This document shows, piece by piece, positions 1-64,000 of a stretch of DNA of 64,000 nucleotides. Below the pieces are notes generated by a model, which was not told the DNA's origin, searched no databases, and saw only the letters and a program-made list of their open reading frames with translations. Numbering within the stretch: position 1 is the first letter of the stretch; each line of letters opens with the position of its first letter. The stretch is from Eubacterium sp. 14-2 (GTDB lineage: Bacteria; Bacillota; Clostridia; Lachnospirales; Lachnospiraceae). Where the stretch lies: positions 62,001-126,000 of the forward strand of contig NZ_KE159568.1 in the NCBI RefSeq assembly GCF_000403845.2, read 5' to 3'. Made by a program: the position numbers and the translations under genes.

Positions 1-641
1 ATGCTTCCCACAAAGTTAATATCCGGGCAGTTTTTCAACAGGGGAAATGTCTCTTTCACCAGTGCGTTTCCCTTCTCTTCCTCTGCCCCGATGTTGACAA
101 TGGCTACTCTGGGCCTGTTTATTCCCAGTACATTTTCCATATATATGGAGCCCATCTTTGCAAACTGAACCAGGTGTGAAGCTCTGGCATCCACATTTGC
201 ACCGCAGTCAATCAGTAATGATACTCCCTGTTCCGTGGGAATCAGCGGGGCCAGAGGGGGACGCTCCACGCCTTTGATTCTTCCAACAATAACCTGTCCG
301 CCCACTAAAATGGCACCGGAGCTGCCTGCTGAAATAAAAGCATCTGCGTTCCCGTCCTTTACCATATTCATTCCCACTACGATAGACGACTGTTTCTTCT
401 TCCGAATCGCCATCACCGGAGGTTCCGCGGTTTCAATTACCTCCTCGGCATGAATCACTTCAATCTGTGAACCATGATAAGAATGCTTTGCCAGCTCCTG
501 GTTTATCACATCCTGCTGGCCTGTCAGATATATTCTGATATCCTGCCGCATCGTAACAGCATTTACCGCCCCTTTGATTATCTCTGCGGGCGCGTGATCC
601 CCGCCCATGGCATCTACTGCTACTTTTATCATTTCCTGCAT
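1..641 (-). CDS. plsX: Phosphate acyltransferase PlsX (3' part cut by window edge)
   Basis: Makes acyl-phosphate from acyl-ACP, the first step of PlsX/PlsY/PlsC phospholipid synthesis, as a peripheral cytoplasmic enzyme. The reading frame opens with MQEMIKVAVDAMGGDHAP, the hallmark N-terminus of the family, and continues with GSSGAILVGG and LIDCGANVDARASHLVQFA blocks typical of PlsX. About 213 codons are visible and the C-terminal third lies outside the window. The start at 641 has a GGAGG seven bases upstream; an internal ATG at 632 is possible but further from it. It lies downstream of yceD-rpmF as in many Firmicutes, but a terminator after rpmF and a yesL-like gene separate them here. Recognition is by sequence and is confident. 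Confidence 0.95.
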   Translation of the reverse strand, partial: MQEMIKVAVDAMGGDHAPAEIIKGAVNAVTMRQDIRIYLTGQQDVINQELAKHSYHGSQIEVIHAEEVIETAEPPVMAIRKKKQSSIVVGMNMVKDGNADAFISAGSSGAILVGGQVIVGRIKGVERPPLAPLIPTEQGVSLLIDCGANVDARASHLVQFAKMGSIYMENVLGINRPRVAIVNIGAEEEKGNALVKETFPLLKNCPDINFVGS

Positions 642-821
642 GAAATTTCCTCCTTACGGTCTGCAGACAGAATCCTGCTGTTTACTCTGAAAATCTTCCA
701 CTTCCACAGTAAGGATAGCCATACATCCCGCCAGATGGCCGGCCGGGCATGATGGCTGTTACTATATTTTTCCTGTCTGTCGAATGCCTATTTAAGAATA
801 TACTATAAGTATTAGGAGAAA

Positions 822-1472
822 TCAATATAAATCTTCTTTATATTTTTCATCTTCTGCCATTCTGTCCTCCTCGCTCATATATTTCCGGAAAACCCGCTCC
901 AGAATATAGCTCTGAATCCAGGTATAGACAGCGGGAAGGAGAAAAATCAGAACCGGTACCATATAGAAAACCAGCCCTGTAATCACAGCCAGCACCAGCA
1001 TCAGAACTGTCATGGGCAAGTGTACAATCGTCATCAGAATGGCATTTTTCATGGACTGTCTGACTGAATTTTCAAAACGGGCCATATAGGGAAACAGCCA
1101 GGAAACCCAGGCAAACCATATGGCCATCCCCACTACGAAAAACACTGCCAGCGGCCCCAGGGGACTTCCCTCTTTTGCATAAAAATTCATAATATACAAA
1201 TCCACCCACAGCACACCTCCGATGATCAGAGCAAGTACCCAGGCAACGGTGGTCTTTTTGAAATTATCCCGAAAAGCGCTGATATAGTCCCGGAACAGAT
1301 AACCTCTGTCGTGGCGCAGCACCTTATGAGTGGTATAGTACATGGCTGTGCACGCGGTCCCTGTGGTGATTACCGGGATACAGCTTACAAAAAACAGCAA
1401 ACTCAGACAGATACAGTCTGTAAATTTGGATAAAGACCTCATAAGGCCGCTGTCCAGATTAAATAATTTCAT
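822..1472 (-). CDS. YesL/DUF624 family membrane protein
   Basis: A 216-residue integral membrane protein of the YesL (DUF624) type. It has a short charged N-terminus (MKLFNLDSGLMRSLSKFTDC), about four or five hydrophobic segments and an Arg/Lys-rich loop (HKVLRHDRGYLFRDYISAF) that is conserved in the family. The biochemical role is unknown; in Bacillus yesL sits in a carbohydrate-use cluster. The start is set at 1472 because AAAGGAGG lies just upstream; an in-frame ATG at 1493 would put this ribosome site inside the gene. The C-terminus is rich in Glu and Asp. It lies between rpmF and plsX, an uncommon position for this family. Confidence 0.8.
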   Translation of the reverse strand: MKLFNLDSGLMRSLSKFTDCICLSLLFFVSCIPVITTGTACTAMYYTTHKVLRHDRGYLFRDYISAFRDNFKKTTVAWVLALIIGGVLWVDLYIMNFYAKEGSPLGPLAVFFVVGMAIWFAWVSWLFPYMARFENSVRQSMKNAILMTIVHLPMTVLMLVLAVITGLVFYMVPVLIFLLPAVYTWIQSYILERVFRKYMSEEDRMAEDEKYKEDLY

Positions 1473-1573
1473 TGCAGATTCCTCCTTTTTCATAAAATCA
1501 TAAATCTTTCACAGTAACACGGTATTTCCTGTAAGGGAACAAAGCGGACGAGTTCACAGGGTCTTTCCTGTAG

Positions 1574-1602
1574 AAAAAAAGGCCTTTCCATCCGGAAAGG
1601 CC
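1574..1602 (-). terminator. Rho-independent terminator after rpmF
   Basis: A perfect 9-bp stem, GGCCTTTCC and GGAAAGGCC around a 4-base loop, is followed on the minus strand by seven T. It lies 11 bases after the rpmF stop and separates yceD-rpmF from the yesL-like gene and plsX. Confidence 0.9.
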
Positions 1603-1612
1603 CTGCTGAATA

Positions 1613-1792
1613 TCAGTCCTGAGGAATAATCTCTTTCTTATTATAACTTCCACAGCTCTTGCAAACTCTGTGAGGCATCATTAATTCACCGCACTTACTG
1701 CATTTTACTAAAGTCGGAGCAGTCATTTTCCAGTTTGCTCTTCTTCTGTCTCTTCTTCCTTTGGAAGATTTATTTTTGGGACATATAGACAT
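1613..1792 (-). CDS. rpmF: 50S ribosomal protein L32
   Basis: A 59-residue, very basic ribosomal protein of the large subunit. The N-terminus MSICPKNKSSKGRRDRRRAN is diagnostic of L32. The C-terminal half holds a four-cysteine zinc ribbon (CSKCGELMMPHRVCKSC), so this is the zinc-binding form. Start at 1792: AAGGAGG stands seven bases upstream; a GTG two codons earlier would be too close to it. The gene begins two bases after the yceD stop and its ribosome site overlaps the yceD end, so the two are likely translationally coupled. It is followed by a terminator at 1574-1602. Confidence 0.97.
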   Translation of the reverse strand: MSICPKNKSSKGRRDRRRANWKMTAPTLVKCSKCGELMMPHRVCKSCGSYNKKEIIPQD

Positions 1793-1794
1793 GG

Positions 1795-2316
1795 TCACAC
1801 CTCCTTAAATTTGTTAAAAATATCCTGGATTGCTGCCATTCTTGGATCCGGCTCTGCTTTCTGGCACTGACATTCTCTCAGATTCAGACTGGCTCCGCAT
1901 CGTTTACAGATGCCTCTGCAATCCTCTCTGCACAGAACCTTCATCGGCCAGCTCACCAAAATTTCTCCAAAAATAAGTTGATCCACATCCAGACTCGTTC
2001 CTGTCATATAGTCGACTTCATCCGTGTCCGCTTCCGGGCTGCCCTTTTCAAGAGGTATTTCCTTCTCTATTACAACAGAAAATGCTCTCTCCACCTGCTC
2101 CAGACAGCGATCGCACGGAATTGCGATTGTAATTTCCGTTTCTCCCTGAATGAACAGTCTCCTGTTTTCCTCATTGGTAAACTTCATTACAAAAGGTGCT
2201 TTTCGCACGATGGGAAATTGTCCCAGTTTTGAATCAAAGGACAGTAATTCAATTTCCACCTGTTCTGACATTTCCCTGTTCTCACAGGAAAGGATGTCCG
2301 CTAATTCTACTTTCAT
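1795..2316 (-). CDS. yceD: YceD/DUF177 family protein (large rRNA accumulation protein)
   Basis: A 173-residue DUF177 protein. In bacteria and plants members of this family are needed for 23S rRNA accumulation, and the gene almost always precedes rpmF, as here. Visible features are the PCDRCLEQV motif near the middle and a cysteine-rich C-terminal part (CREDCRGICKRCGASLN, then CQCQ) that probably binds a metal. The start MKVELADIL at 2316 has AGGAGA upstream; the frame is open further upstream but without a ribosome site. Transcription probably starts from the near-consensus promoter at 2418-2446. Confidence 0.9.
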   Translation of the reverse strand: MKVELADILSCENREMSEQVEIELLSFDSKLGQFPIVRKAPFVMKFTNEENRRLFIQGETEITIAIPCDRCLEQVERAFSVVIEKEIPLEKGSPEADTDEVDYMTGTSLDVDQLIFGEILVSWPMKVLCREDCRGICKRCGASLNLRECQCQKAEPDPRMAAIQDIFNKFKEV

Positions 2317-2417
2317 GGCAGTCTCCTGATTCACACCCAATATAATGCCTGCTGGTATTATACATGCCGAAGTGCGCATAGATTACCATACCATGGATTG
2401 CGCAACAATCGTAGTAT

Positions 2418-2446
2418 ATTATAACTGTCAAATCCTGGTTTGTCAA
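2418..2446 (-). promoter_or_regulatory. Consensus sigma-A promoter for yceD-rpmF
   Basis: Minus strand: TTGACA, a 17-base spacer, then TATAAT, both hexamers exact, about 100 bases before the yceD start. Confidence 0.85.
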
Positions 2447-2461
2447 TCATTATTTTCATCT

Positions 2462-2627
2462 GGCAGTTCAGCCATCGCCGGCATTATGGGCGAATCATGC
2501 TGGCATGAATGAACTCATAATGCCGGCGATGAGCGAAACGCCCCTCAGGCCTCAGACAGGAGCTGCGTCTGCAGAGATGCCTGCCTGGCAGGCGGTCTGC
2601 GGCCTGAGGGACAGGGGCTGAACTGTC
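2462..2627. repeat. Nested multi-stem palindrome between ackA and yceD
   Basis: This 166-base segment fills most of the ackA-yceD gap and folds as a branched structure. The outer arms 2462-2473 and 2616-2627 match in 11 of 12 bases. Inside lie a perfect 16-bp stem (2473-2488 with 2516-2531), a perfect 9-bp stem (2543-2551 with 2601-2609) and a 7-bp palindrome (2579-2593). No T-run follows the outer stem, so it is not a simple ackA terminator. It may be a miniature inverted-repeat element or a structured RNA. Confidence 0.7.
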
Positions 2628-2641
2628 ACCGCAGCAGTTCT

Positions 2642-3832
2642 CTATTTTACCAGCGCCACTGTTTCACGGGCAATGGCCAGCTCTTCATTGGTGGGCAGAC
2701 AGAGTACGGTTACCCTGGAATCAGGAGTGGAAATAATCTTTTCTTCTCCCCGCACCTGATTGGCCGCATCATCAATTGCAACGCCCAGATAGCCCAGGTA
2801 ATCACAGACACCCTTTCTGGTCTCCGGTCCGTTTTCTCCCACACCGGCGGTAAAACAGATTACATCTACTCCGTTCATGGCTGCGGTATAAGCTCCCACA
2901 TATTTTGCTACCCGGTAAATATAAGTCTCCAGCGCCCGGATTCCTCCCTGATCATCTCTGGCAGCTGCCGCTTCCAGATCCCGGAAATCACTGGAAATAT
3001 GGGAAAGTCCCTGAACACCGGATTTTTTGTTCAAAATTGTCATAATGCCTTCCAGATCCGTATTTTCTTTTTTGGCCAGATATTCCATGGCTCCCGGATC
3101 AATATCACCGGAACGTGTTCCCATAATCAGACCTTCCAGCGGAGTCAGTCCCATGGAAGTATCCACAGATTTACCATTCTTTACCGCGCAGATGGAAGCA
3201 CCGTTTCCCAGATGGCAGACAATGGTTTTTAATTCCTCATATGGCTTTCCGAGAAGTTCTGCCGCCCGTCTGGAAACATAGCTGTGAGAAGTTCCGTGGA
3301 AACCGTATTTCCGTACCCCGTATTTTTCATAATAGTCATAATCAATGCCATAGAGATATGCCTTTGCCGGCATGGTCTGATGGAATGCAGTGTCAAATAC
3401 CCCAACCATGGGTACTCCCGGCATCAGTTCCTGACATGCCCGGACTCCGATTAAATTGGCCGGGTTGTGGAGCGGAGCCAGATCATTGCATTCTTCCACT
3501 ACTTTCAGAACTTCTTCATTTAAAATCGTGGAACATGCAAATTTTTCTCCTCCATGAACCATCCTGTGGCCCACTGCCCCGATTTCCCCAAGGCTCTTTA
3601 AAGCTCCCGACCGGGGATTTACCAGCGCTTCCAGCACCATCTGGATTGCCTGTTTATGGGTAGGCATGTCCGCATCTGTAATTTCCTTTTCCCCGCCTGC
3701 TTTCTGGTATACCAGTCTTCCGTCCAGACCAATTCTCTCGCACAGTCCTTTTGCCAGCACTTCCTCCGTATCAGAATTGATTACCTGATATTTCAGAGAA
3801 GAACTGCCGCAGTTAATTACCAGTACATTCAT
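2642..3832 (-). CDS. ackA: Acetate kinase
   Basis: Converts acetyl phosphate and ADP to acetate and ATP in the cytoplasm, the energy-yielding end of acetate fermentation. The 396-residue protein begins MNVLVINCGSSSLKYQ, the ASKHA-fold phosphate motif, and contains GHRMVHGGE, FDTAFHQTMP, KYGFHGTSHSYV and TNEELAIARE, all canonical for AckA. The start at 3832 fits this N-terminus; a longer frame to 3931 would run through the promoter. The usual partner pta is not in the window; the divergent neighbour is tmcAL, whose product uses acetate. Confidence 0.97.
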   Translation of the reverse strand: MNVLVINCGSSSLKYQVINSDTEEVLAKGLCERIGLDGRLVYQKAGGEKEITDADMPTHKQAIQMVLEALVNPRSGALKSLGEIGAVGHRMVHGGEKFACSTILNEEVLKVVEECNDLAPLHNPANLIGVRACQELMPGVPMVGVFDTAFHQTMPAKAYLYGIDYDYYEKYGVRKYGFHGTSHSYVSRRAAELLGKPYEELKTIVCHLGNGASICAVKNGKSVDTSMGLTPLEGLIMGTRSGDIDPGAMEYLAKKENTDLEGIMTILNKKSGVQGLSHISSDFRDLEAAAARDDQGGIRALETYIYRVAKYVGAYTAAMNGVDVICFTAGVGENGPETRKGVCDYLGYLGVAIDDAANQVRGEEKIISTPDSRVTVLCLPTNEELAIARETVALVK

Positions 3833-3913
3833 GATTTTCCCTCTTCTTTCTGACTTTATTTCATTTCTTATTCTGTTTCCTGACTTCTGCATATTGCTTA
3901 ACCGTCTTTTTTC

Positions 3914-3942
3914 ATTATAAACCAATCCCATCCGCTATACAA
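3914..3942 (-). promoter_or_regulatory. Promoter of ackA
   Basis: Minus strand: TTGTAT, 17-base spacer, TATAAT. It lies about 80 bases before the ackA start. Confidence 0.75.
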
Positions 3943-4058
3943 GGAGATTTTTCCGGAAATCAGTTTTCAGGTAACGTTCATTCATCTCTGCATCTCATGC
4001 TCTGCAAATGCGTACAGAGTACAGGCTGAACTGCCTGGTTCTCAAATTTGGGAAAACA

Positions 4059-4087
4059 TTGATAATGCACGCCAAAAAGCATATAAT
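4059..4087 (+). promoter_or_regulatory. Promoter of tmcAL
   Basis: TTGATA, 17-base spacer, exact TATAAT, 33 bases before the tmcAL start codon. Divergent from the ackA promoter. Confidence 0.75.
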
Positions 4088-4120
4088 CTATACAAACAGA
4101 CAGGCAGGGGGAAACAAAAT

Positions 4121-5383
4121 ATGATTATTCCTGGAATTATTGCAGAATACAATCCCTTTCATCAGGGACATGCCTTTCAGATTCAGACACTGAAAAAAAA
4201 GCTGCAGGCAGATTATGTAATTATCGCCATGAGCGGAAATTTCGTACAGCGGGGAACTCCCGCAATGACAGATAAATTCAGCCGGGCCCGGATGGCTCTG
4301 AGCTGCGGTGCGGATCTGGTGCTGGAGCTTCCGGTTCTCTATGCTTCCTCCAGCGCCGAATATTTTGCCAGAGGCGGTGTTTCTCTCCTTAACAGCACAG
4401 GGGTAGTCACTCACCTGGGCTTCGGAACGGAAACAGAACAGACTGACTTACTGTTGAAAACAGCCTCGGTTCTGAACCGCCAGCCAGAGGATTTCCGGCA
4501 GACCCTGCGGAAGGAATTAAAAAAAGGCCTTTCTTTCCCTGCCGCCAGAACCGCTGCTCTGAAAAAATATTTTGAAAACCAAAACATTTTTTTCTCAGCA
4601 GACGGAGAACAGATTCTTTCCTCCCCCAACAACATTCTGGCTGTTGAATACCTGAAAGCTCTGGAGTATTACCATTCCCCCATTCTCCCCTGCCCTGTGC
4701 TGCGCCGGGGCGCAGACTATCATGATACATCTCTGGACAGAAATTTCTGTTCTGCCTCTGCCATCCGAAAGCATTGCAGAGAATCTGCCAAATCTTCTCT
4801 TCCTGTTGATGATATTGTAAGCAAACTGCCTGGAAAAGTCTTGCCGGAGCCTGCACTGGATATACTGAAGCAATATCCCCACCCCTTTTTATGGGAAGAC
4901 GATTTTTCCATGCTTCTTCACTACAAACTGCTCACAGAATCTGCCGAACAGCTCTCCCTTTATGCAGATTCCTCTCCAGATCTCGCCCATCGTATAAAAA
5001 AAGAAATCGGCGCATTCCGCTCCTGGAGCAGTTTCTGTGAACATATGAAAACCAAAAATATCACGTTCAGCCGTCTCAGCCGCATGTTCCTGCATATCCT
5101 GCTGGACATTTATCAGGAAGATTACCGGTTATTTCCAAAGCCTTCCTGTCTGCGCATACTGGGGTTCCGCAAAAACGCTGTTCCTCTGCTTTCTGCCATG
5201 CAGCATGCCGGGTCTCTTCCTCTGGTTACCAGTCCCGCCCAGGCCGGACAGACTCTTTCAGACTCTGCATACCGCCTGCTGGCATATGACCTGAAAGCCT
5301 CTGAACTATACCGGGCCGGGGTAACCGCCAGAGGGGATTTCAGTCTGAAAAATGATTACAGACAGCCTGTTATCCGGCTGTAA
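4121..5383 (+). CDS. tmcAL: tRNA(Met) cytidine acetate ligase TmcAL
   Basis: Uses ATP and free acetate to form N4-acetylcytidine at the wobble base of elongator tRNA-Met, in the cytoplasm. The 420-residue protein has the family length. It starts MIIPGIIAEYNPFHQGHAF, with the nucleotidyltransferase HxGH motif (HQGH) at residues 15-18, followed by MSGNFVQRGTPA, DLVLELPVLYASSSAEYFA and LGFGTE, which identify TmcAL/YlbM. The start is preceded by an AGGGGG purine tract. It diverges from ackA, whose product supplies acetate, an arrangement seen in other Clostridia. A hairpin at 5385-5441 closes the unit. Confidence 0.93.
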   Translation: MIIPGIIAEYNPFHQGHAFQIQTLKKKLQADYVIIAMSGNFVQRGTPAMTDKFSRARMALSCGADLVLELPVLYASSSAEYFARGGVSLLNSTGVVTHLGFGTETEQTDLLLKTASVLNRQPEDFRQTLRKELKKGLSFPAARTAALKKYFENQNIFFSADGEQILSSPNNILAVEYLKALEYYHSPILPCPVLRRGADYHDTSLDRNFCSASAIRKHCRESAKSSLPVDDIVSKLPGKVLPEPALDILKQYPHPFLWEDDFSMLLHYKLLTESAEQLSLYADSSPDLAHRIKKEIGAFRSWSSFCEHMKTKNITFSRLSRMFLHILLDIYQEDYRLFPKPSCLRILGFRKNAVPLLSAMQHAGSLPLVTSPAQAGQTLSDSAYRLLAYDLKASELYRAGVTARGDFSLKNDYRQPVIRL

Positions 5384-5384
5384 C

Positions 5385-5441
5385 AGGCGCCGGATAATCT
5401 CTGCCGCACATTTCTGTCACAGCAGCCATTATCCGGCGCCT
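5385..5441. terminator. Hairpin between tmcAL and the purine genes
   Basis: A perfect 14-bp inverted repeat (5385-5398 with 5428-5441) begins two bases after the tmcAL stop, and the convergent transformylase gene ends at 5457. The tail is weak (TTCATA), so it may act in both directions. Confidence 0.65.
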
Positions 5442-5456
5442 TTCATACATAACGGT

Positions 5457-6635
5457 TTAATGATGGAACAGACGGATACCTGTAAAGCACATTGCCATAT
5501 GATATTTATTGCAGGTTGCAATCACATGGTCATCACGGATAGAGCCTCCCGGTTCTGCCACATAAACCACGCCGCTTCTGTGGGCCCGCTCAATATTATC
5601 GCCAAATGGGAAAAATGCATCTGAACCAAGGGATACGTCGGTCATCTGGTCCAGCCACTGGCGTTTTTCTTCCGGGGTAAACACTTCCGGTTTTACTTTA
5701 AAAGTCTTTTCCCAGACACCATCTGCCAGGACGTCCATATAGTCTTCCCCAATGTACAAATCTATGGCATTGTCTCTGTCTGCCCGGCCGATGTCGTCCG
5801 CAAACTGCAGCTCCAGCACTTTGGGAGCCTGACGCAGAAACCAGTTATCTGCTTTCTGGCCTGCCAGTCTGGTGCAGTGAATTCTGGACTGCTGGCCGGC
5901 GCCGATGCCAATGGCCTGTCCGCCCTTTGCGTAACATACGGAATTGGACTGGGTATATTTCAGGGTAATCATGGCAATGGCCAGATCTGTTTTCGCTGAT
6001 TCCGGAATCTCCTGATTCTCTGTTACCACATTGCTGAAAAAATCACTGTCAATTTTCAGTTCATTCCTTCCCTGCTCAAAGGTAATGCCAAACACTTCTT
6101 TATGTTCCACAGGACCAGGCACAAAATCCGGGTCAATCTCAATTACATTGTAATTCCCCTTTTTCTTTGCTTTTAAAATTTCCAGTGCTTCCGGCTCATA
6201 TCCGGGAGCAATCACACCATCGGAAACTTCCCGTTTAATAATCAGTGCCGTGGCTTTGTCACAGATATCAGACAGAGAAATAAAATCACCGAAAGATGAC
6301 ATGCGATCCGCGCCTCTGGCCCGTGCATAGGCGTTTGCCAGAGGAGTAAACTCTATTTCCATATCATCCACCCAGTAAATTTTCTTTTCCACCTCTGTCA
6401 GGGGAAGCCCCACTGCTGCTCCTGCAGGAGAAACATGTTTAAAGGACGTTGCTGCCGGAAGTCCCGTTGCCGCTTTCAGTTCTTTTACCAGCTGCCATCC
6501 GTTGAAAGCATCCAGAAAATTGATATAACCTGGTTTTCCATTTAATACTTTAATAGGAAGTTCGCCCTTTTCCATATAAATTCTGGACGGTTTCTGATTG
6601 GGGTTGCATCCGTATTTCAGTTCTAATTCCTGCAT
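5457..6635 (-). CDS. purH: AICAR formyltransferase (stand-alone PurH transformylase domain)
   Basis: Formylates AICAR to FAICAR with 10-formyl-tetrahydrofolate, the ninth step of purine synthesis. The 392-residue protein matches only the transformylase half of PurH: it starts MQELELKYGCNPNQKP and carries the catalytic Lys-His pair in ATSFKHVSPAGAA (K66, H67). The N-terminal IMP cyclohydrolase (MGS-like) domain of normal bifunctional PurH is absent. That activity is supplied by the gene just upstream, 19 bases away. The start at 6635 has GGAGG five bases before it; the longer in-frame extension overlaps the upstream gene and is unlikely. Confidence 0.9.
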   Translation of the reverse strand: MQELELKYGCNPNQKPSRIYMEKGELPIKVLNGKPGYINFLDAFNGWQLVKELKAATGLPAATSFKHVSPAGAAVGLPLTEVEKKIYWVDDMEIEFTPLANAYARARGADRMSSFGDFISLSDICDKATALIIKREVSDGVIAPGYEPEALEILKAKKKGNYNVIEIDPDFVPGPVEHKEVFGITFEQGRNELKIDSDFFSNVVTENQEIPESAKTDLAIAMITLKYTQSNSVCYAKGGQAIGIGAGQQSRIHCTRLAGQKADNWFLRQAPKVLELQFADDIGRADRDNAIDLYIGEDYMDVLADGVWEKTFKVKPEVFTPEEKRQWLDQMTDVSLGSDAFFPFGDNIERAHRSGVVYVAEPGGSIRDDHVIATCNKYHMAMCFTGIRLFHH

Positions 6636-6654
6636 AATTTCCTCCATAATAAAT

Positions 6655-7362
6655 TTATCTGTTCTTGTTAATGATTTTTGACTCATAAGCTCCTGTTTCT
6701 ATATCAATGTATCTCACAAACAGAGAGACTTTATTATCCTCATTCAGACTGTTCCAGATTTTTTCTGCAAATTCATACAGACTTCCTTCTATCTTCACCA
6801 GTTTGGGTTCTCCTTCAAAGCTGGGCAGGGGATTACCGTCTCCCTGATAAGTATGTATAAAATGTCCCTCCCCCTTTGCAGGATTTTCATAAGCAAACGT
6901 ATAACGGTTGCAGGAATCCGGACTTCCGTGGTTACTTTTCAGAACAGACATGGCATAGTTATAGCTGCCATGCTCCACATGCATAATACCGGAAATACGC
7001 GGGGTATAATTAGGGGCGTCCGGTTCAAATTCCCTGGTGCGCAGCGCCTGCTCAAAGGTCTGCTGCTTATCCATCAGCTCATAAATGGTATCTGTCTGGT
7101 CACCATTGGTCACAATTGTCTTATTGCCCAGTACCCTTACCGGAGCATAGATAATAAGGCTTGGGTCACTTAATTTAGACGCATCAAATGCCTGGGTGCG
7201 AATTCCTTCCCCTTCTTCCACAAAAATACGGTTTCTGCTGTTTTCACTCCTTCCCATTATAAAATATGCGGTCACTGCATACTTCCCATCTTCGGATTTA
7301 CCAATTACAATTCCTCTTCCCGGATAAGAATTATTCTTTAATTCTGTTTCCAACGATAACAT
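6655..7362 (-). CDS. purO: PurO-type IMP cyclohydrolase
   Basis: Closes FAICAR to IMP, the last step of purine synthesis. The 235-residue protein resembles the archaeal-type IMP cyclohydrolase family (PF07826): YPGRGIVIG near the N-terminus, AYFIMGRSENSRNR, ISGIMHVEHGSYNYAMSVLKS and a C-terminal VRYIDIETG. It is followed by the stand-alone AICAR transformylase, and together the pair replaces bifunctional PurH. Start at 7362 (MLSLETEL) with AGGAG five bases upstream; a GTG two codons earlier with GGAGG nine bases away is an alternative. Confidence 0.88.
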   Translation of the reverse strand: MLSLETELKNNSYPGRGIVIGKSEDGKYAVTAYFIMGRSENSRNRIFVEEGEGIRTQAFDASKLSDPSLIIYAPVRVLGNKTIVTNGDQTDTIYELMDKQQTFEQALRTREFEPDAPNYTPRISGIMHVEHGSYNYAMSVLKSNHGSPDSCNRYTFAYENPAKGEGHFIHTYQGDGNPLPSFEGEPKLVKIEGSLYEFAEKIWNSLNEDNKVSLFVRYIDIETGAYESKIINKNR

Positions 7363-7517
7363 GTTCACTCCTGATTTCCTCCTTCTGCTAATATCTCTGT
7401 ATATTCTATCATGTCCTGATTTCCGTTACAAGTAAAAAAGAATGCGCTATGCGCATTCTCCGCGCGCGAGCGGATTGCGCAGCAATAAACATCGACCCCG
7501 CGAGCTGCGCATCATTG

Positions 7518-7565
7518 TTTTTTCTTCTATAGGAAATCCAGAGGAATTTCCTATAGAAGAAAAAA
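7518..7565. repeat. Dispersed palindrome, copy A
   Basis: Perfect 20-bp inverted repeat, arms 7518-7537 and 7546-7565, 8-base loop. The stem contains CTTCTATAGGAAAT. It is preceded by TGCGCATCATTGT. Related structures lie at 30396-30463 and 35136-35175. The segment 7441-7517 upstream is also rich in short GC palindromes (AATGCGC and GCGCATT). Confidence 0.75.
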
Positions 7566-7586
7566 GAATCCTGCTTCGCAGGATTC
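7560..7586 (-). terminator. Terminator of cheV
   Basis: On the minus strand an 8-bp stem (GAATCCTG and CAGGATTC, arms 7566-7573 and 7579-7586) is followed by six T. A second small stem (GCCTGA and TCAGGC, 7590-7606) lies between it and the cheV stop. Confidence 0.85.
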
Positions 7587-7617
7587 CTGGCCTGAATCAC
7601 TCAGGCAAATTTATAAT

Positions 7618-8547
7618 TTATCCGTTCGCTTTCTGTGCCAGCGCTTCTTTTCTCTTATCCAGAAGTTCATCAATAGCACTTACCAGTTTACCAATCTCCG
7701 GTTTGGTCAGCTGTGCGTCCGCTCCCAGCATCTCACCTTTGCGCCGCATTTCTTCATTAACCAGAGATGAGAAAATAACAACCGGAATATGCTTCAGCTC
7801 ATCATCTTCTTTAATCAGTTTAGTCAGACGATGCCCATCCATCAGAGGCATCTCAATATCGGTAATTACCATATGTACCTTGTCGTCCAGATCGCCGGAT
7901 TTCCGGAACTCACAAAGCCGATCCCACAGTTCCTGACCATTGCTGTTGACAATCAGTTTGGTATAACCGGACTTCTTCAGACAGTCTGTAATCAGTTTGG
8001 ACAGTAGCGGAGAATCCTCTGCCACCATAATCGGAGAATCGCTTCTGTTCCTCTCTTCCAGTCCTTCGATATCGGATACCTGCAAACCGGTCTCCGGGCT
8101 GATATCTGTTACAATCTTCTCGAAATCAAGAATAACAACCAGACGATCTTCCAGCTTAATTACACCTGTGGATACACCGCTTTCTTCCACATTAATAGTA
8201 GAATCAGGCTTAATAATGTCCGCCCAGGAAAGTCTGTGAATTCCGCATACCTCATCTACATGAAAGGCAATGTTCAGTTTGTTGAAGTTGGTAATGATAA
8301 ACAATCCGTTCCTGTCAATATCTGGAAGGCCCAGACAGTTACGCAGATTAATAACTGTAATCATGGTATCTCTTGGCATAAATATACCTTCCACACTTGG
8401 ATGTGCATTGGGAATCGGAGTAACTGGCTGATAAGTTAAAATCTCCCGAATTTTTGCAACATTAATACCGTAATGATTTCCAGCTAATGTAAATTCTAAT
8501 ACCTCCAGCTCATTTGTGCCATTCTCCAAAAGAATATTTGTATCCAT
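7618..8547 (-). CDS. cheV: Chemotaxis coupling protein CheV (CheW domain plus receiver)
   Basis: A 309-residue cytoplasmic protein that links chemoreceptors to CheA and is tuned by phosphorylation. Residues about 10-155 form a CheW domain (LEFTLAGNHYGINVAKIREIL, then VVILDFEKIV). Residues about 170-300 form a receiver with acidic residues in MVAEDSPLL, the phospho-acceptor Asp in MVITDIEMPLMDGH and the conserved Lys in LTKPEI. The start has GGAGAG upstream. It is a single-gene unit with its own terminator. A CheV gene suggests chemotaxis in this organism, although no flagellar genes are in the window. Confidence 0.95.
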   Translation of the reverse strand: MDTNILLENGTNELEVLEFTLAGNHYGINVAKIREILTYQPVTPIPNAHPSVEGIFMPRDTMITVINLRNCLGLPDIDRNGLFIITNFNKLNIAFHVDEVCGIHRLSWADIIKPDSTINVEESGVSTGVIKLEDRLVVILDFEKIVTDISPETGLQVSDIEGLEERNRSDSPIMVAEDSPLLSKLITDCLKKSGYTKLIVNSNGQELWDRLCEFRKSGDLDDKVHMVITDIEMPLMDGHRLTKLIKEDDELKHIPVVIFSSLVNEEMRRKGEMLGADAQLTKPEIGKLVSAIDELLDKRKEALAQKANG

Positions 8548-8741
8548 AATAGTAACTCTCTCCTCTCCGGTATATTTCCGTAAATTTCAAATATGCCTGG
8601 GTATACCTGCCGTCCTGCGGCACCCGAAGGCCCTGTCCGCTCCGGACAAACAAAAAGGTTTACTGACGCCCATTCGGGTCAACATAATTTCTGCATCCAT
8701 TATATCATATATTTTCTGAAAAATATAGAACATTTTTTAAT

Positions 8742-9473
8742 TTATTTCATATTAATCTCATTTGTCGTATCATTCATCTGTACACTGAGACCAAAGGCGG
8801 ATATACTCTCTGCTGAAGCTGCCGGAACCTCAAATAACAGAATTCCTGCCACTGTCTGTCCCGCCTCCAGTGTGCCTGTATAGGTGGAAAGGTCGTTTTC
8901 CAGCATGGTAATCTCATTCTTAACGCCAGCCTCCTCATTTATGCTCAATGTAAAGATGGGCTGCTGACTCAGCAAATCACAGGCAGCTGCTTCCGTTCCC
9001 GTATTTGTCATATTCACATTCAGAATCACGAACGTATTTCCTTCTGCTGCATCCAGTGAAAAATATTCGCCCTGCTGATAGCTGCTGCTGACTGAATAAT
9101 CTTTATAGGAAAATTCCACTCCCGGAACAGCCAGTGCCTCCGTGAAACTGACAGCTGTGGATGTTTCCTCTTCTTCCGTCTGCCCGTCCTGAGCTTCTCC
9201 TCCGCTTTCACCCTCTGTCTCTGCTTCCGGCTCTTTCGTCTCCTCCGGTTTCTGTTCCTCTTCGTCCTCAGAAAAAACGTCCTCTTCCTCCCTGGGATAA
9301 ACCATGGTGAGCCCTTCCTGCTGATAACTGTTGTGTTTGGCAAGGGTTCCGGCAGAATAATTAACAACAATAAATTCTTCGCTTTCTGTTAATACTGCCA
9401 GTTCATCTCCGCATCCGGTCAGAAGCAGTGCTGCAAGCACCAGCGGCATTCCCTTTTTTATGAATCTCTTCAT
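8742..9473 (-). CDS. Lipoprotein with acidic linker and DUF4352-like domain
   Basis: A 243-residue predicted lipoprotein: MKRFIKKGMPLVLAALLLTGCG is a type II signal peptide with the lipobox LTGC (Cys21). Residues about 60-105 are a very acidic Glu-rich linker. The C-terminal half (EGNTFVILNVNMTNTGTEAA, then LEAGQTVAGILLFEVP) has the pattern of immunoglobulin-like extracellular DUF4352 proteins. The molecular function is unknown. It stands alone between cheV and the minisatellite, followed by the sensor kinase gene read in the same direction. Confidence 0.75.
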   Translation of the reverse strand: MKRFIKKGMPLVLAALLLTGCGDELAVLTESEEFIVVNYSAGTLAKHNSYQQEGLTMVYPREEEDVFSEDEEEQKPEETKEPEAETEGESGGEAQDGQTEEEETSTAVSFTEALAVPGVEFSYKDYSVSSSYQQGEYFSLDAAEGNTFVILNVNMTNTGTEAAACDLLSQQPIFTLSINEEAGVKNEITMLENDLSTYTGTLEAGQTVAGILLFEVPAASAESISAFGLSVQMNDTTNEINMK

Positions 9474-9608
9474 AAGTCTGTCTTCCTTTCCGTACTGTCA
9501 CGTATTCCTGTTCTTTTATTTTACATTCTACCATTATTTATGCCATAGAGCAACCAGTATTTTTATTTCCGCAGGCAGTGGAGAAAATACCCATATTATA
9601 CTGAATTT

Positions 9609-9765
9609 GCATCCTCCCGCTCTGCGGGCCTTCTCCTTCCCACAGGCGATAAGGCATCCTCCCGCTCCGCGGGCCTTCTCCTTCCCACAGGCGATAAGGC
9701 ATCCTCCCGCTCTGCGGGCCTTCTCCTTCCCACAGGCGATAAGGCATCCTCCCGCTCCGCGGGCC
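9609..9765. repeat. 45-bp tandem repeat (minisatellite), 3.5 units
   Basis: Three complete 45-bp units start at 9609, 9654 and 9699, and a half unit starts at 9744. Units are nearly identical but alternate between CTCTGCGGG and CTCCGCGGG, as if the ancestral doublet was 90 bp. Each carries a CCCGC-TNT/CC-GCGGG palindrome. It begins directly after the kinase stop codon on the minus strand. Because 45 is a multiple of three, spurious frames stay open across it; I do not call them genes. Confidence 0.9.
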
Positions 9766-9779
9766 CCTCCTTACCGCAG

Positions 9780-11252
9780 TTACTGGCTTCGGTTGTCAAG
9801 TTCAAACCAGAATCTCACACCCTGGTCCACATTATCCACACCGCATTCCCGGTGAAAAGAATCCATAATCGCTTTTACTATGGACAGGCCGATTCCGTTC
9901 CCTCCATATTCTCTGGTTCTGGCCTTATCCACCTTATAAAATTTATCCCAGATATGCTCCAGCTCTTCTTCCGGTATATGGCTCCCGGTGTTGAAAACCT
10001 CCACCCGCACCACTTCCACCCCCGGCACAACAGATACTTCAATCCGCTTTTCTCCTGAGGCATAGTGAATGGCATTGCTGATGTAATTGGTCAGTACCTG
10101 TTCCGTCTTAAATTCATCCGCCCATACATACAGCGGGCCTGTCCCATAAAGGTTCAGGGTGATTCCATCCTGTTCCCGCAGAATGGCAGTGGCATGTACT
10201 ACGCCCTCCACCACTTCCATTAAATCAAACCGTTCAAATACCACCTGCTCGCTGCCGGATTCCAGCTGGTTTAATGTCAGCAGATTTTTCACAAGCTGAT
10301 TCATCTTATCTGCCTCGTCCATAATTACTTCACAGTAAAATTCACGGCTGTCCGCATCGTCATTGATACATTCCCGCAGGCCTTCCGCATATCCCTGAAT
10401 CAGCGCAATAGGCGTCTTGAATTCATGGGACACATTGGAAATGAAGTCTTTGCGCATTTCATCTATTTCCATCCGCTTCTCAATGTCTGTTTTCAGTTCA
10501 TTATTGGCACTTTTCAGTTCGGAAATAGTGTTCTCTAACGTTTCCGACAGCTGATTCATATGTTCTCCCAGCAAATCAATCTCATTCTGCCCCCGGCTCC
10601 GGAATTTGGCGTCAAAATCCAGGTTTGTCATTCTTCTTGAAATATTCGTAAGCTGCAAAATAGGATTGGTAATTCTGCGTGTAACCACATAAATAATCAC
10701 TGCACAGACAACCACTGCTGTAATTCCCACATAAGCCAGAAACTGATTGGCAATTTCCACACTTTCCTTAATACTCTCCACTGCTGTACGCATGAGAATC
10801 AGGTTCCCGTTCTGCAGATTCCCCCATAACACCAGATAATCCGTATGGAACCTGCTGTCCTTGGTTTTTTCCACCATATACTGTTCCGTATTTTCCAGAA
10901 CCTTTGCCTTGTGCCTGTCCACATGAAAAATAAGTTCCATAAACTGCAGAAGCAGTTCTTCATCGTCTCCCACATTGGAATGCATAATGGTACGGTCTGA
11001 ACTGATAATCATCATGGTAATATTGCTGTTGGCACACTGCTTTTCCAGCTCAATCTGAAAACTCTCTTCATTCTCTCTTTCTTCCCGAATGGCTTTGTCT
11101 GCCATTTCAAAAGTGTCCAGCAGCTTTTTCTGCTTGTGCTCCACATAATAGTTTTCCAGAAGAGAATTATTGGCAAACCAACACAGCAGTACAGTTCCCG
11201 TCACAATACTTATCATAATAGCTGTTATCTTGCCTGTTATGGAATGCTTCAT
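9780..11252 (-). CDS. Membrane sensor histidine kinase (HAMP type), separated from its regulator
   Basis: A 490-residue transmembrane kinase: TM1 near residues 8-28, an extracellular sensor of about 145 residues, TM2 (ITAVVVCAVIIYVVTRRI), a HAMP segment, then the dimerisation box with the phospho-His in NVSHEFKTPIALIQGY, N box NYISNAIHYA and G boxes (FYKVDKARTREYGGNGIGLS). GAGGTAG lies four bases before the start. Usually such a kinase directly follows an OmpR-type regulator gene. Here a fragment resembling the end of such a gene lies 46 bases upstream, while the intact regulator is 19 kb away at 30505-31182. The stimulus is unknown. Confidence 0.93.
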   Translation of the reverse strand: MKHSITGKITAIMISIVTGTVLLCWFANNSLLENYYVEHKQKKLLDTFEMADKAIREERENEESFQIELEKQCANSNITMMIISSDRTIMHSNVGDDEELLLQFMELIFHVDRHKAKVLENTEQYMVEKTKDSRFHTDYLVLWGNLQNGNLILMRTAVESIKESVEIANQFLAYVGITAVVVCAVIIYVVTRRITNPILQLTNISRRMTNLDFDAKFRSRGQNEIDLLGEHMNQLSETLENTISELKSANNELKTDIEKRMEIDEMRKDFISNVSHEFKTPIALIQGYAEGLRECINDDADSREFYCEVIMDEADKMNQLVKNLLTLNQLESGSEQVVFERFDLMEVVEGVVHATAILREQDGITLNLYGTGPLYVWADEFKTEQVLTNYISNAIHYASGEKRIEVSVVPGVEVVRVEVFNTGSHIPEEELEHIWDKFYKVDKARTREYGGNGIGLSIVKAIMDSFHRECGVDNVDQGVRFWFELDNRSQ

Positions 11253-11298
11253 TTTTCTACCTCGAAATCCTGAAGATTATTTTATCTTCCGGCATCTG

Positions 11299-11349
11299 TT
11301 ACTCGTCCATCTCAAATTTGTAAATCATACCTGCAATCGTTTCTATCTT
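11299..11349 (-). pseudogene. Diverged copy of the response-regulator 3' end
   Basis: Minus-strand codons read KIETIAGMIYKFEMDE then a stop. The intact regulator ends YIKTIWGMGYKFEVEE; ten of the last fifteen residues are identical and several differing codons are synonymous. It lies 46 bases upstream of the kinase start, where a regulator stop codon is expected. It is either the original end of the regulator, displaced when the island inserted, or an old duplication. Confidence 0.6.
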
Positions 11350-11354
11350 TTATA

Positions 11355-11522
11355 TCACTCATTTTCCATTATTTCCACCTGTTTCACATAATCTTCATAA
11401 TTTCCTGTTATTCCATTAAAATATATTTTAACGCCCCTCTCTGAAAAAGCCACGTTCATTCTTCCCCTGTTCCACACATATTCAGATGATGTCCCGGCCA
11501 TGCCCTGAATATCCAAAAAATA
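11355..11522 (-). other. Short open frame without start, possible gene remnant
   Basis: A 55-codon stop-free stretch ending in YEDYVKQVEIMENE. Its composition looks protein-like (VWNRGRMNVAFSERGVKIYF) but there is no ribosome site and I do not recognise it. It contains a short palindrome ATATTCAG...CTGAATAT. Probably debris of a gene lost at the island border. Confidence 0.25.
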
Positions 11523-11671
11523 TTATGTGCTTAATAATTATGCCCGAATGATTCTCGCCATAGCGGCCCTATAGCCCCCATAGTTTCAGTTCTGCTAACC
11601 AGAATTTTCACGTTCTTTTATCAGTGCCTGTTTTTTGTATGCGGTTTCCCGCAATTTTATATACAGGAACG

Positions 11672-11961
11672 TGTCGCGCCTTCATGGATAAATGCCATTT
11701 CCTCCGGTGCACTCCTTTTTCAACCAGTCTGTTTTTATATCGTCATAACCATTGAATTTGCCATCCCCTTTCAGCGTGGATATAATCACAAAAAATTATC
11801 TGTGCGGACTTCTTCACCTTTTTCTGCTCCCATATCTCAAACGCCTTTCCCACACAGGTTGCCGATTTGGAAATTTCACTGTCCGGCAACATATCATTGA
11901 TAAGGTACTGAGCCAGAGCCAGCTTCCTGCCGTTATTGATGATTTTCAGCATATTACCCTG
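11672..11961 (-). pseudogene. Fragment of a conjugative-element SNF2-type helicase
   Basis: The frame reads NMLKIINNGRKLALAQYLIN, then SATCVGKAFEIWEQKK and SAQIIFCDY. This matches the helicase part of the giant methylase/helicase (LtrC-like) proteins of Firmicutes conjugative elements, whose usual text is close to DGRKLALDQRLIN...SAQLIFCD. After a break the trail continues as FNGYDDIK and, in another frame, APEEMAFIHEGAT, again as in those proteins. It is a fragment of roughly 90 residues with at least one frameshift. It is fused in a different frame to the recombinase tail upstream. Not functional. Confidence 0.6.
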
Positions 11962-12590
11962 ACACGACTCAATACCGTTGCCGTCAGTTTCTTCAAGCCT
12001 GCACACTGTGCAAGGCTCTCCGTAAACTGCTCCGCATTGGCAACAGCGACAGACTTCGCTTTATGCTGTCTTTCCAGTTCCGACAGCTTTTCCTCGTTTG
12101 CGTCCTGTCCCTGCTCATAATGCGCTGACATCATGGTGAATTTCTTTTCCGACAGCTTGCCGATGGAATAACCTTCATATAGCCCTATATACATCTGATC
12201 AAGCTCGGCATTCCTCTTTTTGAGTCTGGCAATCTCCGCCTTTATTTTTTCCCACCGTTCGGCACTGCTCTCATTCATGCTTAGAAGTACATTGTTTATG
12301 AATTTCTCTTTGTCTTTCATTGCTTTTACTGCGTGTCTTTCAATGTCTGCCTTGATAGCGTTTTCAATATCTCCTGGGCTGATGCGGTGTGCGGTACAGA
12401 AATTCGCTCTCCTTTTACGGTAAATTCCTGTTTTCAGTCATACCAGCAATCCTCTCTGCCCGCATTATGCTGTGGAAAAACTCCTGCCTGTAGTAGCTCG
12501 GCTTCGGAATTTTCCTCCTATACAGTAGCCAATACGGTTTATCCCATACTTTTCCAGAGCAAGGCTGTATATCAGCCTGACAGTCGGCGC
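11962..12590 (-). pseudogene. C-terminal remnant of a large serine recombinase (TnpX/TndX-like)
   Basis: The stretch MKDKEKFINNVLLSMNESSAE, then ARLKKRNAELDQMYIGLYEG and KLSEKKFTMMSAHYEQ, matches the coiled-coil tail of large serine recombinases of conjugative transposons. Upstream in shifted frames, CTAHRISPGDIENAIKADIE and YGINRIGY...KIPKPSYYRQEFF fit the zinc-ribbon and preceding segments. The catalytic N-terminal domain is missing, replaced by an unrelated gene at 12590. At least two frameshifts are present. This is a dead relic, distinct from the intact recombinase at 21134-22807. Confidence 0.7.
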
Positions 12591-13423
12591 TATGCGCCGC
12601 TTTCAAGATAGTTCCAGCCAGGGCAGGAGAGTTCTTTTGTAATAACTATATCAATTATTTGTTGTACTTCCTCCCAAATCCTGCAATAAAGTTTTTCATG
12701 TATATGGTTTCGTATAGATTTATTAGCAAAGAGGAAATCCAATCTTTTATACACGTCAGTCATGTTATTTGTACGGACTTCCTGAAACCGCAAAAATGAT
12801 TTCATGGAATCTTCCAACTGCTCACGGTATGTTTTGATTTTCTCTGCGCACGCCCTATTGAGATATTCTTTCATCTGTAATGGTTCCCTGCACGCTTTTT
12901 TTGTCCGTTCATCTGTATGCTCCCATATGTAATCCCTGAATGTATCCTGCGCATCGTATTCCAGATTTTGGCAGTTTCGTTCATAAATTTCATCTGCCTC
13001 CTGCCGGTTTTCAAATTGTGCGACTGCTTCTGACAGCATTTTATTAAACTTCCTATTTTGTTCATTATTATCCAATTCCCCTAAAAGGTTGCTGACAAGC
13101 TCTTTCGGCTCATCTGAAAAGAAATATATTATTTTTGAAAATTCGCGTTCCAAATCTTCCGCCGCAAAATATACATTTTCCAACGCTTCCATCCGCTCAT
13201 TTTTATATTCACCTGTCAAAATCAAAAACGTGACAAACATGCCTGTAAACAGGCCGCCCATTATAGCCATTCCAAGCTGCCTGAGATCAGACAAAAACCT
13301 CATCCCTCCATGTATGCCTGTCAGTTCGTAACATCGGAACTGCAGGATAACAGGGCCGATGATTCCAATAATTGCAATACCCCCGTAATATACAATATGA
13401 AAACAATGTCCGCTCCTCTGCAT
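12590..13423 (-). CDS. Uncharacterised protein, two TM segments plus helical domain
   Basis: A 277-residue protein I do not recognise. Residues about 9-32 (VYYGGIAIIGIIGPVILQF) and 48-70 (LGMAIMGGLFTGMFVTFLIL) are membrane segments. The remaining 200 residues are charged and helical and contain ERNCQNLEYDAQDTFRDYIWEH. It probably is a membrane-anchored protein with a large cytoplasmic helical domain. No good ribosome site stands before 13423, and an overlapping ATG in another frame three bases upstream suggests a possible frameshift at the N-terminus. It follows an Rpn pseudogene and its end abuts the recombinase relic, so it may be a passenger of a lost element. Confidence 0.55.
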   Translation of the reverse strand: MQRSGHCFHIVYYGGIAIIGIIGPVILQFRCYELTGIHGGMRFLSDLRQLGMAIMGGLFTGMFVTFLILTGEYKNERMEALENVYFAAEDLEREFSKIIYFFSDEPKELVSNLLGELDNNEQNRKFNKMLSEAVAQFENRQEADEIYERNCQNLEYDAQDTFRDYIWEHTDERTKKACREPLQMKEYLNRACAEKIKTYREQLEDSMKSFLRFQEVRTNNMTDVYKRLDFLFANKSIRNHIHEKLYCRIWEEVQQIIDIVITKELSCPGWNYLESGA

Positions 13424-13433
13424 TCATATTTAT

Positions 13434-14171
13434 GCCAGTACCGGCTCTCTGCCTTTTATGATGGCATCCACTTCTTCCATACTTTTCCCTGCCACGTCTG
13501 CTATCTGTTCTAACGAGTAACCCTTATGGTACATATTCAAAATAAATCTGACTTCTCCCTCTGCCCTGCCTTTTTCCCTGCGATAAATTGCACATTGTGA
13601 CCACTTCCTCTCTCATTTTATCATCTAATGGGATGCGTACTCTGTTTCCAAAATCCCTAATTTCTCATCAACAGAAAGCTCCATTGACAATGTCACGCTT
13701 AACAGACGGTGCAGCTCATATTTATCATCATGTTCCGGAAGTTCATCTGATATTCCTATCATGACAATATTCAGCAAATCAAGCCCGCTTTCCCACTGGT
13801 GGGAGCCTGATATGTCATCTTTCGTCAGATGCACATGAGCCATGCTGCCCTCGTCCATGCCCATGCATACCCAGATCGAATATACGCGCCGGATGTCGTC
13901 ATAATTCATCTTGACAAAATCCCTTTCCTTCTGCGACGAAATCAGACGGCTGACATAAAAAACCGCCCTGTTTAAGATACGGTAGCTTGCGGGTTCCCCT
14001 TTTTGAGCCTCAATATTTACAATCACCTGCGAAATTCCATCTTTCATCCGCTTTTACCAGAATATATGCCAGAATCATTTTATTTCCTAACAGTCGTTTC
14101 GCCTTTTCATCATACTGCGCATCCGTATCCGACGCGCTCACTGCATTTTTTATTTCCATATCCACGGGCAT
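13434..14171 (-). pseudogene. Rpn-like PD-(D/E)XK nuclease family 'transposase', decayed
   Basis: Same family as the intact gene at 28232-29179. The start segment (VSASDTDAQYDEKAKRLLGN, then MILAYILVKADE) is followed, after a deletion of about 80 residues and a frameshift near 14047, by DGISQVIVNIEAQKGEP with the nuclease Glu-x-Gln motif, then FYVSRLISSQKERDFVK and a long intact middle. Two more frameshifts near 13620 and 13570 lead to the tail GEVRFILNMYHKGYSLEQIAD. The upstream catalytic Asp segment is lost. The gene is dead. Neighbours are other accessory genes in the same orientation. Confidence 0.75.
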
Positions 14172-14617
14172 GACCTCCCTGTCATACATTTGGCAAACTG
14201 AAAAACCATTCCTGAAAGGTATATGACCTCAAAATTATTATATCCCGAAACTGACGCTGATTCAACTTTTAATCTATAAATTTTCTGTAATGAGAAAATC
14301 ATTTATGCCCTGCACTCCGAACAGCAGAATTCCTGAAGTCAATTCCTTTTGTTTCCTGACTTCTGAAAAATGGAATGTAACTATACTGATATAAATTCTG
14401 AAGCATGCAATACCGGAGATAACGCATATTGGTGCAAAGCTCCGTCATACGTTCAGAGATTGCATACCCGTAGCAAAAGTTACGCCCCTGCACCCGTCAG
14501 TCCAGAGAAGTATTGTCAGGTATGGTTGTAAACTTTTGACGCGTTCATGGGTAAAAATGTTGCAATTTAACAACGATAACGAAAAAATCTGTTGTACTCC
14601 GGTATTTGCCAAACCTG
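14172..14617. other. Non-coding stretch with no recognised element
   Basis: 446 bases between an Rpn relic and the 14618-17789 operon. The only longer frame (14299-14493, minus) has no ribosome site and no recognisable similarity. I see no RNA gene or clear hairpin. Confidence 0.4.
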
Positions 14618-15289
14618 TTATCTTATATTTTTATTCAGACTGCTCTTCAGACCTTCAAACATAATCTGTTTCTGTTCATCCCACCACTGGAACGGTCCCG
14701 GCTCTTCCGAAATATGCCTGATTTCGGCTTCGAATGCTCTCCACTTCTGTGATATTTTATCGGAACGCATCAATTCCCGTAAAACAGTTTCCACCTCACG
14801 CCCATCGGGATAGCGAATGACAGCTCTGTAATCATCATCCATCCATTTAAAAGGTCTTTCTAATGCATAAACACCGGAACCTGTTTTAAGGTCAAGCTGT
14901 TCTGCAATTTCAGGATAATAATCCCGAAAATAAAAAGGAATATCATCTCTTTCGTGTAATTCCATATACATATGTGTTTCGCTTCTATCCAGATAAGCCA
15001 AATGGCCATCCCAAAAATCCATAAAAAACAGACCGAGTTTACCTTTCCACTCCTGTACCGTCAGGATATGCGTACGATGTGACTGCCAGATCCCCGGCAA
15101 AGGCACAATGCCTTTATAGTAACCGTCAAATGCAACGCAGATCTTATCAATCTCACGCACTTCTACCTTCGATTCCCCATGCAATGCCACTACCTGGCAA
15201 AAGAAGGAATTATTGCAGTTCAGCCTGTTCTCACTAAAAATATCTCCCACCTGCACACCGTAGCGGTTTTCCACTTTTTTCTTTTCCAT
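14618..15289 (-). CDS. Uncharacterised 223-residue protein of the MotA/FliG-like operon
   Basis: I do not recognise this soluble protein. It has an N-terminal part rich in beta-type sequence (VGDIFSENRLNCNNSFFCQVVAL, as in small OB- or SH3-like folds) and a Trp- and Tyr-rich C-terminal part (PFYFRDYYPEIAEQL, then PGPFQWWDEQKQ). The start at 15289 has GGAGGAAGG just upstream; the longer open frame runs into the preceding phosphatase remnant. It is the last gene of the minus-strand operon that begins at 17789 or 17581. Nothing in the sequence gives an enzymatic function. Confidence 0.7.
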   Translation of the reverse strand: MEKKKVENRYGVQVGDIFSENRLNCNNSFFCQVVALHGESKVEVREIDKICVAFDGYYKGIVPLPGIWQSHRTHILTVQEWKGKLGLFFMDFWDGHLAYLDRSETHMYMELHERDDIPFYFRDYYPEIAEQLDLKTGSGVYALERPFKWMDDDYRAVIRYPDGREVETVLRELMRSDKISQKWRAFEAEIRHISEEPGPFQWWDEQKQIMFEGLKSSLNKNIR

Positions 15290-15368
15290 ATCCTTCCTCC
15301 TGATTTTTCCATTGATACCGTATTCTGCCTTTACATCATTTGTTTTCGTATCGCTTTTTTTAAACGCC

Positions 15369-15608
15369 TCATATATAAAATATTTTTTCATCTTCCAACC
15401 GAATACAGGCGAGCTTTGCATCCGCATCTCTGTCCCGATTATGAAACAGATATTTCACGGATTCATATAATGCCGCTGTGTCTGCATGGGAGGAAAAATC
15501 CGTATCCAATTCTTCCAGGCGGTCTGTTTCAGAAAAGCGAATTTTTTTAAGCATGGAAAGAAGCTCACTGTAACAGCCGTGAATGTCACTGATGACGTAA
15601 CTGCTCAT
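15369..15608 (-). pseudogene. Internally deleted metallophosphatase
   Basis: The 79-codon frame starts MSSYVISDIHGCYSELLSML, with the first metal motif (D-x-H) of calcineurin-like serine/threonine phosphatases, and ends DADAKLACIRLEDEKIFYI, the normal C-terminus of the same family. Everything between, including the GDxxDRG and GNHD motifs that complete the active site, is missing without loss of frame. It therefore cannot be an active phosphatase, although it could still be translated: its ATG overlaps the stop of the small membrane gene upstream (ATGA). Confidence 0.7.
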
Positions 15609-15766
15609 TTGAATTCCATTCCCGTCAGCCACCGGTTCAAAAATCTTTTTCCGGTCTTATTTTTCACGTCAGCATCAAATAAAACCGGAAATAATATAAA
15701 ACCCAAACATGCCGCTGCAAAGAGCAGTAAAATGATTATTTGTATCAATATACTTATTATTTCCAT
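15605..15766 (-). CDS. Small single-pass membrane protein
   Basis: A 53-residue protein, MEIISILIQIIILLLFAAAC..., with one strong membrane helix over residues 3-26 and a basic tail (DVKNKTGKRFLNRWLTG). GAGGG stands five bases upstream of the start. It begins 10 bases after the 334-residue gene and overlaps the phosphatase remnant by four bases, so it belongs to the operon. Function unknown. Confidence 0.6.
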   Translation of the reverse strand: MEIISILIQIIILLLFAAACLGFILFPVLFDADVKNKTGKRFLNRWLTGMEFK

Positions 15767-15776
15767 ATGTTCCCTC

Positions 15777-16781
15777 TTACCTCTGTTTCTCCCACAGTTC
15801 CCTGACATAGTTCAACCGTTCGTCATTCATGGCTATGTACCGGCATTTTTTTGGCTCACGGTCACGCCATATTTTTCTGATGCAATTCTTATCCGCCTGA
15901 ATCAACGCGCTAAATTCAGACATCCATGTTTCATCTTCTTTCAAATCACCTTCGTAAACAGTCATCAACTGCTTATATGGGAAAATAAAATCCGGACTGT
16001 TTTCAAAGGGTATATAATCATCCCTTAAATTCACAACCCCAATTCCATGCGTCTGATCCCTGTGCTGCCGGGTTGGATAAATCAGCCATTGACCATAACA
16101 GTCATCCGGAAAGTTTTCCTCGTCCGGTTCTGTCATATTTATAAGAACTCCCTTCAATTCCGGAATATACGGGTTTTTCGGGATTGAAATAATGGTCCCT
16201 GAAGAATATGGGACTTTTACAGCGTCAAAATATCCCATGTCAATTCCTTCAGACATATATCCTCCATCCCTGCTATAAATGTTTTGAACATAAATCACTT
16301 CTCCATCATAACGGACAATCGTATTTTCTATGGGAACATAACCATGTGGGGGCTTACCGGATCTTCGGAATCCCCTGACGATGCCGCACCAGTTTCTTCT
16401 TTCCAGATGTTCTTCTCTGGCTGCTTTTTCAATGTGATAACAAATCGCATCGATCGCTTCCCCCGCGCTCCTGAATATGGTATCTGGCAAAAAACAATCT
16501 TTTTCTCCACGGAAAAATATTTCTATGCCAAATAAATACACATATATCCTCGTATCTGAACGGCTTCTATGTAAAGCAATTTCCAGTTTTTCAATTCGAT
16601 CCTTAAGCAGCTTTCCATCGTGTTCGGATTTTAGTTCTTTTACGCCTTCCAGTTTTTCTTCCAGCGTTCTGTGGGGCGCCGCCCAGATACATGCAATCTG
16701 CTCTTCCAGATTAAGGGAAGTATTTTTTGCAGCCCATGCCGCAATATCTTTTGAATAAATCCATCTGCCAAAATCTATCAT
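15777..16781 (-). CDS. Uncharacterised 334-residue protein coupled to the MotA/FliG-like gene
   Basis: I do not recognise the family. The N-terminal 80 residues are helical (FGRWIYSKDIAAWAAKNTSL, EEKLEGVKELKSEHDGKLL). The rest mixes beta strands with many aromatic residues (RIYVYLFGIEIFFRGEKDCF, DDCYGQWLIYPTRQHRDQTH). There is no signal peptide or membrane helix, so it is probably cytoplasmic. The start codon overlaps the stop of the MotA/FliG-like gene (ATGA), which argues for coupled translation and a shared process. Confidence 0.75.
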   Translation of the reverse strand: MIDFGRWIYSKDIAAWAAKNTSLNLEEQIACIWAAPHRTLEEKLEGVKELKSEHDGKLLKDRIEKLEIALHRSRSDTRIYVYLFGIEIFFRGEKDCFLPDTIFRSAGEAIDAICYHIEKAAREEHLERRNWCGIVRGFRRSGKPPHGYVPIENTIVRYDGEVIYVQNIYSRDGGYMSEGIDMGYFDAVKVPYSSGTIISIPKNPYIPELKGVLINMTEPDEENFPDDCYGQWLIYPTRQHRDQTHGIGVVNLRDDYIPFENSPDFIFPYKQLMTVYEGDLKEDETWMSEFSALIQADKNCIRKIWRDREPKKCRYIAMNDERLNYVRELWEKQR

Positions 16782-17581
16782 AAAAGCCTCTCCTGTTTTT
16801 CAAATACGCCAATCAGTTCGGACATAGACGCTAAAACGTCTATCTGCCGGACAGGTCCCATGTATTCACAATGACCTGCATATTCATCTGCTTTATCATC
16901 CGACATGACGGAAAAAAGTTTCTTTCTGGCATGAACAGACAGCCCTTTCAGAGAAATTACCAAATCGGTATTTTCAGCCTCAGTAATCACGCCTTTTAAA
17001 TTCTGAACATCAGCAAATTCAATTTTCTCTTCCAACAATCTTTTTACGACTAAAATTCCCCCTTCTCCAATATCAGGATCGTGACTCAGCAGGATTTCCA
17101 AAGGCGTCTGCTCCTGTCTCGCCGACTGATATTGCTTTTTGTACTCTGTATATTTTTCAGCGGCGTCATCCGGAAGATACGCCATAAGCAGACTTTCCAG
17201 CAGATCAGGCGGCGCGCCGTCCTGAATTCTTATGATGGATAAAATCATCATAAAATAAAGCAATGCATCTTCCCCCTGTAAATTTTTTATCCAATAACGT
17301 GCAGTAAGGATTTCCATGACGTCTTCTCCTTCCAGACCATCACAAACATAAGAAACTGCAGACTGTATATCCTGATAAAATTCCACTTCCAGGGGGATTT
17401 CTTTCGCCGCATCTGCCAAAGCCAGCAGTCCTTCTTTTCCTGCGGTCCGCGCCAGCAAATCCATATGATGCATCATGGAGAAGAAACGCTCTCCATATTC
17501 CGCATCGCCTGATTTTGCAAATACATCTTTTCTTATTTCGTACAGTAACGGTAAATTTATGTTCTTTTTCAAATCATTCAT
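16778..17581 (-). CDS. Cytosolic fusion of MotA-like and FliG C-terminal domains
   Basis: A 267-residue soluble protein. Residues about 30-85 (RTAGKEGLLALADAAKEIP, then VSYVCDGLEGEDVMEILTARY) follow the cytoplasmic MotA stator pattern in which EGLLALE is followed by VDGTDP..V.DILE. Residues about 190-267 match the FliG C-terminal torque domain: FADVQNLKGVITEAENTDLV, SLKGLSVHARKKLFSVMSDD, then MGPVRQIDVLASMSELI, equivalent to the FliG GPVRLRDVE signature. No MotA membrane helices and no FliG N or middle domain are present, and no flagellar gene is near. It overlaps the 334-residue gene by four bases. Domain recognition is by eye; the role is unknown. Confidence 0.65.
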   Translation of the reverse strand: MNDLKKNINLPLLYEIRKDVFAKSGDAEYGERFFSMMHHMDLLARTAGKEGLLALADAAKEIPLEVEFYQDIQSAVSYVCDGLEGEDVMEILTARYWIKNLQGEDALLYFMMILSIIRIQDGAPPDLLESLLMAYLPDDAAEKYTEYKKQYQSARQEQTPLEILLSHDPDIGEGGILVVKRLLEEKIEFADVQNLKGVITEAENTDLVISLKGLSVHARKKLFSVMSDDKADEYAGHCEYMGPVRQIDVLASMSELIGVFEKQERLL

Positions 17582-17627
17582 TCTTTGTCTCTCCTCACTC
17601 TGACATTACCAGGCCACCGCCATCACT

Positions 17628-17789
17628 TCATACTGGATAGCGCAGGCTCAGATAAATTCCCATTTTTTGTAATGTGCTGCTAATCAGGACTTTCCCATCC
17701 CTCACCCGGTCTTTTGCATCTGTAATCAGCCCCTGCCTGGACAGAATTTTATATCGTTTCAAAATCTCATTTTTAATGGTTTCTTTCAT
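17628..17789 (-). CDS. Small basic protein, first gene of the MotA/FliG-like operon
   Basis: A 53-codon frame, MKETIKNEILKRYKILSRQG to LRYPV, lies 46 bases upstream of the MotA/FliG-like gene in the same direction. It is helical, basic and codon-biased like a real gene, but the ribosome site is weak (AGGGC). I do not recognise it. It may also be the remaining end of a longer gene. Confidence 0.4.
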   Translation of the reverse strand: MKETIKNEILKRYKILSRQGLITDAKDRVRDGKVLISSTLQKMGIYLSLRYPV

Positions 17790-18086
17790 ATATGCCCTGC
17801 TGTTCTGATGAACTGCAATACAAATTTTATTCTTATGGTGGTGTTCTTTATTTGATTTTCAAGGTTCAGCATATCTTATGGAGCAAGTATAGCATATGGA
17901 TTTCAAAATAAAGGACAACATATTGTCGCCCACATTTCGGCATACATATCATTGTTTTCAAAAACAAAAAAGGCTGCTGGAAATATCCATTTTTCAAGGC
18001 TCCTCTTTTTTGTCTTAAAAATTCAGCTCTATTTTAAAAAAGCGTATACCTCTCCCCCTTTCCCCCTGGAATAACCTCTCTGCTTT

Positions 18087-19296
18087 TTATGCTGCTTCCG
18101 GGAGCCGCATCTTTTTATTCCTGAATTTACAGAGATTATGACCAATAGAAACCAGAAACAATTCCAGTTTCACCCTGTTTCGTCCTTTTCTTACCACCCG
18201 TTTATACCAGCGATCGTATTTCATGACCCCAAACGTTCCTTCTGCCTGGATGGATCGATTCATTCGCAGCAACGCTCCCTGGATGCTTTCCAGGTTTTCC
18301 AATACTTCCCTGTGCATGGAGCTTAGTTCCGAATTTATACATACCGTCCTGTTTTTATTCGTCTTTTTGCATTGGGATGCGTACAGACAGCCGCTGCAGT
18401 CTTCGCACGTATAGTACTCCTCCTGACGGCCATATTGGTTTCCTCTTACAGCCTTGCTACAGGCAAAATGGAATTTCTTCCCTCCTGGACACACCAGATC
18501 GCCATCCAAATCCACGTTAAAATTTACCGCCCGGAACGGGTCAGCATGATATCTTTTATCTTTTGTTTCCTTTTTGTACATGGGAAATTTCATATACTTC
18601 TCCATACCACGTTCCTGGCAGTAAATATAATTGTTGAACGAGCCATATCCGGCACCTGGAAGCGTACCTGCTTAGGATCATTTCCAGACATTGCGGACTA
18701 TATTCCGTGTTCGTTTCTACCTTTAACCCGGCTGCTGAACCAGATCCTCATTGATCTGGTTCAGCAGCCGGATAATCTTTGCAAACAGCTGGTATCAGAA
18801 TTTTTCCGTACTCTTTTTCCAGACCCAGGTATATTTGTTAGCGTTTGCCTCAAATTTTGAGCCATCTATCATAGAGATGTTCCAGATCCACTCCGTCTTC
18901 CTTTTGGATGTACTCCATAACATCACGGAAAATGTCTTCGGCATTTCCATTGATTTCCTCATTAATAAAATATCCGAAGGCACGGTAACCGGGCGTTTCA
19001 TAATCCATCAGGTACATGTAACGGACATTAACTCTGCACCGGTCTTCCAGTTCTCTTAAACTTGCATATCCTGTGTCCATAAAGCCAGATAAGATTGTTT
19101 TAAGCATGCTGACCCGATTATATCCCGGCCTGCCATAACGATATAACGGCTCAGGCCTGAGATATTGTTCTATTCCGATCTCCTCCATAATCTGGTCAAA
19201 TGCCAATACCGGATCGCAGATATCTAAACTATCTGCAGGAAACAGTGGTAATCTTCCCTGCTTTGGACTATAATAATATTCGGTATTGTTTTTCAT
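18087..19296 (-). pseudogene. IS1182-family transposase, deleted and frameshifted
   Basis: The N-terminal part (19296-18850: KQGRLPLFPADSLDICDPVL, FDQIMEEIGIEQYL, then GYNRVSMLKTILSGFMDTGY) and the C-terminal part (18605-18087: HADPFRAVNFNVD, YTCEDCSGCLYASQCKKT, QAEGTFGVMKYDRWYKR) are those of IS1182-type DDE transposases. The centre is damaged: after GSKFEANANKYTWVWKKS the frame is lost and most of the catalytic core before AGYGSFNNYIYCQERG is deleted. A TATAAT box precedes the start. Outer ends are not resolved, but a hairpin with arms AAGAACAC and GTGTTCTT (19322-19358) may mark the upstream end. It cannot transpose by itself. Confidence 0.8.
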
Positions 19297-19391
19297 AGCA
19301 GATAAATTATACCAAAAAGAAAAGAACACCTCCAGGTTTTATTCCTGAAAGTGTTCTTTTTTTGTTAAGAGACTTTTTTCACAGCCCCCTG

Positions 19392-19566
19392 ACTCTTATT
19401 CTCTTTATTCGTCCTGAACTTCTGTTCCCTTTCGCACTTACTTATGATGTGGCTCTCCATAATAGCCTTAAGTGCGTAAATTGCTTAAAAATGAATCTTT
19501 TTGAAATATTATCATCTCGCATAAATGTGAAATGTAATAAGGCAGAACATTTTGGTATGTTCTGCC
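19392..19566. repeat. Rpn-associated 3' module, copy 1
   Basis: Two hairpins downstream of the Rpn gene at 19581: 19541-19566 (GGCAGAACAT and ATGTTCTGCC) and a wider palindrome whose ends are CGCACTTA (19433-19440) and TAAGTGCG (19469-19476). Both hairpins and the tract CTTATTC...CCTGAACTTCYGTTCCCTTTCGC also occur at 28082-28223 behind a different Rpn-like gene. Confidence 0.75.
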
Positions 19567-19580
19567 TGTTACTTTCTCTC

Positions 19581-20399
19581 TTAACTAATATGATATTCCT
19601 CATAAAGCTCCTGACGGTATTCTTCATCCTGTGATACTCTGATGATATCTGATAACCGACCGTCTTCATTTAATAATATTATCAGTTTAGCCATCTTTTT
19701 TTCTCCAATTTTTTGATTCTCCTGGTCACGCATTAACAACGTCATATATTCATGCCTCCATTCCCTGTTTTTCTTTGCTTCTTTTACCGCTTCTTCCAGT
19801 TTCTCCACATAGGAATCTACTGGCTTTTTACCCGCTACATAATCAAGAAATGCCTTTAATTCCTTACTGACATCATCCATGGTTCCTTTTGCATTCAGGA
19901 ATATCTTTACCGCTTCATCTCCCATGGAAATGCTACCATCCTCTTTACAGATATTTTCAAATGTATAAATGTGCCTGCCCTTTCCAAATGCATCAAACGG
20001 ACAGATAAAGATAACATAGCTTCTGTTTAATTCATTGTAATACTGTCCTTTATCAATAAGCTGCAAGTCTATCATGCTCTGATAATATCTGCTCCTTTTT
20101 GGAAGCTCTTTCGTATCGCTTACCTGCATTTCTATGTCATAAACAACTGCTTTCTCATCTTTCACATATACATCCAACCTGACACTTTTTGCGTCTATAT
20201 CCTGTTTGATATTTTTTTGTAATTCCGGGTATTCTATATGGTCTATCTTTAAATCCGGCAGAATCCTCTGCAGTAATTCTTTACACAGTTCCGGGTTCTG
20301 CATGACCTTCCCAAACAGGAAATCATTGGATATGCTTAATTCTTCCCAGCCTGTTTGTCTGGTTTCTATATTTATCTGCTCTACTTCATTGCCTTTCAT
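19581..20399 (-). CDS. Rpn family PD-(D/E)XK nuclease / putative transposase
   Basis: A complete 272-residue member of the Rpn (recombination-promoting nuclease, formerly YhgA-like transposase) family. Residues 20-45 (LSISNDFLFGKVMQNPELCK) are the family opening. The nuclease core is RLDVYVKDEKAVVYDIEMQ, with Asp and the Glu-x-Gln pair, followed by KRSRYYQSMIDLQL and YVIFICPFDAFGKGRHIYTF. In E. coli the relatives cut DNA and promote RecA-independent recombination. The C-terminal part is charged and helical (EEAVKEAKKNREWRHEYMTL). It has a hairpin 3' module that is shared with another Rpn gene in the island. Confidence 0.9.
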   Translation of the reverse strand: MKGNEVEQINIETRQTGWEELSISNDFLFGKVMQNPELCKELLQRILPDLKIDHIEYPELQKNIKQDIDAKSVRLDVYVKDEKAVVYDIEMQVSDTKELPKRSRYYQSMIDLQLIDKGQYYNELNRSYVIFICPFDAFGKGRHIYTFENICKEDGSISMGDEAVKIFLNAKGTMDDVSKELKAFLDYVAGKKPVDSYVEKLEEAVKEAKKNREWRHEYMTLLMRDQENQKIGEKKMAKLIILLNEDGRLSDIIRVSQDEEYRQELYEEYHIS

Positions 20400-20532
20400 T
20401 TTGTTTTACCTGCTTTCTGTTACTGTCTGTACTGGGAAACTGTATCTTTCATAAAGCTGCCTTCTTTTATAGCTCTATTATACACAGTCCCCGGCTAAAT
20501 TACAATCATTCAACACTTTGCTTTTATGGTTT

Positions 20533-21093
20533 TTATTCTTTCAAAATAACCAGCTTATTGGGAAAGCATTCCACACGCACGCTGCACCCTGCTTCAAATC
20601 CCCATTTCTTTACCCAGTTCCCCTGCAGCATAATCTGCGGCACGGTTTTCCCACTTCCTGTTGTAACTGCATATGCCTTTACCCTGCGGGTAATTACAGT
20701 ATAGTCCGTATCTTCCGCCACCCATTCATCCAGATGGAATTTCCCCATAACCTGGAACATTCTGGACAGCATGGTGTCTTTCCCAATCCTGCAGATTTCT
20801 GTAAAATCCGGTTTCTTCCGGTATTCTGTACCCTCCTGGGTTTCCCGCAACAAAACCTGATGGTTCTGGCGGATAAATCCTGACAGCATCCAGAGGTTAT
20901 TCAGCTCATAAAGCGTGTCAATTACGGAATAGAATTCCCGTCCTGCCAGGTTCCGTCTGGAATAATAGCCGGAAAAGTCTTTCTCTTTCGCCATCATAAG
21001 GAAACGCATTTTTTCTACAAATTCTCTCTGTTCCAGTTCGGAATCCAGTTTTTCATACTCCCTTACAAGGTACTGGTTCAAATCATGGCTCAT
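20533..21093 (-). CDS. SymE-like domain protein with helical N-terminal extension
   Basis: A 186-residue protein. The last 55 residues (VPQIMLQGNWVKKWGFEAG, then CSVRVECFPNKLVILKE) fit the SymE/AbrB-like fold pattern P-x-I-x-L-x-G-x-W-x4-GF-x2-G. SymE of E. coli is an SOS-induced toxin controlled by antisense RNA. Here about 130 residues of helical sequence (LDSELEQREFVEKMRFLMMA) are joined in front, which is longer than SymE itself. It lies 40 bases after the serine recombinase, so it is probably co-transcribed with it. A role as toxin or as regulator is inference from the domain only. Confidence 0.6.
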   Translation of the reverse strand: MSHDLNQYLVREYEKLDSELEQREFVEKMRFLMMAKEKDFSGYYSRRNLAGREFYSVIDTLYELNNLWMLSGFIRQNHQVLLRETQEGTEYRKKPDFTEICRIGKDTMLSRMFQVMGKFHLDEWVAEDTDYTVITRRVKAYAVTTGSGKTVPQIMLQGNWVKKWGFEAGCSVRVECFPNKLVILKE

Positions 21094-21133
21094 CTTCTGT
21101 TGCCCTCTCTTTCCATTTTTTCTTTTTTGCTTT

Positions 21134-22807
21134 TTATATCACAAGTTCCAGTTCCAGTGACTTTATCCCAAATTCCCGGAACATAAAAACAGACGGCGCA
21201 CCGTCTGGTGGTGTGCCGCCATTGTTCTGTAAGAACCGGATTAACTCATCGGATAACTTTAGTTTGATGGAGCCTATGTTCCTGTCCCTGTCTATGGTGA
21301 TTTCCTTTATCAGCAGATGCAGTAATCTCTTCCGCATGGTTCGGTCTATGTCAGCGGATAAGGCGTTGCTGAAGTTTTTTAAGATTTCCCTCACTGCTTC
21401 CTTTGGTATCTCTTTCTTCCCTTCTTCCAGCAGGATAAGATGGCTCTCGCTGGTGCGCTCCCTGGCCTGCTCCATCTGCTGGTCTAACTCCTGTTTCCGC
21501 ATTAAAAATTCATCTCTGGTAATCACTCCGTCCTCATAGGCTTCATGGTTTTTCATGATACGCCTGGAAAGCTTCTCACGTTCTTTTTCCTGTAACTCCT
21601 GCTCTTTATATGCATTCTTCTTTATGATTTCATGTTCCCGGTTTACCCTTGAAAAGACTTCCTGAAACACTTTGTCATCGTTTAAGACTTCCTCCATCCT
21701 CCGGTAGACAAAGCCATTGGCTTTCTCCACCCTTATCATGTTGCTGTGGCAGACTGCGCTCCCTTTATTCTTCCAGTTCCCGCAGGCATAATAAGTCAGC
21801 TTGTGTCTGCTTCCGTCAGCCCTTTTGTTGCTTACCCTTGAAATCACCATTCCTGCGCCGCATTCCGGGCATTTCAATATTCCGGTCAGCAGGTATTCCC
21901 CGTCATAAATACGGGATGGCTTCCCTGATTTCTGGCTGATTAAAAACTGTACCTGGTTCCATTGCTCCTCTGTTATAATGGCTTCATGGATTCCCTCAAC
22001 AATAATCGGGTCCGGGTTGATGTTATTGCGTCTTTTCTCATTCCAGTCCCTGCGTACATTAAAACGTACTTTCCCAATATAGACCGGATTGGTAAGTATG
22101 GTGCGAAGCTGTGCTACGGAGAATGCATTTCCAAGTTTGGTCTGATACCCTTTTTTGTTCAGGTAGTTTGCAATGGCCTTATAGCCTTTGCCGGACGCAT
22201 ACATTCCGTAAATGATTTTAATGACCTCCGCTTCTTTTTCATCAATTTCAAGGCGTGATTTTTTCCTTGCGGAGTTTTCTGTCCCTTCCATGGGAACCCA
22301 ATGGTAGCCCAAAGGAGCAATCCCTCCGCACCACTCTCCTGCTCTTGCTTTTGCTTTCATCCCCATCTTTACATTCTGTGCAATGGTATTTCGTTCAAAC
22401 TCTCCCACCAGTGCCATCATCTGGAACTGCATTTTCCCTGCCGGGGTATCGGATTCAAAAGGCTCTGAATAAGAGCGGTAGGATATCCCGTATCTGTCCA
22501 GTGTGTTTACAATCTTTATGGCGTCTTCCAGTTTCCGGCTTAAACGGTTGATTTTCCATGACATTACGATATCAAACTTCTTTTCTGCGGCTTCTTTTAA
22601 CAGTTCCTGTATGGCCGGCCTGTGGGCAATGTCTTTCCCGCTGATTCCGGCATCGGAAAAAACCTTATAGACCTCATAGCCCTGTTTCATGCAGTATTCC
22701 CTTATCAGCCGCTCCTGCTCCCCAATACTGTAGCCTTCTTCCGCCTGCTCCCTGGTGCTTACCCGGCAGTAAATAGCGGCTGTTGTTTTTGGTTCTGTAT
22801 GGCTCAC
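21134..22807 (-). CDS. Large serine recombinase (integrase)
   Basis: A complete recombinase of 557 residues. The resolvase domain opens with AAIYCRVSTREQAEEGYS, whose Ser attacks DNA, and continues KVFSDAGISGKD, VMSWKINRLSRK and FQMMALVGEFERN. Next are a recombinase domain (GIAPLGYHWVP, YLNKKGYQT), a zinc ribbon (LKCPECGAGM ... YYACGNW ... VCHSN) and a coiled coil. The start is set at the GTG at 22807, which has GGGAGGG seven bases upstream; an ATG at 22831 lacks a site. It likely integrated the surrounding accessory unit, but it lies inside the island and not at an edge. Confidence 0.93.
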   Translation of the reverse strand: MSHTEPKTTAAIYCRVSTREQAEEGYSIGEQERLIREYCMKQGYEVYKVFSDAGISGKDIAHRPAIQELLKEAAEKKFDIVMSWKINRLSRKLEDAIKIVNTLDRYGISYRSYSEPFESDTPAGKMQFQMMALVGEFERNTIAQNVKMGMKAKARAGEWCGGIAPLGYHWVPMEGTENSARKKSRLEIDEKEAEVIKIIYGMYASGKGYKAIANYLNKKGYQTKLGNAFSVAQLRTILTNPVYIGKVRFNVRRDWNEKRRNNINPDPIIVEGIHEAIITEEQWNQVQFLISQKSGKPSRIYDGEYLLTGILKCPECGAGMVISRVSNKRADGSRHKLTYYACGNWKNKGSAVCHSNMIRVEKANGFVYRRMEEVLNDDKVFQEVFSRVNREHEIIKKNAYKEQELQEKEREKLSRRIMKNHEAYEDGVITRDEFLMRKQELDQQMEQARERTSESHLILLEEGKKEIPKEAVREILKNFSNALSADIDRTMRKRLLHLLIKEITIDRDRNIGSIKLKLSDELIRFLQNNGGTPPDGAPSVFMFREFGIKSLELELVI

Positions 22808-22992
22808 AATCTTTCCCTCCCTTTCTTTCATGGTTCAGAGTTATAATATATATTCCGGTATCATAGTTAATGCAGGCTTTTTTCCATGTTTTGATATACT
22901 GCCAGATAAAGGGGGCAGGATTACAGAGAAACTTGCTTCCTGCGGCATACCTGCAATTCCATCCCATTATCCGGCTTTCTCTGTCAGGACAG

Positions 22993-23106
22993 TTACCTGT
23001 CTTCCCGTTCTTTCTTCGCCTTTTTCTCATTAGAATAAACAGTGGCTACAATTTGTGCCATTAAATCCATAACTGTTTCCAGCCACTCTTTATCTATATG
23101 CTCCAT
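22993..23106 (-). CDS. Small 37-residue frame upstream of the recombinase
   Basis: MEHIDKEWLETVMDLMAQIV and a Lys/Glu-rich tail. It lies between the 241-residue gene and the recombinase in the same direction. Helical and charged, but the ribosome site (AAAGGGG directly at the ATG) is poor. Otherwise 22808-23196 has no gene that I can support. Confidence 0.35.
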   Translation of the reverse strand: MEHIDKEWLETVMDLMAQIVATVYSNEKKAKKEREDR

Positions 23107-23196
23107 CCCCTTTCTCTATGGCGACGGTGGCGACAAACCGGAAACTCCCTGCTTAAACTTATGCAGTTTCCTTTTCGGCTGCATCGGCGCGACCTT

Positions 23197-23922
23197 CTAT
23201 TCTTTCCATATCTCAATATATCTGGCGTCTTTTCCTTTTCTTACCATATATTCCGACGCCAGACACATGGCTACCTCATTTTCTCTCTTCGGCATGGAGA
23301 ACAGGGGATTGACGGTAAGCGGGTCAATTATCTTCTGGCAGGCTTCTTGCGCCGATTCATCCCTTTTTGGAATCACAGCACAGAACCCTCCCATGCCTCC
23401 CATCACGTCACGTTCCGCCCCATAATTGCTGTCCAGTATCTCAACCTGAGAAGCCAGATAGTTTAATATCTGCTCCGGCAATTCCATCTGGAGGACAGGA
23501 TAATTGTCCCAGTAATCCCGTTCCGTTCCAATACAGTATGATGTTTTCTCTTTGTTCCGTTCCTCTGCCATTGATACAAAATGGGCATTATTATCTTCTG
23601 TAGCTCTTTCTTCCACAATTCCATACCCCATGCACTGATAACGATCCTCCCGGTCTTCCGTTCCTGCCGCATAAAAAATCATCCTGACTGTTCCTTTCTG
23701 TATCTGGAACGACCTTACTTCTATGGTGCTTCTGTTTCTGGCGAAAGCTTCGTAATCGGCGGCAGGCAGTATATTCTGAAATCCTCCCCACTCTTCTGCT
23801 TTCAGATAATCCCTGTGAAACTGGCATGTTGCTTGGCTCCATCCTGTTTCCGGCTCTGTCTTTTCTTTATGCTTTACATAATTTAAGAAACGTTCCCAGC
23901 TCTGAAATAATATCCCTACCAT
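23197..23922 (-). CDS. Uncharacterised 241-residue protein of the recombinase operon
   Basis: I do not recognise it. It is a soluble protein with mixed composition: FLNYVKHKEKTEPETGWSQA at the start, YQCMGYGIVEERATEDNNAH in the middle and a Met/Gly-rich MGGMGGFCAVIPKRDES. The start has AGGAGGG seven bases upstream and overlaps the end of the 127-residue gene by seven bases, so the two are translated together. The position between a DUF1643 gene and a serine recombinase suggests a function of the mobile element rather than the host. Confidence 0.7.
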   Translation of the reverse strand: MVGILFQSWERFLNYVKHKEKTEPETGWSQATCQFHRDYLKAEEWGGFQNILPAADYEAFARNRSTIEVRSFQIQKGTVRMIFYAAGTEDREDRYQCMGYGIVEERATEDNNAHFVSMAEERNKEKTSYCIGTERDYWDNYPVLQMELPEQILNYLASQVEILDSNYGAERDVMGGMGGFCAVIPKRDESAQEACQKIIDPLTVNPLFSMPKRENEVAMCLASEYMVRKGKDARYIEIWKE

Positions 23923-24299
23923 GTTCCATCCCTCCTGTAATCGTCCTGCCCTTTTATTGTATAGATAAGCTGAATCTTCTGGCCTTTCATTTTTACATGG
24001 GTTATGTACCAGCTTTTTTGTCTTCCTTTTCGGTTCCTTATGGGGATTTCGTCTACATCCTCCCCTATCCTGATTTTGTTTGGGTACATCCCCACAGCAT
24101 CTTCCACTCCCAGGCAGTCATCTTTTATTCTGTTTAAACATAAGACAATAAATCCGTCTTTTCCCAGCTCTTTAGAGCGGAGGATGCGGTAAATCCTCAC
24201 CATCACTTCCTCCGGTATCTTTTTCTTTCCCAGATACCTGTTTATCTGCTTCAGCAGGTGCCACTGGCTCACCGTCCTGATTCGGATTGTCTTTTCCAT
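23916..24299 (-). CDS. Uncharacterised 127-residue protein, start inside the DUF1643 gene
   Basis: A basic protein with VSQWHLLKQINRYLGKKKIP, EEVMVRIYRILRSKEL and a beta-rich C-terminus (RKGRQKSWYITHVKMKGQKI). I do not recognise the family. GGGAG stands about ten bases before the ATG. Its first 128 bases overlap the low-complexity end of the DUF1643 gene in another frame, and it overlaps the next gene by seven bases. The chain of overlaps marks one operon with the recombinase. Confidence 0.65.
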   Translation of the reverse strand: MEKTIRIRTVSQWHLLKQINRYLGKKKIPEEVMVRIYRILRSKELGKDGFIVLCLNRIKDDCLGVEDAVGMYPNKIRIGEDVDEIPIRNRKGRQKSWYITHVKMKGQKIQLIYTIKGQDDYRRDGTW

Positions 24300-24972
24300 C
24301 CTGTTTTCTCTCCCTTTTTTCCTTTTCCGTTTTTTTCATTTTCCCTGGCAGCTTTTTCTCCCTGTCTTCCTCCGCCTTTTCCGGCAGCTTTCCATTCCCG
24401 GCTTCTTTCAGTGTATTCTTTTCCTCAAATAAAAATGGTCGCAATTTCCATCTGTTGGGAAAATATCTTCCTGCCATCAGTGGATGTGTAGCTGTCAGCC
24501 TTTCATACTCTCCCTTATCGTCCACGATGTCCACTACTTTGTCTTTATAATTTTTCAGAAGTTTCAGCAGGTATTCTTTTTCTTCTTTCACAAATTTATT
24601 TGTCAGGAATGTATTTCCATATCCAAGCAGGACAGCGTCAAACCCACGCTTTAACACTTCCGCAAGGTATTTCCGGTTCTCCGTGTTGTTCGCCACTTCG
24701 GAAGGCTTTAAACGCTGTTGAAAGAGATCTGCGTAAAGGTTGCAGACTGTGATTGTGGTATATCCCATGGGGATTAAGTTGTTTAAACTAAATGTGGTGG
24801 TAGTGTCTAAAATGCTGATATCTGTGCTGGCAGGGTTTAAGCCTATGATTAAGATGCCTTTCTCCGGTTTTCTGTCTTTGCAGGTGAAGGTCAGCTCAAA
24901 CCGCTTTTTATGGTTCTTATCGAAAATGCCTTTCCGCTCCACTGTCATGGATTCTGTTGATAATTTCTCCAT
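24172..24972 (-). CDS. DUF1643 domain protein with charged C-terminal tail
   Basis: A 266-residue protein. The N-terminal 170 residues are DUF1643: RFELTFTCKDRKPEKGILII, GLNPASTDISILDTTTT, VCNLYADLFQQRLK and GYGNTFLTNKF, ending HPLMAGRYFPNRWKLRPFLF. The family is common on mobile elements; its activity is not established. The last 85 residues are a Lys/Glu-rich disordered tail that overlaps the next gene by 128 bases. The start at 24972 has AGGAG seven bases upstream; longer in-frame codons lack one. First large gene of the recombinase operon. Confidence 0.8.
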   Translation of the reverse strand: MEKLSTESMTVERKGIFDKNHKKRFELTFTCKDRKPEKGILIIGLNPASTDISILDTTTTFSLNNLIPMGYTTITVCNLYADLFQQRLKPSEVANNTENRKYLAEVLKRGFDAVLLGYGNTFLTNKFVKEEKEYLLKLLKNYKDKVVDIVDDKGEYERLTATHPLMAGRYFPNRWKLRPFLFEEKNTLKEAGNGKLPEKAEEDREKKLPGKMKKTEKEKRERKQDGKDNPNQDGEPVAPAEADKQVSGKEKDTGGSDGEDLPHPPL

Positions 24973-25051
24973 TGGTACGCTCCTTTTTTTGCATGAAAAT
25001 AAGGCAGACAACATTTCCTGCTGTCTGCCTGCTTTCCAAACTCTTACATTG

Positions 25052-25129
25052 TTATGCGTTTCCTGTTTCTAGTGCCACCAGTACGCCTACTGTAATGACA
25101 CATGCGCCTAAGAAGATTCCTGCGTGCAT
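25052..25129 (-). CDS. 25-residue hydrophobic peptide
   Basis: MHAGIFLGACVITVGVLVAL followed by ETGNA: a single membrane helix with almost no flanks. An AAAGGGG ribosome site lies seven bases upstream. Its size and hydrophobicity recall small membrane peptides and type I toxins, but there is no sequence proof. It lies upstream of the DUF1643 gene. Confidence 0.5.
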   Translation of the reverse strand: MHAGIFLGACVITVGVLVALETGNA

Positions 25130-25186
25130 AGAATCACCCCTTTCCTGATTGTTTTCAGGGTAATAATATATATTTACATTATTTTA

Positions 25187-25747
25187 TCACTGAAACATCC
25201 CGCTTGCCTCATTCATATAATCAAATAATATGCTTTTTAGTTTTTCAGGCATATATGTATATCTTTCATCTGATTTATATTCAGAAATTCGTCTTTTGGC
25301 TTCGTCCATCTCCCCTTCCATTATCAATGCCTCCACCTCTTCTACAAGTTCCACTCCCAGATTACCATATTCTTCCAGTGAATCTACTTTCTCTTTGAAT
25401 TCTTCTACATCTGATTTGAATTTATCATATTTTTTATAACTTCCATTCATTTCATCTAAAATCGCCTTTATTTTTCCCAAATTCATTTCGGCGTATTCTC
25501 CCTTTTCCATTTCCGCTTGAGCAGCTCCATAAAGTTTAACATCTTCAATTAGCTTAGACGTTTTTCTGGACATTTTTTCACCCTGGAACTCTATGTCTTT
25601 CGCGTCCTCCAATGCGGTGTAATAACCGCCTCTTTTTACGCTTTCTACGATATCCTTTTCCAAATCACTGACTTCTCCTGCGACTATAATTTTTCCAATA
25701 ATCAAAAGTACGGCTATAACAATAACAACAGGTGCAATTTTTTTCAT
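25187..25747 (-). CDS. Membrane-anchored extracellular helical protein
   Basis: A 186-residue protein with one N-terminal membrane segment (IAPVVIVIAVLLIIGKIIVA, residues 4-23) and no lipobox, followed by about 160 residues of charged helix (EKDIVESVKRGGYYTALEDA, VDSLEEYGNLGVELVEEVEAL). It is probably anchored with the helical part outside. AGGAGG lies seven bases before the start. Last gene of the operon that starts with the 538-residue gene. Family not recognised. Confidence 0.7.
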   Translation of the reverse strand: MKKIAPVVIVIAVLLIIGKIIVAGEVSDLEKDIVESVKRGGYYTALEDAKDIEFQGEKMSRKTSKLIEDVKLYGAAQAEMEKGEYAEMNLGKIKAILDEMNGSYKKYDKFKSDVEEFKEKVDSLEEYGNLGVELVEEVEALIMEGEMDEAKRRISEYKSDERYTYMPEKLKSILFDYMNEASGMFQ

Positions 25748-25793
25748 ATGATATCCTCCTGACTGTCTCTTTTGTGGATTTTAAAATCCGTTT

Positions 25794-25943
25794 TCATCTG
25801 AATTTCTGGACTACATATGTAATCACCGAAATTACAACTGCAATCCAGAACAGTTCCCACATAAATTCAATGATATGTGACAAAAGCCATAGAACCACTA
25901 TAACCCCAATGATGGCGGCCATTATCCCAAGTACTTTTTTCAT
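25794..25943 (-). CDS. Small two-helix membrane protein
   Basis: A 49-residue protein, MKKVLGIMAAIIGVIVVLWL followed by a second hydrophobic stretch (FWIAVVISVITYVVQKFR). TGAGGA precedes the start. It lies between the 538- and 186-residue genes with short gaps (23 and 46 bases) and belongs to that operon. Confidence 0.6.
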   Translation of the reverse strand: MKKVLGIMAAIIGVIVVLWLLSHIIEFMWELFWIAVVISVITYVVQKFR

Positions 25944-25966
25944 GCTTCCTCACTCCATTTGTAAAC

Positions 25967-27583
25967 TTATTTTTTAAACAGCTTTCCAAATCCTTTGATG
26001 ACATCTATGCCGCTCTTCGGGTTTAAGATTTTATCTTTCTTCTTTTCCAGATACTGTGCTGCTTCCGTTGTATCTTCCTGTCCCAATCCCAATTTGGGCA
26101 ATAATATCTCCATCTTTTGAAAGGCTTCCTCAATTTTCTCCAAAGAAGACGTATCTGCTTTTTTCATCGCTTTCAGGAGCCTGTCTTTTCCCGCCTGTTT
26201 CCGGTCTGCTTTTTTAAATAACCCGGTGGAACAGAATTTTTTATCAAAATCGGCTAAATATCCGTTGATTTTTTCTAAATATTTTGGCTTCAGCTCGGAA
26301 CAGAACCGTTCTTCAAACGCAGATTTCTTTTCCAGTAAATCTTCCTCATAGTCAAGAAGTGATTCCGACGTCGGCGGTACAATTTCCTCAAAAAAGGCCT
26401 GTATCGTCTGTAATTCCTCACGGGCAAAATCTGCAGAATCCCTGGTAGTACAGACAACTTCATCTACCGTCCGGTACAGCAGGTCGAAGTCTTCCAGCCT
26501 TTTATTGATATACTTCATGCATTCCAATTCTTCTGTTACTGGCAGACTTAAACCCGTGCAGTACTCCATCAGTTTTTCTTTTGCTTTTACAGAATCTTCT
26601 TCTGTTTCTCCTTGAATATCTTTTACATACTGGAGCGCCTGGTTATCCTTAGAGGATTGCAGGTCAACGCCATAATAATCTGCCAGTTCCCCCAGCGCTC
26701 CCTTTTCATCCCCAAATGACGCAAGCATGGTTTCAAATAAATCAAGACTGTATGGATACAATGCCAGAATTTCCTGATAAATTTGGTCTGTTTTTTCTTT
26801 TGGGACTGCCCCGCTTTTCAAATTATTCAGCAATCGCTGTGCAGTCTCCATGTCATTTTCCGATGGAACTCCCCATATAACATCTTCTTTGGTTTCTGAA
26901 ATAAGATGTATCAATACATGGTGTAAAGCAAAAGCAGATGCAAAGACGCCTTCCTGTATTGCTGACCTTGTTTCAGGATTGGAAAATATCTGCTTTAATT
27001 CTGAATTAGCCGCCATTTTGCTGAATGAATTACCGATTGCATTCACGAAACTGTGCCCCATTCCTTCTGCAACGTTCCGCATTCCAAGGCTGGCCTGATG
27101 TGCATAATTATCTATTACCGTACCGCCATAACTGCCGCCTTCCCATCTGGCACGGTTGTCTTTTCGTTCCTGGCGGTATTGTTTCTGCGCTTCCAAATCT
27201 TCATTTACGGATATGATTTTTTCACAGACAGAATCAGATGCCGCATAGAAGGGATTCAGATACCCTTTCTCATTTGCATACTGATAAATGGTATCGTAAT
27301 CCCAGTCATAACGTTCCACACTGATAAGTTCTTTTTTTATTTCATCTATGACCGGGCAGATACTTTTCTGAAAATCTGATGACGTTTTCTGCAGAATGTC
27401 ATTGCAGTTCGTATAGCCATCATAAAAAGAAGAAAACTGTTTTACCGCTTCTTCTGCCAGATGGTAATACTTCTTCCGCAGGATATTATAAATATTTCTC
27501 TCTTTTGGAATATGGACTTCACCAACAGCACATGGATATTCCACAGGATGGTTCTCCTGCTCCAACAATTTTTTCATTAACAT
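25967..27583 (-). CDS. Uncharacterised 538-residue protein with central Gly-rich hydrophobic segment
   Basis: I know similar Firmicutes proteins only as uncharacterised. Layout: an N-terminal helical region (NILRKKYYHLAEEAVKQFSS), a loop NRARWEGGSYGGTVIDNYAH leading to an amphipathic Ala/Gly segment (LGMRNVAEGMGHSFVNAIGN), then 300 residues of charged helices with coiled-coil character. No signal peptide and no clear membrane helix. GGAG lies eight bases before the first ATG (27583). It is the first gene of a three-gene operon whose other members are membrane proteins, and a divergent XRE repressor shares its control region. Confidence 0.7.
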   Translation of the reverse strand: MLMKKLLEQENHPVEYPCAVGEVHIPKERNIYNILRKKYYHLAEEAVKQFSSFYDGYTNCNDILQKTSSDFQKSICPVIDEIKKELISVERYDWDYDTIYQYANEKGYLNPFYAASDSVCEKIISVNEDLEAQKQYRQERKDNRARWEGGSYGGTVIDNYAHQASLGMRNVAEGMGHSFVNAIGNSFSKMAANSELKQIFSNPETRSAIQEGVFASAFALHHVLIHLISETKEDVIWGVPSENDMETAQRLLNNLKSGAVPKEKTDQIYQEILALYPYSLDLFETMLASFGDEKGALGELADYYGVDLQSSKDNQALQYVKDIQGETEEDSVKAKEKLMEYCTGLSLPVTEELECMKYINKRLEDFDLLYRTVDEVVCTTRDSADFAREELQTIQAFFEEIVPPTSESLLDYEEDLLEKKSAFEERFCSELKPKYLEKINGYLADFDKKFCSTGLFKKADRKQAGKDRLLKAMKKADTSSLEKIEEAFQKMEILLPKLGLGQEDTTEAAQYLEKKKDKILNPKSGIDVIKGFGKLFKK

Positions 27584-27682
27584 AAATAACTCTCCTTCAC
27601 TTTTTATTTCATATATTACTTTTCTATTTTTTAATTGAGCATATTTATACCCATATATAAATATACCATATATTACAGAATC

Positions 27683-27711
27683 TTACAATAATATTGTGGG
27701 TAAAATATAAT
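27683..27711 (+). promoter_or_regulatory. XRE gene promoter with overlapping palindromic operator
   Basis: TTACAA, 17-base spacer, exact TATAAT, 20 bases before the XRE start. A perfect palindrome ACAATAATATTGT (27685-27697) overlaps the -35 box, a natural site for autoregulation and for control of the divergent 538-residue operon. Confidence 0.65.
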
Positions 27712-27731
27712 AGACATTGGAGGTACGGACA

Positions 27732-28001
27732 ATGCCCAAGAAAGAAAACCCTTTACGCCAGCTCCCGGCCAGTTCATATGGTTATGGCGAAATAAAAATC
27801 CATTTAGCAGAAATATTGGAAGAAAAAAATATCTCTCTGAATCAGTTGTCTTTCCGAACGGAAATGCAGAGGACACAATTACGGAATTACAGGGATGGAA
27901 AAATACAGCGTCTTGATATTGATATCCTGAAACGATTATGTTACGTTCTGGAATGTGACTTACACGACCTGATAGAATACATTCCGCCAGAAAAATCATA
28001 A
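27732..28001 (+). CDS. XRE-family helix-turn-helix regulator
   Basis: An 89-residue DNA-binding protein of the Cro/CI (HTH_26) type: IKIHLAEILEEKNISLNQLS is the first helix pair, RTEMQRTQLRNYRDGKIQRL the recognition region, and LKRLCYVLECDLHDLIEYIP the family ending. Start at 27732 with GGAGG eight bases before it; the frame is open to a TTG five codons earlier, but that would disrupt the site. Divergent from the 538-residue gene and probably its repressor. Followed by a CCCCATGG...CCATGGGG hairpin. Confidence 0.88.
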   Translation: MPKKENPLRQLPASSYGYGEIKIHLAEILEEKNISLNQLSFRTEMQRTQLRNYRDGKIQRLDIDILKRLCYVLECDLHDLIEYIPPEKS

Positions 28002-28062
28002 ACACAAAATCTACCCATTTCAGACAAAAACACCCCATGGAAAGCCAACTGCTCCCATGGGG
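27998..28062. repeat. Duplicated intergenic hairpin, copy 1
   Basis: ATAAACACAAAA, a variable tract, CAGACAAAAA and a hairpin CCCCATGG...CCATGGGG. The same order occurs at 30208-30270. The hairpin may serve as XRE terminator, but only AA follows it. Confidence 0.7.
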
Positions 28063-28081
28063 TTAAAATCTAACAAATCTA

Positions 28082-28223
28082 ACTCTTATTCCCTTTCTTC
28101 TACCTGAACTTCCGTTCCCTTTCGCCCTTACTTGTGATATGGCTCTCTATAACATGCCTAAGTGCGAAAATTAACCTTATATTATTCTGTCAAACAAGGC
28201 AGAGCACCTATAAATGCTCTGCC
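28082..28223. repeat. Rpn-associated 3' module, copy 2
   Basis: Homologous to 19392-19566: the tract CTTATTCCCTTTCTTCTACC to GTTCCCTTTCGCCCTTACTT, a degenerate palindrome ending TAAGTGCG (28159-28166) and a hairpin 28198-28223 (GGCAGAGCA and TGCTCTGCC) nine bases after the gene stop at 28232. Confidence 0.7.
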
Positions 28224-28231
28224 TGTTATAC

Positions 28232-29179
28232 TTACAAATACATTTTTGCTGTTTCTTCCGCCAAATGAAACTTTTCCTGGATTTTATTCAGAATAATACT
28301 ATCTGCAATTTGTAAATCCTTTAATGCTGATACCATAGCTATTATTCCTTCCTGTCTTCCCTTTTCAATTCCTTTCTCCTCCACACTCTTACTTAAATTA
28401 CACATAAGCGACACCTCACTTTCCAACGTCTGAGTCATTCTGATATGAAAATCTGCTTCCAATATCTGGCACTTGTCCTGTGAACCTGTCTCCGTGGACA
28501 GAAGCACATTCAACAGTTTTAATAAATCTGTACCCGAATCTCCCTCTTTCCCAAGACAGATCATGACAGCCGCCATCAAATCATAATCTGATTTTCGTTC
28601 CTTTACACTGCCCACCAGATTTTCTTCCGCAATATAATAACGGGTAATGCTGTTTTCACGGCTCTTTGGCGGATTCATACAAATCCATATGCTGTATACT
28701 TTTTTGATATTCTCATAATGGGAATTTGTAAACTCTGTTCCATATTGGGCGGAAATCATCCAGCTGCAGTAATAGATTCCCCTCTTGATCAGCGGATAAC
28801 CCGGATAAAAATCATTCTGAACTTCTATATTGATCATTAAACGAATCAGTTCTCCGGATACAGGAGCTGTTGCAAGAAAGCGGATATCATAGGTAACAGT
28901 TTCCTCCGTCAGAGAAGTATCTTCGTTTCCGGCTCCCTGTATCATAGAAACACGGTTGGATTCATCCGGGGCAACTGCCACTTCGCCCACCTGCGGTGTG
29001 CCTTCAATATATTTTTCCGCAATCTCTTCCACATCACAGTCACGGTATTCTTCCAGGCAGTTCTTCATAATCCATGCCAGAATAATCTTTTCCGAAAGCA
29101 GCCGCTTGCAGGCCGCATCATAACTGGCTTTCTCATCAGCCACACAGATGTTTTTCGCTATGGTAGTATCCGTATTCAT
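28232..29179 (-). CDS. PD-(D/E)XK nuclease family putative transposase (Rpn-like)
   Basis: A complete 315-residue protein of the second Rpn-like subfamily in the island, the intact relative of 13434-14171. It opens with ASYDAACKRLLSEKIILAWI and carries VTYDIRFLATAPVSGELIRL then LMINIEVQNDFYPGYPLIKR, with Asp and the Glu-x-Gln nuclease pair, and HYENIKKVYSIWICMNPPKS. The C-terminus has the EKGIEKGRQEGIIAMVSALK pattern typical of these proteins. Start at 29179 with AGGAGG seven bases upstream. Function by family: DNA endonuclease that promotes recombination. Confidence 0.85.
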   Translation of the reverse strand: MNTDTTIAKNICVADEKASYDAACKRLLSEKIILAWIMKNCLEEYRDCDVEEIAEKYIEGTPQVGEVAVAPDESNRVSMIQGAGNEDTSLTEETVTYDIRFLATAPVSGELIRLMINIEVQNDFYPGYPLIKRGIYYCSWMISAQYGTEFTNSHYENIKKVYSIWICMNPPKSRENSITRYYIAEENLVGSVKERKSDYDLMAAVMICLGKEGDSGTDLLKLLNVLLSTETGSQDKCQILEADFHIRMTQTLESEVSLMCNLSKSVEEKGIEKGRQEGIIAMVSALKDLQIADSIILNKIQEKFHLAEETAKMYL

Positions 29180-29273
29180 GGCCTCACCTCCTGCTTCTCG
29201 TTTACATTTTATCATATTCATGCTAACAAACCCGCTTATTATCACTTTAAGCTCTCTACAACTTTTTTCTTTC

Positions 29274-30172
29274 CTAAACAATATGATACCCTTTATACAG
29301 TTCTGCACGATAATTTTTATCATCTTTTATTCTTTCTATTTCATCAAATCTCTGGTCTGCTGCCAGCCTTCGGATTAACATGAGCATCTTTTCTTCTCCA
29401 ATTTCCTGAAAATGAAATTTATCCTGTATCTTTAATACAATAGCATCATCACCTGCATTTCCCTTTTTCAAATCTGATATTATTTCACACAGGCTCTTTA
29501 TGAAAACTGTATACTCATCTATTCTTTTTATAGCTTCTTCAAGATATATCCTGCACTTTTTTCTGATAATTTTTCTTCTTCCTTCAATATTTTCATAATG
29601 CGTTCTTCTGAAAAATTGTTTTTTCTACACACATTAATAATACCATAAATTTCTCCTTCTTTCCTCTTTTCCCTGTCATGCATTAACAACGTCATATACT
29701 CTTTCTCCACTCCGTTCCGGTCCGTGCCAGGCAGACATCCCCTGAATGTCCAGCACCCTCCATTCCCGATTCTTCTTCGCATTTTCTACTGCACGTTTCA
29801 GTTTCTTCACAAATATATCTTCTGACGGTCTGCCTGCCACGTAATCCAGGAACGCTTTTAATTCTCCACTCACAGCCCCGTTCTTTCCATCTGCATTCAG
29901 GAAAACTTTCTTTGCCCCGTCATTCAGTATAACCTCCGAATCTTCTTTACAGGCATTCTCAAAAGTGTACATATAACGGTTTTTCCAAATAAGTCTGACA
30001 GGCATATGAAGATAATATAACTGTTATTTAATGTATCATAATCCTGCCCTTTATCGACCAGTTGCAGGTCTGTCATGCTTTGATAATATCTGGTTCTTTT
30101 TGGCAGATATAGGGAAGTGACAGCCTGCATTTCTACTATAAAGCCACTTTCTTTTATACTTCTATTATACAT
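29274..30172 (-). pseudogene. Rpn family nuclease, decayed copy
   Basis: A broken relative of the gene at 19581-20399. Recognisable pieces in three frames are LPKRTRYYQSMTDLQLVDKG, FGKTVIC / RYMYTFENACKED, KKVFLNADGKNGAVSGELKA, FLDYVAGRPSEDIFVKKLKR, KEYMTLLMHDREKRKEGEIY and a separate tail (EIERIKDDKNYRAELYKGYH). The N-terminal 85 residues with half of the active site are deleted, so that the conserved upstream tract (CTATTATACAYAGTCCCCGG, also at 20480) abuts the middle of the gene. About 50 extra bases interrupt the REWR...EYMTLL region. Confidence 0.75.
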
Positions 30173-30207
30173 AGTCCCCGGTTAAAATACAAACGTTACG
30201 CCAAACC

Positions 30208-30270
30208 ATAAACACAAAACATGCCCATATCAGACAAAAATACCCCATGGAAGCACACACTCCCATGGGG
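30208..30270. repeat. Duplicated intergenic hairpin, copy 2
   Basis: Second copy of the unit at 27998-28062, with the same lead (ATAAACACAAAA, CAGACAAAAA) and hairpin CCCCATGG...CCATGGGG. The two copies are direct repeats that flank the Rpn gene and Rpn pseudogene between them. The stretch 30271-30395 after it has no gene. Confidence 0.7.
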
Positions 30271-30395
30271 AAACAAAGCGGCACAGGTCCGCTTCAACTC
30301 CCTGAATCTCTCACTCATGAGGGACCTGGACGGTTTGCTGCGCCGAGTGCAGTCGCTTTAGCGACATAATACAATTTGCACAAGTACGCATAATT

Positions 30396-30463
30396 ATTTT
30401 TCTCTTATAGGAAAACACTTTCACGCTTTAGCGTGACAGGGTCTTTCCTATAAGGTAAAAAAT
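30396..30463. repeat. Dispersed palindrome, copy B
   Basis: Arms 30396-30413 and 30444-30463 (TTCTCTTATAGGAAA and TTTCCTATAAG) with an inner hairpin TCACGC-TTTA-GCGTGA. It resembles the structures at 7518-7565 and 35136-35175, and part of its right half (CAGGGTCTTTCCT) recurs at 1557-1569. Confidence 0.65.
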
Positions 30464-30504
30464 AAGGAAACGCCTATAAATACTGGCTTTTATACCTGTC
30501 ATTT

Positions 30505-31182
30505 CTATTCCTCCACCTCAAACTTGTACCCCATGCCCCAGATGGTTTTAATATAATCCCCCCGGCTGCCCAGCTTGCTGCGCAGCTTTTTCACATGGGT
30601 ATCTATGGTTCTGGCATCGCCAAAATAATCATAATTCCACACGTGGTTCAGAATCTTTTCTCTGGACAGGGCAATTCCTCTGTTTTCCACAAAATAGCTG
30701 AGCAGTTCAAATTCCTTATAGCTTAACTCCATTACTTTTCCATCTGCTATAACCTGATGCCCCGGTTTATCTATGATAATTCCTCCGATATCCAGCGTTC
30801 CCTCTTCTTTTTTCCCGGCACGCCGCAAAATAGCCTCCACCCTGGCCACCAGAATTTTGGGACTGAAAGGCTTGGAAATATATTCGTCCGCACCTATGTC
30901 AAATCCCATCAGCTCGTCACTTTCTTCTCCTTTTGCCGTCAGCATGATAATGGGGACTTTGGAATTTTCCCGTATCTCTCTGCATACTTCCCATCCGTTA
31001 ATTTTCGGCATCATAACATCCAGAATAATCAGTGAAATATCCTTCTGTGCATAAAATTTATTCAGAGCATCTTCTCCGTCTTCTGCTTCCACCACTTCAA
31101 AATCCTGTTTTACCAGAAAATCCCGCACCAGTTTGCGCATTCTGCTCTCATCGTCTACCACCAGTATTTTCAGCTTCTCCAT
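30505..31182 (-). CDS. OmpR-family response regulator, partner of the kinase at 9780-11252
   Basis: A 225-residue regulator. Receiver domain: KILVVDDESRMRKLVRDFLV, phospho-acceptor Asp in LIILDVMMPKING, Thr in IIMLTAKGEE and Lys in EYISKPFSP. The winged-helix DNA-binding domain includes MELSYKEFELLSYFVENRG and DARTIDTHVKKLRSKLG. No kinase gene follows it here, which is unusual. The only orphan kinase in the window is at 9780-11252 in the same direction, beyond the island, and its upstream remnant resembles this protein's C-terminus. The pairing is inference from this layout. Confidence 0.93.
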   Translation of the reverse strand: MEKLKILVVDDESRMRKLVRDFLVKQDFEVVEAEDGEDALNKFYAQKDISLIILDVMMPKINGWEVCREIRENSKVPIIMLTAKGEESDELMGFDIGADEYISKPFSPKILVARVEAILRRAGKKEEGTLDIGGIIIDKPGHQVIADGKVMELSYKEFELLSYFVENRGIALSREKILNHVWNYDYFGDARTIDTHVKKLRSKLGSRGDYIKTIWGMGYKFEVEE

Positions 31183-31304
31183 CTAATCTACACCTTTCGC
31201 TTTCCCGGATTTTTCTCTGATATCCATGTTACCACAGGATTATGGTAAATCTGTGAAAATCCAGGAGCATATCAGAATATCTGCCTCCCGATATGTATCT
31301 GTTC

Positions 31305-31970
31305 TTACAGATTCAGTTCCTGTTCACGCTCTTTGATATTCTGCTCACGTTCCTCAAGCTCCTGTTCCCATTCCGCATATCTGTCAACAATCCTGTTTTC
31401 ATAATTGAGAATATTGGGATTACTGTCCATCAGCGTAATTATCACCATACCGATTACCACCAGCATCAGAAATACATTGATTGCAATACTGGTACGGAAA
31501 AATCCTTTTCTGCTTTTAAGCCGCTCTTCTGTCCTTCTCTGTCTCAGCTGCGCTTCCCGTCGTTTCTGTTTTTCCTGTTCCAGCTGATCTTCATACCAGT
31601 CTGTCAGTTCCTCCACCTCAGAAGCCGGCGCCTGCTGTTTTTCCTGCTTCTGGCCTGAAACTCCTGTTTTCTGAGCCGGCGCCTTTCCGGTTACAGAATT
31701 TTTTACCTGTATGGGCTCCAGCCCCCTGTTTTTTATTTCGGGCACTCTGGAAAGATAGTCCCGGAGCTGTTTCAGGTACATAAGGCCCACCGGGGTTTCA
31801 AACACCTTCTCTGTGGTGAGTTTACGGTACATTTCCAGCACCATCCGGGGATTCTCCATATCCAGATTTCCTTTTATATACTGTATGCTCTCGGCTTCCT
31901 TTCGGGCTTTCTTCCCTTCTTCCGGTTCCGCAAAAGCAAATCCTTCCACTATGATTCCATTCTTTCCCAT
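31305..31970 (-). CDS. Membrane protein with coiled-coil tail
   Basis: A 221-residue protein, start MGKNGIIVEGFAFAEPEEGK with AGGAGAAGG upstream. Residues about 25-75 are a helical unit (VLEMYRKLTTEKVFETPVGL), followed by a Pro/Gln linker, a basic coiled coil (EQEKQKRREAQLRQRRTEER), one membrane helix (TSIAINVFLMLVVIGMVIIT) and a Glu-rich tail (EWEQELEEREQNIKEREQEL). The orientation suggests cytoplasmic N-terminus and outside tail. I do not recognise the family. It lies alone between the regulator and tmRNA. Confidence 0.7.
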   Translation of the reverse strand: MGKNGIIVEGFAFAEPEEGKKARKEAESIQYIKGNLDMENPRMVLEMYRKLTTEKVFETPVGLMYLKQLRDYLSRVPEIKNRGLEPIQVKNSVTGKAPAQKTGVSGQKQEKQQAPASEVEELTDWYEDQLEQEKQKRREAQLRQRRTEERLKSRKGFFRTSIAINVFLMLVVIGMVIITLMDSNPNILNYENRIVDRYAEWEQELEEREQNIKEREQELNL

Positions 31971-32202
31971 TTCCTTCTCCTCACTGTTTTCCCATATATC
32001 ATATCTGTTGCACTGCAAACGTTTTCCTGCTTCGGGTTTCCTTTTCAGGGTATATTATATCATACTTTGTCCGTTCCTTTCCATATGTATACACACAAAA
32101 TAAAGACAGCATACGCTGTCTTTATTTTCACTGATACACTAAGCAAAATATCTTTCTGTATATAATGATTTCATATGCAGAGTTCAACTTAATGCGTTTA
32201 AG

Positions 32203-32546
32203 TGGAGCTGAGGGGAATCGAACCCCTGTCCGAAAGCCAATTCACTATGGCATCTCCCATTACAGTCATTAGTTTAACATTCCCTCTGCCGAACGCCTAA
32301 TGACAGGCTTCCGGTTTCAGTAGCTTCATAATACGCCCATACCCGCAAAGCTTTGGGTATGTCGTTTCCCACATAGTCGAAGCCGGGTTCTTAAACTGTG
32401 GGTGGTCTAAGGCCGACTGCTGCAACTAGGCAGCGATTGCTAAATTATCTTCAGCGTTTATATTTATATTTCCCGTTGGTGAGGCGGTCAGGAGCCGCCA
32501 ATGGCTTCCATAGCTTCACAACCCCCGTCGAAACCAGTACAACCCC
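32203..32546 (-). ncRNA. ssrA: tmRNA (ssrA)
   Basis: One-piece transfer-messenger RNA of about 344 nt that rescues stalled ribosomes with SmpB. The 5' end GGGGTTG pairs with CAGCTCC at the 3' end; the T-arm contains GGTTCGATTCCCC, and the 5' domain contains TTTCGACGGGGG. The tag reading frame is visible: ...AACGCTGAAGATAATTTAGC continues to a stop, giving a tag that ends NAEDNLAIAA. The 3' CCA is not encoded (A then CTT). Its own promoter lies at 32577-32606. Confidence 0.95.
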
Positions 32547-32576
32547 TGGTCAGCTGATGTTGTTCAGCAGTTATTT

Positions 32577-32606
32577 ATTATAGCTTTCTTTTACGGTTTC
32601 TGTCAA
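32577..32606 (-). promoter_or_regulatory. Promoter of tmRNA
   Basis: Minus strand: exact TTGACA, 18-base spacer, exact TATAAT, about 30 bases before the tmRNA 5' end. Confidence 0.85.
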
Positions 32607-32620
32607 GTATTTTTCAGAAA

Positions 32621-33355
32621 TCATTCAGAATCCCGGCGTTTCCTGGATGGCCAAATCCTGTCTGCTATCAGTTCCAGCACCACTGCCAGAACAAAAAAGA
32701 CAATCACTGCCACCACCGTTTTTCCAATGAGGATTTCAAAAGAATGCTTTTCCTGCCATTCATTGTCTATGGCATAAAATACATAATCAGCAGGCGCCTG
32801 ATATTCCTCGCAGACTGGCGCCAGCAGGCTTTTGGCTCCCTGAGAAAATCCCTGTTTTCTGCCCACAGGAAGAGGCGTTTCCTTCCCCTTTGCAATATTT
32901 TTAGCAAGACATCGGTTTATCTGAGCCAGAATATGGCTGCCGTCCTCCAGCTCTATAATATAATAAGGCGTATAATCCTGGGAAATATCCAGCGGAGTTT
33001 CTTTGACAGTGGCTTTTTTCCGCCCCACAGACCCATTGCGGCGTCTCTGAAAATAATCTGCCCATTCCGCCAGACTGTATACATTGGTTTTATAAATCTT
33101 TTTGGGCGTTATGGTGACATAATCCACATCATTCAGCACTTCATTCCATTCTTCCTGCGTCTTTACCTGCGGCACACCGTCTCCTGCAGGCTTTCCGGTA
33201 TAAACCGTACCTGGGTTCTTCTCCATCTCCTGACTGCTGACTGCATCCGGTTTATTCCCGTTCCACAAAATTCCTTCCATATTAAAATTGCTGTACACAA
33301 AAACCGCCACTGCCAGCGAAAAAAGCACCAGTATAAAGTCCAACACTTTTCTCAT
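32621..33355 (-). CDS. Uncharacterised membrane protein with two TM segments
   Basis: A 244-residue protein with an N-terminal membrane helix (DFILVLFSLAVAVFVYSNFN), an extracellular domain of about 180 residues (VTITPKKIYKTNVYSLAEWA, YYIIELEDGSHILAQINRCL) and a C-terminal helix (TVVAVIVFFVLAVVLELIAD) with a basic end. Family not recognised. GGAGAGAG precedes the start. It ends a three-gene minus-strand unit with the two coiled-coil genes upstream. Confidence 0.7.
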   Translation of the reverse strand: MRKVLDFILVLFSLAVAVFVYSNFNMEGILWNGNKPDAVSSQEMEKNPGTVYTGKPAGDGVPQVKTQEEWNEVLNDVDYVTITPKKIYKTNVYSLAEWADYFQRRRNGSVGRKKATVKETPLDISQDYTPYYIIELEDGSHILAQINRCLAKNIAKGKETPLPVGRKQGFSQGAKSLLAPVCEEYQAPADYVFYAIDNEWQEKHSFEILIGKTVVAVIVFFVLAVVLELIADRIWPSRKRRDSE

Positions 33356-33395
33356 GATTTCTCTCTCCTGTGTAACCCCTGGGACTGTATGCTGC

Positions 33396-34091
33396 TTATA
33401 CTCTCACATCCAGACCGCGGTAATATTTTTTCTGATTTTCTTCTCTGGAAAAAGCATACAGTTCCCTCAGTGATTCGGCTTCTTCCTTTCTTTTCTCCGC
33501 CTGATACTCAGGCTGCCCGGAAACGCTGTCCGCGGAATCCGGATTTTCCGCCAGAATCTGTTCTTCCAGAAGTTCTTCCTGTGTCTCTTCCATGGATTCC
33601 GTAACTTCCTCTAACACTTCTTCCATGGATTCTGTAACTTCCTCCATCATTTCTTCCAGAATTCCCTCGTTTTCTTCTGTTCCGGTTGCTTCCTCTGCCA
33701 GCTCTTCCCGTCTTTCTTCCGGCGTCTTCGGCTCCAGCTTCTCTGCCGCTTCGGCGTTCTTTTCGCCCTGCTCCTGAGCCTCATCCAGAATATGGAACAT
33801 CTGCTCACTGTTATAAGCTGCTTTCACCGCAGCAATTTCATCCTCATAATCATGGAGCTTCTCCAGTTTTCTGGCAATTTCCTCTACTGTACCGCATTCC
33901 ATCTCTTTCAGTTTTTCTTTCTGATTTTCCCAGAATGAAACCTGATTTTCCGCCTTCTGCTGACGTTCCATTTTATCCTGAGTGCTTTTCAGCATACTGT
34001 TATGTATGCCTGGCAGATTTCCTGCAAATACACTTTTTGACTGATAACTGCCCGACCTGTGGAACCCTGCAACTGTTATACCTGTATTCAT
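33396..34091 (-). CDS. Acidic coiled-coil protein with internal repeat
   Basis: A 231-residue soluble protein of low complexity. The N-terminus (MNTGITVAGFHRSGSYQSKS) and the stretch EYDEDEIAAVKAAY-like HDYEDEIAAVKAAYNSEQMF are followed by a Glu-rich region in which EEVTESMEEVLEEVTESMEE is a tandem duplication that is also visible in the DNA (33593-33650). It ends with YAFSREENQKKYYRGLDVRV. AGGTG precedes the start. The gene lies between the FlxA-like gene and a membrane protein gene in one direction. No function can be assigned. Confidence 0.65.
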   Translation of the reverse strand: MNTGITVAGFHRSGSYQSKSVFAGNLPGIHNSMLKSTQDKMERQQKAENQVSFWENQKEKLKEMECGTVEEIARKLEKLHDYEDEIAAVKAAYNSEQMFHILDEAQEQGEKNAEAAEKLEPKTPEERREELAEEATGTEENEGILEEMMEEVTESMEEVLEEVTESMEETQEELLEEQILAENPDSADSVSGQPEYQAEKRKEEAESLRELYAFSREENQKKYYRGLDVRV

Positions 34092-34203
34092 AAAAACACC
34101 TGCGCTTTCCTGTCTTTTTCTTTCATATTTTCAGTGTATATTTCGTCACATCCACGGAATCCCTTAACCTTTTTCTTCCATATGAATATGGAAACAGAGA
34201 GAA

Positions 34204-34920
34204 TCAGAGACGGATATCCACAGACTTTCCATCTTCCTGCCGTTCCTTTTCTTTCCTGTCCTGTGAAACTTCTTTTTCTTCCTCAGTTTCCTTTTTCTCT
34301 GCAGTCTTCTCTGCCTTTTCCTCCCTGTCTTTTTCTTCTGCTTTCTCCATTTTCTCGCCGGCTTCTGCCAGTATACCAATCTGCGCCTCCGTTGCCTTTT
34401 CCGCGCGTTCCTCCACTTTGGAAAGCCTGCTTAACTTATCCTCCACATTCTGTCCCCGGTCCTGGTCCAGATTGATTTCCGATTTCAGAACCCTGGCCTC
34501 TCCTTCCAGACGGGCGGCCACGCTCCCATAGGATTTTGACTGTTTCATGGCGGTATCGGCTGAAACCATAGCCTCCATGCTGGCTCCGGACAATCCCTGT
34601 TCCTGCCTTCCTTTCTGTTCCTGCCGGTTCCCGTTATTCTGCCGGTCTGCCGCTTCTTTCTGTGCCCGCTGCCTTTCTCTGCGCAGCTCCACCTGATGCT
34701 GACGGAGCTGCTGATTCAGATCATTAATCTGCTGCTGCAAATCCTGACGTTTTTTCATTTTCTCTTCCATGGTCAGTTCTTTGTCTGCAGACAGTTCCTG
34801 CAGCGCCTTCTGTGCATTTGCAATCTGTTTACGAATGCTTTTACTCACAGCATCTTCTCCCTGTGTCATATTCCACGTTCCTGCCGATATACCCGATTTC
34901 TCGGTCCCATTGATTTTCAT
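34204..34920 (-). CDS. FlxA-like coiled-coil protein
   Basis: A 238-residue soluble protein. Residues about 25-95 (RKQIANAQKALQELSADKEL, TMEEKMKKRQDLQQQINDLN) match the FlxA-like pattern, a coiled coil with a conserved LS.DK.L..EEK.K. turn. The remainder is Lys/Glu-rich low complexity. Its counterpart in E. coli belongs to the flagellar regulon, but a flagellar role here is not proven. The start at 34920 (MKINGTEKSG) has GAGGG seven bases upstream; longer in-frame codons lack a site. First gene of the 34920-32621 unit. Confidence 0.6.
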   Translation of the reverse strand: MKINGTEKSGISAGTWNMTQGEDAVSKSIRKQIANAQKALQELSADKELTMEEKMKKRQDLQQQINDLNQQLRQHQVELRRERQRAQKEAADRQNNGNRQEQKGRQEQGLSGASMEAMVSADTAMKQSKSYGSVAARLEGEARVLKSEINLDQDRGQNVEDKLSRLSKVEERAEKATEAQIGILAEAGEKMEKAEEKDREEKAEKTAEKKETEEEKEVSQDRKEKERQEDGKSVDIRL

Positions 34921-35135
34921 CCGTGCACCCTCTCTGCTGTTCTGTTCCAGACTTTTCTTCTTTCCCTGTGGTTTTCCTGCTTTTCCCTTTATATCGACCG
35001 ATTTAAACTCTGAATTAACGTATGTCCTCTGCTTTTCCATAGGTTTTCCGGAGCGCAATATGCCATCAGACCTGTTACCTGCTGAAAGATAAAGCGAACA
35101 AAGTGGGCAGGCCCTGTGCATCATTGTCTTTCTCT

Positions 35136-35175
35136 TACAGGAAAACACTTTCAGGCTTTAAAGTGTTTTCCTGTA
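35136..35175. repeat. Dispersed palindrome, copy C
   Basis: Perfect 16-bp arms 35136-35151 and 35160-35175 (TACAGGAAAACACTTT and its complement). It is preceded by TGTGCATCATTGTCTTTC and followed by AAGAAAAAAGAATCC and a GAATC...GATTC hairpin (35187-35210), the same order as copy A at 7505-7586. The rest of 34921-35241 shows no gene. Confidence 0.75.
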
Positions 35176-35241
35176 TGAAGAAAAAAGAATCCCGCTGTCC
35201 TGCGAGATTCTTTTCCTTCCTCTTTCTTCAGATATTCAAAA

Positions 35242-37032
35242 TCAGATTTCCCTGGTGTACACCTTAAGCCAGTCCCGTTCCTCCTGTGTCAGGAAAGGTG
35301 AAATTTTTTCATAAACCATTTTGTGGTAATCATTCAGCAGCTTCCGCTCAGAAGCAGTCATTTCTTCCGGCAGAATGGCGTCCAGGTCTATGGGCGCATA
35401 TGTGATGGTTTCAAATTCCATAAACTGCCCGTATTCATTTTTTTCTGCTTTTTTGCAGATCAGTTCATTCTCGGTACGGATTCCATACTTTCCTTCCAGA
35501 TAAACTCCCGGCTCGTCTGTGGTAACCATCCCTTCTTCCAGTACGCAGCTGTCGTCACGCTCCGGTACCATCTTCCAGCGAAAACCATTGGGCCCTTCGT
35601 GCACATTCAGAAGATAACCGATTCCATGGCCGGTTCCGCATTTATAATCCAGTCCCAGATTCCACAGAGGGCCTCTGGACAGAATATCCAGATTCAGCCC
35701 CCGGCAGCCATAAAGAAATTTTGCTGCCGCAAGATTCAGATTAGAACGGCATACCGTTGTAAAGTGAAATTTTTCTTCTTCTGTCAGGGCTCCAAGGGCC
35801 ATTGTCCTGGTAATATCTGTACTCCCGTCCAGATAATGTCCGCCGGAATCCACCAGCAGAAAGCCCTCCGGCTTCAGTTCAGCGTCAGATTCGGGCGTAG
35901 CCGTATAATGCATCATGGCTGCATTCGGTCCATAGGCGCTGATGGTATCAAAACTTAAATCTACAAATAATTTCTGCTCTCTTCTGCATGTTTCCAGATA
36001 ATCCGATGCGGAAATCTCCGTGATTTTCTGCCTGCCCACGTTATTTTTTAACCAGTACATAAATTTTGTAAAGGCCACACCGTCTTTGACATGGGCGTTG
36101 CGAATATTAGAAAGCTCCGTTTCATTTTTTACGGCTTTCATCCATTCCGTGGGATTGTGCTTTTTCACAGTCTTAACCCCATCCTTCAGGCTGTGGACTA
36201 TGCGGTAATTAACAATATTCTCATCCAGCAGAACGGTCTCTCCTGCCAAAATCCGGCCTGCATAGTCATAGATTTCCTCATAAGGCTTCAGAATAATTCC
36301 GTTTTTCCCGCAGTATTCCCTGAGATTTTCATCCAGCACTTCCTCATGAAGGAACCAGAAACTTTCTTCCATGGTGACTGCCGCAAAAGACAGTACCACA
36401 GGCACATGGTCAATATCCCCGCCCCGGACGTTAAACAGCCAGGCGATATCGTACAGGGATGTGAGAATATGAATATCTGCGTTCTGTTCCTTCATCTTTT
36501 CCCGAACCCGTTTCAGCTTGCTTTGGGTACTCTCTCCGGCATACTGCTCTTCCAGCAGAAATACAGGGTGTTCCGGGAGCCGGGGCCGTTCTTTCCAGAT
36601 AATCCCCACCAGGTCTTCGGCCACAGACAGGCTTCCCTTTTTATCTGCTGCAATTTTCTCATAATCGGCTCCTGATTTTGCATTCATAACCCGGCCGTCA
36701 AATCCCAGGCAGCCGCCTTCTGGCAGATTTTTTTCCACATATTCCTTTACCGTGGGCACTCCCTCTTCTCCCATGGGGTACAGTGTCACCGGAGTTCCCT
36801 TAAGCTGTTTTTCCGCCTGGATAAAATATCTTCCATCTGTCCAGAGTCCGGCCTCTGTTGCGGTGATTACCGCAGTTCCTGCGGAACCGGTAAATCCTGT
36901 CATATATTTTCTGGCTTTGAAATAATCGCCCACATATTCCGATTCATGAAAATCAGAAGTGGGCACAATGTACATATCCACGTTCCTTTTCTGCATTTCT
37001 GCACGGAGCGCTTCGATTCTCTCTGCTACCAA
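35242..37032 (-). CDS. M24B family aminopeptidase P (Xaa-Pro aminopeptidase)
   Basis: A 596-residue cytoplasmic metallopeptidase that removes N-terminal residues before proline. Two creatinase-like N-terminal domains (MQKRNVDMYIVPTSDFHESE, YMTGFTGSAGTAVIT) precede the pita-bread catalytic domain with ligands Asp in LLVDSGGHYLDGSTDITR, His in GTGHGIGYLLNVHEGP and Glu in TTDEPGVYLEGKYGIRTENE. The length is that of the three-domain eukaryote-like form. The start is a TTG at 37032 with AAGGAG eight bases before it. It lies 53 bases downstream of ridA. Confidence 0.93.
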   Translation of the reverse strand: MVAERIEALRAEMQKRNVDMYIVPTSDFHESEYVGDYFKARKYMTGFTGSAGTAVITATEAGLWTDGRYFIQAEKQLKGTPVTLYPMGEEGVPTVKEYVEKNLPEGGCLGFDGRVMNAKSGADYEKIAADKKGSLSVAEDLVGIIWKERPRLPEHPVFLLEEQYAGESTQSKLKRVREKMKEQNADIHILTSLYDIAWLFNVRGGDIDHVPVVLSFAAVTMEESFWFLHEEVLDENLREYCGKNGIILKPYEEIYDYAGRILAGETVLLDENIVNYRIVHSLKDGVKTVKKHNPTEWMKAVKNETELSNIRNAHVKDGVAFTKFMYWLKNNVGRQKITEISASDYLETCRREQKLFVDLSFDTISAYGPNAAMMHYTATPESDAELKPEGFLLVDSGGHYLDGSTDITRTMALGALTEEEKFHFTTVCRSNLNLAAAKFLYGCRGLNLDILSRGPLWNLGLDYKCGTGHGIGYLLNVHEGPNGFRWKMVPERDDSCVLEEGMVTTDEPGVYLEGKYGIRTENELICKKAEKNEYGQFMEFETITYAPIDLDAILPEEMTASERKLLNDYHKMVYEKISPFLTQEERDWLKVYTREI

Positions 37033-37085
37033 CCTGCTCTCTCCTTCATAACATTCGTTCTCTGCAGCTTCTCTGCTTTATGATA

Positions 37086-37469
37086 TTATCCTTCTTTCTT
37101 CACAGCAATTGCTTCGATTTCCACCAGCCCCTCTTTGGGCAGCCTTGCCGCCTGTACACAGGAGCGTGCCGGCGCTTCATTTAGAAAATACTGTGCATAG
37201 ATTTCATTCACCTTTGCAAAATCATTGATATCATTTAAAAATACATTGGTTTTTACCACATGTTCCAGATCACTGCCGGCCGCTTCCAGTACTGCTGCAA
37301 GGTTCTTCAGACTTTGATGGGTCTGGGCTTCCACGCCTTCCGGCAGTGTTCCGCTCTCCGGGATCAGTCCCAGCTGTCCGGACGTGAAAATCAGTCCGCC
37401 TGCTTCTACTGCATGTACATAGGGTCCCACTGCTGCCGGCGCTTTCGGCGCATTAATTGATTTCTTCAT
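37086..37469 (-). CDS. ridA: RidA family reactive enamine/imine deaminase
   Basis: A 127-residue protein that hydrolyses reactive 2-aminoacrylate and related imines released by PLP enzymes. Family signatures are all present: AVGPYVHAVEAGGLIFTSGQ, VVKTNVFLNDINDFAKVNEI, and the active-site Arg with the ending PARSCVQAARLPKEGLVEIE. GGAGAGG precedes the start. It is probably co-transcribed with the aminopeptidase downstream. Confidence 0.95.
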   Translation of the reverse strand: MKKSINAPKAPAAVGPYVHAVEAGGLIFTSGQLGLIPESGTLPEGVEAQTHQSLKNLAAVLEAAGSDLEHVVKTNVFLNDINDFAKVNEIYAQYFLNEAPARSCVQAARLPKEGLVEIEAIAVKKEG

Positions 37470-37559
37470 ATTCTGCTTCCTCTCCTGATAAACAGTTTCT
37501 CATTTTACCGCTCTTATTCTACCACGTTCCGAATATTTCTTCAATCTAAAACGTAACTA

Positions 37560-37607
37560 TTGACTTTTTCTCCAAAACCCATTATTGTATTATTATTGTA
37601 GTACAAT
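37560..37607 (+). promoter_or_regulatory. Promoter and palindromic operator of the GntR-ABC operon
   Basis: TTGACT, 17-base spacer, TATTGT (37560-37588), followed by a perfect palindrome ATTGTA-G-TACAAT (37595-37607), the arrangement of an autoregulated YtrA-type GntR operator. Confidence 0.7.
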
Positions 37608-37633
37608 CATACATAAAGAAACGAGGTGATTGA

Positions 37634-38026
37634 ATGCCATGGAACCTGAATTCTGACCGGCCTATTTTTATACAGATTATAGAAAAAATTCAGATGGACA
37701 TTATATCAGGGCTGTACCGGCCCGGCGACAAACTGCCTTCCGTCCGGGAACTGGCCCAGGAAGCGTCTGTAAATCCCAATACCATGCAGAAAGCTCTTTC
37801 TGAACTGGAACGGACAGGGCTTGTCTACTCCCAGCGGACCAGCGGACGATTTATTACGGAGGATATTACCATGATTGAAAAATTAAAATCAGAACTTGCA
37901 AAGGAAATGGTAACACAGTTTTTGGAAAATATGCAAAAACTGGGATTTCAGAGAGAAGACACTATCTCACTTCTTACGGAAATCACAGAACAGGAAGGAG
38001 ACGACGATGACACTGCTGGAATGTAA
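37634..38026 (+). CDS. YtrA-subfamily GntR regulator
   Basis: A 130-residue repressor with only the GntR winged helix (FIQIIEKIQMDIISGLYRPG, GDKLPSVRELAQEASVNPNT, GLVYSQRTSGRFITED) and a short dimerisation helix, as in YtrA. GAGGTGA precedes the start. It heads an operon with an ABC ATPase (20-base overlap) and a permease. In other Firmicutes YtrA units respond to cell-envelope antibiotics; the effector here is unknown. Confidence 0.92.
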   Translation: MPWNLNSDRPIFIQIIEKIQMDIISGLYRPGDKLPSVRELAQEASVNPNTMQKALSELERTGLVYSQRTSGRFITEDITMIEKLKSELAKEMVTQFLENMQKLGFQREDTISLLTEITEQEGDDDDTAGM

Positions 38027-38702
38027 CGCCCTCACCAAAACCTACGAAACCATCCCGGCCCTTACAGATGTCAGCCTTACCATTGAAGAAGGACATATCA
38101 TCGGTCTGCTGGGCCCCAACGGCAGCGGCAAAACCACACTGATAAAACTGATTGTGGGCCTTTTACATCCCACCTCCGGAACTGTACGCATTCAGGGAAA
38201 CCCTGTGGGCACTGCCAGTAAAAATCTCATTTCCTATCTCCCGGACCATTTTTACCTGAACCAGTCCATGAAGATACGGGATATCATTACATTTTTTCAG
38301 GATTTTTACAGAGATTTTGAATCTGCACGGGCTTATGACATGCTGGAAAAACTCGATATCGACCCAGGCTGCAAACTAAAAACCCTCTCAAAAGGAACCA
38401 GAGAGAAGGTACAGCTGATTCTGGTTATGAGCCGGCGGGCAGGGCTGTATATACTGGACGAACCCATTGCCGGAGTGGATCCTGCCGCAAGAGACTACAT
38501 TTTGCAGACCATTCTGTCAAATTATGATGAACATGCCACCATTCTTATTTCCACCCATTTGATTTCTGATATTGAAAATATCCTGGACCAGGTTATTTTC
38601 CTTCAGAACGGCAGAATCCATACCCACGCTTCTGTAGATGAACTACGGGAGCAAAGCCGCAAATCCATTGACACTTTATTCCGGGAGGTATTCAGATGTT
38701 AG
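38007..38702 (+). CDS. ABC transporter ATP-binding protein
   Basis: A 231-residue nucleotide-binding subunit. Walker A is GLLGPNGSGKTT, the signature LSKGTREKVQ and Walker B LYILDEPIAGVDP, followed by the switch His in STHLI. It overlaps the GntR gene by 20 bases and the permease by 7, so the three are translated together. Closest in pattern to the YtrB/BcrA group that works with one membrane partner. Confidence 0.93.
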   Translation: MTLLECNALTKTYETIPALTDVSLTIEEGHIIGLLGPNGSGKTTLIKLIVGLLHPTSGTVRIQGNPVGTASKNLISYLPDHFYLNQSMKIRDIITFFQDFYRDFESARAYDMLEKLDIDPGCKLKTLSKGTREKVQLILVMSRRAGLYILDEPIAGVDPAARDYILQTILSNYDEHATILISTHLISDIENILDQVIFLQNGRIHTHASVDELREQSRKSIDTLFREVFRC

Positions 38703-39544
38703 GAAAACTTTTAAAACATGAATGGAAATCCACCTGCAAAATAATGACAGTCATCAATCTTACCGTACTGCTGCTGACAATAGCAGGCTTCTGCATTTTG
38801 AATATGAATATATTTGGAAACAGAGAATCCACTCTGCTGGCTGTTTTTCTGATTATTTTTTATGCCCTTTCCCTGGCGGCTTTTGGAATTATAACAGAAA
38901 TTTATCTCTTTGCACGTTTTTACCGGAATCTGTTCACTTCCGAGGGCTACCTGATGCACACTCTGCCTGTGACTCCTTTGCAGCTGTTTCACGCCAAGCT
39001 GATCGTGGGGTATTTCTGGTATGTCATAAATTCCCTGCTTATCATTGGAGGTGTGCTCCTGTTCTCCTTTGTGGCCGCCTGGCAATTCATGGACTCTCAG
39101 GAGGCGGAAAGCACCCACAGGATGCTTTCCGATCTGAACTCGGTAATTTTCGGTGGAAACAATGACGTGATCTCTGCTTTCCGGAATACTTTCGGCTGCA
39201 CGCCTCTGCAGGCTGCGGGAATGACAGTTCTTTTTCAGCTTTCCGGCAGTCTGGCGGCCCTTTTAATGGGATATGTGAGCATTCTGTTAGGACAGCTTAT
39301 GGAAAAATACCGGCTGGCTTCTGCCATCGGCTTTTACATTGTTCTCTATATCATAAATCAGATTATCAGCTCTTTCCTGTTTCTCCTCCCCGGTTTGCAA
39401 ATGTCTGCTGCCGATATGGAACGTATCATGAGCGGTTATTTCAAAGGCTTTTTCTCAACCGCTGTTCTGAGCCAGACCATTCTGTCCCTTGTGCTCTATT
39501 TGGTTTCCGTCCTGCTTATGAAGCGAAAATTAAATCTGGAATAA
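38696..39544 (+). CDS. ABC transporter permease
   Basis: A 282-residue membrane protein with about six hydrophobic segments (LTVLLLTIAGFCILNMNIFG, FLIIFYALSLAAFGIITEIY, YVINSLLIIGGVLLFSFVAA and others) and the EGYLMHTLPVTPLQLFHAKL loop typical of ABC-2-like permeases in YtrA operons. It completes the transporter with the ATPase upstream. A terminator follows at 39594-39642. Confidence 0.88.
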   Translation: MLGKLLKHEWKSTCKIMTVINLTVLLLTIAGFCILNMNIFGNRESTLLAVFLIIFYALSLAAFGIITEIYLFARFYRNLFTSEGYLMHTLPVTPLQLFHAKLIVGYFWYVINSLLIIGGVLLFSFVAAWQFMDSQEAESTHRMLSDLNSVIFGGNNDVISAFRNTFGCTPLQAAGMTVLFQLSGSLAALLMGYVSILLGQLMEKYRLASAIGFYIVLYIINQIISSFLFLLPGLQMSAADMERIMSGYFKGFFSTAVLSQTILSLVLYLVSVLLMKRKLNLE

Positions 39545-39593
39545 TTATATTGACAACTGTATGGGTCTTATTTTATCACATGAATGCCATTTC

Positions 39594-39642
39594 CCCCATA
39601 CGAAAATCTGCAAAAATAAATTTGCAGATTTCCATATGGGGG
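39594..39642 (+). terminator. Terminator of the GntR-ABC operon
   Basis: A long stem, CCCCATA-GAAAATCTGCAAA with TTTGCAGATTT-CATATGGGG, 50 bases after the permease stop; followed by TTCTTCGGCTTTT. Confidence 0.75.
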
Positions 39643-39706
39643 TTCTTCGGCTTTTCTGCTATACTACAGCCTGAGGGAAATGTATCCGGGAGAGGTTCAC
39701 AGATTT

Positions 39707-40651
39707 CTATTCTGCACCATAACTCCCGGCAGAAGCCAGGCCGTAGTGCAGACGGGCATATTCCCTCACTTCTTCAGCGCGTTCCCGCTGATTAATCATC
39801 TGAAACAGGGCAATACTCTGGAAAAAATATTGCTCTGACATATCGTATTGTCCCAGCTCTGCCAGTCCGCAGGCTTTGCAGTGCAGCAGTGCAGGAAGTG
39901 TATGGAGCTTTCCGAATTCAATGCAGTGCTCAATTCCTGTCTGGCAGAAAGCCAGGGCGTCTTTATACATTCCAGCCTGATACAGCCAGGATGACATTTT
40001 CTGTATCACCATCAGATACCTTGCAGACATCTCCTCCCCGCCCGGATTTCGGCACTCCATATATTCTTTCAGTTCTGACAGCAGCTGCAGGCTGTCCCAC
40101 CGTCTGCCAATGCTGTAACAGGTACATCCGATATTGTATAAAATGGCGATTTCATGACAGGTAAGCAGTCTGGTTCGAATATGACCGTCAAATTCCGGCA
40201 TGGTCATATGAATGGCATTCAGCAGTTCTTTCAGCACCCATTCCAGAGGCTCTCCTCTGTATTTTCCAATCAGAACTCTGGCAAAATTCAGATATTGCTC
40301 CTCTGCTTTCAGACTTTGTCTTTTCCCGGAATTTTTTCTGATATTCTCCTCCATACGGTCTGCTATTTTTTCTGCCTGTTCAAAATTTCCTTTCCTGAGG
40401 CTGCGTGCCAGCTCCTGCTCCAGCTCGCACTGTTCCCGCTCCCCCTGGCTTAAATACATGCTGTCTGCCCGTATCGTCAGCCCCAGCCGCTGCATCAACC
40501 CCTCCAGTATCTTTCTGCCCGGCACCTGAAGGCCATTTTCAATCCGTGACAGCGTGGAGGTTGTACAGATTCCGTAACTGAGTTCTTCCTGAGAATATTT
40601 CTGACGTTCTCTGGCATCCCTTATTAATTCGCCAACTGTGTAATAGGCCAT
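39707..40651 (-). CDS. XRE helix-turn-helix regulator with TPR-like domain
   Basis: A 314-residue regulator. Residues about 5-60 are an XRE domain (LIRDARERQKYSQEELSYGI, STLSRIENGLQVPGRKILEG). The remaining 250 residues are helical repeats (AGMYKDALAFCQTGIEHCIE, AELGQYDMSEQYFFQSIALF), the layout of RRNPP/PlcR-like regulators that bind peptides. The start is 40651 (MAYYTVGEL) with GGGG nine bases upstream; an ATG three codons earlier overlaps the site. No pheromone gene is visible close by, so peptide control is only a possibility. Confidence 0.8.
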   Translation of the reverse strand: MAYYTVGELIRDARERQKYSQEELSYGICTTSTLSRIENGLQVPGRKILEGLMQRLGLTIRADSMYLSQGEREQCELEQELARSLRKGNFEQAEKIADRMEENIRKNSGKRQSLKAEEQYLNFARVLIGKYRGEPLEWVLKELLNAIHMTMPEFDGHIRTRLLTCHEIAILYNIGCTCYSIGRRWDSLQLLSELKEYMECRNPGGEEMSARYLMVIQKMSSWLYQAGMYKDALAFCQTGIEHCIEFGKLHTLPALLHCKACGLAELGQYDMSEQYFFQSIALFQMINQRERAEEVREYARLHYGLASAGSYGAE

Positions 40652-40712
40652 ATACGTCATCCCCTTTTCTTTTTCTGCACCTATCATATAAACCTGCCCT
40701 CTGCCTGAAAAG

Positions 40713-40757
40713 AAAACACGCACTTCGCATATTTTTCCATGCAAAACGCGTGTTTTT
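40713..40757 (-). terminator. Terminator after the DUF975-regulator-kinase operon
   Basis: Minus strand: AACACGC...GCGTGTT outer stem with an inner GCAT...ATGC stem, followed by TTCTTTT. It lies 55 bases after the kinase stop. Confidence 0.65.
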
Positions 40758-40811
40758 CCTCTTTTCCAGTAGGAAAATTCTCCTGATTTTTTCTGTAATT
40801 ACAACTGTATT

Positions 40812-42071
40812 TCACAGATTCAGACCATGAAATTTCTCTGTCTCCGTTCTGGTACAGGGCAGGCGTATCAGGAAGGTTTTGGTGTATACTTCCCCCTCTT
40901 CCTGTTCCAGCGTAAGACTCCCTCCATGCATATCAATAATTTTCCAGGCAATGCTCAGTCCCAGACCGCTGCCGCCCTTGCTCCTGCGGGATTCATCTCC
41001 CAGCACAAAGGGGTCAAAAATGTATGCTGCCATTTCCAGAGGAATTTCAGGCCCGTCGTCGCATACCCGAACCGTCGCCTGTTCTTCTTCCCACTCTGCT
41101 TTTATCCAAACCCGTGTCCCTTCCGGATTATGGCGGACAGCATTGCTCAGCAAGTTGGAAACCACACGCTGAAACTGCACTTTGTCCACCTTAAGCCGGA
41201 CTTCCTCCTCCGGGATTTCCGGCAGGATTTCCATCTTCTTTTCTTCAAAATCCATATACAGATTTGCAATGGTTTCCCGCAGCAGTTCCCAGAGATTTTC
41301 CTCTGTTCTGTTTAACCGGTATCCTTCGCTGTCCAGCTTCACATACTCAAAGAGCAGATTCAGAAGGCCGCTCATCTGCATGGATTTCCCGTATATGGTT
41401 TCCAGATATTCTTTCCGGGGAAGGGCCTGTTTTTCTTCGTTCCTAAGACAAAGCCCCTTTTCCCCGCCGGTTTCTTCCTGCTCCTCCAGAAGTGCTCTGG
41501 CATATCCTGCCACAGCTGTCATGGGCGTTTTTAAATCATGGGCCACATCGGACAAAAGCAGGTTTCGCCGCCTGTCATATTCCTCCCGCTGCTGCCGCTC
41601 CTGTACCTCCAGCTCCCTGATATGCTGTTCCACCATCCTGCTGAATGCAAAAGCCGCAATAACGTAAGGAAGTACCAGGGTAACTATGATAAAAACGGTG
41701 AGCACTGCTGTTCCCAGCAGGTAGAGCCTTGCTTCCCGGCCCGTCATGGTTCCTGTCTGGCTTACAATCCAGGAAGTCAGACGGTCTCCTGCAAACTGCT
41801 CCGCCATACTCTGCAGCCCGGTACGCAGCGGATCCGGAAGCAGGCCGCAGATTCCCATGGCGGCCAGATAAGCTCCGCCCCGTATCAGCAGCCCCACTGT
41901 CTGCCCGTTTTCCAGATCCATCATAAAAAACCTGAAATGCAGTACCTCTCCAATCCAGGGATATATGACCCCGTCATAGAGAAAATTCAACATCTTTTCG
42001 CTGAGGGTCAGAAGCAGCAGAATCAGCAGAAACCGCCGGATTACAAACCATTTCCATGTCGCATGTTTCAT
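40812..42071 (-). CDS. Sensor histidine kinase
   Basis: A 419-residue kinase with two membrane segments (FVIRRFLLILLLLTLSEKML and VLTVFIIVTLVLPYVIAAFA) around a sensor of about 90 residues. Phospho-His lies in LSDVAHDLKTPMTAVAGYAR, N box in NLLSNAVRHNPEG and G boxes in VCDDGPEIP and GGSGLGLSIAWKII. It starts two bases after the stop of the regulator gene, so the pair is one unit. Similar to the VanS/BaeS-type kinases; signal unknown. Confidence 0.94.
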   Translation of the reverse strand: MKHATWKWFVIRRFLLILLLLTLSEKMLNFLYDGVIYPWIGEVLHFRFFMMDLENGQTVGLLIRGGAYLAAMGICGLLPDPLRTGLQSMAEQFAGDRLTSWIVSQTGTMTGREARLYLLGTAVLTVFIIVTLVLPYVIAAFAFSRMVEQHIRELEVQERQQREEYDRRRNLLLSDVAHDLKTPMTAVAGYARALLEEQEETGGEKGLCLRNEEKQALPRKEYLETIYGKSMQMSGLLNLLFEYVKLDSEGYRLNRTEENLWELLRETIANLYMDFEEKKMEILPEIPEEEVRLKVDKVQFQRVVSNLLSNAVRHNPEGTRVWIKAEWEEEQATVRVCDDGPEIPLEMAAYIFDPFVLGDESRRSKGGSGLGLSIAWKIIDMHGGSLTLEQEEGEVYTKTFLIRLPCTRTETEKFHGLNL

Positions 42072-42073
42072 GT

Positions 42074-42757
42074 TTATTTCTCCATCCGATATCCAAGGCC
42101 CCGTATGGTCTTAATATAGGCTCCGCTGTCCTCTGACAGCTTTGCCCTGAGGCGGCTGATACACACCATAATATTGTTGTCTGCAATGGCATATTCCTCG
42201 CCCCACACATTTTCATATACCTGCTGCTTTGTATACACCTTTCCCGGATGTTCCATAAAAAGCCGCAGCAGCTTATATTCCACGGAAGTAAGGCTGACGG
42301 GCTCCTCCCTTTTGTACACTACGCAGGCTTCTGTATCCAGCCTTAAATCCCGTACCACAAGCTGTTTCAGTTCTCCGCTTCTGGCCCCCAGAGAATAAAA
42401 TCTCCGGATATTTGAGTTAATCCTGGCCACAGCTTCCATGGGATTAAAAGGCTTTGCCAGATAGTCGTCGGCCCCAAGATCCAGCCCCAGAATTTTATCT
42501 GTATCCTGATTCTTTGCTGACAGAATCATCACCGGAATATTGCTGGTTTCCCGCAGTTTTTTCAGCACTTTATATCCGTCCATCCGGGGCATCATAATAT
42601 CCAGAAGGGCCATATCAACCTCTCCTTTTTCCAGAAGAGCCCATGCTTCCCCGCCGTCCGACGCCTCCGCCACCTGATATCCGTCTTTTTCCAGATACAG
42701 CCGCAGCAGATCCCGGATTTCTTTTTCATCGTCTGCCACCAGAATCCTGTATGCCAT
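42074..42757 (-). CDS. OmpR-family response regulator
   Basis: A 227-residue regulator. Receiver: RILVADDEKEIRDLLRLYLE, Asp in MALLDIMMPRMDGYK, Lys in YLAKPFNPMEAVAR. Winged helix: VSLTSVEYKLLRLFMEHPGK and ADNNIMVCISRLRAKL. GGAGGGAG precedes the start. It lies between the DUF975 gene (19-base gap) and the kinase (2-base gap). VanR-like in pattern. Confidence 0.95.
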   Translation of the reverse strand: MAYRILVADDEKEIRDLLRLYLEKDGYQVAEASDGGEAWALLEKGEVDMALLDIMMPRMDGYKVLKKLRETSNIPVMILSAKNQDTDKILGLDLGADDYLAKPFNPMEAVARINSNIRRFYSLGARSGELKQLVVRDLRLDTEACVVYKREEPVSLTSVEYKLLRLFMEHPGKVYTKQQVYENVWGEEYAIADNNIMVCISRLRAKLSEDSGAYIKTIRGLGYRMEK

Positions 42758-42776
42758 AAGTTTCTCCCTCCTCTGT

Positions 42777-43547
42777 CTACAACTGATTTTTCTGAAGATA
42801 CTCTGATTTTAATGTCTGATACAGAGCCGCACCGGTCTGTTCCACATAGGGATTCAGATAAAAAATCCCCAGAATGCCCAGCGTAATACCGTTTAAAAGA
42901 TACCATCCCAGGAAAGACAGATCCAGTACAAATGCCTTCCACTTGTTTCCGTACATCATGGTTTTGCTCAGCTCGAAAATACGTTCTCTGTCCAAATCCG
43001 GCTGTTCCCCCAGAATATAGGGAACCATCTGGTATTCATAACTCTTTATAATTCCGGGAACGACCAGAAGCAGCGTCCACAGAAAAATATAAAGTTTCCG
43101 GAAAAACTCTGTTTTCACACAGTTTTTATATCCATGGTCAAAAGCATGGCATATTTCTTTTATCTGCGCCGGTTCTCTCAGGTTTTTCACAAAAAAACGC
43201 CGGATTCCCACAGCCAGGGGATTGAATACGAAAATATCCAGAGGCAGCAGTACCAGAAAAACCACCACCATGACAACCATGATTATGATAAGCATAACAG
43301 CCAGAAAGATCCCCACCCCGTCTTCCAGAACCAGGTCGGCCAGTTCTGCCTCCTGGTTTTCTTCCACGGAATACTCATATTCGGAATCATCTCTGCGGTC
43401 CAGTCCGGCAGCTGCTCCGCTAAAAGAGCTGACTGAATTTCCCCCGCCGCATACAACCACCAGCAGCAGAGCCGCCAGCACCATTTTCCAGTAATTCACA
43501 CTGACACATTTTTTCGCTTTCTCCTTCAGTTCTTTTCTCGACCACAT
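42777..43547 (-). CDS. DUF975 family membrane protein
   Basis: A 256-residue integral membrane protein of the DUF975 family: MWSRKELKEKAKKCVSVNYW is the typical start, with later KNCVKTEFFRKLYIFLWTLL, VPGIIKSYEYQMVPYILGEQ and ELSKTMMYGNKWKAFVLDLS, which are family hallmarks. About five membrane helices. An acidic loop of 25 residues follows the first helix. First gene of the operon with the two-component pair, which suggests a link to envelope sensing. Function otherwise unknown. Confidence 0.88.
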   Translation of the reverse strand: MWSRKELKEKAKKCVSVNYWKMVLAALLLVVVCGGGNSVSSFSGAAAGLDRRDDSEYEYSVEENQEAELADLVLEDGVGIFLAVMLIIIMVVMVVVFLVLLPLDIFVFNPLAVGIRRFFVKNLREPAQIKEICHAFDHGYKNCVKTEFFRKLYIFLWTLLLVVPGIIKSYEYQMVPYILGEQPDLDRERIFELSKTMMYGNKWKAFVLDLSFLGWYLLNGITLGILGIFYLNPYVEQTGAALYQTLKSEYLQKNQL

Positions 43548-43720
43548 GGTTATATCCTCCTTTTTCCTGTTCCTTCACTGCCCCTATCATACGCTCCCGG
43601 CCTTAACAGAGAAATTCCTTTTTCTTACAATAACCTTACAAATCATCTTGTCTTTTTTTTCACCGGATGATAAGATGGACAAGACACATACCTGAAAACC
43701 GACATATTGGGAGTTTATTT

Positions 43721-44980
43721 ATGAAAGAAGAATTTGAACAGTATATCAGACATCTTTCCGGACGTTTCCTGGTATTTTTCAAATGGATGGTATTTTCCAT
43801 ATTGTCCGGCCTTCTGGTGGGAAGCGCAGGAGCTCTGTTCCACTGCTTCATCGTTGCCGCCACTTCAGCAAGGGCTTCTTATCCCTGGCTGATTTTCTTT
43901 CTGCCTGCGGCGGGACTTCTGATTGTGGGCGCTTACCATATTATGCACGATGAAAAAGATACCGGCACCAATCTGGTGCTTTCTGCCATTTATTCCGGCA
44001 AACATATTCCGCTGAAAATGGCTCCTCTGATCTTTATTTCCACTGTTATGACACACCTGTTCGGCGGTTCCGCCGGGCGGGAGGGAGCCGCTCTGCAGCT
44101 TGGAGGCAGCATCGGCAATTCCCTGGGAGCTTTGTTCCGATTTGATGAAAAAGATCAGCACATTATGATTATGTGCGGTATGAGTGCCGCATTTTCCGTG
44201 CTTTTCGGCACTCCCATGGCTGCCGCCATTTTTTCCATGGAGGTGGTCAGCGTGGGCATTATGCATTATGCTGCCCTGGTTCCCTGTGTGATTTCTTCTC
44301 TGGTGGCTCAGGGCATTGCCCGTTACTTCCAGATTGCACCGGAGCAGTTTCTTCTCTCTGACCTTCCGGAATTTTCCGTTGCGTCCGCGGCCGCTGTTGG
44401 AGTGCTGGCCATACTGTGCGCCGGGGTCAGTACGCTGTTCTGCGTCCTTCTGCACAACAGCGAAAATCTTTACAAAAAATATTTTCCCAACCCTTATGCC
44501 AGAATTTTTGCAGGAGGCGTTTTTCTGATTCTTCTCACCCTCCTGGTGGGAAATCAGGATTATAACGGCGCAGGCATGGTGCTGATCTCAGAATGTTTTG
44601 AAAATAATTATCAGCCTTACGGATTTCTGCTGAAAATGCTGTTTACCGCAGTTACGCTGGGAGCCGGTTACAAAGGCGGTGAAATCGTACCCTCCTTTGC
44701 TGTCGGAGCCACCGTGGGCTGCCTGTTTGGGAACCTGACGGGATTTGCACCAGAACTCTGTACTGCTGCAGCCATGGGCGCTGTGTTCTGCGGTGTAACC
44801 AACTGCCCCATTACTTCCCTTTTAATCAGCTTTGAACTGTTCGGCTTTGAGGGAATGCCCTATTATCTGCTGTCTGTCTCTCTGGGTTATATGCTGTCCG
44901 GCTATTATGGCCTGTACCACAGCCAGAAGATTGTGTACTCCAAATACAAGACGGAATTCATCAATCGGAAAACACGTTAA
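43721..44980 (+). CDS. ClC-type voltage-gated chloride channel / antiporter
   Basis: A 419-residue membrane protein of the ClC family. The gating-Glu region GGSAGREGAALQLGGSIGN, the helix GTPMAAAIFSMEV and the C-terminal YKGGEIVPSFAVGATVG identify it. No CBS domains. Whether it moves chloride or fluoride, as channel or proton antiporter, cannot be told by eye. The start is set at 43721 (MKEEFEQYI) after a GGAG; longer in-frame codons have no site. Divergent from the DUF975 operon; its last 20 bases overlap the convergent asparaginase gene. Confidence 0.92.
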   Translation: MKEEFEQYIRHLSGRFLVFFKWMVFSILSGLLVGSAGALFHCFIVAATSARASYPWLIFFLPAAGLLIVGAYHIMHDEKDTGTNLVLSAIYSGKHIPLKMAPLIFISTVMTHLFGGSAGREGAALQLGGSIGNSLGALFRFDEKDQHIMIMCGMSAAFSVLFGTPMAAAIFSMEVVSVGIMHYAALVPCVISSLVAQGIARYFQIAPEQFLLSDLPEFSVASAAAVGVLAILCAGVSTLFCVLLHNSENLYKKYFPNPYARIFAGGVFLILLTLLVGNQDYNGAGMVLISECFENNYQPYGFLLKMLFTAVTLGAGYKGGEIVPSFAVGATVGCLFGNLTGFAPELCTAAAMGAVFCGVTNCPITSLLISFELFGFEGMPYYLLSVSLGYMLSGYYGLYHSQKIVYSKYKTEFINRKTR

Positions 44981-45971
44981 ATATTAAATCATAATTTATT
45001 TTTCTGTAGAAAAGCTGGTCAATATCGGATTTTCCCGTTGCTTTATTGGCCAGCAGCCACATGGTTTTTGCAATCACCGCTTCCAGGGTCATATCGTAGG
45101 ATTCCAGGAAGCGGCATTCTTTTTTGATTTTGTTCCCCACCTCATAGACCGTCATATCACTCCCTTCATGGGTTACCTGAGTGGCCATAATAATCACTTT
45201 TTCCGGATGAGACTCATACATTTCATAAAACATATCGGAAATGGACGCCGGAATGCCCCCTACTCCAAAACTTTCCACAATAATGGCGTCATACTGTTCA
45301 AACAGAAACCACAGGCCTTTGGGAGAAATGCCAGGAATCAGCTTCATCAGAAAAATATTGTCATTCATTTTTTCATAAAAAGCTACCGGTTCTTCATAGG
45401 GAATGGCAGGAATATAACGCATAATCCTTCCATCCTGTATCATGGCCAGGAAAGGGAAATCAATACTGTCAAAGGCATTATAGCTTTTGGAGCGGATTTT
45501 TCTGGCTCTGGTGCCCGCAATGACTTTCCCTCCAAATACAATCTGAACTCCCTGGGACTGTTCATCTGCCGCATAGCGGAAGCTGTCCAGCAGGTTGATT
45601 TTTGCGTCTGTAATTTCCAGGTCTATGGATTTCTGGGCTCCGGTAATCACAATGGGTTTGGAGGAATTCTGTATCATATAGGACAGGGCTGCTCCTGTAT
45701 AAGCCATGGTATCAGTTCCGTGAGCAATCACAAATCCGTCGTATTCGTCGTAGTGGTCTTTCACAGCCTCCGTCAACATTTTCCAGTGCTTCGGCTCCAT
45801 ATTGGTGCTGTCAATGTTGCAGATCTGCACTGCGGCAGGACTGCAGATTTCATATACATCCGGGATATAAGACAGGATTTCCTCTGCACGAATCAGGGGT
45901 GTAAGTCCGTTTCCGGAGTTCCTGGAGGCAATGGTTCCTCCTGTGGCAATCAGCAAAATTTTCTTCTTCAT
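44961..45971 (-). CDS. ansA: L-asparaginase (type I, cytoplasmic)
   Basis: Hydrolyses L-asparagine to aspartate and ammonia. The 336-residue protein has no signal peptide. Catalytic Thr motifs are ILLIATGGTIASR at the N-terminus and GFVIAHGTDTMAYTGAALSY; further family blocks are KPIVITGAQKSIDLEITDAK and FGVGGIPAS. GAAAGGAAA precedes the start. It is convergent with the ClC gene and the 3' ends overlap by 20 bases. Confidence 0.93.
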   Translation of the reverse strand: MKKKILLIATGGTIASRNSGNGLTPLIRAEEILSYIPDVYEICSPAAVQICNIDSTNMEPKHWKMLTEAVKDHYDEYDGFVIAHGTDTMAYTGAALSYMIQNSSKPIVITGAQKSIDLEITDAKINLLDSFRYAADEQSQGVQIVFGGKVIAGTRARKIRSKSYNAFDSIDFPFLAMIQDGRIMRYIPAIPYEEPVAFYEKMNDNIFLMKLIPGISPKGLWFLFEQYDAIIVESFGVGGIPASISDMFYEMYESHPEKVIIMATQVTHEGSDMTVYEVGNKIKKECRFLESYDMTLEAVIAKTMWLLANKATGKSDIDQLFYRKINYDLIFNVFSD

Positions 45972-46180
45972 AATGGTTTCCTTTCTCAGGTCAGATTTCT
46001 CTTCTGCCCGGCCGGCTGCCTGCAGAAACCGGGAAGCTGAGACACTCTACTTATCATAGTAAATTTTTACCTGAAATACAATTACTTTTTCCCGAAATAT
46101 CAGTAATTTTTCAACTTGTTTTTTTCATATTACGGAGGTATAATTCCATAGAATTACATAAGCTGGACGGAGGTATTTTT

Positions 46181-47374
46181 ATGAATTATGATTATCTGTT
46201 GTATTTGGCCATTATTCTTATGAGTACAAAGCTGCTGGGACTCATCACCCGGCGGGCCCATATGCCCCAGGTGGTAGGCGCACTGCTGGCCGGACTGATT
46301 CTTGGTCCTGCATGTCTGGATTTAATCGAGAGCAGCACCTTTTTAAATCAGGTTTCCGAAATCGGCGTAATTGTTCTGATGTTTATGGCAGGCCTTGAAA
46401 CAGACACCGATGAGCTGAAACGCTCCGGTCTTGCCTCATTTGTGATTGCTCTTATGGGTGTGCTGCTTCCGCTGGCCGGCGGTTTCGGCGTTGCTTATGC
46501 CTGCGGCGTATCATCCCCGGATCTGTCTTCCAGTGAGCTGCTGCAGAATATATTTATCGGTATCATACTTACTGCCACTTCGGTAAGTATTACCGTAGAA
46601 ACTTTAAAGGAAATGGGAAAGGTTTCCACCAAAGCGGGAACCGCTATTCTGGGGGCTGCCATTATTGATGACATTCTGGGCATTGTGGCTCTGACTCTGG
46701 TTACCAGTATGGCTGATCCCAACACCAACATTCTCCTGGTTCTGATGAAAATTGTGGGATTTTTCGTATTTGCCGTAATCTTCGGTATCGCGTTCGGATT
46801 TATCATGCAGAAATGGGTTTCCATGGACCCAAGGCCCAACCGGCGCCATGTAATCATGACCTTTGCTTTCTGCCTTGTGATGTCTTTCTGTGCAGAACAT
46901 TTCTTCGGCGTGGCCGACATCACCGGCGCTTACGTGGCAGGCCTTGTATTAAGCCACAGTACCAAACGTGAGATTATCTACCGGGAATTTGATACGGTAT
47001 CCTATCTGCTGGTTGCTCCGGTATTTTTCGCCAGCATTGGCTTAAAGGTGGAACTGAGCTCCATGTCCTCCAGTGTACTTTTATTTACCGTACTGCTTCT
47101 GGCTGTGGCTATTTTTACCAAAGTGTTTGGCTGCGGACTGGGTGCGAAAGCCATGGGTTATACGGGAAAAGAATCTTTCCAGATCGGAATCGGTATGATT
47201 TCCCGCGGTGAAGTTGCTCTGATTGTTGCCAACAAGGGAGAGTCCCTGGGACTTCTGGCAGATTCCCTGTATGCTCCCATCGTAATTACCGTTGTAATTA
47301 CCACAATTCTGACACCCATTCTTCTGAAAATTGCTTTTAAGGAAAAGGAGAAATCTTCTCCTGCCGTTTCCTGA
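46181..47374 (+). CDS. CPA2-type cation:proton antiporter
   Basis: A 397-residue membrane transporter (Kef/NapA-like) with about twelve helices. VVGALLAGLILGPACLDLIE, EIGVIVLMFMAGLETDTDEL and the conserved double Asp in GAAIIDDILGIVALTLV are diagnostic. There is no C-terminal nucleotide-binding (RCK) domain, so it is probably Na+ or K+ exchange controlled by pH or partner proteins. GGAGG lies seven bases before the start. A strong terminator follows. Confidence 0.92.
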   Translation: MNYDYLLYLAIILMSTKLLGLITRRAHMPQVVGALLAGLILGPACLDLIESSTFLNQVSEIGVIVLMFMAGLETDTDELKRSGLASFVIALMGVLLPLAGGFGVAYACGVSSPDLSSSELLQNIFIGIILTATSVSITVETLKEMGKVSTKAGTAILGAAIIDDILGIVALTLVTSMADPNTNILLVLMKIVGFFVFAVIFGIAFGFIMQKWVSMDPRPNRRHVIMTFAFCLVMSFCAEHFFGVADITGAYVAGLVLSHSTKREIIYREFDTVSYLLVAPVFFASIGLKVELSSMSSSVLLFTVLLLAVAIFTKVFGCGLGAKAMGYTGKESFQIGIGMISRGEVALIVANKGESLGLLADSLYAPIVITVVITTILTPILLKIAFKEKEKSSPAVS

Positions 47375-47379
47375 GGGGT

Positions 47380-47422
47380 ACACCCTGCTTTTCAGTCCCC
47401 ATGGAAAGCAGGGTGTTTTTTT
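47380..47422 (+). terminator. Terminator of the antiporter gene
   Basis: ACACCCTGCTTT and AAAGCAGGGTGT form a 12-bp stem followed by T6. Confidence 0.92.
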
Positions 47423-47452
47423 CCGTTCAGCCCCCTGAAAGGAGGATATATC

Positions 47453-48127
47453 ATGCGGTTATTACTGGCTGAAGACGAAAAAGATTTGTCCAGAGCACTG
47501 ATTACCATACTGAAACGAAATAACTATTCCGCAGATGCGGTATATGACGGAGAGGCGGCCCTGGAATATCTGGAAACCAATAATTATGACGGACTGATTC
47601 TGGATCTTATGATGCCGAAAAAAGACGGACTGACGGTTCTGAAAACCATCCGCGCTCAGGGAAATCCCGTTCCCGTCCTGCTTCTCACTGCAAAATCGGA
47701 GATTGACGACCGGGTAACGGGACTGGATGCAGGAGCAAACGACTATCTCACCAAACCCTTTTCCTTCCGGGAACTTCTGGCCAGAATCCGGGCCATGACC
47801 CGCCTGCAGACCATTGCAGCCAGTACCACGCTGCAGAGGGGAAACCTGACACTGAATCCCGCCACGTTTGAACTTTCTTCTCCTGCCGGAACGGTCCGGC
47901 TGGCCAACAAAGAATTTCAGATAATGGAAATGCTTATGAATAATCCTGGAAACCTGATTTCCACAGAACGGTTTATGGAGCACATCTGGGGATATGACAG
48001 CAGTACGGATATCAGTGTGGTCTGGGTTTATATTTCTTCTCTGCGCAGAAAACTGAAAGCTCTGCAGGCCAGCGTGCTGATTAAAGCTGCCAGAAACGCA
48101 GGCTATTCTCTGGAGGAACAACCATGA
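47453..48127 (+). CDS. OmpR-family response regulator (CiaR-like candidate)
   Basis: A 224-residue regulator. Receiver: RLLLAEDEKDLSRALITILK, Asp in GLILDLMMPKKDG, Lys in YLTKPFSFRELLARI. Winged helix: VRLANKEFQIMEMLMNNPGN and DISVVWVYISSLRRKL. AAGGAGG precedes the start. The kinase start overlaps the stop codon (ATGA). A direct repeat of the CiaR type (TTTAAG-N5-TTTAAG) stands downstream in front of the VTC gene, which makes that operon a plausible target. Confidence 0.94.
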   Translation: MRLLLAEDEKDLSRALITILKRNNYSADAVYDGEAALEYLETNNYDGLILDLMMPKKDGLTVLKTIRAQGNPVPVLLLTAKSEIDDRVTGLDAGANDYLTKPFSFRELLARIRAMTRLQTIAASTTLQRGNLTLNPATFELSSPAGTVRLANKEFQIMEMLMNNPGNLISTERFMEHIWGYDSSTDISVVWVYISSLRRKLKALQASVLIKAARNAGYSLEEQP

Positions 48128-49374
48128 TAAAAAATCTGCGGCGAAAATTTATTGCTGTTTCCATGCTTTCCACTCTTCTGGTTCTGACTGTCATCATCGG
48201 CATCATCAATATCCTGAATTACCGGAACGTTGTCCGGGATGCGGAGCATATCCTTCTGGTTCTGTCTGAAAATGACGGCCGCTTTCCCCCGGAAAAACCC
48301 CCTGGCGAAGGTGAATCCTCCCGCAGACCGCCTGATTCACAGTCTCCTGCCCCTGGAACCATGTCTCCGGAGCTTCCTTATGAATCACGCTATTTTTCTG
48401 TCCTTCTGGACGAAAAGGGCGGGATTCTCTCTGTGGACACCGGAAAAATCGCCGCTGTGGATACTGAGGCTGCTTCAGCATATGCCATGGAGATATGGAA
48501 TCAGGGCTCCGGTTCCGGTTTTCTTTCTGATTATCGTTATCTCCGTCAGAACACCGGCACCCGGACGCGCCTGATTTTCCTGGACTGCAGCAGAAATCTG
48601 TCCACTTTCCGCTCTTTTCTGGTCATCAGTTTTCTGGTGTCTCTTTTGGGACTTTGCGCCGTCTTTGTGCTGGTTCTCTTTTTTTCCGGAATTGTTTTAA
48701 AGCCTGTCTCAGAAAGCCAGGAAAAGCAGCGCCGGTTCATTACAGATGCCGGTCACGAAATCAAAACCCCTCTTACCATAATTGATGCTAACACGGAAAT
48801 TCTGGAACTGGAACAGGGAGACAGTGAATGGCTGCAGAGTATCCGCCGCCAGACCCTTCGCCTTTCTTCTCTCACCAATGATCTGATTTATCTGTCCCGA
48901 ATGGAGGAACCAGGCTATGCCCTTCCTGCTGCAGATTTTTCCATTTCAGCCCTGACAGAAGAAATGACCCGGTCTTTTCAGCCTCTGGCCTCTGCTCAGG
49001 GAAAATCCCTTACTGCCCGGATTTCTCCGCAGCTTTCCTGCCACGGGCATCAGGCCTCCATCCGGCAGCTTCTTTCCATTCTGCTGGACAATGCGCTAAA
49101 GTATTCCACACCCCAGGGAGCTGTGGAAATCACGCTGCAAAAGAAGGGCAAAAATATCCATCTTGCGGTCCGCAACACTGCAGAACATATATCGGAGGAA
49201 GAACTGCCCCGGCTGTTTGAACGGTTTTACCGGACAGACCCTTCCAGAAATTCCAGGACCGGAGGCCACGGTATCGGCCTTTCCATTGCAAAAGCCATTG
49301 TGGATACCCATAAAGGAAAAATCTCTGCCGTTATGGAAAAAAGAGATTTCCTCTGCATCCATGTCATCCTGTAA
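48124..49374 (+). CDS. Sensor histidine kinase
   Basis: A 416-residue kinase with TM1 (FIAVSMLSTLLVLTVIIGII), an extracellular domain of about 140 residues that contains a Pro-rich stretch (RFPPEKPPGEGESSRRPPDS), TM2 (FLVISFLVSLLGLCAVFVLV), then phospho-His in ITDAGHEIKTPLTIIDANTE, N box ILLDNALKYS and G box GGHGIGLSIAKAIVDTHKGK. There is no clear HAMP domain. It overlaps the regulator gene by four bases. Confidence 0.94.
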   Translation: MIKNLRRKFIAVSMLSTLLVLTVIIGIINILNYRNVVRDAEHILLVLSENDGRFPPEKPPGEGESSRRPPDSQSPAPGTMSPELPYESRYFSVLLDEKGGILSVDTGKIAAVDTEAASAYAMEIWNQGSGSGFLSDYRYLRQNTGTRTRLIFLDCSRNLSTFRSFLVISFLVSLLGLCAVFVLVLFFSGIVLKPVSESQEKQRRFITDAGHEIKTPLTIIDANTEILELEQGDSEWLQSIRRQTLRLSSLTNDLIYLSRMEEPGYALPAADFSISALTEEMTRSFQPLASAQGKSLTARISPQLSCHGHQASIRQLLSILLDNALKYSTPQGAVEITLQKKGKNIHLAVRNTAEHISEEELPRLFERFYRTDPSRNSRTGGHGIGLSIAKAIVDTHKGKISAVMEKRDFLCIHVIL

Positions 49375-49415
49375 CTTCCATTCCGCCATGGCTTTCACAG
49401 ACTTTTCATATATAT

Positions 49416-49448
49416 TTTAAGGTTTATTTAAGGTATGGGTGTTAAAAT
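49416..49448 (+). promoter_or_regulatory. CiaR-type direct repeat and -10 box before the VTC operon
   Basis: TTTAAG (49416-49421), five bases, TTTAAG (49427-49432), ten bases, TAAAAT (49443-49448). This equals the streptococcal CiaR box NTTAAG-N5-WTTAAG with its usual 10-base distance to the -10 element. It lies between the two-component genes and the VTC gene. Confidence 0.6.
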
Positions 49449-49479
49449 CTGATTATATTCAAAATCAGGAGGAACACTT

Positions 49480-50208
49480 ATGAACTGTCAAAACATTTTT
49501 CAGCGTTATGAACTGAAATACTTACTGAATCCACATCAGAAATCTGCTGTCCTCTCTGCCATGAAACAGTTTATGACAGAAGATGCCTGGCCGGACAGCA
49601 CTGTCTGCAGTCTCTATTTCGATACCCCGGATTTCCTTTTAATCCGTCGTTCTCTGGAAAAACCTGTTTACAAAGAAAAACTCCGGCTGCGCAGCTATGG
49701 CCCCGCCCGTCCTGACAGTACCGTATTTCTGGAACTGAAGAAAAAATACAAATCCGTGGTATACAAACGCCGGATTTCCATGTCTCTGTCTCTGGCGGAA
49801 GGCTGTCTCTGCCTGGGCCGCCCTTTCCCGGATTCTTCCCAGATTATCCGGGAAACTGACTATTTTCGAAATTTTTATGAAAATCTGGCCCCCTCTGTCT
49901 TCCTTTCCTGCAGGCGGAAATCTTTCGCTGGTATCCATGAGCCGGATTTGCGCATTACTTTTGACGAAAATATTCTCTGGCGCCGGGAACAGCTCTCCCT
50001 TTGCAGCCCCGTCTATGGAAGTCCCATTCTTCCGGCGGGCGCAGCCCTGATGGAAATAAAAACTGTCGCAGCCATGCCTTTATGGCTAACTGAAACACTT
50101 TCTGAATACAGCATTTTCAGAACTTCTTTTTCCAAATACGGAAAAGCCTGGGAAGCAATTTTACAGGAACAGCTCTGTTCAAAAGGAGGTCTGCGTCATG
50201 TTTCCTGA
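49480..50208 (+). CDS. VTC domain protein (polyphosphate polymerase-like)
   Basis: A 242-residue cytoplasmic protein of the VTC tunnel family, related to the catalytic domain of the yeast polyphosphate polymerase Vtc4. Visible family blocks: FQRYELKYLLNPHQKSAVLS, SLYFDTPDFLLIRRSLEKPV, YKEKLRLRSYG, FLELKKKYKSVVYKRRI, and MEIKTVAAMPLWL with the Glu-x-Lys pair near the end. The basic residues that hold polyphosphate are present. Overlaps the DUF4956 gene by 11 bases. The reaction in bacteria is inferred from the yeast enzyme. Confidence 0.88.
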   Translation: MNCQNIFQRYELKYLLNPHQKSAVLSAMKQFMTEDAWPDSTVCSLYFDTPDFLLIRRSLEKPVYKEKLRLRSYGPARPDSTVFLELKKKYKSVVYKRRISMSLSLAEGCLCLGRPFPDSSQIIRETDYFRNFYENLAPSVFLSCRRKSFAGIHEPDLRITFDENILWRREQLSLCSPVYGSPILPAGAALMEIKTVAAMPLWLTETLSEYSIFRTSFSKYGKAWEAILQEQLCSKGGLRHVS

Positions 50209-50887
50209 TATTTTTAAAAGTATTTTTGAAACGGGAGTTTCTCTTCAGCCTGCGGATTTTCTGCTCTGCCTTTTGGTATCCCTGGCAGCAGGTATCTTTC
50301 TGGCAGTGATTTCCACCTACGGAGCCCGTTATACCCAGAGCTTTGTGGTCACACTGGCCCTGCTTCCTCCAATTGTATGTACCGTCATCCTGCTGGTCAA
50401 CGGCAGCATCGGCGCAGGAGTGGCTGTGGCAGGAGCTTTCAATCTGGTGCGCTTCCGCTCAGTTCCCGGCTCCGCACAGGAAATCTGCGCCATTTTTCTG
50501 GCCATGGGCACAGGTCTTACTGCAGGCATGGGTTATCTCTCATATGCTGTCTTATTTTCCCTGATTCTGGGCACCGGCAGCCTGCTCTTTACCCATTTTG
50601 GTTTTGGTATTCCCCGCCATCCGGAACGGAATAAAATCCTGCATATTACCATTCCGGAAAATCTGGACTACACACAGGTATTTGACGAACCGCTGGAAAC
50701 CTATACTTCCCGCCATGAAATACGCAGCGTAAAAACCACCGCTATGGGCAGCCTTTACAAACTCACCTGGCAGATTACCCTGAAAAATCCGGCGGAAGAA
50801 AAGAACTTTATTGACGCCCTGCGGTGCCGCAACGGCAACCTGGAAATCGTGCTTTCCCGTCAGGAAACCGGTTCCTGCGAACTGTAA
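50198..50887 (+). CDS. DUF4956 membrane protein
   Basis: A 229-residue protein with about four membrane helices in the first half (DFLLCLLVSLAAGIFLAVIS, VVTLALLPPIVCTVILLVNG) and a conserved loop GAGVAVAGAFNLVRFRSVPG followed by EICAIFLAMGTGLTAGMGYL; the C-terminal 80 residues are soluble. This matches DUF4956, which often pairs with VTC proteins. AAAGGAGG precedes the start, which lies inside the VTC gene. It may form a membrane partner or channel for the polymerase; that is inference. Confidence 0.88.
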   Translation: MFPDIFKSIFETGVSLQPADFLLCLLVSLAAGIFLAVISTYGARYTQSFVVTLALLPPIVCTVILLVNGSIGAGVAVAGAFNLVRFRSVPGSAQEICAIFLAMGTGLTAGMGYLSYAVLFSLILGTGSLLFTHFGFGIPRHPERNKILHITIPENLDYTQVFDEPLETYTSRHEIRSVKTTAMGSLYKLTWQITLKNPAEEKNFIDALRCRNGNLEIVLSRQETGSCEL

Positions 50888-50926
50888 ATCTTTCACTGCC
50901 CAATTATTATAAATAAGGAGGAATCC

Positions 50927-52555
50927 ATGAAAAAAACAGTTTATATGCTCTCCCTTGTGCTTTTGCTTATCCTGACAGGTTGCGCTGAAAACAAAACTCC
51001 TGCGACAGATCCCGATCCTTCCGATTCTGCCTCTTCTGACAGCAGCCTTCCTTCTTCCCCGGAAGAAAATATCACAGCCCGTAATCCGGAAGAACTGTTC
51101 AGCCAGCGGGATCTGGAGGCCGGCTATGATGAAACGTCTGCCGTTGTCATCACCCTGAACCAGGATTCTGCCGCCTGCGATTCGGACGCTGTCGCTGTCT
51201 CAGGCACAACAGTTACCATTTCTCAGGAGGGAACTTATCTTATCTCCGGTTCCCTGGACCATGGCATGGTAATTGTGGATGCCAAAAGCACCGATAAAAT
51301 ACAGCTTGTACTGGACAATGTATCCATACAGTGCGACTCCAGCGCTCCCATTTACATCAGACAGGCCGATAAAGTCTTTCTCACGCTGGCACCCGGCAGT
51401 GAAAACACCCTGACTGCTTCCGGTGAATTCACCGCAATTGACGACAATAATATTGACGGAGCTGTTTTCTCAAAAGACGATTTAACTTTAAATGGCTCCG
51501 GAACTCTGAATATTTACAGCAACTACGGACACGGTATTGTCTCCAAAGACGACCTGGTGATAACCGGCGGCACCTGCACCATCCAGGCTGCCCGCCATGG
51601 CCTGAGCGGAAAAGACAGTGTATGCATTTCCGACGGAAATTTCACCATTACCGCCGGAAAAGACGGAATACACAGTGCAGACAAAGATGATTCCACGCTG
51701 GGATTTCTCTATATTGCAGGGGGAACCTTTCATATTGCCGCAGAGGATGACGGCATGCACACCGACGCTGATTTTACCCTGGAAGATGGAAGCATCACCA
51801 TTGATAAATGCTATGAAGGGATTGAGGGAAAAACTGTTCTCATTAAAAATGGAACCGTCCGTATCACATCTTCTGACGATGGGCTGAATGCCTCTGCTGG
51901 CAGCAGCCTGGAATCTTCTCCCGCCGATCCCCATACCGCTGAGACAAGCAGCTCTGTTTTTATTCGCATCACAGGTGGTATCCTGACCATTGACGCCGGA
52001 GGAGACGGCATTGATTCCAATGGAAATCTGTATGTGGAAGGCGGAGAGCTCTACATCTCCGGTTCTGAAAACAACGGAAACAGTGCTTTAGACTACGATG
52101 GAGAAGGCAGGATTACAGGCGGAATTACAGCAGCCGCAGGATTTTCCGGCATGGCTCAGAACTTCGGCGATACATCCTCTCAGGGAACCATGCTGGTGAC
52201 CTTTGCTTCTCAGGAGGCAGGAACAGAAATATCTCTGAAAAACAGCCGGAATGACACATTAATTTCCTATACGCCGCCCAAATCATATGACAGTATTGTT
52301 TTCAGTCACCCTGATGTGATATCCGGCAGTACCTTTACCATCCATTGTGGAACCACAGACACGGAAGTCACCATGGATTCCACCGTTTATGGAAATACGT
52401 CCGGAATGCCTGGCAGATTCCAGCCCCCTGAGTCTCCGAAGGGACAGGGTCCGGATATTCCCGGCCAACAAAATCCGGACACTCCCCATGAACAGATGCC
52501 GGACGCTCCTGACAGGCAGACTCCTCCAAATACGGAGAAAAGAAAAACATCTTAA
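50927..52555 (+). CDS. Lipoprotein of the Cthe_2159-like carbohydrate-binding family
   Basis: A 542-residue surface lipoprotein with signal peptide and lipobox LTGC (Cys19). Residues about 70-440 form right-handed beta-helix repeats with TYLISGSLDHGMVIVDAKST, GAVFSKDDLTLNGSGTLNIY, GKDGIHSADKDDS and GGDGIDSNGNLYVEGGELYI; this is the Cthe_2159 family (PF14262), whose founding member binds acidic pectic sugars. Calcium-binding-like Asp turns are frequent. The C-terminal 50 residues are Pro/Gln-rich. Last gene of the VTC-DUF4956 operon; a role in envelope or spore polymer binding is inferred. Confidence 0.85.
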   Translation: MKKTVYMLSLVLLLILTGCAENKTPATDPDPSDSASSDSSLPSSPEENITARNPEELFSQRDLEAGYDETSAVVITLNQDSAACDSDAVAVSGTTVTISQEGTYLISGSLDHGMVIVDAKSTDKIQLVLDNVSIQCDSSAPIYIRQADKVFLTLAPGSENTLTASGEFTAIDDNNIDGAVFSKDDLTLNGSGTLNIYSNYGHGIVSKDDLVITGGTCTIQAARHGLSGKDSVCISDGNFTITAGKDGIHSADKDDSTLGFLYIAGGTFHIAAEDDGMHTDADFTLEDGSITIDKCYEGIEGKTVLIKNGTVRITSSDDGLNASAGSSLESSPADPHTAETSSSVFIRITGGILTIDAGGDGIDSNGNLYVEGGELYISGSENNGNSALDYDGEGRITGGITAAAGFSGMAQNFGDTSSQGTMLVTFASQEAGTEISLKNSRNDTLISYTPPKSYDSIVFSHPDVISGSTFTIHCGTTDTEVTMDSTVYGNTSGMPGRFQPPESPKGQGPDIPGQQNPDTPHEQMPDAPDRQTPPNTEKRKTS

Positions 52556-52647
52556 AACCACTTGCTTTTTTCTTACATCTATGGTAATATATCTTTTGTT
52601 TGAGACTGACAGATATTCATTCTGTGTGGTCTGGTATATTACCGCAG

Positions 52648-52730
52648 GCCGGCGTGTCGGAATGGCAGACGAGGCAGACTCAAAATCTGTTGTGGGCAAC
52701 CACGTGCGGGTTCAAGTCCCGCTGCCGGCA
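52648..52730 (+). tRNA. tRNA-Leu (CAA)
   Basis: An 83-nt class II tRNA. The acceptor strands GCCGGCG and TGCCGGC pair, the anticodon arm GCAGA-CTCAAAA-TCTGT gives anticodon CAA, the variable arm is TGTGGGCAACCACG, and the T-arm is GCGGGTTCAAGTCCCGC. CCA is not encoded. A prophage with its integrase begins immediately after the 3' end, so this gene is probably the attachment site. Confidence 0.95.
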
Positions 52731-52817
52731 GTTCTTACAGGTGCTGAATTCCTTTGGAAATAAAGGGGTTTGGCATTTTTTATGTGCTGATTGTTTTGAT
52801 TACTTTTGATTACCTTT

Positions 52818-54098
52818 TTATTTTGCAACTGTATGCAACATTACTGTTTCCTTATTTACATTTGAGACTATTGTATTCTTATAATCCATATCTGAAGCAT
52901 CATAAGTATAATTGTTATTATTTACCCTTTCTGTATGTCCTAAAATGGAAGATGCAACAACTGCTGATACCCCTTCACTTCTCAATTTGGAATTAAAAGT
53001 CCTCCTCATTGCATGGATGCTTTTAACCTCTATCCCAATTTGGATGCTCTTATTCCTTGCACAATCTGAAATTGTCCTTGCATGCACTCTTCCATTTTCA
53101 TTAGAGAAAACATACCTGGACAAATAACCATATACAGTTTCAACCTTTTTAATTTCCTTTAACAATACTTCCATTTCTTCTGTCATTGGAATTATTCTTT
53201 CTTTCCCATTTTTGGTAGTGTCAATGTAATATTCCTTGCTCTTTCTGTTATATTTTTCCGATTTGCAAACAATAATACATTTTTTGTTAAAGTCTATATT
53301 TTCCCACATAAGCCCTGATAATTCACCAGATCGCATACCCGTTAATGTTGCTAATTCCACTGCATAGGTTGGAATATATTGCGGTTTTACCTTATGGTCA
53401 TATTCAAATTGTTCATAAAACTTTTTCATTTGTTCATCTGATACAATTCGTTCCGAGGTGCTTTTACGCCTTTCCTCTTTACAAAATTTTTTCATTACAG
53501 GTAAATCTACATACTTGCATGGGTTTACTGTGATGATTTTATCTTTTACAGATTTTTCAAATATTCCATTTAACATGCTAAAAAGTGATTTGACTGCACG
53601 GTAATTCAATTCCTTTTCTTTTATCCTCTCGATTAAATATGCCGTTATGTCATCATCGTTTATGTCACGAATATTTCTATTTTCTAAATTACCATCCTCA
53701 AAAAACCGTTTATAATCCGATTCATATTTTGAAATCGTATTATCTACAACACCACAATCCTTTTGTCTTTTAACCCATACAGAATACCTATTATTAAATG
53801 TACATGTTTTGTTATCTTCCTTTTGCCTTTCCTGGCGATAAAACTGAATTATCAAATCTTCAATTTTATCTCTTGTACTTTTCTTTTTCAGAACCCTTCC
53901 TTTCCTATCATCCGGCAGATATGTATACCATTTTCCATCCTTGCCCTGCCAGATTTTATATTGATGTTTCTTTAATACTTCCTCTCTCTTCATAGCTTCC
54001 ATGCTATCCTGTACATCGTGTAGGTCAAGCATACCACTATTTATGATAAACTGCAATATTTCTGTGCTTTTCCCATATTGCAGGGTTTCCATTTCCAT
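52818..54098 (-). CDS. int: Tyrosine-family phage integrase
   Basis: A 426-residue site-specific recombinase. N-terminal arm-binding part (YKIWQGKDGKWYTYLPDDRK), SAM-like core-binding domain (ISKYESDYKRFFEDGN) and the catalytic domain with Arg in ATLTGMRSGELSGLMWENID, Lys in DTTKNGKERIIPM, His-x-x-Arg in IHAMRRTFNSKL, His in ILGHTERVNNNNYTYDAS with the nucleophile Tyr at its end. AGGA precedes the start. It reads toward the tRNA-Leu gene 88 bases away, the usual position for an integrase next to its attachment site. Confidence 0.95.
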   Translation of the reverse strand: MEMETLQYGKSTEILQFIINSGMLDLHDVQDSMEAMKREEVLKKHQYKIWQGKDGKWYTYLPDDRKGRVLKKKSTRDKIEDLIIQFYRQERQKEDNKTCTFNNRYSVWVKRQKDCGVVDNTISKYESDYKRFFEDGNLENRNIRDINDDDITAYLIERIKEKELNYRAVKSLFSMLNGIFEKSVKDKIITVNPCKYVDLPVMKKFCKEERRKSTSERIVSDEQMKKFYEQFEYDHKVKPQYIPTYAVELATLTGMRSGELSGLMWENIDFNKKCIIVCKSEKYNRKSKEYYIDTTKNGKERIIPMTEEMEVLLKEIKKVETVYGYLSRYVFSNENGRVHARTISDCARNKSIQIGIEVKSIHAMRRTFNSKLRSEGVSAVVASSILGHTERVNNNNYTYDASDMDYKNTIVSNVNKETVMLHTVAK

Positions 54099-54336
54099 AT
54101 TATTTCCTATATTATGTCACCTCTGTATCGTTTTATATTGTAAATGCAGCAGGATTCCCCCGCTGCATATAAGTATATATTTTTCAAATATTCCCTCTTC
54201 ATAATAAATGTTATATGTGCTGTCTTCTATGTTACCCTTACTGTTTGTTCCTGTTTCTTCTACAAAATATCATGCCATACAGGGACAGACATATGCTGTC
54301 CCATATGATTCCCTGTTACTAATTTTGCCTATACAT

Positions 54337-54597
54337 CTACTTGCATTTCTTTTTCAATTCCAGCTTATCTCTTCTCATTTCCTTAATAAGTTCCGCATAT
54401 TCCTGTTTCAGCCCATTCAGTTCCGTAATCCGTTCTGTATATTCCTGATATGCCTGCTCTGCAAGTTTTATCCTGTTTTCCACTGTTCCATGGCTGAAAG
54501 ATTCCAGCTGTTCTTTCAGGCACTCATTTTCTTCTGCCAGTCTTTCTATAGTTTTCTGCTGTGTCCGGATTTTTCTGTCTTTTTTAGTCAGATACAT
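54337..54597 (-). CDS. Small coiled-coil protein of the prophage
   Basis: An 86-residue helical protein (KTIERLAEENECLKEQLESF, EQAYQEYTERITELNGLKQE). GGAGG lies five bases before the start. No family recognised. It lies between a terminator and the integrase. Confidence 0.6.
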   Translation of the reverse strand: MYLTKKDRKIRTQQKTIERLAEENECLKEQLESFSHGTVENRIKLAEQAYQEYTERITELNGLKQEYAELIKEMRRDKLELKKKCK

Positions 54598-54628
54598 GTT
54601 TGCCTTCCTCCTGTTTTATATATTTTAA

Positions 54629-54661
54629 GAAAAAAATAAAAGTCCATATTTCAGGACTTTT
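54629..54661 (-). terminator. Terminator after the 78-residue prophage gene
   Basis: Minus strand: AAAAGTCC-TGAAATAT-GGACTTTT followed by ATTTTTTTC, 16 bases after the stop. Confidence 0.8.
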
Positions 54662-54677
54662 GTATGGTAGTGGTATT

Positions 54678-54914
54678 TTATTCGTGCTTTTGTTTTGAAA
54701 GCAATTCACAGGGCGATAAAATACTGTCCAGCATTGTAATCCCTTTCAGTTCTTCTTCCGCGCTTCCGGGCCCATATCTCCGTACAGGAAAACGTTTTCT
54801 GTCTTTCTGCTGTTTGATCTCTCTGGAAATCCGTGTAATGCTGCGCTCAAATTTATCAGTGGAAATCCCTTCTGATATATTCTTTTTCTCCTGTGCAAAG
54901 GTGATTTTTGCCAT
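54678..54914 (-). CDS. Small basic protein of the prophage
   Basis: A 78-residue protein, MAKITFAQEKKNISEGISTD, FERSITRISREIKQQKDRKR and a Leu-rich end. GAGGGG stands seven bases before the start at 54914. I do not recognise it. It lies downstream of the tape measure gene and is the last gene before a terminator. Confidence 0.6.
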   Translation of the reverse strand: MAKITFAQEKKNISEGISTDKFERSITRISREIKQQKDRKRFPVRRYGPGSAEEELKGITMLDSILSPCELLSKQKHE

Positions 54915-55011
54915 TGTACAACCCCTCTTTCTGCTGATGATCATAAAATTTCATGTAAATCTGCTTATCATTATATTCTTCTGCAATAATCATTCCTTTT
55001 TACAGACGCAG

Positions 55012-55050
55012 GAGGATATATGTCCTTTCATGCAGGTTGCATATATCCTC
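55012..55050. repeat. Inverted repeat after the tape measure gene
   Basis: Perfect 11-bp arms, 55012-55022 (GAGGATATATG) and 55040-55050, in the gap between the tape measure stop and the 78-residue gene. No T-run on the minus strand, so its role as terminator is doubtful. Confidence 0.5.
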
Positions 55051-55078
55051 TGCCTGTTGTTTTATTTCCGGTCTGCTT

Positions 55079-58000
55079 TTATAAAAATCTCCTTGCGCCT
55101 AATGAATTATGATTCCTGCCCAGTCCCCCGATACGGTGGTCAATGATTTTCCCCGCTTTAATATCTGTGGCAAGGTGCCTGTTGATTTCCTCACCAAACG
55201 CTTTCATGTCAGTTACCCCGTTCATGGTGATTCCTCCCATGTTTACAGTCACATCCCCACCATTATACTGGTTGTTTTCCGTGATGGAAGCCGGGAGCGT
55301 CTCTGGCGTTGTGATCTGTGCCGGGATGCCTGGGATTCCAAACTTCTCTCGTATTATGTCTGTGGGAAGCTGGGAGATCTCCCACAGCCTCTGTGTCATC
55401 TCATTGGTGAATATCCTGTCGCCTTTTCCGACTTCCCGGAGCACCCCTTTGTCTTTGTCAAACTGGAGTTCATTCCCTCCCTCGCCCAGGAATGCGAGCT
55501 GGTCATAAGGGATGTTGTAGGCACCGACCTTAAATCCGTTTATCCCGATTGCCTTCAGTTTCTTATACAGGGTTCCGGAGGATTTCTGGTTGTCGTATTT
55601 TACACCCAGAAGTTTTGCCAGTTCTTTCATCTGTGCGGTGGTCAGGACTTTTTTGCTGAATTTATCATAGAACTTTTTGTTGATGTCGGAAAGGTCACTG
55701 CGTTTTGCACTGGTTTTCTTCAGATTTTTATTCAGATAGGAGAGTGCGGATGTTTTCTGCATGACCGCAGCAGAATCAGAAGCGGAACTGTCCGTGATTG
55801 CCGCATCCTGTGCGGAAGAGTCTTTCCCCGGTGTTAATACTGTCCCTGTATTGACAGTTCCCGCATCAACAACAGTCGTTGGGAGTTTCCCGCCGACAGG
55901 AGGCTGCCATCCCGCCGGAAGCCCGGGTATCTGTGTCCCGGTACCTGCGGTTCCTCCGCCTGTATTTCCGGAACCGGCTCCGGTACCGTCTGCCGCAGCG
56001 GACGTATCCGCACCGGAAGCAATCCTGTCCACATAAGCAGTCATTTTCCCATGGAAGTCTTTCAGTTCTGCAAGCATGGCGGAGACAGAAACGGAAATTC
56101 CGGATTCATTCAGGACTGCACGGAATTCCTCTGTCGGCATATAGCCGATGCCTGTCATATGTTCTGTGATGGTCTGTACGGAATTTCCTGCGGTCTGTTC
56201 CATATCGGCAGTCAGTTCCCCGAAATTCTCAGACAGGGTATCAATGACTGCCTGAACCGCCTCATCAAAGTCTTCCTGTAATTCCGAGAGCATTTCCTTT
56301 GTGTCGGAAATATATTTGTCATACTGTGTTTCCGCAAGGTCTTTTTCCGCCTCTTCCAGTGAGACATTCAAAGACTGAACCTTCGCCTTTGTTTCTTCGG
56401 ATATGTCTCCCGCATATGCTTCAATCTGCTTGCGGAGGGCGGAAATCTCCTTTGTCTTATCCTCTATGGTGTTCTGATAGTCGAATGCGTCTTTCTGTGC
56501 GTCCAGCAGACGTTCGTATTCGCTGACCAGTTTTTTCAGTTTACCGGAGAGGGCTTCATATCCTTTGGTATAAAGGTCAATGACTGCATATTTTTCATCC
56601 TGTGCACCCTTTACTGCCTCCTGGTAGGATTTTACCAGTTCGTTCCTCCGTTCCAGAAGCGTTTTGTTATAAGGGTCGCCGGCAAGTTCCCGGTTTAATT
56701 TTGTAACTGCCTCCTGATAATCCTCTGCCTGCTTCCGGTATGTCTCATAACTGTTTGCATGGAGCCATGCCGCAGACTTTCCGCGCTCCGTCATCCATCC
56801 GATACTGTCATCCGCAGTTTTCTCCCTGGACAGTTCATTTATCATGAATTCATATTCGGAAATGACGTCGCCGACGCGCCCTTCCAGATAGTCAAAGCTG
56901 TCCCATGCAATCTGCCGCATCTGATTCCGGAATTCCGCAAGGGAAACCGCAGATTCCTCAATGGCTTCTGTCACATCGTCAATCTTTCCGCAGGCTTCAT
57001 ACCATTCGTCTGAAAACTTTGTGACCGCCCCTGTACTCACGGATTCTTCCAGTGAATGCACCAGGTCGGTGCGTTCCTGTGCAAGCACCTGATTCGTGGC
57101 TTCCTCATTCTGTATCAGGCGTTCATAATACTTTGTACTGGTCTGGTAGCCTTTTGCCTGTGTAATGTCCATGGCGTTATTGATACGTGCCGCCCTCCGG
57201 CTGTAAACGCTTTCCTTATGGGAATAATCTGTTTCAATATTGGCCATCTTTTCCAGTGCAAGGGCGGCGCGCTCCGTTTTTGCTGTCTGCTCATACAGGT
57301 CAGAGACTGCCTTTGCGGTATTCATGGCTTCCAGTGCTTCATTATAGCTGGAACATGCAAGTCCGAAACTGTCAGACACCCCGTATGCCTGTTCCAGATA
57401 TTCTGCCGGAATCAGGAGATTCCTGGACACAAACAGGGACTGGATTTCACTGACAACAGCACTTCCGGAAGCACTGTTTACCGCATGTTTCGCAGTGCCA
57501 AAATCAGCCACGGAATCATGGTAGGCTGCCCGGTAAGTTGCTTCATTCTGTGAAAGGTTTGCAATCTGGCTGTCCACGTACCGGTTCTTTGCCCCTGCGG
57601 AAGTCTGGTTTCTGGCAGTGGCTGCATAAAGTTCATTTTCCGTATCCCTTCCTGCCACCGTATTTGCGGCTTTTTCCCGTTTTGCCTGTAGGGCCTGTGC
57701 ATATGCCTGTGCCTTTGCAAGGGTTTCTGCCTCTTTTGCAGACAGTTCATTTTCCACCGCTTCATTATAGGCTTCGCAGTTGTAATAATAAGTCAGGTCG
57801 TTTTTCAGGTATTTCTGGCAGTATTCCTTTACCGCCTTTAATGCATCGCTGCTGATTTTCTTCCCGGCTTTGATTGCGGCAGCTGCCTGTTCCAGACGTT
57901 TCTTCAGCTTTTTGTCTTTCAGGTTCTTATAGGCCTTTTTTGTATAAAACTTTGCTTTGCCTGCTGCTGTCTTACGGTCTTTCTGTGCGTCTTCCCGCGC

Positions 58001-59039
58001 TTTTGTATAGGCGTTTACGTCTGCACTGCTCTGGCGCGTCTGCGTGTCGATGTTCTGATTTTTCGCCGCCGTACTCTCAGCATTGGACAGGGTATGACGG
58101 TCTGCTTTGGACTGGTTTGCGTCAAGCGTGTTACTTAACTGTTCCTGCCGGAGGTTTTTCTTTTCTTCCTGTGCAGTGAGAGCGTACATTTCAAGGTTCA
58201 GCCTGTTTTCCTCTTCCGCATTCTTATTGGCATTGTAACTGTTGCAGTAGGAGAGCAGGGTCTGCAGCTCTTTGTATTCCTTCCCCTTTGCAGTTTTCAT
58301 GGCATTTACAATCCCGTTAATCGTGGAAGTGGAAATGAGCTTTCCGGCTTTTACCTTTGCAATGGCCTGTGTGAAATATTTCCGGTTCTTTTTGGATACA
58401 TCCTTCTTATTGGCCTTCCGGATTTTATTCCCGTAGGATGCCCGGTCTTTGGCGGTCTTTTCATAAGCAGACTGGAGGTTCTTCTGCCTTGCGTCAATGT
58501 TCTTTGCTTTGTTGTTTAGCAGGCTGTTCTTCCCGGAAGCGGAAGAAGCGGTGGAAAGGCGGGTATCTGTCTTTTCATCAGCAGTGTCTTTTGCACTGTT
58601 TTTCCGTTCCGCACTCTGCCCCGCAAGGGAAGCGGAGGCAATGGCATTTTCTGCCATGGTCTTTGTAAGCTCCTGGATGGATTCGTTGTTTGCATTGATC
58701 CGTTCATTGTATTCGTGCCATGCCTCAGAACCTTTGGTGACGGTCTTCCGGAGTTCTTTCAGCTTTTTATTCTGGCTGATAATGTTCTTTATCTGTGACT
58801 GTACATTTTTATTCAGTTTTGTATAGTCTTTTGTATTGGTGGAGAATCCCCATGTTTCCTTAAAATCCATGGTATTCTGAATGCGTTTGTTTGCAGACTC
58901 CAGTTTTGTAAGGAGTTTTTCGTACTTTGTGATGAGGAGTTCAATCTTCTCACGGGCTAATTCTTTCTGGGTCTTTTTGAGCTCTTCTAATTTTTCCTGG
59001 CATTGAAGGGCTTTTTCATCTTTGTGTTTAGCTGGTTCG
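55079..59039 (-). CDS. Phage tail tape measure protein, exon 2 (C-terminal part)
   Basis: The C-terminal 1319 residues of the tape measure protein that sets tail length. After the proposed splice the sequence begins EPAKHKDEKALQCQEKLEEL. It contains three repeats of about 130 residues rich in Ala and Lys (FTQAIAKVKAGKLISTSTIN and LEQAAAAIKAGKKISSDALK are matching positions), then a long coiled coil with REKTADDSIGWMTERGKSAA, a Gly/Ser/Thr linker, and a terminal domain (GGNELQFDKDKGVLREVGKG, GGDVTVNMGGITMNGVTDMK) typical of tape measure C-termini in Clostridia. Without splicing, translation would need a new start inside it; an ATG at 58870 has no ribosome site. Confidence 0.85.
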
Positions 59040-59195
59040 CTAGGCCAGCCGGATATAAAAATCCCTCATGGTTTCCCATGAGAACAGACTATATCTTTTA
59101 CCTGTTGGGTGTTGTTTTTAAATTTGGGCATAAGAAAAGAGCAGGATATTAATTTCCCTGCTCTTTAAAATATGAATATATTTACTTGTAAAGCG

Positions 59196-59299
59196 AAAAA
59201 ACATCCCATATCTGGAATGCCTTTCTACCAAAACCCTATGGTGGACGACATTACAGCCGCCTTACATCCTCATGCACCGTATAAGGGAAATTACTTGGT
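59196..59299 (-). ncRNA. Candidate small RNA downstream of the DUF3800 gene
   Basis: About 104 nt between a strong promoter (59306-59334) and a terminator hairpin (CATTCC-AGATAT-GGGATG then T6, 59196-59219). The body contains complementary tracts (CCTTA with TAAGG, GGCG with CGTC). It lies 48 bases after the DUF3800 stop, inside the intron. Conserved RNAs found near DUF3800 genes have been described as 'DUF3800 motifs'; membership here is inferred from position only. Confidence 0.55.
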
Positions 59300-59305
59300 A
59301 AAATA

Positions 59306-59334
59306 AATATAACATACCATAATAGTGTTGTCAA
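59306..59334 (-). promoter_or_regulatory. Promoter of the small RNA candidate
   Basis: Minus strand: exact TTGACA (59329-59334), 17-base spacer, TATATT (59306-59311), directly after the DUF3800 stop codon. Confidence 0.7.
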
Positions 59335-59346
59335 GTATATTTTATA

Positions 59347-60078
59347 TTATTCATCCAATAATAATTTTGTGTCATGGTTAGTTGAAAAATCAAAGAATCT
59401 CCCACCACATAAATTATTCTGGAGCAATTTTACATTCTGAATGCTAGTATTGTCATGTTTTTCGATATTCCTGTAAAATGTATTGGATATGAAATCAATC
59501 AATTGTATCAGCGCATGATTTTTTGAATCCGAATATCTTACATCGAAATGGTTGCATATAGGGTTTACAACTGTCAGATGTTGATTTAAATATCCATCCA
59601 ATGTATATTCAGCATCAGTGGCAATATTCTGTTCATCAATAATTAAATGCATATCTGTAACAGTGTTTCTGTATCTGCTGCAATTTCTGAAAGAATTGTC
59701 AAAAAACATCTGAGTAATGTAGTTAAATGTCCTGGCATGGTTTTTAATGAATTCTTTCGTAGTATAATTATTGTCTAACACGATAATTCCAATTTCAAAA
59801 TCATCTTTGCAGTTCCTTACAATTCTGTCGTATATTTTATTTTTCTTAGTTTCACTTACTTCCGAACCTTTAATTTCACCGTTTTTATCCATTTTATCTT
59901 TGTAATTGGCATTTTTCATCAATGACGCTATTCCCTTTTTAAAATACCTTTTTATTCTTTTTGAATTTCTGGTGAACAGTATTGCAATTATAAAATATTT
60001 ATGATGCTCAATGTCCGTTTTTGTAATGCTTCCAGATTCATCTATAAATGCTGTTAAGAAATTTTTTTCTGTCTCCAT
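59347..60078 (-). CDS. DUF3800 family protein encoded inside the intron
   Basis: A 243-residue soluble protein of the DUF3800 family, which has an RNase H-like fold with unproven nuclease function. The Asp-Glu motif is in LTAFIDESGSITKTDIEHHK, a second Asp in MHLIIDEQN, and the C-terminal Asp in SKNHALIQLIDFISNTFYRN. No LAGLIDADG, GIY-YIG or HNH motif is present. The start is 60078 (METEKNFLTAF) with AGGGG eight bases upstream; codons further up lack a site. It reads in the intron's direction between the R and S segments. It takes the place where homing endonucleases usually lie. Its low GC content differs from the surrounding exons. Confidence 0.8.
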   Translation of the reverse strand: METEKNFLTAFIDESGSITKTDIEHHKYFIIAILFTRNSKRIKRYFKKGIASLMKNANYKDKMDKNGEIKGSEVSETKKNKIYDRIVRNCKDDFEIGIIVLDNNYTTKEFIKNHARTFNYITQMFFDNSFRNCSRYRNTVTDMHLIIDEQNIATDAEYTLDGYLNQHLTVVNPICNHFDVRYSDSKNHALIQLIDFISNTFYRNIEKHDNTSIQNVKLLQNNLCGGRFFDFSTNHDTKLLLDE

Positions 60079-60425
60079 AGTAATTTCCCCTATCATTCGT
60101 TTTATAATTTCCATTATATAACAATAATCGACAGGAGAGTAGAGAGAACATTTGTTTATTCTTATTCGTTTAAAATTTCATAATATAATTTTAACTCAAC
60201 AGGCAATCTACCATTACGGATAACCAATCGCTTGTTATCCTCTCGTCTGCGGTATGCAAACCTTTAGTCGTTGAACGTTCCCCTGTTCGGGGCTTCGCTG
60301 CTGGTTGCCCAATCCTTATCATTTTCAGACTTTCACGTATGGACGTGTTTCATTCCTTCGTTGTAGTTGATAAGGCTCTAAGGGTTTTCCAGACAATTAG
60401 ATAGAATTTTTCTTATCCATTGCTG

Positions 60426-63400
60426 AATAAGTTGGCGTGATTCCACCACTCTTTGTAATTTTTGATCCGTTCTTTCAGCCCGTCGTCCGAAACATCTGCA
60501 ATGTTGATGCTTCCGTCCCTGACCTGTTTTGCCCAGGATTCTTCCAGACCGATGCTGCCTGCCCGTGCCATGTAAGCCTGATAAGCCTGTTTCTGAATAT
60601 TGATCTCTCTGGTGACATTGGAGATGGCCTTTTTATATTCCCGCCCTCTGGAAGTGAAGCTGCGGAAGGTTTCTTCCGCCCTTGTTTTCAGACGTTCTAT
60701 GGCTGTTTCAATCCGTTTGATGGCTGTTTCAATAAAGTCAAAGGTCTCGATGGATTCTTTTGCAGAAGAGGAACCGGAACCGCCTGAACTGCTTCCTCCG
60801 GAACCGGAACCCGTACCCCCGGACTTTGCATAAAACTGTGAAGAGTCAAGCTGTGCGCCCTCCAGCTGTGCGCTCAGTTCCTGTTTCAGTTTTTCTTCCG
60901 TAATTCCTGTCATGATATTCTTTGCCGCATTCCCTGCTTTTCCCAGAAACGTACTGTTGTCAAATTCCATGTTCTTAAAGTGTAATAAGGCATTTGCAAG
61001 ATTCTGAATGTAGGAAGTGGATGCTCCGGCTGCATTGGCAATGGCAATAATCTGGTCTACGTCATCCTGGGTATTGATTTTTATGTTGTTTACGTCCATC
61101 TTTGAGATGGCAAGGGCTGTAAGGTAATCGGATGTTGTGTCAGAGGCTTCCCCTTCCCCAAGTAAGGATGCAATCTCTTCCCATGTCACGTCTGAAAGTT
61201 TCCTTCCGGCAAGGGCTGCACTGTCCTTTGCAAGGGCAAGATATTCTTCTTTTACTGTAAGCCTTTCTGTCACTAACTCTGCTGCATTTACCACGCCATT
61301 CTCTTCTAACATGGCAATGGTGGCTTCTTCTGTTTCTGCGGTCAGGTTATCCCAGATCCCGCTGCTGTCGATGACAGAGGTTGCAAGGTCGTCAAAGGCT
61401 TTCTGACAGGCATGGATGTCTTTGGGATTCTGTGTGACTGTTTTGATAAAATCATCATATGCTTTTCCTGCACCGCTGAATGTTTTCTCAAAATCTTCAT
61501 TGTTCAGGATGGAAGACCAGTCGAATTCCTCTCCGTCCTGTACATCGTCATAGACTTCCATGAGGGTTTTGAGGCTGTCGGACAGGGACTGGACACCGTC
61601 CAGGGAGGATTTGTAGGATGGCGGTTCTGACGTTTCTGTTTCCGAAATATCCCGTTGGAGTATGTCCCATTCCACAAGCAGGTCTAAAATTTCCTGTATC
61701 CCGTCGGCATTGTCACCTGTAATAATCCCGTATTCTTTCGCTTTGTCAATAATTGAGTTGAAAACAGCTTCCCCTTCCTGTGAGCCCTCTGTCTGGAGCA
61801 TCCCAAGAACATCATTCTCTGTTTTCCCCTGTAACCCGCTTATATCAAAATCAGGGATTATGTTTGTCTTGAATTCCCACTGTTCCACCATAGATTTTAA
61901 TTCCGGGTACATGGACTTAAAATAATCCGCAACCCCTGCGTCCCCGCTTTCCAGTGCTTTTGCGGACGCATCCATGATTATTTTTGCATAATCCTCCGCC
62001 GCTTTTGCAAGCTCCTGTTCCTCTCCCAAAACTGCTGCATCCTGGTATTTCTGGTAGGCCCCATTAATATCATTGAATGCGCTGTCATAAACCGCATTTT
62101 TGGATATTTCATCATAAAGGATATAACTGTCGTACATCTCTTTATAGCTTTCGGATACCTCTTTTGCGGCATTGGCCTGTTCTGTCAGGTAATTCCTGAA
62201 ATTATCTGTGGACAATGGGTTTGCATCGGAAAACATTTCCTGTAATTCCAGAAGTTTTTCATGCATCTCACTTGCGTTCCCGGACAGTTCCACAAACGGG
62301 TTGTTGGAGGCTGTTCCTTTCGCTCCATAAGTGATTTCCATGCCATTGTCTTCGAATAATTTCTTGAATTCCTCTATCTCTTTCGGGTTTAATCCGGTTG
62401 TGGCCACGGATAAATCCAGTTTCACTTTATAATCGCCATATTCCGATAACATGCGGTCTATGTTATCAGAGTATCCTTGGACAAAGTTTGCGGCATTGTT
62501 TGCAAATCCGCCATCGTTGAATTCGTTCTTTGCTTCCTGCCACTGTTTCTGCGCTAATTTATCAAAAGCCTGTGACTGTCCGTTGACTGCTTCCGTAATC
62601 AAGTCGATTGCGCTTTTTTCACTGCCGTATTTGTCAATTAATTCGTCCTGGATTAACATAAGGCTTTTGCGGGCTTCCGTGACATCGGAGATGGAGGAGC
62701 TGGAATCATTGAGCACCGCTTGCAGCTCTTCCACTTTTGATTTGTAGCTGTCTATGTTGGATTTTGCGCTGTTGAAAGTGTTGCTTACTTCATCTGCTTT
62801 CTGCGCAACGTCGCCTGACACACGGATGAAGTTTGAAACCGCTGTTGCAACTGCCTGTATGCCAAGGCTTAACCCTAACGTTAATGCGGAATTTAAAAGC
62901 ACTGTTTTGATCCTTAATGAATCCGTTGATACACCACAGGAAGCCAGATAGGAGCGGTATCCTGCTAATGATGCAGGGGCTTCTACAGATGTTGTCTGGA
63001 GGTATGCTCTTAATTGTGCATTGCTTTCTCCAACTGCTCCATTAAAATTATCTATATCTGCTGTCCCTGCTATTAATTCATCATTCCAACCACTAATAGC
63101 CGTTTCTGCATTTCTATAATGGTTTAACTGCTTCTTATACTCAGTAATATTGATCCCCATAAAGTTTCCTTGCAAATCTATCTTATGGGTATCCTTATTA
63201 TATAATTGCGTTATGCCATAATTCTTATTGAGTGCTGTCATCCCTGCCTGGAACGTGGTGAGGATAACCGGGATCGCCCCTATTGCGTCACCCAGCTTTT
63301 CAAACGACTGGATTGCATTGTCAAGGAATGACACACCGCCTTTTATCACATCCTTGTTGGTAATGGATGCTACAAAACTGTCCCATGTATTCTGCAAAGC

Positions 63401-64000
63401 ATTCAAGCGGCCTTCAAGGGAATCCGCACTTTTCCCTGCTTCCTGTAAAGCGGAACCTTCCGCATTTTCATAATCGCCTAACATTTTTGTGTATGTAGAC
63501 CAGTTAGAAAGTATGCTGCTTAAAACATTCCCCCTATATTTTCCACCAATGTCTGAAATGATATTTGCACGTTCTGCACTGTCTTTAGGGAGGGCATTGT
63601 ATGTTTCCGCAAGTTCTTTTAAAATGGATATTGGATTGCGTAAGCGGGTTGTCCCATCCACAAACTCCTTCATTTTAATCCCAAGGGAATCTAAGCGGCT
63701 TTCCACTTTTCCAAGGTCTTCTTCCGTTGTTTCAAACCCTTCCTCTGTATTCTTCACCTGCTGCAGGTTCATCACAATTGCCTTAACAGCCCTGCCAACG
63801 ACCTGCCCTGATTCTTTTGTCGTTGCAATGCCAGCCCCTAACAGCGCAGTCATTTGATCCTCAGAAATGTTTGAATTTGCAAGCTGGTTTGCGGCAACTT
63901 TAGTTGCATCTGCCAATTCTGTGAGGGATACTGCATTGCGGTTCGTCACTTGGTTCTGAGAATCAAGGAGCGCATTTAATTTTTCCACATTTCCTTGATA
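60426..64000 (-). CDS. Phage tail tape measure protein, exon 1 (start outside window)
   Basis: About 1190 residues of the N-terminal part; the frame continues past the window edge. The TP901-type core is visible (ELADATKVAANQLANSNISE, ALLGAGIATTKESGQVVGRA, PISILKELAETYNALPKDSA, DIGGKYRGNVLSSIL), followed by a hydrophobic segment (LNSALTLGLSLGIQAVATAV) and long helical regions ending in EWWNHANL. The last codon is split TT/C across the intron. Reading on into the intron adds only FSNG and a stop, the expected sign of an unspliced intron. Confidence 0.88.

Follow-up and report, generated by a model that had tools for sequence, protein, structure and literature searches.

Mobile cargo inside a group I intron is an arrangement familiar from IStrons, in which a group I intron is joined to an IS605-type element. 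The locus analysed here, in a window of 64,000 nucleotides from the genome of Eubacterium sp. 14-2 (contig NZ_KE159568.1), is alike in this respect but differs in that no TnpA or TnpB domain occurs in its cargo, which stays within the P8 loop of a predicted intron. Group I introns with HNH homing genes have been described in phage tail and tape-measure genes, namely in ICP1 (PMC10448857) and in mycobacteriophage Cluster J (PMC3706429). Like our locus, these are introns of group I that interrupt a tail-type gene and themselves carry a gene, whereas the cargo in our window consists of a DUF3800 gene and a putative structured RNA instead of a homing endonuclease family.

Structured RNAs beside DUF3800 genes are also represented in Rfam by a series of motifs (RF02969 DUF3800-I, RF02975 DUF3800-XI, RF02967 DUF3800-VII and others). 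The RNA described below, however, matches none of them at E ≤ 10 and lies downstream of the gene behind a promoter-like sequence of its own, and a group I intron setting was found in 0 of 28 DUF3800 loci compared. A further likeness is to type III toxin–antitoxin systems (ToxIN, CptIN; PMC4627078, PMC8860590), in which mobile elements carry a protein of nuclease type together with a small structured RNA. The antitoxin of type III systems is encoded as tandem repeats upstream of the toxin, whereas our RNA is single and downstream. The protein in the window also lacks a match to the CptIN or ToxN families (none to ToxN, CptN or TenpN toxins in NCBIfam at E ≤ 1 or in Pfam at E ≤ 0.01), and its fold is unrelated by name. 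DUF3800 proteins have moreover been found as neighbours of class 2 effectors, Cas12a2 among them (PMC10910872, PMC12669027), and have been treated as nucleases of RNase H fold with a catalytic rearrangement, with mention of earlier links to non-coding RNA (PMC10910872), and as accessory nucleases in some CRISPR loci (PMC12669027). The reading of the protein is shared with these papers, but no CRISPR component was found in the window's intron, and the partner would be a dedicated RNA.

Intron core and splice junction

An Rfam scan of 1.7 kb (58900–60600) returned a minus-strand match to the group I intron model RF00028 at 60454–60195 (45.9 bits, E = 4.5e-10), just below the gathering score of 50 for this family, and the 3′ part of the intron, from P7′ to P9, was matched separately by the same model at 59098–59067 (19.9 bits, E = 0.028). 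When the whole window is scanned at gathering thresholds, the intron is absent from the matches. Judged by sequence, the minus strand of the window carries a phage-type group I intron, as the preliminary description had proposed, and the P7 pairing (GACTA with TAGTC, 60269–60265 and 59091–59087) and GNRA-capped P9 (59082–59065) that it named are confirmed. The intron and exon features are as follows.

59020..60444, minus strand: group I intron with corrected limits, 1425 nt (RF00028 matches; junction from 12 of 12 spanning intron-less loci and from L021 DNA)
60445..64000, minus strand: 5′ exon of the tape-measure-like gene, running past the window to a start codon at 65002 (PhageMin_Tail PF10145, E = 3.8e-11; phrog_4211, E = 1.6e-48)
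55079..59019, minus strand: 3′ exon of the tape-measure-like gene (phrog_4211, E = 2.4e-10; spliced frame without stop)
60433..60436, minus strand: 3′ strand of P1, GCCA, pairing with 60445–60448 (U.G and three pairs; from sequence)
60412..60431, minus strand: P2 hairpin, 60431–60426 with 60418–60412, formerly taken for P1 (motif positions; Rfam splice-site U upstream, at 60445)
60207..60212, minus strand: 3′ strand of P3, GGTAGA, with its 5′ strand TCTATC at 60400–60405 (motif positions)
60265..60269, minus strand: 5′ strand of P7, GACTA, with its 3′ strand TAGTC at 59087–59091 (motif positions and Rfam alignment)
60197..60203, minus strand: 5′ strand of P8, CCTGTTG, with its 3′ strand CAACAGG at 59101–59107; the cargo lies within the P8 loop (motif positions)
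59065..59082, minus strand: P9 with a GAAA loop (motif positions and Rfam 3′ match)

The limits given here depart from those first proposed. Splicing at 59040–60425 does leave the frame open, as claimed, but it adds 13 residues (NHANLFEPAKHKD) that none of the 12 intron-less tape-measure loci with a match across the site contains (two further loci, L015 and L016, do not span it and were excluded from the count). We therefore place the intron at 60444–59020. Joining t60445 to a59019 yields KNYKEWYEKALQ, which matches the relatives and sets the protein junction between KEWY and EKALQ. In an IMG/VR contig that is 74% identical (L021), the protein is encoded by a single open frame across the intron site; this contig reads TGGTACGAA where the spliced window has TGGT followed by ATGAA, and its DNA across the site is AAGGAGTGGTACGAAAAGGCA, the window equivalent after splicing being AAAGAGTGGT joined to ATGAAAAAGCC.

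On this comparison of sequences, the corrected junction restores the intron-less gene, with a U preceding the intron and a G as the last intron base, and in our own reading of the Rfam alignment its splice-site U is the same base, 60445. The hairpin originally named P1 (CTTATTCAGCAATGGATAAG) lies downstream of this U and reads as P2; it is stronger than the P1 at the corrected site, which is short (a U.G and three pairs with GCCA at 60436–60433). The 3′ splice site first proposed falls in the loop of an extra hairpin at 59049–59031, near the 3′ end of the intron. After splicing, the tape-measure-like frame comprises 2832 residues without a stop, with its start codon beyond the window. When the junction was searched in 291 genomes of the host's class, only the window's own genome matched.

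Protein and RNA of the cargo

The cargo, about 1 kb in length, lies wholly inside the P8 loop and comprises these features.

59132..60160, minus strand: cargo module, as the extent of DNA homology to locus L025 (blastn, 73% over 1053 columns)
59347..60078, minus strand: DUF3800 gene, 243 aa, start set by alignment with L022 (PF12686; alignment of relatives; pN 0.052 and pS 0.72 against L022)
59306..59334, minus strand: putative promoter of the RNA, TTGACA-17-TATATT, its second hexamer preceded by TG (agrees with the consensus at 11 of 12 positions, the best in the region)
59136..59299, minus strand: putative structured RNA gene, about 164 nt, conserved core 59190–59299 (model R1, 140 bits; covariation)
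59136..59166, minus strand: terminator-like stem of the RNA, 10 pairs, loop of 11, interrupted T run (from sequence)

The only protein family found within the intron (Pfam, E ≤ 0.01) is DUF3800, whose profile PF12686 matches with 56.1 bits (E = 8.9e-15) and exceeds the curated cut-off of 21 bits; LAGLIDADG, GIY-YIG, HNH and His-Cys domains were absent from the intron protein at the same threshold, which bears out the earlier statement that DUF3800 stands in the place of a known homing endonuclease. All 16 aligned sequences retain residues D25, E26, E80, D160, E161 and D207, and the divergence from L022 (pN 0.052, pS 0.72) indicates purifying selection. An AlphaFold2 model built with 16 sequences (pLDDT 82, pTM 0.83) was searched with Foldseek, and the top five solved structures were RNase HII chains (E = 3.3e-5 to 2.5e-3), although these matches are loose (TM 0.39–0.55, rmsd about 7–8). 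A search of solved structures by sequence returned none at E ≤ 0.001. The IDESG start of the protein is reminiscent of the RNase HII DE motif. Taken together, the protein is predicted to be an RNase HII-like nuclease.

Downstream of the DUF3800 gene, in the same P8 loop, lies a putative RNA gene that the preliminary description had missed; its start would be expected near 59299. Its promoter-like sequence stands out by its quality, the 12 promoter-like sites of the region being in number not above shuffles (8.2, s.d. 3.1). A terminator scan restricted to loops of 3–8 does not list the stem at 59166–59136, which has an 11-base loop. Scanned against Rfam (58900–60600), the RNA matched no family, including the DUF3800 RNAs at E ≤ 10.

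For its structure, four helices were drawn by hand on an alignment of seven sequences from one clade, converted into model R1 and used to search 45 sources; a second clade that is absent from the model was still matched (76–83 bits, E of about 1e-13 to 1e-14). The covariation alignment holds 14 sequences, 11 of them distinct, and was fitted to R1, so that its counts lean towards the model. In it, standard pairs occupy 97.3% of cells, compared to 34–43% in slid-strand controls, changes on both sides occur in 11 of 27 pairs (shuffled mean 7.8, reached by 3 of 500 shuffles), and the covariation score reaches 0.357, where shuffles average 0.181. Another of the five covariation measures, further pair types, is at the level of shuffles (18 versus 17.7, the former equalled or exceeded by 300 of 500 shuffles), and helix 4 contains no double change. 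RNAalifold, applied to a plain MAFFT alignment, gave a different and poorer structure (24 pairs, 3 with double changes), which we did not adopt. The 110-nt core is identical between the window and L025 despite saturated synonymous sites in their DUF3800 genes (pS 0.79). By covariation, the putative RNA downstream of DUF3800 is structured.

Occurrence of the module and of DUF3800 genes in introns

A protein scan of GTDB species genomes yielded 19 loci whose best segments are 50–90% identical and whose titles name Lachnospiraceae, Clostridiales, Eubacterium or Butyrivibrio; they are not all independent, as L031–L033 are near identical. The RNA core directly follows DUF3800 in 15 of the 19, behind a promoter-like sequence recognised by eye. 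The four others are L027, L029, L030 and L039; for L027, L029 and L030, the genome has the RNA on the same contig, 9.7–9.8 kb downstream and with a promoter-like sequence of its own, which suggests that it is able to act in trans. The genes between DUF3800 and the distant RNA are glycosyltransferase-like and membrane-protein-like by eye; this cluster of about 9.7 kb (L128, L129, L130) appears by eye to be of polysaccharide type. The RNA shares a contig with DUF3800 in the window and in each of the 17 near-full-length loci. L040 keeps an intact RNA beside an internally deleted DUF3800, and L039 has a broken DUF3800 and no RNA match in its assembly.

Around the module of L025 no group I intron was detected by the Rfam scan, and the same holds for the nine of 17 intact close relatives that were scanned (L034 as L002). 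With the two halves of the window's intron as blastn queries on all 19 loci, a 3′ remnant in L039 alone matched. By eye, the modules adjoin phage-type, conjugation-type and chromosomal genes. Since relatives with the same RNA lie outside detected group I introns, DUF3800 and the RNA are, as far as their sequences can be read, an autonomous module that here sits in an intron. Such modules are rare: among 397 genomes from the host's family, R1 hit just two, that of the window itself and the genome containing L002. At L002/L034 (600–830), the module comes just after an open frame that resembles, by eye, the cut-off end of a gene of helicase type, which would fit an insertion into that gene. L038 encodes, besides the module studied, a second DUF3800-like gene (3253–4022, by eye) behind a DUF3800-XI RNA (56 bits).

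DUF3800 genes as such occur in 44 of 200 genomes from the host's family. Of the 30 matches whose loci were retrieved, two are the window's gene and that of L002. The 28 others contain no group I match at E ≤ 0.1 and no R1 RNA, so that neither this survey nor the nine relatives scanned with Rfam supplied a second DUF3800 gene in a group I intron; 12 of the 28 carry Rfam DUF3800 RNAs above the gathering score (nine XI, two I, one VII). Neither a group I intron nor an Rfam DUF3800 RNA reached the gathering score in 17 viral DUF3800 loci, a threshold that misses the window's intron too. No paper joining DUF3800 to a group I intron was found in a search of open-licence literature. Viral contigs held no close relatives of the protein and no exact RNA cores, and blastn with the RNA on plasmid and phage collections gave no match. 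A relative is present in 30 of 50,697 phage records, comprising 20 streptococcal satellites and 10 Listeria phages; in the three inspected more closely, it lies between endolysin and attachment site in PSA, between regulator and integrase in Javan555, and among unnamed genes in Javan276.

The 5′ part of the intron is of a common phage type, with blastn matches in 210 of the 50,697 records (E ≤ 0.01), none covering 80% of it. Its exact core pattern is common to 17 viral contigs, in 15 of which the first P7′-like motif follows P7 after 34 to 103 bases and leaves no room for cargo. The other two hold a long open reading frame: in L114 the first P7′-like motif comes 1326 bases after P7, and in L107 there is none in the 1331 bases available. 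A same-genus genome (L041 and L045) has two cargo-free group I introns above the gathering score, in a gene that is conjugative-element-like by eye.

At L039 (5000–6100), the next features after the broken DUF3800 are a toxin gene of CptIN type (NF047359, E = 3.9e-18, below the curated cut-off) and repeat-like RNA sequence; the stretch there that resembles the 3′ end of the window's intron spans 29 bases at 90% (blastn) and receives no Rfam score. CptIN relatives in viral contigs came from two loci, one of which, L131, has no intron half by blastn or Rfam. We make no claim that type III systems ride in introns, given L131 and the unscored remnant in L039.

Proposed role of the cargo, and its host element

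We consider it somewhat more probable than the reverse that the cargo is a passenger protein–RNA module of toxin–antitoxin or abortive-infection type, housed in the P8 loop of a self-splicing-type intron, and that it is not a homing nuclease. The intron would splice itself out of the tape-measure-like mRNA and leave the host gene unharmed, as the junction suggests. The P8 loop would hold a self-contained passenger, made up of the DUF3800 gene and a structured RNA that is strongly conserved and has transcription of its own; promoters inside the cargo would drive the RNA and possibly DUF3800 too. Most likely the RNA forms a complex with the DUF3800 protein and either restrains the nuclease activity of the protein or directs it, and the pair may serve in toxicity or defence. 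Such a module fits because a conserved RNA that can work at a distance is paired with a predicted nuclease in varied gene surroundings. An antitoxin role for the RNA fits because the protein was not seen without the RNA and the RNA outlives a broken protein once, the asymmetry expected of toxin and antitoxin (L040 with an intact RNA, L039 with neither intact), in few cases. The fit with a toxin–antitoxin role comes mainly from co-occurrence within one bacterial group. Several findings count against the overall reading: the terminator-like stem lies in the direction of the host gene, and making the long transcript would require read-through; known type III systems differ in the number and position of the RNA, which here is a single downstream copy; PADLOC gave no match; and the RNase HII match is loose and P1 at the corrected site short. 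That the intron is a harmless site for a passenger had already been suggested in the preliminary description, and our results support and extend this idea, as the passenger would consist of a protein and a separately transcribed RNA and recurs outside detected group I introns.

RNase H-type folds occur in guided nucleases, and the protein and the RNA go together, which could mean that DUF3800 is a nuclease guided by the RNA, for homing or against a fixed target. Argonaute PIWI chains do appear among the Foldseek matches, but they are insignificant (E = 0.27 and above), and the occurrence of DUF3800 beside some CRISPR effectors (PMC10910872, PMC12669027) points the same way. We nevertheless judge guidance unlikely. 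From one unrelated insertion site to another the RNA hardly varies, which argues against a site-specific guide; its duplex with the empty site is no better than duplexes with stretches taken at random from the window, of which 99% (sense) and 74% (antisense) are at least as stable; and its invariant 13-mer has no exact match elsewhere in the host genome. RNA-guided homing is disfavoured because the RNA is near-constant and without a match to the empty site, while guidance to one fixed target is possible.

The other earlier suggestion, that DUF3800 is the mobility endonuclease of the intron, cutting the intron-less tape-measure allele so that the intron is copied in, is not supported and has in our view a small chance of being right. 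In its favour, DUF3800 is the sole protein family in the intron and a predicted nuclease, it occupies the P8 position where the viral intron L114 has its long open reading frame, and tape-measure introns with HNH homing genes are described in PMC10448857. However, relatives of the module lie in many different places outside detected group I introns with the RNA alongside, and homing by DUF3800 is disfavoured because of these copies; the predicted fold is RNase HII-like and not LAGLIDADG, GIY-YIG or HNH, and the 28 other loci of the host's family lack a group I match. That the RNA merely regulates its neighbour, as a cis element or antisense to the DUF3800 mRNA and without a complex with the protein, is improbable: it usually adjoins the gene, but it has its own promoter-like sequence and a downstream position, is 9.7–9.8 kb away in three genomes, and forms duplexes with the DUF3800 mRNA whose energies are within about one s.d. 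of shuffled mRNA in 6 of 6 modules.

With the passenger reading, a protein family of unknown function gains a second, apparently inseparable component with a predicted structure and promoter, and the function of DUF3800 and its RNA becomes approachable with two short genes. A group I intron carrying a protein together with an RNA, instead of a mobility gene of a recognised kind, would also widen the view of intron cargo. More tentatively, and with some doubt, DUF3800 proteins in general might be RNase HII-like effectors of a protein–RNA class of their own, each subfamily checked or directed by its own structured RNA, with phage group I introns as neutral landing sites where such a system does an essential gene no harm.

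As to the host gene, which had been described as the tape measure gene of a prophage, its tape-measure-like character stands (PF10145, phrog_4211), and we do not insist on a working prophage, its neighbours being odd. Between this gene and a tyrosine integrase (PF00589) beside a tRNA gene (window 52648–55079), there are just two small open reading frames on the same strand and no tail-tip or lysis gene, and upstream 0 of 10 encoded proteins matched a named phage structural family. Because of this gene content, we call the gene tape-measure-like and its carrier an integrated element. Some 31 kb upstream of where the window ends, locus L134 (11603–14005) of the host genome encodes a protein of 801 residues that combines a NACHT-type NTPase region with pentapeptide repeats and whose gene may serve this element in defence.
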